A stretch of DNA of 6,504 nt from Microcaldota archaeon (GTDB taxonomy: Archaea; Micrarchaeota; Micrarchaeia; Norongarragalinales; UBA10210). Shown here one piece after another: positions 1 through 6,504 of the stretch. The DNA lies in the NCBI GenBank assembly GCA_013331595.1, contig DUGE01000101.1, positions 21,862 through 28,365 on the forward strand. Direction: 5' to 3'. Position numbers and translations under genes: made by a program. Position 1 is the stretch's first letter; every line of letters begins with the position of its first letter. The notes under the pieces were generated by a model that ran no database searches, was not told the DNA's origin, and was given only the letters and a program-made list of their open reading frames with translations.

Positions 1-8
1 TGAAGGGC

Positions 9-254
9 ATGGCCGAGCCTGTTTTCGAGCTCATGGAAAAGCCCGATTCCATTACTATTGTGGCAGAACTTCCAGGAGTCGAGCCTAAGGATTTGCAGTT
101 GAGGGCTTTTCCCAACCAGTTGAGCATTCGGGTTAATGACCCGGAACGGCTTTTGTCAAAAACTTTCGCCTTGCCGGCTGAAGTCGTTTGGGATTCAGTC
201 AAGCACAGCCTGAAGAACGGAATTTTGGAAATCGTTTTGAAGAAGAGAAAATGA
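9..254 (+). CDS. Hsp20 / alpha-crystallin-domain small heat-shock protein, possibly 5'-truncated by the window edge
   Basis: The 81 residues cover essentially one alpha-crystallin domain. ELPGVE (residues 20-25) matches the early-strand consensus, FALP lies in the middle, and KNGILEIVLKK (69-79) matches the family's A-x-x-NGVL-x-I signature near the C-terminus. Family members are ATP-independent holdases that bind unfolding proteins in the cytoplasm, usually as oligomers. This copy lacks the usual N-terminal arm and the C-terminal I-x-I tail that docks neighbouring subunits, so it may be a minimal form. The reading frame is open back to base 3 with no stop, so the true start may lie upstream of the window; the ATG at 9 is only the first visible one. 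Its TGA overlaps the ATG of the methyltransferase gene by 4 nt (ATGA), implying one operon and translational coupling. The family call is firm; start and full length are not. Confidence 0.85.
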   Translation: MAEPVFELMEKPDSITIVAELPGVEPKDLQLRAFPNQLSIRVNDPERLLSKTFALPAEVVWDSVKHSLKNGILEIVLKKRK

Positions 255-859
255 ACAGGCGGGAGTTGAACGATTTAATCCGCTCGATCGGAGTTTCCGT
301 TTCCGTAGCAAACGCTTTCAGCAAGGTCGACCGGGCGGAATTTGTGCCAAGTGAAATGAAGAGCGCCGCCTATCGAGATGCGCCCGTCCCCCTTCCTGAG
401 ATGCAGACCACTTCCCAGCCTTCGCTCATAGCTTTCATTCTTAACGTCCTTGCCCTTTCTAAAGGCGATGGGGTTTTGGAGGTTGGGACTGGCTTCGGCT
501 TCCAGACTGCTTTGCTTAGCGAGCTTGTGGGCGCCAAGGGGCTGGTGGTTTCAATAGAGTTCTTCAAAACCCTGCATGATCAGGCTCTCAAGCGCCTGAA
601 GGGAAGGAAAAACGTTTTGCTGTTGCACGGCGACGGTAAGGACGGCCTTGCGGCAAAAGCGCCTTTTGACGCGATTGTGGTGAGCGCGGCCTGCGACGTC
701 CTTCCCGCAAAGTTGTTCAGTCAGCTGGATGTGGGCGGGAGGTTGGTTTACCCTAGGAACTCTGAATCGGGGCAGAATCTCGTGCTCGTGGAAAAAAACG
801 AGTACGGCGAGCCGGCAATCACCATGCTCCTGCCTGTTGCCTTCGTGCCCTTGCAATAG
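251..859 (+). CDS. pcm: Protein-L-isoaspartate O-methyltransferase (PCMT/PIMT)
   Basis: A 202-aa SAM-dependent methyltransferase that methylates isoaspartyl residues formed by protein ageing, starting their repair to normal aspartate. Visible family marks are EFVP (30-33), AYRDAPVPLP (40-49), the substrate-side motif QTTSQP (52-57; usual form QTISQP), SAM motif I VLEVGTGFGFQTALL (75-89; usual GTGSGY, here GTGFGF), the acidic post-I position E in VVSIE, HGDG before motif II, and FDAIVVSAACDVLP followed by GGRLVYP for motifs II/III. Length is close to the usual ~205-215 aa. The ATG at 251 is chosen because it overlaps the upstream stop as ATGA; an earlier in-frame start at 188 would run 21 codons through the Hsp20 gene. 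Pairing with a chaperone suggests a protein-damage operon. The Ser-to-Phe and Tyr-to-Phe changes in motif I are mild oddities. Confidence in the family is high. Confidence 0.93.
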   Translation: MNRRELNDLIRSIGVSVSVANAFSKVDRAEFVPSEMKSAAYRDAPVPLPEMQTTSQPSLIAFILNVLALSKGDGVLEVGTGFGFQTALLSELVGAKGLVVSIEFFKTLHDQALKRLKGRKNVLLLHGDGKDGLAAKAPFDAIVVSAACDVLPAKLFSQLDVGGRLVYPRNSESGQNLVLVEKNEYGEPAITMLLPVAFVPLQ

Positions 860-860
860 G

Positions 861-892
861 AAAAAAGCTAAAAAAAGAAAAAAAGGGAAAAA
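861..892 (-). terminator. T-rich termination region for the small membrane protein gene
   Basis: Read on the minus strand, the stretch just past the stop codon contains four successive T-tracts of five to seven bases (complement of the A-tracts at 861-866, 870-876, 878-884 and 888-892). Oligo-T tracts downstream of stops are the usual archaeal termination signal. Confidence 0.6.
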
Positions 893-910
893 GCGGGTTT
901 AGCGCTTTTT
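888..910. terminator. Perfect inverted repeat between convergent genes, possible bidirectional terminator
   Basis: AAAAAGCG (888-895) and CGCTTTTT (903-910) are exact reverse complements around a 7-nt loop. On the plus strand the hairpin ends in five Ts, 29 nt after the pcm stop. It overlaps the last codons and stop of the minus-strand gene ending at 899. Archaeal termination depends mainly on T-runs, so the hairpin's role is an inference. Confidence 0.45.
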
Positions 911-1123
911 CGTGTCCTTGCAGCACATGTTATCTTTACATATGGGGCACATTCCCTGCATGTGCATGAGCTTTGCCAATCCGTATACTAAGATGAGCAA
1001 TCCTGCGATGGTGTGTACCATCATTCCGTCGTTCCACCAGCCTTGGCCGTAGGCAAGCAATCCCAAACCTGCAATTACCATGGCAATGTTTGCTATTGTT
1101 CCACAAGTTTTACTCATGTGCAT
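899..1123 (-). CDS. Small two-helix membrane protein with Cys/Met/His-rich C-terminal tail
   Basis: Not assigned to a named family. The 74 residues contain two hydrophobic helices (about 10-30 and 34-53) separated by a short WWNDG turn, which predicts a helical hairpin with both ends on the same side. The tail carries MHM (53-55), M58, C59-P-I-C62, M66 and C67-C68, then a lysine-rich end; C7 lies near the N-terminus. A CPxC plus CC arrangement beside Met and His residues could bind zinc or a soft metal such as copper, or be redox active; this is inference. The ATG at 1123 is chosen over the one at 1117 because an AAGGAGGGGG ribosome-binding site (1140-1131) lies 7 nt upstream of it. A TATA-like box at about 1182-1175 would give a leader of roughly 25-30 nt. 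It is convergent with pcm. That this is a real gene is well supported by the ribosome-binding site and promoter; its function is unknown. Confidence 0.75.
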   Translation of the reverse strand: MHMSKTCGTIANIAMVIAGLGLLAYGQGWWNDGMMVHTIAGLLILVYGLAKLMHMQGMCPICKDNMCCKDTKKR

Positions 1124-1130
1124 TCAAAAT

Positions 1131-1140
1131 CCCCCTCCTT
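1131..1140 (-). promoter_or_regulatory. Strong Shine-Dalgarno sequence deciding the start at 1123
   Basis: On the minus strand AAGGAGGGGG ends 7 nt before the ATG at 1123-1121. It contains a full anti-16S complement (GGAGG) and is the strongest ribosome-binding site in the window. Confidence 0.8.
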
Positions 1141-1174
1141 TGCGAGAACTTTAGGTTGCTTAATGATAAGTGTG

Positions 1175-1182
1175 TATTTAAG
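1175..1182 (-). promoter_or_regulatory. TATA-like promoter box of the small membrane protein gene
   Basis: The minus strand reads CTTAAATA here, preceded by the purine-rich GAAACT, a plausible BRE. A start of transcription about 25 nt downstream (near 1150) would leave room for the ribosome-binding site at 1140-1131. Confidence 0.5.
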
Positions 1183-1199
1183 AGTTTCAATCCGCCGCC

Positions 1200-1283
1200 C
1201 TAGAAAACGAATGCGCGAGAGTACGGCGAGTGGAATGCCTTGCGCTTGAGGTTGATGCGCTTCCTGTTCTTCTGGGGCTTCAT
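1200..1283 (-). CDS. Candidate 27-aa highly basic small protein
   Basis: An ATG at 1283-1281 opens a 27-codon frame ending in TAG at 1202-1200. The product begins MKPQKNRKRINLKRKAF and ends SPYSRAFVF, with 10 Lys/Arg residues, all in the first 23. Nearly all codons end in G or C, as in the clear genes of the window, while the overlapping frames on either strand look like shadows (the antisense frame is merely Phe/Leu-rich). The composition suggests an RNA-binding or ribosome-associated peptide, but I do not recognise a family, and it does not match the small ribosomal protein eL41/eS32 or eL39 as I know them. No good ribosome-binding site precedes the ATG (AGGA is only 2 nt away); in-frame GTG and TTG codons upstream could be alternative starts. 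It could be chance. Confidence 0.35.
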   Translation of the reverse strand: MKPQKNRKRINLKRKAFHSPYSRAFVF

Positions 1284-1463
1284 TTTCCTGTTTTTTGAAA
1301 TAGTTGGAGTCAAGAAAAGCACGCTTCAATCTTTTTGGTCTTACTACTTATGTGTGAGGAGGTTGTTAAACCGTTGGCTTGGAGGATTATTTAGTAAAAA
1401 CACATTTTGTCCCACTGGCTTTTGCCAGCGCCCTTGCTGAATAACGTAAAAAGTTCCGCAAAG
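1284..1463. other. Intergenic stretch upstream of the helicase, no recognised gene
   Basis: Together with the candidate small ORF this gap spans about 365 nt between convincing genes. Apart from a small perfect hairpin, CTGGC-TTTT-GCCAG (1415-1428), I see no tRNA, convincing box C/D guide or repeat. A plus-strand frame at 1240-1440 gives a Phe/Leu-rich peptide with no promoter or ribosome-binding site and is probably antisense noise. Confidence 0.5.
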
Positions 1464-1471
1464 GCTTATAC
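1464..1471 (+). promoter_or_regulatory. TATA-like promoter of the DEAD-box helicase gene
   Basis: GCTTATAC, preceded by GCAAAG as a possible BRE, lies 18-25 nt before the ATG at 1489 and 24-31 nt before the ATG at 1495. That spacing predicts a leaderless message, fits the lack of a ribosome-binding site, and argues against the in-frame TTG at 1474. Confidence 0.55.
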
Positions 1472-1488
1472 TCTTGAACGCTAATAAT

Positions 1489-2556
1489 ATGCTTATGGAA
1501 CTTGACCCGCGCATAGGGCGCGCGATAAAAAAAATGAGTTTTGAAAAACTCCTGCCTGTCCAGGAACAGTCCATTCCCTTAATCATGCAGGGAAAAAACC
1601 TGCTCGCCCAATCGAAAACCGGGACTGGAAAAACCGCGGCTTTCGCCATTCCAATCCTGCAGAAGCTTGACGAAAAGCAAAAACTCCAAGCACTCGTCCT
1701 AGAGCCGACCCGTGAGTTGGCGATTCAAGTGGGAAACGAATTCAGGAAAATAGGCGCCGAAATGCCTTTCCGCGTTGTGGTTGCGTACGGAGGAACGCCG
1801 GACGACCGGCAGAAAGAACTGTTGGAGAAAGGCGCGAACATCATGGTCGGCACTCCCGACCGGGTTTTGGACTTGGTTTCTTCAGGCCACGCCAAGCTAG
1901 ATAAAATAGCCTTCTTGGTCTTGGACGAGGCGGACTTGCTGTTGGACTACGCCCTTGCCTTGAAAACAAGGAAACTCTTGAAGAGCGTTCCGGAAAAAGC
2001 CCAGAAGCTGTTTTTTTGCGTTCACCTGCCCGGCAACCTCGAGGAAGACGTGAAGAAATACTTGGGCGATTTCGAGAAGGTCAAGACTTTTTCTTTCGGC
2101 AAGCTTTCCGAAAACCTCAAGCACGACGTGCTCAAGGTCGAGGAGGACAAGAAATTTTCTGAATTGAAGAAACTCTTGAACGAGCGGAAGAAAACGCTGG
2201 TATTCTGCAAGACGAAAGAGTCGACGAGCGAGTTGAACGAACGGCTTGGCAAGAGCGGCTTCAAAACCCGCATGATTCACGGCGATTTCGACCAGACGAG
2301 GAGGAATTCGGCCATTTCGTCCTTCAAGGCCGGCCACGCCAACATTCTCGTTGCGACGGACGTCGCCGCCAGGGGGCTGCACATTCCCGAACTGGATTTG
2401 GTTATCAATTACGAGCTTCCGCAGAATTACGATTATTACCTGCACCGCATCGGCCGCACGGCTAGGCTCAGCGCCTCGGGCAGGGTAGTGACGTTCGTTT
2501 CCAAGGCAGACGCACAGCGGTGGAAGGAAATTAAGAACAAGACCGGAATAGCCTAG
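1489..2556 (+). CDS. DEAD-box ATP-dependent RNA helicase with degenerate motifs Ib, III, V and VI
   Basis: About 355 residues form the two RecA-like lobes of a DEAD-box helicase, with almost no extension. Numbered from the ATG at 1489: Q-motif glutamine Q25 (FEKLLPVQEQSIP), motif I AQSKTGTGKT (40-49), Ia EPTREL (72-77), GG in AYGGTP, Ib TPDR (122-125; usual TPGR), II DEAD (146-149), then LFFCVHLP (174-181) where LFFSATLP is expected, IV LVFCKT (237-242), V ATDVAARGLHI (289-299; usual GLDI) and VI HRIGRTAR (319-326; usual HRIGRTGR). The nucleotide-binding residues (K48, D146, E147, R323, R326) are intact, so ATP binding and hydrolysis are expected. Motif III (SAT) couples hydrolysis to strand separation in this family, so unwinding may be weakened. 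Start is 1489 or 1495, judged from the promoter spacing. Likely roles are RNA remodelling or ribosome assembly in the cytoplasm. It ends 6 nt from the convergent toxin gene. Confidence 0.92.
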   Translation: MLMELDPRIGRAIKKMSFEKLLPVQEQSIPLIMQGKNLLAQSKTGTGKTAAFAIPILQKLDEKQKLQALVLEPTRELAIQVGNEFRKIGAEMPFRVVVAYGGTPDDRQKELLEKGANIMVGTPDRVLDLVSSGHAKLDKIAFLVLDEADLLLDYALALKTRKLLKSVPEKAQKLFFCVHLPGNLEEDVKKYLGDFEKVKTFSFGKLSENLKHDVLKVEEDKKFSELKKLLNERKKTLVFCKTKESTSELNERLGKSGFKTRMIHGDFDQTRRNSAISSFKAGHANILVATDVAARGLHIPELDLVINYELPQNYDYYLHRIGRTARLSASGRVVTFVSKADAQRWKEIKNKTGIA

Positions 2557-2562
2557 GAAAAC

Positions 2563-2976
2563 TTAATCTGCTTCTTTTAGTTGATCTAGAATTTTTCCAG
2601 GATTCATTATCTTGATTCCTTGAAACTCTTCAATATTTGTCAAATGCGGATCCCAAGACGCCAAGAAATCTGCCTTAATGTAAACAGCACACTCAACAAT
2701 GCTGTTGTCTTCATCATCTTCTTTTACGGCGTTAAGCTTGATGTCGGGCTCTACAAGTTTCAAGAACTGCAAAAACACTTCGACCATTTGCTCTGCTCGC
2801 TCTAGCGGAACCTGAAAGTCTCGCTGTATCACTTCCTTAAATTTTATCAAAATCTCTTTTGAAGTGTAGCCGATTATTTTGCCCTCTGTGAACAAGTGAA
2901 TTAATTGGTAAGACATGCCTTTTTCAGATAAGACGGCTGCTATCAAGACGTTTATGTCGGGCACGACTTTTATCAT
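2563..2976 (-). CDS. vapC: PIN-domain toxin, VapC-like ribonuclease
   Basis: A 137-aa PIN domain, the Mg-dependent RNase fold of type II VapC toxins. The four acidic positions are visible: D7 in VVPDINVLI, E41 in SKEIL, D90 (or D88) in DDEDNSIVECA, and D109 in SWDPHL, followed by the usual C-terminal GIKIMNPGKIL strand-helix. Length is normal and the active site looks complete, so the protein should be functional. The ATG at 2976 lies 7 nt after the antitoxin stop, and GAAGTGA in the antitoxin's last codons can act as its ribosome-binding site. The target is not deducible; characterised VapC enzymes cut tRNAs or rRNA. It belongs with the AbrB-type antitoxin directly upstream and is convergent with the helicase, with no room for separate regulation between the two stops. 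Confidence 0.88.
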   Translation of the reverse strand: MIKVVPDINVLIAAVLSEKGMSYQLIHLFTEGKIIGYTSKEILIKFKEVIQRDFQVPLERAEQMVEVFLQFLKLVEPDIKLNAVKEDDEDNSIVECAVYIKADFLASWDPHLTNIEEFQGIKIMNPGKILDQLKEAD

Positions 2977-2983
2977 TTAATTT

Positions 2984-3259
2984 TCACTTCTTGTGCTGCT
3001 TTTCGACTATCTTTTCCGGGCGAACATCCAAACCCAAAGATTTAGCGTGCTGTCTGCCCCACTTTGCCATTTCTTCAAAAGCTTTGGTAGGTTCAGGAAC
3101 GACGAGTCTCTTCAATAGTATTGAATCCGCGTTTTTATTGCCGAAAACAACGAAAGTTGAACCGGCATGCAAATTCATGTCCTCTCGAATGTCCTCCGGA
3201 ATAACCACTTGTCCTTTTGAAGACATTTTAGCTACCTGTGCTTCTACTTCACTAGCCAT
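2984..3259 (-). CDS. vapB: AbrB/MazE/SpoVT-type antitoxin, VapB-like
   Basis: About 91 residues. The N-terminal swapped-hairpin DNA-binding domain is marked by SSKGQVVIPEDIRE (13-26) and a following AGSTFVVFG strand. The C-terminal half (PTKAFEEMAKWGRQHAKSLG and onward) is helical and basic and probably wraps the toxin. It should neutralise the PIN toxin encoded 7 nt downstream and repress its own promoter as a complex. The ATG at 3259 is preferred to the GTG at 3268 because GAGGGGTGA (3273-3265) makes a good ribosome-binding site 5 nt before the ATG; the GTG would lie inside that site. The C-terminal half is similar in pattern to the second antitoxin at 6207 (aromatic/hydrophobic-E-x-hydrophobic-A-x-x-GR), so the two are probably paralogues. 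Confidence 0.88.
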   Translation of the reverse strand: MASEVEAQVAKMSSKGQVVIPEDIREDMNLHAGSTFVVFGNKNADSILLKRLVVPEPTKAFEEMAKWGRQHAKSLGLDVRPEKIVEKQHKK

Positions 3260-3283
3260 ACGAGTCACCCCTCGATACTAATT

Positions 3284-3310
3284 CTTACTAGTAAGACTAG
3301 CTTATTAATA
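3284..3310 (-). promoter_or_regulatory. vapBC promoter with palindromic operator
   Basis: CTTACTAGTAAG (3284-3295) is a perfect 12-bp palindrome. On the minus strand it follows a TATA-like TATTAATAAG (3310-3301) and precedes the expected transcription start near 3280. A palindrome wedged between TATA box and start is well placed for autorepression by the antitoxin-toxin complex. That this protein binds here is inference. Confidence 0.55.
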
Positions 3311-3364
3311 GTTTTGGTAAGCTTAACCCTAGATTGAATCTGAGTACTTTTTTAAGAAGAAGAG

Positions 3365-3488
3365 CGCCTTGGCCGGGATTCGAACCCGGGTCTCCAACGT
3401 GACAGGCTGGAATGCTAGACCACTACAATTGGCAACTTTTTCTTTCGGCTGAGCTTTGCTTCTCAAAAGAAAGAGTTTCTACCAAGGC
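3365..3488 (-). tRNA. tRNA-Asp(GTC) with a non-canonical D-stem intron
   Basis: Exon 1 is only GCCTTGGTAG (3488-3479): the acceptor strand plus positions 8-10. Exon 2 starts TGTAGTGG at 3427 and runs to 3365. The spliced molecule has a 7-bp acceptor stem (GCCTTGG/CCAAGGC), D stem GTGT/GCAT, D loop with GG, anticodon stem CCAGC/GTTGG, loop CTGTCAC with anticodon GTC, T arm CCGGG-TTCGAAT-CCCGG, and discriminator G73, as expected for archaeal tRNA-Asp; the mature length is 73 nt. CCA is not encoded (CTC follows). A TATA-like AAAAATA lies 19-27 nt upstream (3515-3507). The interrupted D arm would make a standard covariance search miss or truncate this gene. Assignment is confident because every stem closes after intron removal. 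Confidence 0.9.
3428..3478 (-). other. 51-nt intron in tRNA-Asp between positions 10 and 11, bulge-helix-bulge type
   Basis: With cuts after G3479 and after T3428 the classical geometry appears. The central 4-bp helix is TGGT (3484-3481) with GCCA (3433-3430). The bulges are AG^A (3480-3478) and AT^T (3429-3427), each cut after the second base. The inner helix is a 14-position stem (3477-3464 with 3447-3434) with a single C-A mismatch. The outer helix is weak, as in relaxed archaeal tRNA-intron motifs. Excision restores a proper D stem. The stem contains the CTTTCTTTT nonamer (3473-3465) also found in the other two introns. Confidence 0.8.
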
Positions 3489-3506
3489 AGTCTAGGCGCT
3501 GGAAAG

Positions 3507-3531
3507 TATTTTTTTCTCAACTCTTTTAAGG
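3507..3531. promoter_or_regulatory. Divergent promoter region between tRNA-Asp and the 210-aa protein gene
   Basis: On the minus strand AAAAATA-like sequence (3515-3507) is placed for tRNA-Asp. On the plus strand TTTTAAGG (3524-3531) is centred about 27 nt before the ATG at 3554, predicting a leaderless message; no ribosome-binding site is present before that ATG. Confidence 0.5.
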
Positions 3532-3553
3532 CTTGCGAAAACAATATTTATTC

Positions 3554-4186
3554 ATGTCTCTCCCGCGCGAAATCACTGAGCTTCGAAAACGGATTCTTGG
3601 TAAGGCCGTAGAACTCAATGTGCGTTGGCCGATACCTAAGATTACGGAAGGCTCGTCAGAAGGAAAGGGCACAGCAGTTACTGGCGGAATACAACGAGAT
3701 GCTTATCTTAATCTAGTTCATTCGACTAAGCCCGCCGATAAAATCTGGCGGTATAATGCGCTTCAGCATAAGGAACTCGGGGCGTATATCGTTGATGAAA
3801 TGCTAAAACTGGTTCCGGCTAGCACAGCTGATGTTGAAACTAAGGCTTTAGCTAGAGCCGTTTACAATAAAATGCATGAGGATGAAGTGCCGCCTTTTGG
3901 CGTGTATCAACGTAATTTGATTGTTTTGCCAGGAAAGGAAACCGGACTGTTTATTGGAAAGTGGGGAATGTTAAGTTTCAAGCAGCGCAGGAAAGCTATC
4001 GCTTTAGTGAATACGGTTAGCCGAATATTGGTTGACTTGAAGGTTAGCATTGATAACAAGGTGGCTGAAGAAAATCAAATTGCTGCCGAGCAGCGTTTTC
4101 ATTTGACTATTTACGCCGTTCACAATTTGAGAGATTTGAATTACAAACTTTGTCAAAAACTTGGGATTTATTCTAAAGCTACTTAA
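3554..4186 (+). CDS. Hypothetical protein of about 210 aa between two intron-bearing tRNA genes
   Basis: I do not recognise this protein. It is soluble, with no signal peptide or membrane segment, and looks largely alpha-helical. Lys/Arg-rich stretches include ITELRKRILGK near the N-terminus and LSFKQRRKAIALVN in the middle. A central GVYQRNLIVLPGKETGLFIG segment is the only obvious strand-rich part. No known catalytic motif or cysteine pair is evident. The ATG at 3554 is preferred to a TTG at 3533 because of the TATA-like box about 27 nt upstream. Synonymous choices are visibly more A/T-ending than in the helicase or the surface protein gene, which may reflect later arrival; tRNA loci are common integration sites, but I found no integrase or attachment repeat. 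It ends 18 nt from the convergent tRNA-Tyr. That it is a gene is likely; function unknown. Confidence 0.65.
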   Translation: MSLPREITELRKRILGKAVELNVRWPIPKITEGSSEGKGTAVTGGIQRDAYLNLVHSTKPADKIWRYNALQHKELGAYIVDEMLKLVPASTADVETKALARAVYNKMHEDEVPPFGVYQRNLIVLPGKETGLFIGKWGMLSFKQRRKAIALVNTVSRILVDLKVSIDNKVAEENQIAAEQRFHLTIYAVHNLRDLNYKLCQKLGIYSKAT

Positions 4187-4204
4187 ACTTCATTGAGTGT
4201 AAAG

Positions 4205-4348
4205 TCCCGCGGGCCAGATTTGAACTGGCAACCCTCTGATTTCAGCAAAGCAATTTTTCTTTCTTTAGTTGAGTTTTCTTTCTTTTCGCAAAAGAAAGAA
4301 AAGTCACAGGCTACAGTCAGATGCTCTGCCAAATTGAGCTACCGCGGG
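4205..4348 (-). tRNA. tRNA-Tyr(GTA) with intron after position 37
   Basis: Exon 1 (4348-4311) and exon 2 (4240-4205) join to a 74-nt tRNA. It has acceptor CCCGCGG/CCGCGGG with C1:G72 and A73 (archaeal/eukaryotic Tyr identity), D stem GCTC/GAGC with GG in the loop, anticodon stem TCTGA/TCAGA, loop CTGTAGA with anticodon GTA, and T arm GCCAG-TTCAAAT-CTGGC. The intron is at the canonical 37/38 site. CCA is not encoded (CTT follows). The minus-strand TTAAAAGG at about 4384-4377 lies 29-36 nt upstream and could be its TATA box, shared in reverse by the surface protein gene. Confidence 0.93.
4241..4310 (-). other. 70-nt intron of tRNA-Tyr with a perfect 13-bp hairpin and a repeated arm
   Basis: TTTTCTTTCTTTT (4274-4286) and AAAAGAAAGAAAA (4290-4302) pair perfectly across a 3-nt loop. 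A second copy of the pyrimidine arm (4254-4266) lies 20 nt away on the plus strand, so on the transcript one T/C-rich arm could pair with either of two A/G-rich arms. The splice motif is imperfect: CTGT (32-35) opposite GCTG gives three of four pairs with a U-U mismatch, followed by an AA^A bulge next to the anticodon stem. Confidence 0.75.
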
Positions 4349-4376
4349 ACCGTAAATTAAAAGGGAAATGAGAACC

Positions 4377-4384
4377 TTTTAATT
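4377..4384 (+). promoter_or_regulatory. TATA-like box of the surface protein gene
   Basis: TTTTAATT is centred about 26 nt before the ATG at 4407, which predicts a leaderless message and favours that ATG over the TTG at 4383. A second A/T box (TAAATTAAAA, 4353-4362) lies upstream. The near-symmetric core could serve tRNA-Tyr in the other direction. Confidence 0.45.
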
Positions 4385-4406
4385 GCTTGTTGCGTTTATT
4401 AAAAGT

Positions 4407-5867
4407 ATGCCCACTAGTGTTAAAAAAATAACCGTTTACCTGCTTTTGGCTTTGGCCTTGTCATCGGCTGGCGTTTTTGCCTTGACTGTGCAAGAGCAGG
4501 CTAATTTCTTTGTGAACAGCGGGGAAACCGCATCCGCTGTCCAGGCGGGCGCCTATTACGTTGTTTTGGTTAATGGTGTTGAAACTGCCGTGTTGAAGCC
4601 GGTTGGTAATGATTTCACCATAGTGCAAAGCCAAGGCGAGTTTACCGTAGCAGTACAGGCGTATTCCCAAAACGTTTTCCAGAATGACTTGAAGCCCGCA
4701 GTGCCCGGCATAGAATCGACTTTCGATTCGCTCAAGGGCATTGTTGACACTTGCCTCAAGGGCTCGAAGTGGTTTTCTTTCAACGCCACGCGCGGCGGCG
4801 TGTACGTAGCGTATAACGTGCGCTACGACCCGTTCCACTGGCCGAAAGAATGGGGCGCAATCCACTACATTGAAGACAACGTCTATGCTTTCGAAGACTC
4901 TTGGAACTCGGCCAAGGCCGGAATGGAGTCCCTAGCCTCTTCGCTTTCCGATGCCGAAGTTGCTTTGGCAGCTACGGCCAACGCCCGCGAGGGGTTGAAG
5001 CCCATTCGCGCGCAATACCCCAAGTACTACGAGGCTTTCTTGAATGCGACTAGCAGCAACCAGTACGCTTACAGCATTCAGGCAAAGCCCTACCCTTGCG
5101 CTCCAGATTCCGAAGTTTCGGGAAAAATAGACTCGATTTTGAGCGCAATCGGTGCAAGCAAGTTTAATCCGCCTTCGTACTTGGTTTCCCTGATTTCCAA
5201 CAAAACTGCCGAGAGGTTCGGCCAGGCAACGCAAACAAAGCAGAATGCCACCCAAAGCATCAGGGCTTCAGAGCTAGTGCAATCTGCGCAAACCCTGAAT
5301 GCAAACTTTTCATCCTTGGGAGTGACGCTCGACAAGTTCCAGAGCGACTTGACCGACTTGCAGAATTCGGTCGGGACGAATTCCTTCGAAAACCAGACTG
5401 CCGTTTTCTCGGCGCGCCTTGAAAAATACCAGGGCCTCTACGTGCAATATAACGCCACGCTATTTTCCCTCAACCGCGCCCAGGGCGCCTTGACCAACGC
5501 TTCAAACCGCTACGGCGGCAGTGACGACCGGGTTTCAGACCTGAAAAGACGCCTTGACCAGGCTAATGTGGAATTGAGGGAAAGCCAGAGCCTCCTGAAA
5601 ACAGGAAAGCTTGAAGTGCTAAACCTGCCAGGATTGAATGAAAACGCAACTTCGATTGCAGTTACGGCGGAAAACCTCCAGCCTAAAGAAAACCAGTTTG
5701 ACCTCGTAACCATCGGCGTGGTCATACTAGTTCTTGCTTTGCTCGTGGGCGGATTCCTATACCTCCGCAAGCGCCAGCCTCCCCAGGCGGAAAGGCCCCG
5801 CATTTTCGGCGGCAATAGTGATGAAATAGAGCAAATGGATTTTGGAAGCGAAAACCCCCGCGGCTAA
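4407..5867 (+). CDS. Secreted, C-terminally membrane-anchored surface protein with coiled-coil-like stalk
   Basis: No named family is recognised; the architecture is clear. Of 486 residues, 1-25 form a signal peptide (KK, then YLLLALALSSAG, with cleavage likely after VFA). Residues ~26-110 look beta-rich (AYYVVLVNGVETAVLKP). A middle region holds the only two cysteines, C116 and C231, which may form a disulfide. Residues ~240-425 are polar, Gln/Asn/Ser-rich and heptad-like, including DRVSDLKRRLDQANVELRES, probably a coiled-coil stalk. One transmembrane helix (~433-453, TIGVVILVLALLVGGFLYL) is followed by RKR and an acidic 33-residue cytoplasmic tail. Nine N-x-S/T sequons lie in the exterior part, consistent with archaeal N-glycosylation. 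This is a type I topology. It could be an S-layer-associated or adhesion protein; that is inference. The start at 4407 leaves a compact signal peptide and fits the promoter. Confidence 0.82.
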   Translation: MPTSVKKITVYLLLALALSSAGVFALTVQEQANFFVNSGETASAVQAGAYYVVLVNGVETAVLKPVGNDFTIVQSQGEFTVAVQAYSQNVFQNDLKPAVPGIESTFDSLKGIVDTCLKGSKWFSFNATRGGVYVAYNVRYDPFHWPKEWGAIHYIEDNVYAFEDSWNSAKAGMESLASSLSDAEVALAATANAREGLKPIRAQYPKYYEAFLNATSSNQYAYSIQAKPYPCAPDSEVSGKIDSILSAIGASKFNPPSYLVSLISNKTAERFGQATQTKQNATQSIRASELVQSAQTLNANFSSLGVTLDKFQSDLTDLQNSVGTNSFENQTAVFSARLEKYQGLYVQYNATLFSLNRAQGALTNASNRYGGSDDRVSDLKRRLDQANVELRESQSLLKTGKLEVLNLPGLNENATSIAVTAENLQPKENQFDLVTIGVVILVLALLVGGFLYLRKRQPPQAERPRIFGGNSDEIEQMDFGSENPRG

Positions 5868-5873
5868 AAATCA

Positions 5874-5879
5874 TTTTTT
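5874..5879 (+). terminator. T6 tract after the surface protein gene
   Basis: A run of six Ts begins 7 nt after the stop codon, suited to archaeal oligo-T termination ahead of the tRNA-Pro promoter. Confidence 0.45.
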
Positions 5880-5900
5880 CCCATTTCGGCAAAAGTAAAC

Positions 5901-5911
5901 CTATTTTATTT
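5901..5911 (+). promoter_or_regulatory. TATA-like box of tRNA-Pro
   Basis: CTATTTTATTT lies 26-36 nt before the mature 5' end of the tRNA, predicting transcription from about 5930 with a very short leader. Confidence 0.5.
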
Positions 5912-5936
5912 CCCCTACAGCCAAACTATTATTCAC

Positions 5937-6129
5937 GGGGGATTGGGGTAGCCTGGTATCCTGCCAGCTTTGGGTTGACATCCCTTTCTTTTTGCGAAAA
6001 GAAAGGTCCGTCACCCCCAAAGAAAACTTTGGGGGCCTGCAGCATTCAAGAAGAGTTTTAGGAATAATTTTCTTTCGAGTGCAACAGGAAAAACAGTTGG
6101 CGACCTGAGTTCAAATCTCAGATCCCCCA
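5937..6129 (+). tRNA. tRNA-Pro(TGG) with a 120-nt intron after position 37
   Basis: Exon 1 (5937-5974) and exon 2 (6095-6129) give a 73-nt tRNA. Its parts are acceptor GGGGGAT/ATCCCCC with G1:C72 and A73, the D arm GGGT-AGCCTGGTA-TCCT that is characteristic of archaeal tRNA-Pro, anticodon stem CCAGC/GTTGG, loop TTTGGGA with anticodon TGG, and T arm CTGAG-TTCAAAT-CTCAG. CCA is not encoded (TTG follows). Shifting the anticodon stem by one base would read TTG (Gln), but that breaks the conserved A21, and G1:C72 fits Pro rather than Gln. The intron makes up well over half of the gene. Confidence 0.9.
5975..6094 (+). other. 120-nt intron of tRNA-Pro with two perfect hairpins
   Basis: Hairpin A: CCTTTCTTTT (5983-5992) with AAAAGAAAGG (5997-6006), 10 bp around a TGCG loop. 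Hairpin B: CCCCCAAAG (6014-6022) with CTTTGGGGG (6027-6035), 9 bp around AAAA. The remaining 59 nt are A-rich and less structured. Hairpin A is nearly the same as that in the tRNA-Tyr intron. The expected splice helix is weak: TTTG (32-35) opposite AAAA gives three of four pairs, so the exact 3' cut is less certain than in tRNA-Asp. Confidence 0.7.
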
Positions 6130-6163
6130 TTGGCATTTCTTGCCTTGCCTCACCAAAGCATAG

Positions 6164-6196
6164 TTTTTTAAAGTAAAAAAGTAAAACTATTTTACT
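6164..6196 (+). promoter_or_regulatory. Promoter and inverted-repeat operator of the second antitoxin gene
   Basis: TTTTTTAAAG (6164-6173) is a TATA-like box. Just after it AGTAAAA (6180-6186) and TTTTACT (6190-6196) form a perfect 7-bp inverted repeat with a 3-nt spacer, ending close to the expected transcription start. A weak GGTG (6197-6200) precedes the ATG at 6207. Confidence 0.5.
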
Positions 6197-6206
6197 GGTG
6201 TTTTAA

Positions 6207-6455
6207 ATGATTGGGAAGCAAGTTCAAGTTACGACAACCTCGCCTAAGGGGCAGGTAGTAATTCCACAGGAAATTAGGGAAGCTTTGGGTATAGAATCCG
6301 GCACTAAATTCGCGGTTTACGGAAAAGGGGATACTGTAATTTTCAAGCGCATTGAAGTTCCGTCCGTGAAGGACTTTGAGAAATTGGCCGGTTTCGGCAG
6401 GAAATTTGCCAAAAAGAAGGGCATTACAGAGAAAGACGTTATTAGTGATGATTAG
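6207..6455 (+). CDS. vapB: AbrB/MazE/SpoVT-type antitoxin, second VapB-like copy
   Basis: An 82-aa protein with the AbrB-type DNA-binding signature SPKGQVVIPQEIREALGI (12-29) and strand SGTKFAVYGKGDTVIFKR. A basic C-terminal helix region (DFEKLAGFGRKFAKKKGI) presumably binds a PIN toxin. It resembles the antitoxin at 2984-3259 in both halves and is likely a paralogue. Its last codons overlap by 8 nt the ATG at 6448 that begins a PIN-like peptide. Autorepression through the inverted repeat at 6180-6196 is expected for this family. The ATG at 6207 fits a promoter box about 34-43 nt upstream with a short leader. It follows tRNA-Pro on the same strand but has its own promoter. Confidence 0.88.
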   Translation: MIGKQVQVTTTSPKGQVVIPQEIREALGIESGTKFAVYGKGDTVIFKRIEVPSVKDFEKLAGFGRKFAKKKGITEKDVISDD

Positions 6456-6504
6456 GGTTTTACCCGATTCTAACGTGATTATTGGACTGCACCCCTGATT
6501 TCGA
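6448..6504 (+). pseudogene. 5' end of a PIN-domain (VapC) toxin, interrupted by an early stop at the window edge
   Basis: The ATG at 6448 overlaps the antitoxin stop and encodes MIRVLPDSNVIIGLHP before a TGA at 6496-6498. The first 12 residues align with the complete toxin in this window (MIKVVPDINVLI), including the catalytic Asp7. After residue 12 the similarity ends. Either the toxin is broken by a nonsense or frameshift change, or the last ~20 bases are unreliable, for example at a contig end. Only the beginning is visible, so pseudogene status is provisional. Confidence 0.5.

What the first reader, a model, noticed from the sequence alone, without database searches (positions are those of the whole stretch)
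3428..6094. The same palindromic element sits inside introns of three unrelated tRNA genes
The introns of tRNA-Asp, tRNA-Tyr and tRNA-Pro all contain CTTTCTTTT in the sense orientation (3473-3465 minus, 4298-4290 minus, 5984-5992 plus), each time as the 5' arm of a hairpin with an A/G-rich 3' arm. In Tyr and Pro the 3' arm AAAAGAAAG and a GCG-containing loop are also shared, while the sequence around them and the tRNAs themselves differ. Asp differs in its loop. Shared ancestry of non-homologous introns suggests a small element that spreads into or between tRNA introns, or a conserved structure needed for processing. Low complexity of T/C and A/G tracts could explain part of the likeness, but not the shared loop and orientation.
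Basis: partly seen in the sequence, partly recalled or inferred. Interest (0 to 1): 0.8.

Follow-up and report, generated by a model that had tools for sequence, protein, structure and literature searches.

The report
Triplex-type DNA repeats inside tRNA introns
In some tiny archaea, a short repeated DNA element laid out to fold into three strands keeps turning up inside and beside tRNA genes, where it may be a source of their introns.

Summary
The hairpins are real in tRNA-Tyr and tRNA-Pro; the tRNA-Asp intron shares only the 5' arm and a later purine block. They are the visible half of a larger repeat: pyrimidine arm, variable loop, purine arm R1, short spacer S2, third purine block R2. Of 301 genomes of a relative's phylum (relative recorded as Micrarchaeota), 41 hold the exact composite (131 matches; reversed control 0; 36 bacterial genomes 0). 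R2 is the mirror of R1: 25 of 30 and 17 of 18 hairpins chosen without regard to R2, direct repeat alone 0 in both. That is the layout of class II intrastrand triplex motifs, a known repeat kind of unknown function. The Tyr core (53 nt) is 96% identical to an insert in a relative's tRNA-Val D arm; the Pro core matches a T-loop insert of tRNA-Asp at 48/52. Other copies lie 3-10 nt from tRNA ends or outside tRNA genes; 10 of 86 have 16-71-nt flanking duplications. Best reading: a small mobile non-coding repeat favouring tRNA genes, surviving there as spliceable introns. The shared GCG loop is coincidence. Mobility, splicing and triplex folding are inferred; no mobilising enzyme was found.

The parts
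4205..4348 (-). tRNA-Tyr (GTA) gene with anticodon-loop intron
   Evidence: Rfam RF00005, 53.5 bits; cloverleaf restored on removal of the intron
4241..4310 (-). Tyr intron, 70 nt
   Evidence: best-scoring cut
4290..4298 (-). Tyr Y1, CTTTCTTTT
4278..4286 (-). Tyr R1, AAAAGAAAG (loop GCG at 4287-4289)
   Evidence: and sequence
4254..4266 (-). Tyr third purine block R2, AAAGAAAGAAAAA
   Evidence: composite match 4298-4260; 53-nt core 96% identical to a tRNA-Val insert in G001
5937..6129 (+). tRNA-Pro (TGG) gene with anticodon-loop intron
   Evidence: cloverleaf restored on removal of the intron; not found by Rfam or ARAGORN on the intact window
5975..6094 (+). Pro intron, about 120 nt (ends uncertain by 1-2 nt)
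5984..5992 (+). Pro Y1, CTTTCTTTT
5997..6005 (+). Pro R1, AAAAGAAAG (loop TGCG at 5993-5996)
6006..6018 (+). Pro spacer S2, GTCCGTCACCCCC, identical to three G021 copies
   Evidence: L187, L188, L191
6019..6026 (+). Pro third purine block R2, AAAGAAAA, mirror of R1
   Evidence: composite match; core matches L191 44/45 and L188 48/52
3365..3488 (-). tRNA-Asp (GTC) gene with a non-canonical D-arm intron
   Evidence: RF00005 on 3365-3433; mature form lined up by eye with the G021 tRNA-Asp
3428..3478 (-). Asp intron, 51 nt, between nt 10 and 11; CTTTCTTTT at 3473-3465 and GAAAGAAAAAG at 3446-3436 without a proper R1
   Evidence: sequence, fold, alternative cuts; membership in the family not shown

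Best explanation
The hairpin is the core of a short, non-coding, probably mobile DNA repeat. Its order is left end (5-11 nt), Y1, variable loop, R1, S2, R2, then 0-42 nt to the right end. Shown by sequence: the repeat recurs at separate places within one genome, R2 is the mirror image of R1 as in a class II (purine-motif) intrastrand triplex, it is concentrated in and beside tRNA genes, and cutting it out restores clean tRNAs in a number of cases. Inferred: the three blocks fold as a triplex in single-stranded DNA during replication or transcription. That structure promotes copying of the repeat into new sites, with tRNA T loops, anticodon loops, D arms and 3' ends favoured. Copies inside tRNA genes survive because their ends pair with the exon and the splicing endonuclease removes them, so an insertion becomes an intron.
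For: Recurrence: the composite is in 41 of 301 phylum genomes, 131 matches summed over the table, reversed control 0; 0 of 36 bacterial genomes. Mirror rule on loci fetched by hairpin alone: 25 of 30 with mirror block (19 mirror only, 6 both, 0 direct only, 5 none), and for the other arm class 17 of 18 (14 mirror only, 0 direct only, 1 none). Over all purine hairpins in held loci: 297 strand views with asymmetric R1, mirror 125, mirror only 79, direct only 2, shuffled 43 (most of those loci were fetched with the mirror in the pattern). Same core at different sites: Tyr versus tRNA-Val D arm 51/53; Pro versus tRNA-Asp T loop 48/52, versus a contig-end copy 44/45, and versus a copy behind tRNA-His 43/46. 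Location among 114 pattern matches: 16 inside an ARAGORN intron and 17 within 3-10 nt of a tRNA end, 33 together; removal restores a cloverleaf with the junction well inside in 32 (swapped-flank control 8, 11, 9). Duplications: 10 of 86 loci have 16-71-nt direct repeats starting 5-11 nt left of Y1 and 0-42 nt right of R2. Splicing endonuclease domain in 22 of 24 genomes, in 14 with two matches in one 310-442-aa frame.
Against: No mobilising enzyme found: Y1 transposase in 10 of 41 composite-bearing genomes against 100 of the other 260; reverse transcriptase in 0 of 15 element-rich genomes. 260 of 301 phylum genomes lack the exact composite. About half of the 114 matches were not placed in or beside a tRNA by the automatic tests, even by a generous union (64 of 114, which counts a T-loop motif whose control windows score 19, 6, 3 and 18 against 25). 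76 of 86 loci show no such flanking duplication. S2 is well conserved within some genomes (G104 1.00, G012 0.80) but not in others that mix subfamilies (G001 0.34, G009 0.38; between genomes 0.39). The Asp intron has no clear relative. No expression, splicing or structural data exist here.
Confidence: 0.72

Rival explanations
1. Intron transposition at the RNA level, as proposed for Thermoproteales: excised introns reverse-splice into other tRNAs at sites that can form a bulge-helix-bulge motif and are then copied into DNA. The triplex layout would be a passenger.
For: Related cores in different tRNAs and positions. T-loop inserts end in sequence complementary to the conserved TTCAA or TTCGA of the T loop (read), which would allow the same junction in many tRNAs. 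Large-scale intron transposition is described for Thermoproteales (passages of PMC4033280 and PMC4090602).
Against: Copies outside tRNA genes and inverted copies inside introns (L197, L198, L074). No RVT_1 reverse transcriptase in 15 element-rich genomes. A mirror-image purine block has no obvious RNA use, and PMC4666352 states that purine-motif triplexes cannot form in RNA.
Confidence: 0.15
2. A conserved RNA hairpin that helps tRNA introns fold or be cut, kept by selection rather than by spreading.
For: Y1 and R1 form a stable stem in predicted RNA folds of the Tyr and Pro precursors, and many copies are in introns.
Against: Copies 3-10 nt outside tRNA ends (17 of 114), beside other genes, and inverted in introns. 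The third block does not follow Watson-Crick logic. S2 matches between unrelated tRNAs.
Confidence: 0.06
3. A transcription terminator: T-rich arms just behind tRNA genes stop RNA polymerase, and the intron copies are chance.
For: 15 of the 17 copies close to a tRNA end lie behind its 3' end on the same strand, with the T-rich arm first.
Against: It would stop transcription inside tRNA genes. E. coli triplex (PIT) elements showed no terminator activity (PMC4666352 citing earlier work). The mirror third block is unexplained.
Confidence: 0.04
4. Chance likeness of low-complexity T/C and A/G tracts.
For: The arms are low in complexity, and the Asp likeness may be of this kind.
Against: Shuffles, reversed-pattern controls of 3 of 301 genomes for the hairpin, 0 of 301 for the composite and 1 of 301 for the other arm class, and 45-53-nt near-identities.
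Confidence: 0.03

Closest known systems
Class II intrastrand triplex motifs: PIT elements, BoxC, TM_ECO (Holder et al. 2015, PMC4666352; abstract, section 3 part 1, sections 15 and 16, section 20 part 1 and passages read)
   Same: Order pyrimidine arm, loop 1, purine arm, loop 2, purine third strand; 9-nt blocks; many copies per genome; unknown function.
   Different: A/T-rich rather than G/C-rich; loop 2 is mostly 11-18 nt, often self-complementary, instead of 3 nt; found in tRNA introns and at tRNA ends, whereas that paper's main text has no occurrence of 'tRNA' or 'intron'.
Transposed tRNA introns of Thermoproteales (Fujishima et al. 2010, seen only through passages of PMC4033280 and PMC4090602)
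   Same: [quoted passage not shown] transposition mechanism said to be unknown.
   Different: Another phylum; here the shared core also exists outside tRNA genes and has a triplex layout. Thermoproteales introns were not compared here.
Repetitive G-rich sequences of Methanomicrobiaceae that fold into antiparallel triplexes in vitro (PMC8044849, passages read)
   Same: Archaeal multi-copy repeats with an antiparallel purine third strand.
   Different: G/C-rich, opposite strand order, intergenic; no occurrence of 'tRNA' in the paper.
A/T-rich bacterial relatives seen in viral and plasmid records
   Same: Same arms and mirror third block; several copies per replicon (18 places in Caballeronia sp. 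NK8, 7 in Ilyobacter polytropus).
   Different: S2 only about 4-6 nt in many of the viral matches; no annotated feature under the 9 listed plasmid matches.

Membership tests
Class II intrastrand triplex motif | 5' pyrimidine block, purine block, purine third-strand block on one strand | tested here: met
Class II intrastrand triplex motif | Third block is the mirror (antiparallel) copy of the duplex purine block | tested here: met
   25 of 30 and 17 of 18 hairpin-only loci, direct-only 0
Class II intrastrand triplex motif | Blocks of 6-15 nt and loop 1 of 1-6 nt (ITxF rules) | tested here: met
   9-nt blocks; effective loop 1 of 2-4 nt in the listed copies
   S2 is 7-21 nt, mostly 11-18; so it is a variant of the layout, not a strict ITxF member
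Class II intrastrand triplex motif | Forms a triplex in vitro | not testable with these tools
   needs CD, NMR or footprinting
Transposed archaeal tRNA introns | Near-identical introns at different positions of different tRNAs | tested here: met
   Tyr anticodon loop versus Val D arm 51/53; Pro anticodon loop versus Asp T loop 48/52
Transposed archaeal tRNA introns | Bulge-helix-bulge motif at the exon-intron junctions | tested here: inconclusive
   Best cuts score 3 of 4 central pairs for Tyr and Pro, 4 of 4 for one Asp cut, with several alternatives
IS200/IS605 or REP/RAYT-type element | Y1 transposase partner in the genome | tested here: not met
   10 of 41 composite-bearing genomes versus 100 of the other 260; none in the copy-rich G127, G009, G012, G128, G014, G001, G021
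MITE | Target-site duplication of fixed length and terminal inverted repeats | tested here: inconclusive
   Duplications of variable length in 10 of 86 loci; terminal inverted repeats not tested systematically
Retroelement | Reverse transcriptase in the genome | tested here: not met
   RVT_1 in 0 of 15 element-rich genomes and 1 of 15 others
Described Rfam RNA family | Match of the element itself | tested here: not met
   No family other than tRNA on the window elements (gathering cut-off); in 60 loci the other families listed are rRNA, SRP, a group I intron and plastid UTR models lying on tRNAs, none on the element itself

The most novel reading that the evidence does not exclude
A family of mobile intrastrand-triplex DNA repeats is a main source of tRNA introns in part of the Micrarchaeota. 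The single-stranded triplex is the form recognised or copied during spread, tRNA genes are the preferred target, and a broad-specificity splicing endonuclease turns each insertion into an intron. This would be a concrete route for the birth of archaeal tRNA introns.
Probability: 0.4. Interest if true: 0.9.

Novelty: new variant of a known kind. Interest (0 to 1): 0.75.

Why it matters
How archaeal tRNA genes gain introns is open; one review passage calls the mechanism of intron transposition unknown (PMC4090602). Triplex-type repeats are common in prokaryotes but have no assigned function (PMC4666352). Here the two problems meet. The same repeat core sits inside introns of different tRNAs, at tRNA ends and outside tRNA genes, with a mirror-image third block that ordinary base pairing does not explain. 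That makes intron birth testable by strain comparison and gives triplex repeats a definite genomic niche.

Tried and rejected
Alternative Watson-Crick pairing of the third block (a switch hairpin): rejected as the main reading, because R2 is the mirror and not the direct copy of R1. Simple terminator or RNA-processing hairpin: poor fit, see rivals. IS200/IS605-type mobilisation: not supported. Reverse transcription: not supported. Known RNA family: none. Significance of the GCG loop: rejected.

A first script that looked for spliced tRNAs with ARAGORN had a high control (24 of 114) and missed evident T-loop inserts. A looser cloverleaf test gave 46 of 114 against 22-24 in controls, because intact neighbouring tRNAs counted. 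The stricter version gave 32 against 8-11. One search stopped with a script error after three of four loci. The first genome scan, with the 486-aa membrane protein, found no locus. A search for printed sequence strings found only unrelated-looking papers among the 20 listed of 34. Searches joining triplex with tRNA introns, and tRNA introns with Micrarchaeota or DPANN, listed no report of this element (listings only, apart from passages of the papers named in this report); subscription journals are mostly not held.

Full report
Identity of the window. The nearest database proteins to the 486-aa protein at 4407-5864 are from MAGs named Candidatus Micrarchaeota (48%) and Candidatus Norongarragalinales (46%). 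No whole genome of the window is held. One related locus, L001, belongs to a record named Candidatus Micrarchaeota archaeon. It led to genome G001, to 29 genomes of its order and to 301 of its phylum.

The observation. Tyr and Pro have the 9-bp hairpin; Asp does not. Cutting out 70 nt (4310-4241) and about 120 nt (5975-6094) restores tRNA-Tyr and tRNA-Pro. For Asp several cuts work. Alignment by eye with the spliced tRNA-Asp of G021 favours a 51-nt intron (3478-3428) in the D arm, between nt 10 and 11. In 1000 dinucleotide shuffles of the window the hairpin pattern appears 0.001 times on average and the composite never.

The hairpin is part of a composite. The exact hairpin occurs in 41 of 301 phylum genomes, up to 15 per genome; the same pattern read backwards occurs in 3. 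Reading the loci showed a third purine block downstream. The full pattern, Y1, loop, R1, spacer, AAAGAAAA, also occurs in 41 of 301 genomes: 131 matches when I sum the table, with a few places counted twice, and 0 in the reversed control. It is absent from 36 bacterial genomes. In 2.9 million viral contigs it is found in 45 stretches. Many of those have a shorter spacer, and one lies between two tRNA-Ser genes (L278).

The third block is a mirror image. I took 30 loci fetched by the hairpin alone. AAAGAAAA, the mirror of R1, lies within 45 nt in 25 of 30: 19 without the direct repeat AAAAGAAA, 6 with both; 0 have only the direct repeat and 5 have neither. I then took the sister arm class TTTTCTTTC/GAAAGAAAA, present in 35 of 301 genomes with a control in 1. 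Here the mirror predicts a different third block. It is there in 17 of 18 hairpins: 14 mirror only, 0 direct only, 1 neither. A general scan of purine hairpins in the held loci gives mirror 125, direct 48, mirror only 79, direct only 2 and shuffled 43 of 297 strand views. Most of those loci were fetched with a mirror pattern, so the first two tests are the clean ones. A mirror-image third purine strand is the layout of a class II purine-motif intrastrand triplex (PMC4666352). Loop 2 is longer here than that paper's search rule allows. Triplex formation itself was not tested, and the paper says that this type does not form in RNA, which points to a DNA-level role.

Same core, different tRNA sites. 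The Tyr intron core (53 nt) is 51/53 identical to an insert in G001. Its removal restores tRNA-Val (CAC) with the junction in the D arm. The Pro core is 44/45 identical to a copy at a contig end of G021 in a T-loop-like context (read by eye), 48/52 to the insert in the T loop of tRNA-Asp of G021 (L188), shares 30/30 with the T-loop insert of tRNA-Gly (L187), and is 43/46 identical to a copy 8 nt behind tRNA-His in G020 (L185). The tRNA-Asp T loop that is interrupted in G021 is uninterrupted in the window.

Where the copies lie. Of 114 pattern matches in held loci (two loci, L156 and L158, matched by both patterns), ARAGORN places 16 inside a tRNA intron; no control was run for this and some of its isotype labels are wrong. 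Another 17 lie 3-10 nt from a complete tRNA: 15 behind the 3' end on the same strand, 2 before the 5' end on the opposite strand, always with the Y1 side facing the tRNA. Removal restores a cloverleaf with the junction well inside in 32 of 114, against 8, 11 and 9 with swapped right flanks. A generous union reaches 64 of 114; the other 50 were not placed by these tests. Reading by eye, several of the 50 are T-loop inserts in tRNAs with a second intron (such as L293, L294), others follow C/D-box-like RNAs (L131, L218) or protein genes (L230, L234), and some have no evident tRNA. Some copies inside introns are inverted relative to the tRNA (L197, L198, L074).

Flanking duplications. Of 86 loci tested, 17 have a direct repeat between the left and right flanks that scores above 60 shuffles. 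Ten of these have one geometry: the repeat ends 5-11 nt left of Y1 and resumes 0-42 nt right of R2, with lengths of 16-71 nt. The rest have other explanations (L206 is a neighbouring paralogous tRNA gene) or weak scores. This is what an inserted unit of roughly 60-110 bp would leave, but the variable length fits no standard transposase that I know.

Variation. Loop 1 differs between copies of one genome (mean identity 0.21-0.64 in 8 genomes). S2 is identical in all 5 copies of G104 and 0.62-0.80 in G021, G072, G128 and G012, but 0.34-0.50 in G001, G009 and G014, which mix subfamilies; the between-genome mean is 0.39. In G021 the left end changes with S2 (AACAGCC with GTCCGTCACCCCC; GCCATGC with GCCAGGCGTGGCC).

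Machinery. Y1 transposase domains occur in 110 of 301 genomes but only 10 of the 41 with the composite. RVT_1 is absent from 15 element-rich genomes and present in 1 of 15 others. The tRNA endonuclease domain is found in 22 of 24 genomes, and in 14 two matches lie in one 310-442-aa frame. That resembles the three-unit endonuclease of ARMAN archaea, reported to cut non-canonical introns (passage of PMC4033280). The likeness in subunit plan is my inference.

Literature. The known neighbours are class II triplex repeats in bacteria (PMC4666352), archaeal G-rich triplex repeats (PMC8044849, passages) and transposed tRNA introns in Thermoproteales (PMC4033280 and PMC4090602, passages). Asgard genomes rich in non-canonical tRNA introns are also reported (PMC11291895, passages). 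I found no paper joining triplex repeats and tRNA introns; this library lacks most subscription journals.

Conclusion. The best-supported reading is a mobile, triplex-type DNA repeat that settles in tRNA genes and persists there as introns. Mobility, splicing and triplex folding are inferred.

Noticed in passing
window 2563-2976 (-), 2984-3268 (-) and 6207-6455 (+): A PIN_3-domain gene just downstream of a MazE-like (PF04014) antitoxin gene, resembling a toxin-antitoxin pair, and a second MazE-like gene near the tRNA-Pro.
   Followed up: no
window 5968-5974 and 6027-6033: The anticodon-loop sequence CTTTGGG of tRNA-Pro recurs right after R2, like a 7-bp duplication around the element.
   Followed up: partly
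G129 C64:9776-10021 and L212 (G129 C64:9400-10900): A small extra tRNA-endonuclease gene (171-aa frame) ends about 100 bp before an element-bearing tRNA.
   Followed up: no
L241 1271-1497: A group I intron match (RF00028, E 1.1e-15) close to an element-bearing tRNA-Ala.
   Followed up: no
L204 569-1100: An archaeal 16S rRNA match (RF01959), cut at the contig end, overlaps or adjoins the element-bearing tRNA-Ala region on the same contig.
   Followed up: no
L278 5026-5254 (viral contig): A composite element sits between two tRNA-Ser genes of a viral contig.
   Followed up: partly
plasmid records NZ_AP024325.1 and NC_014633.1: A related A/T-rich repeat occurs at 18 places in a Caballeronia replicon and 7 in Ilyobacter polytropus, with no annotated feature under the listed match.
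   Followed up: no
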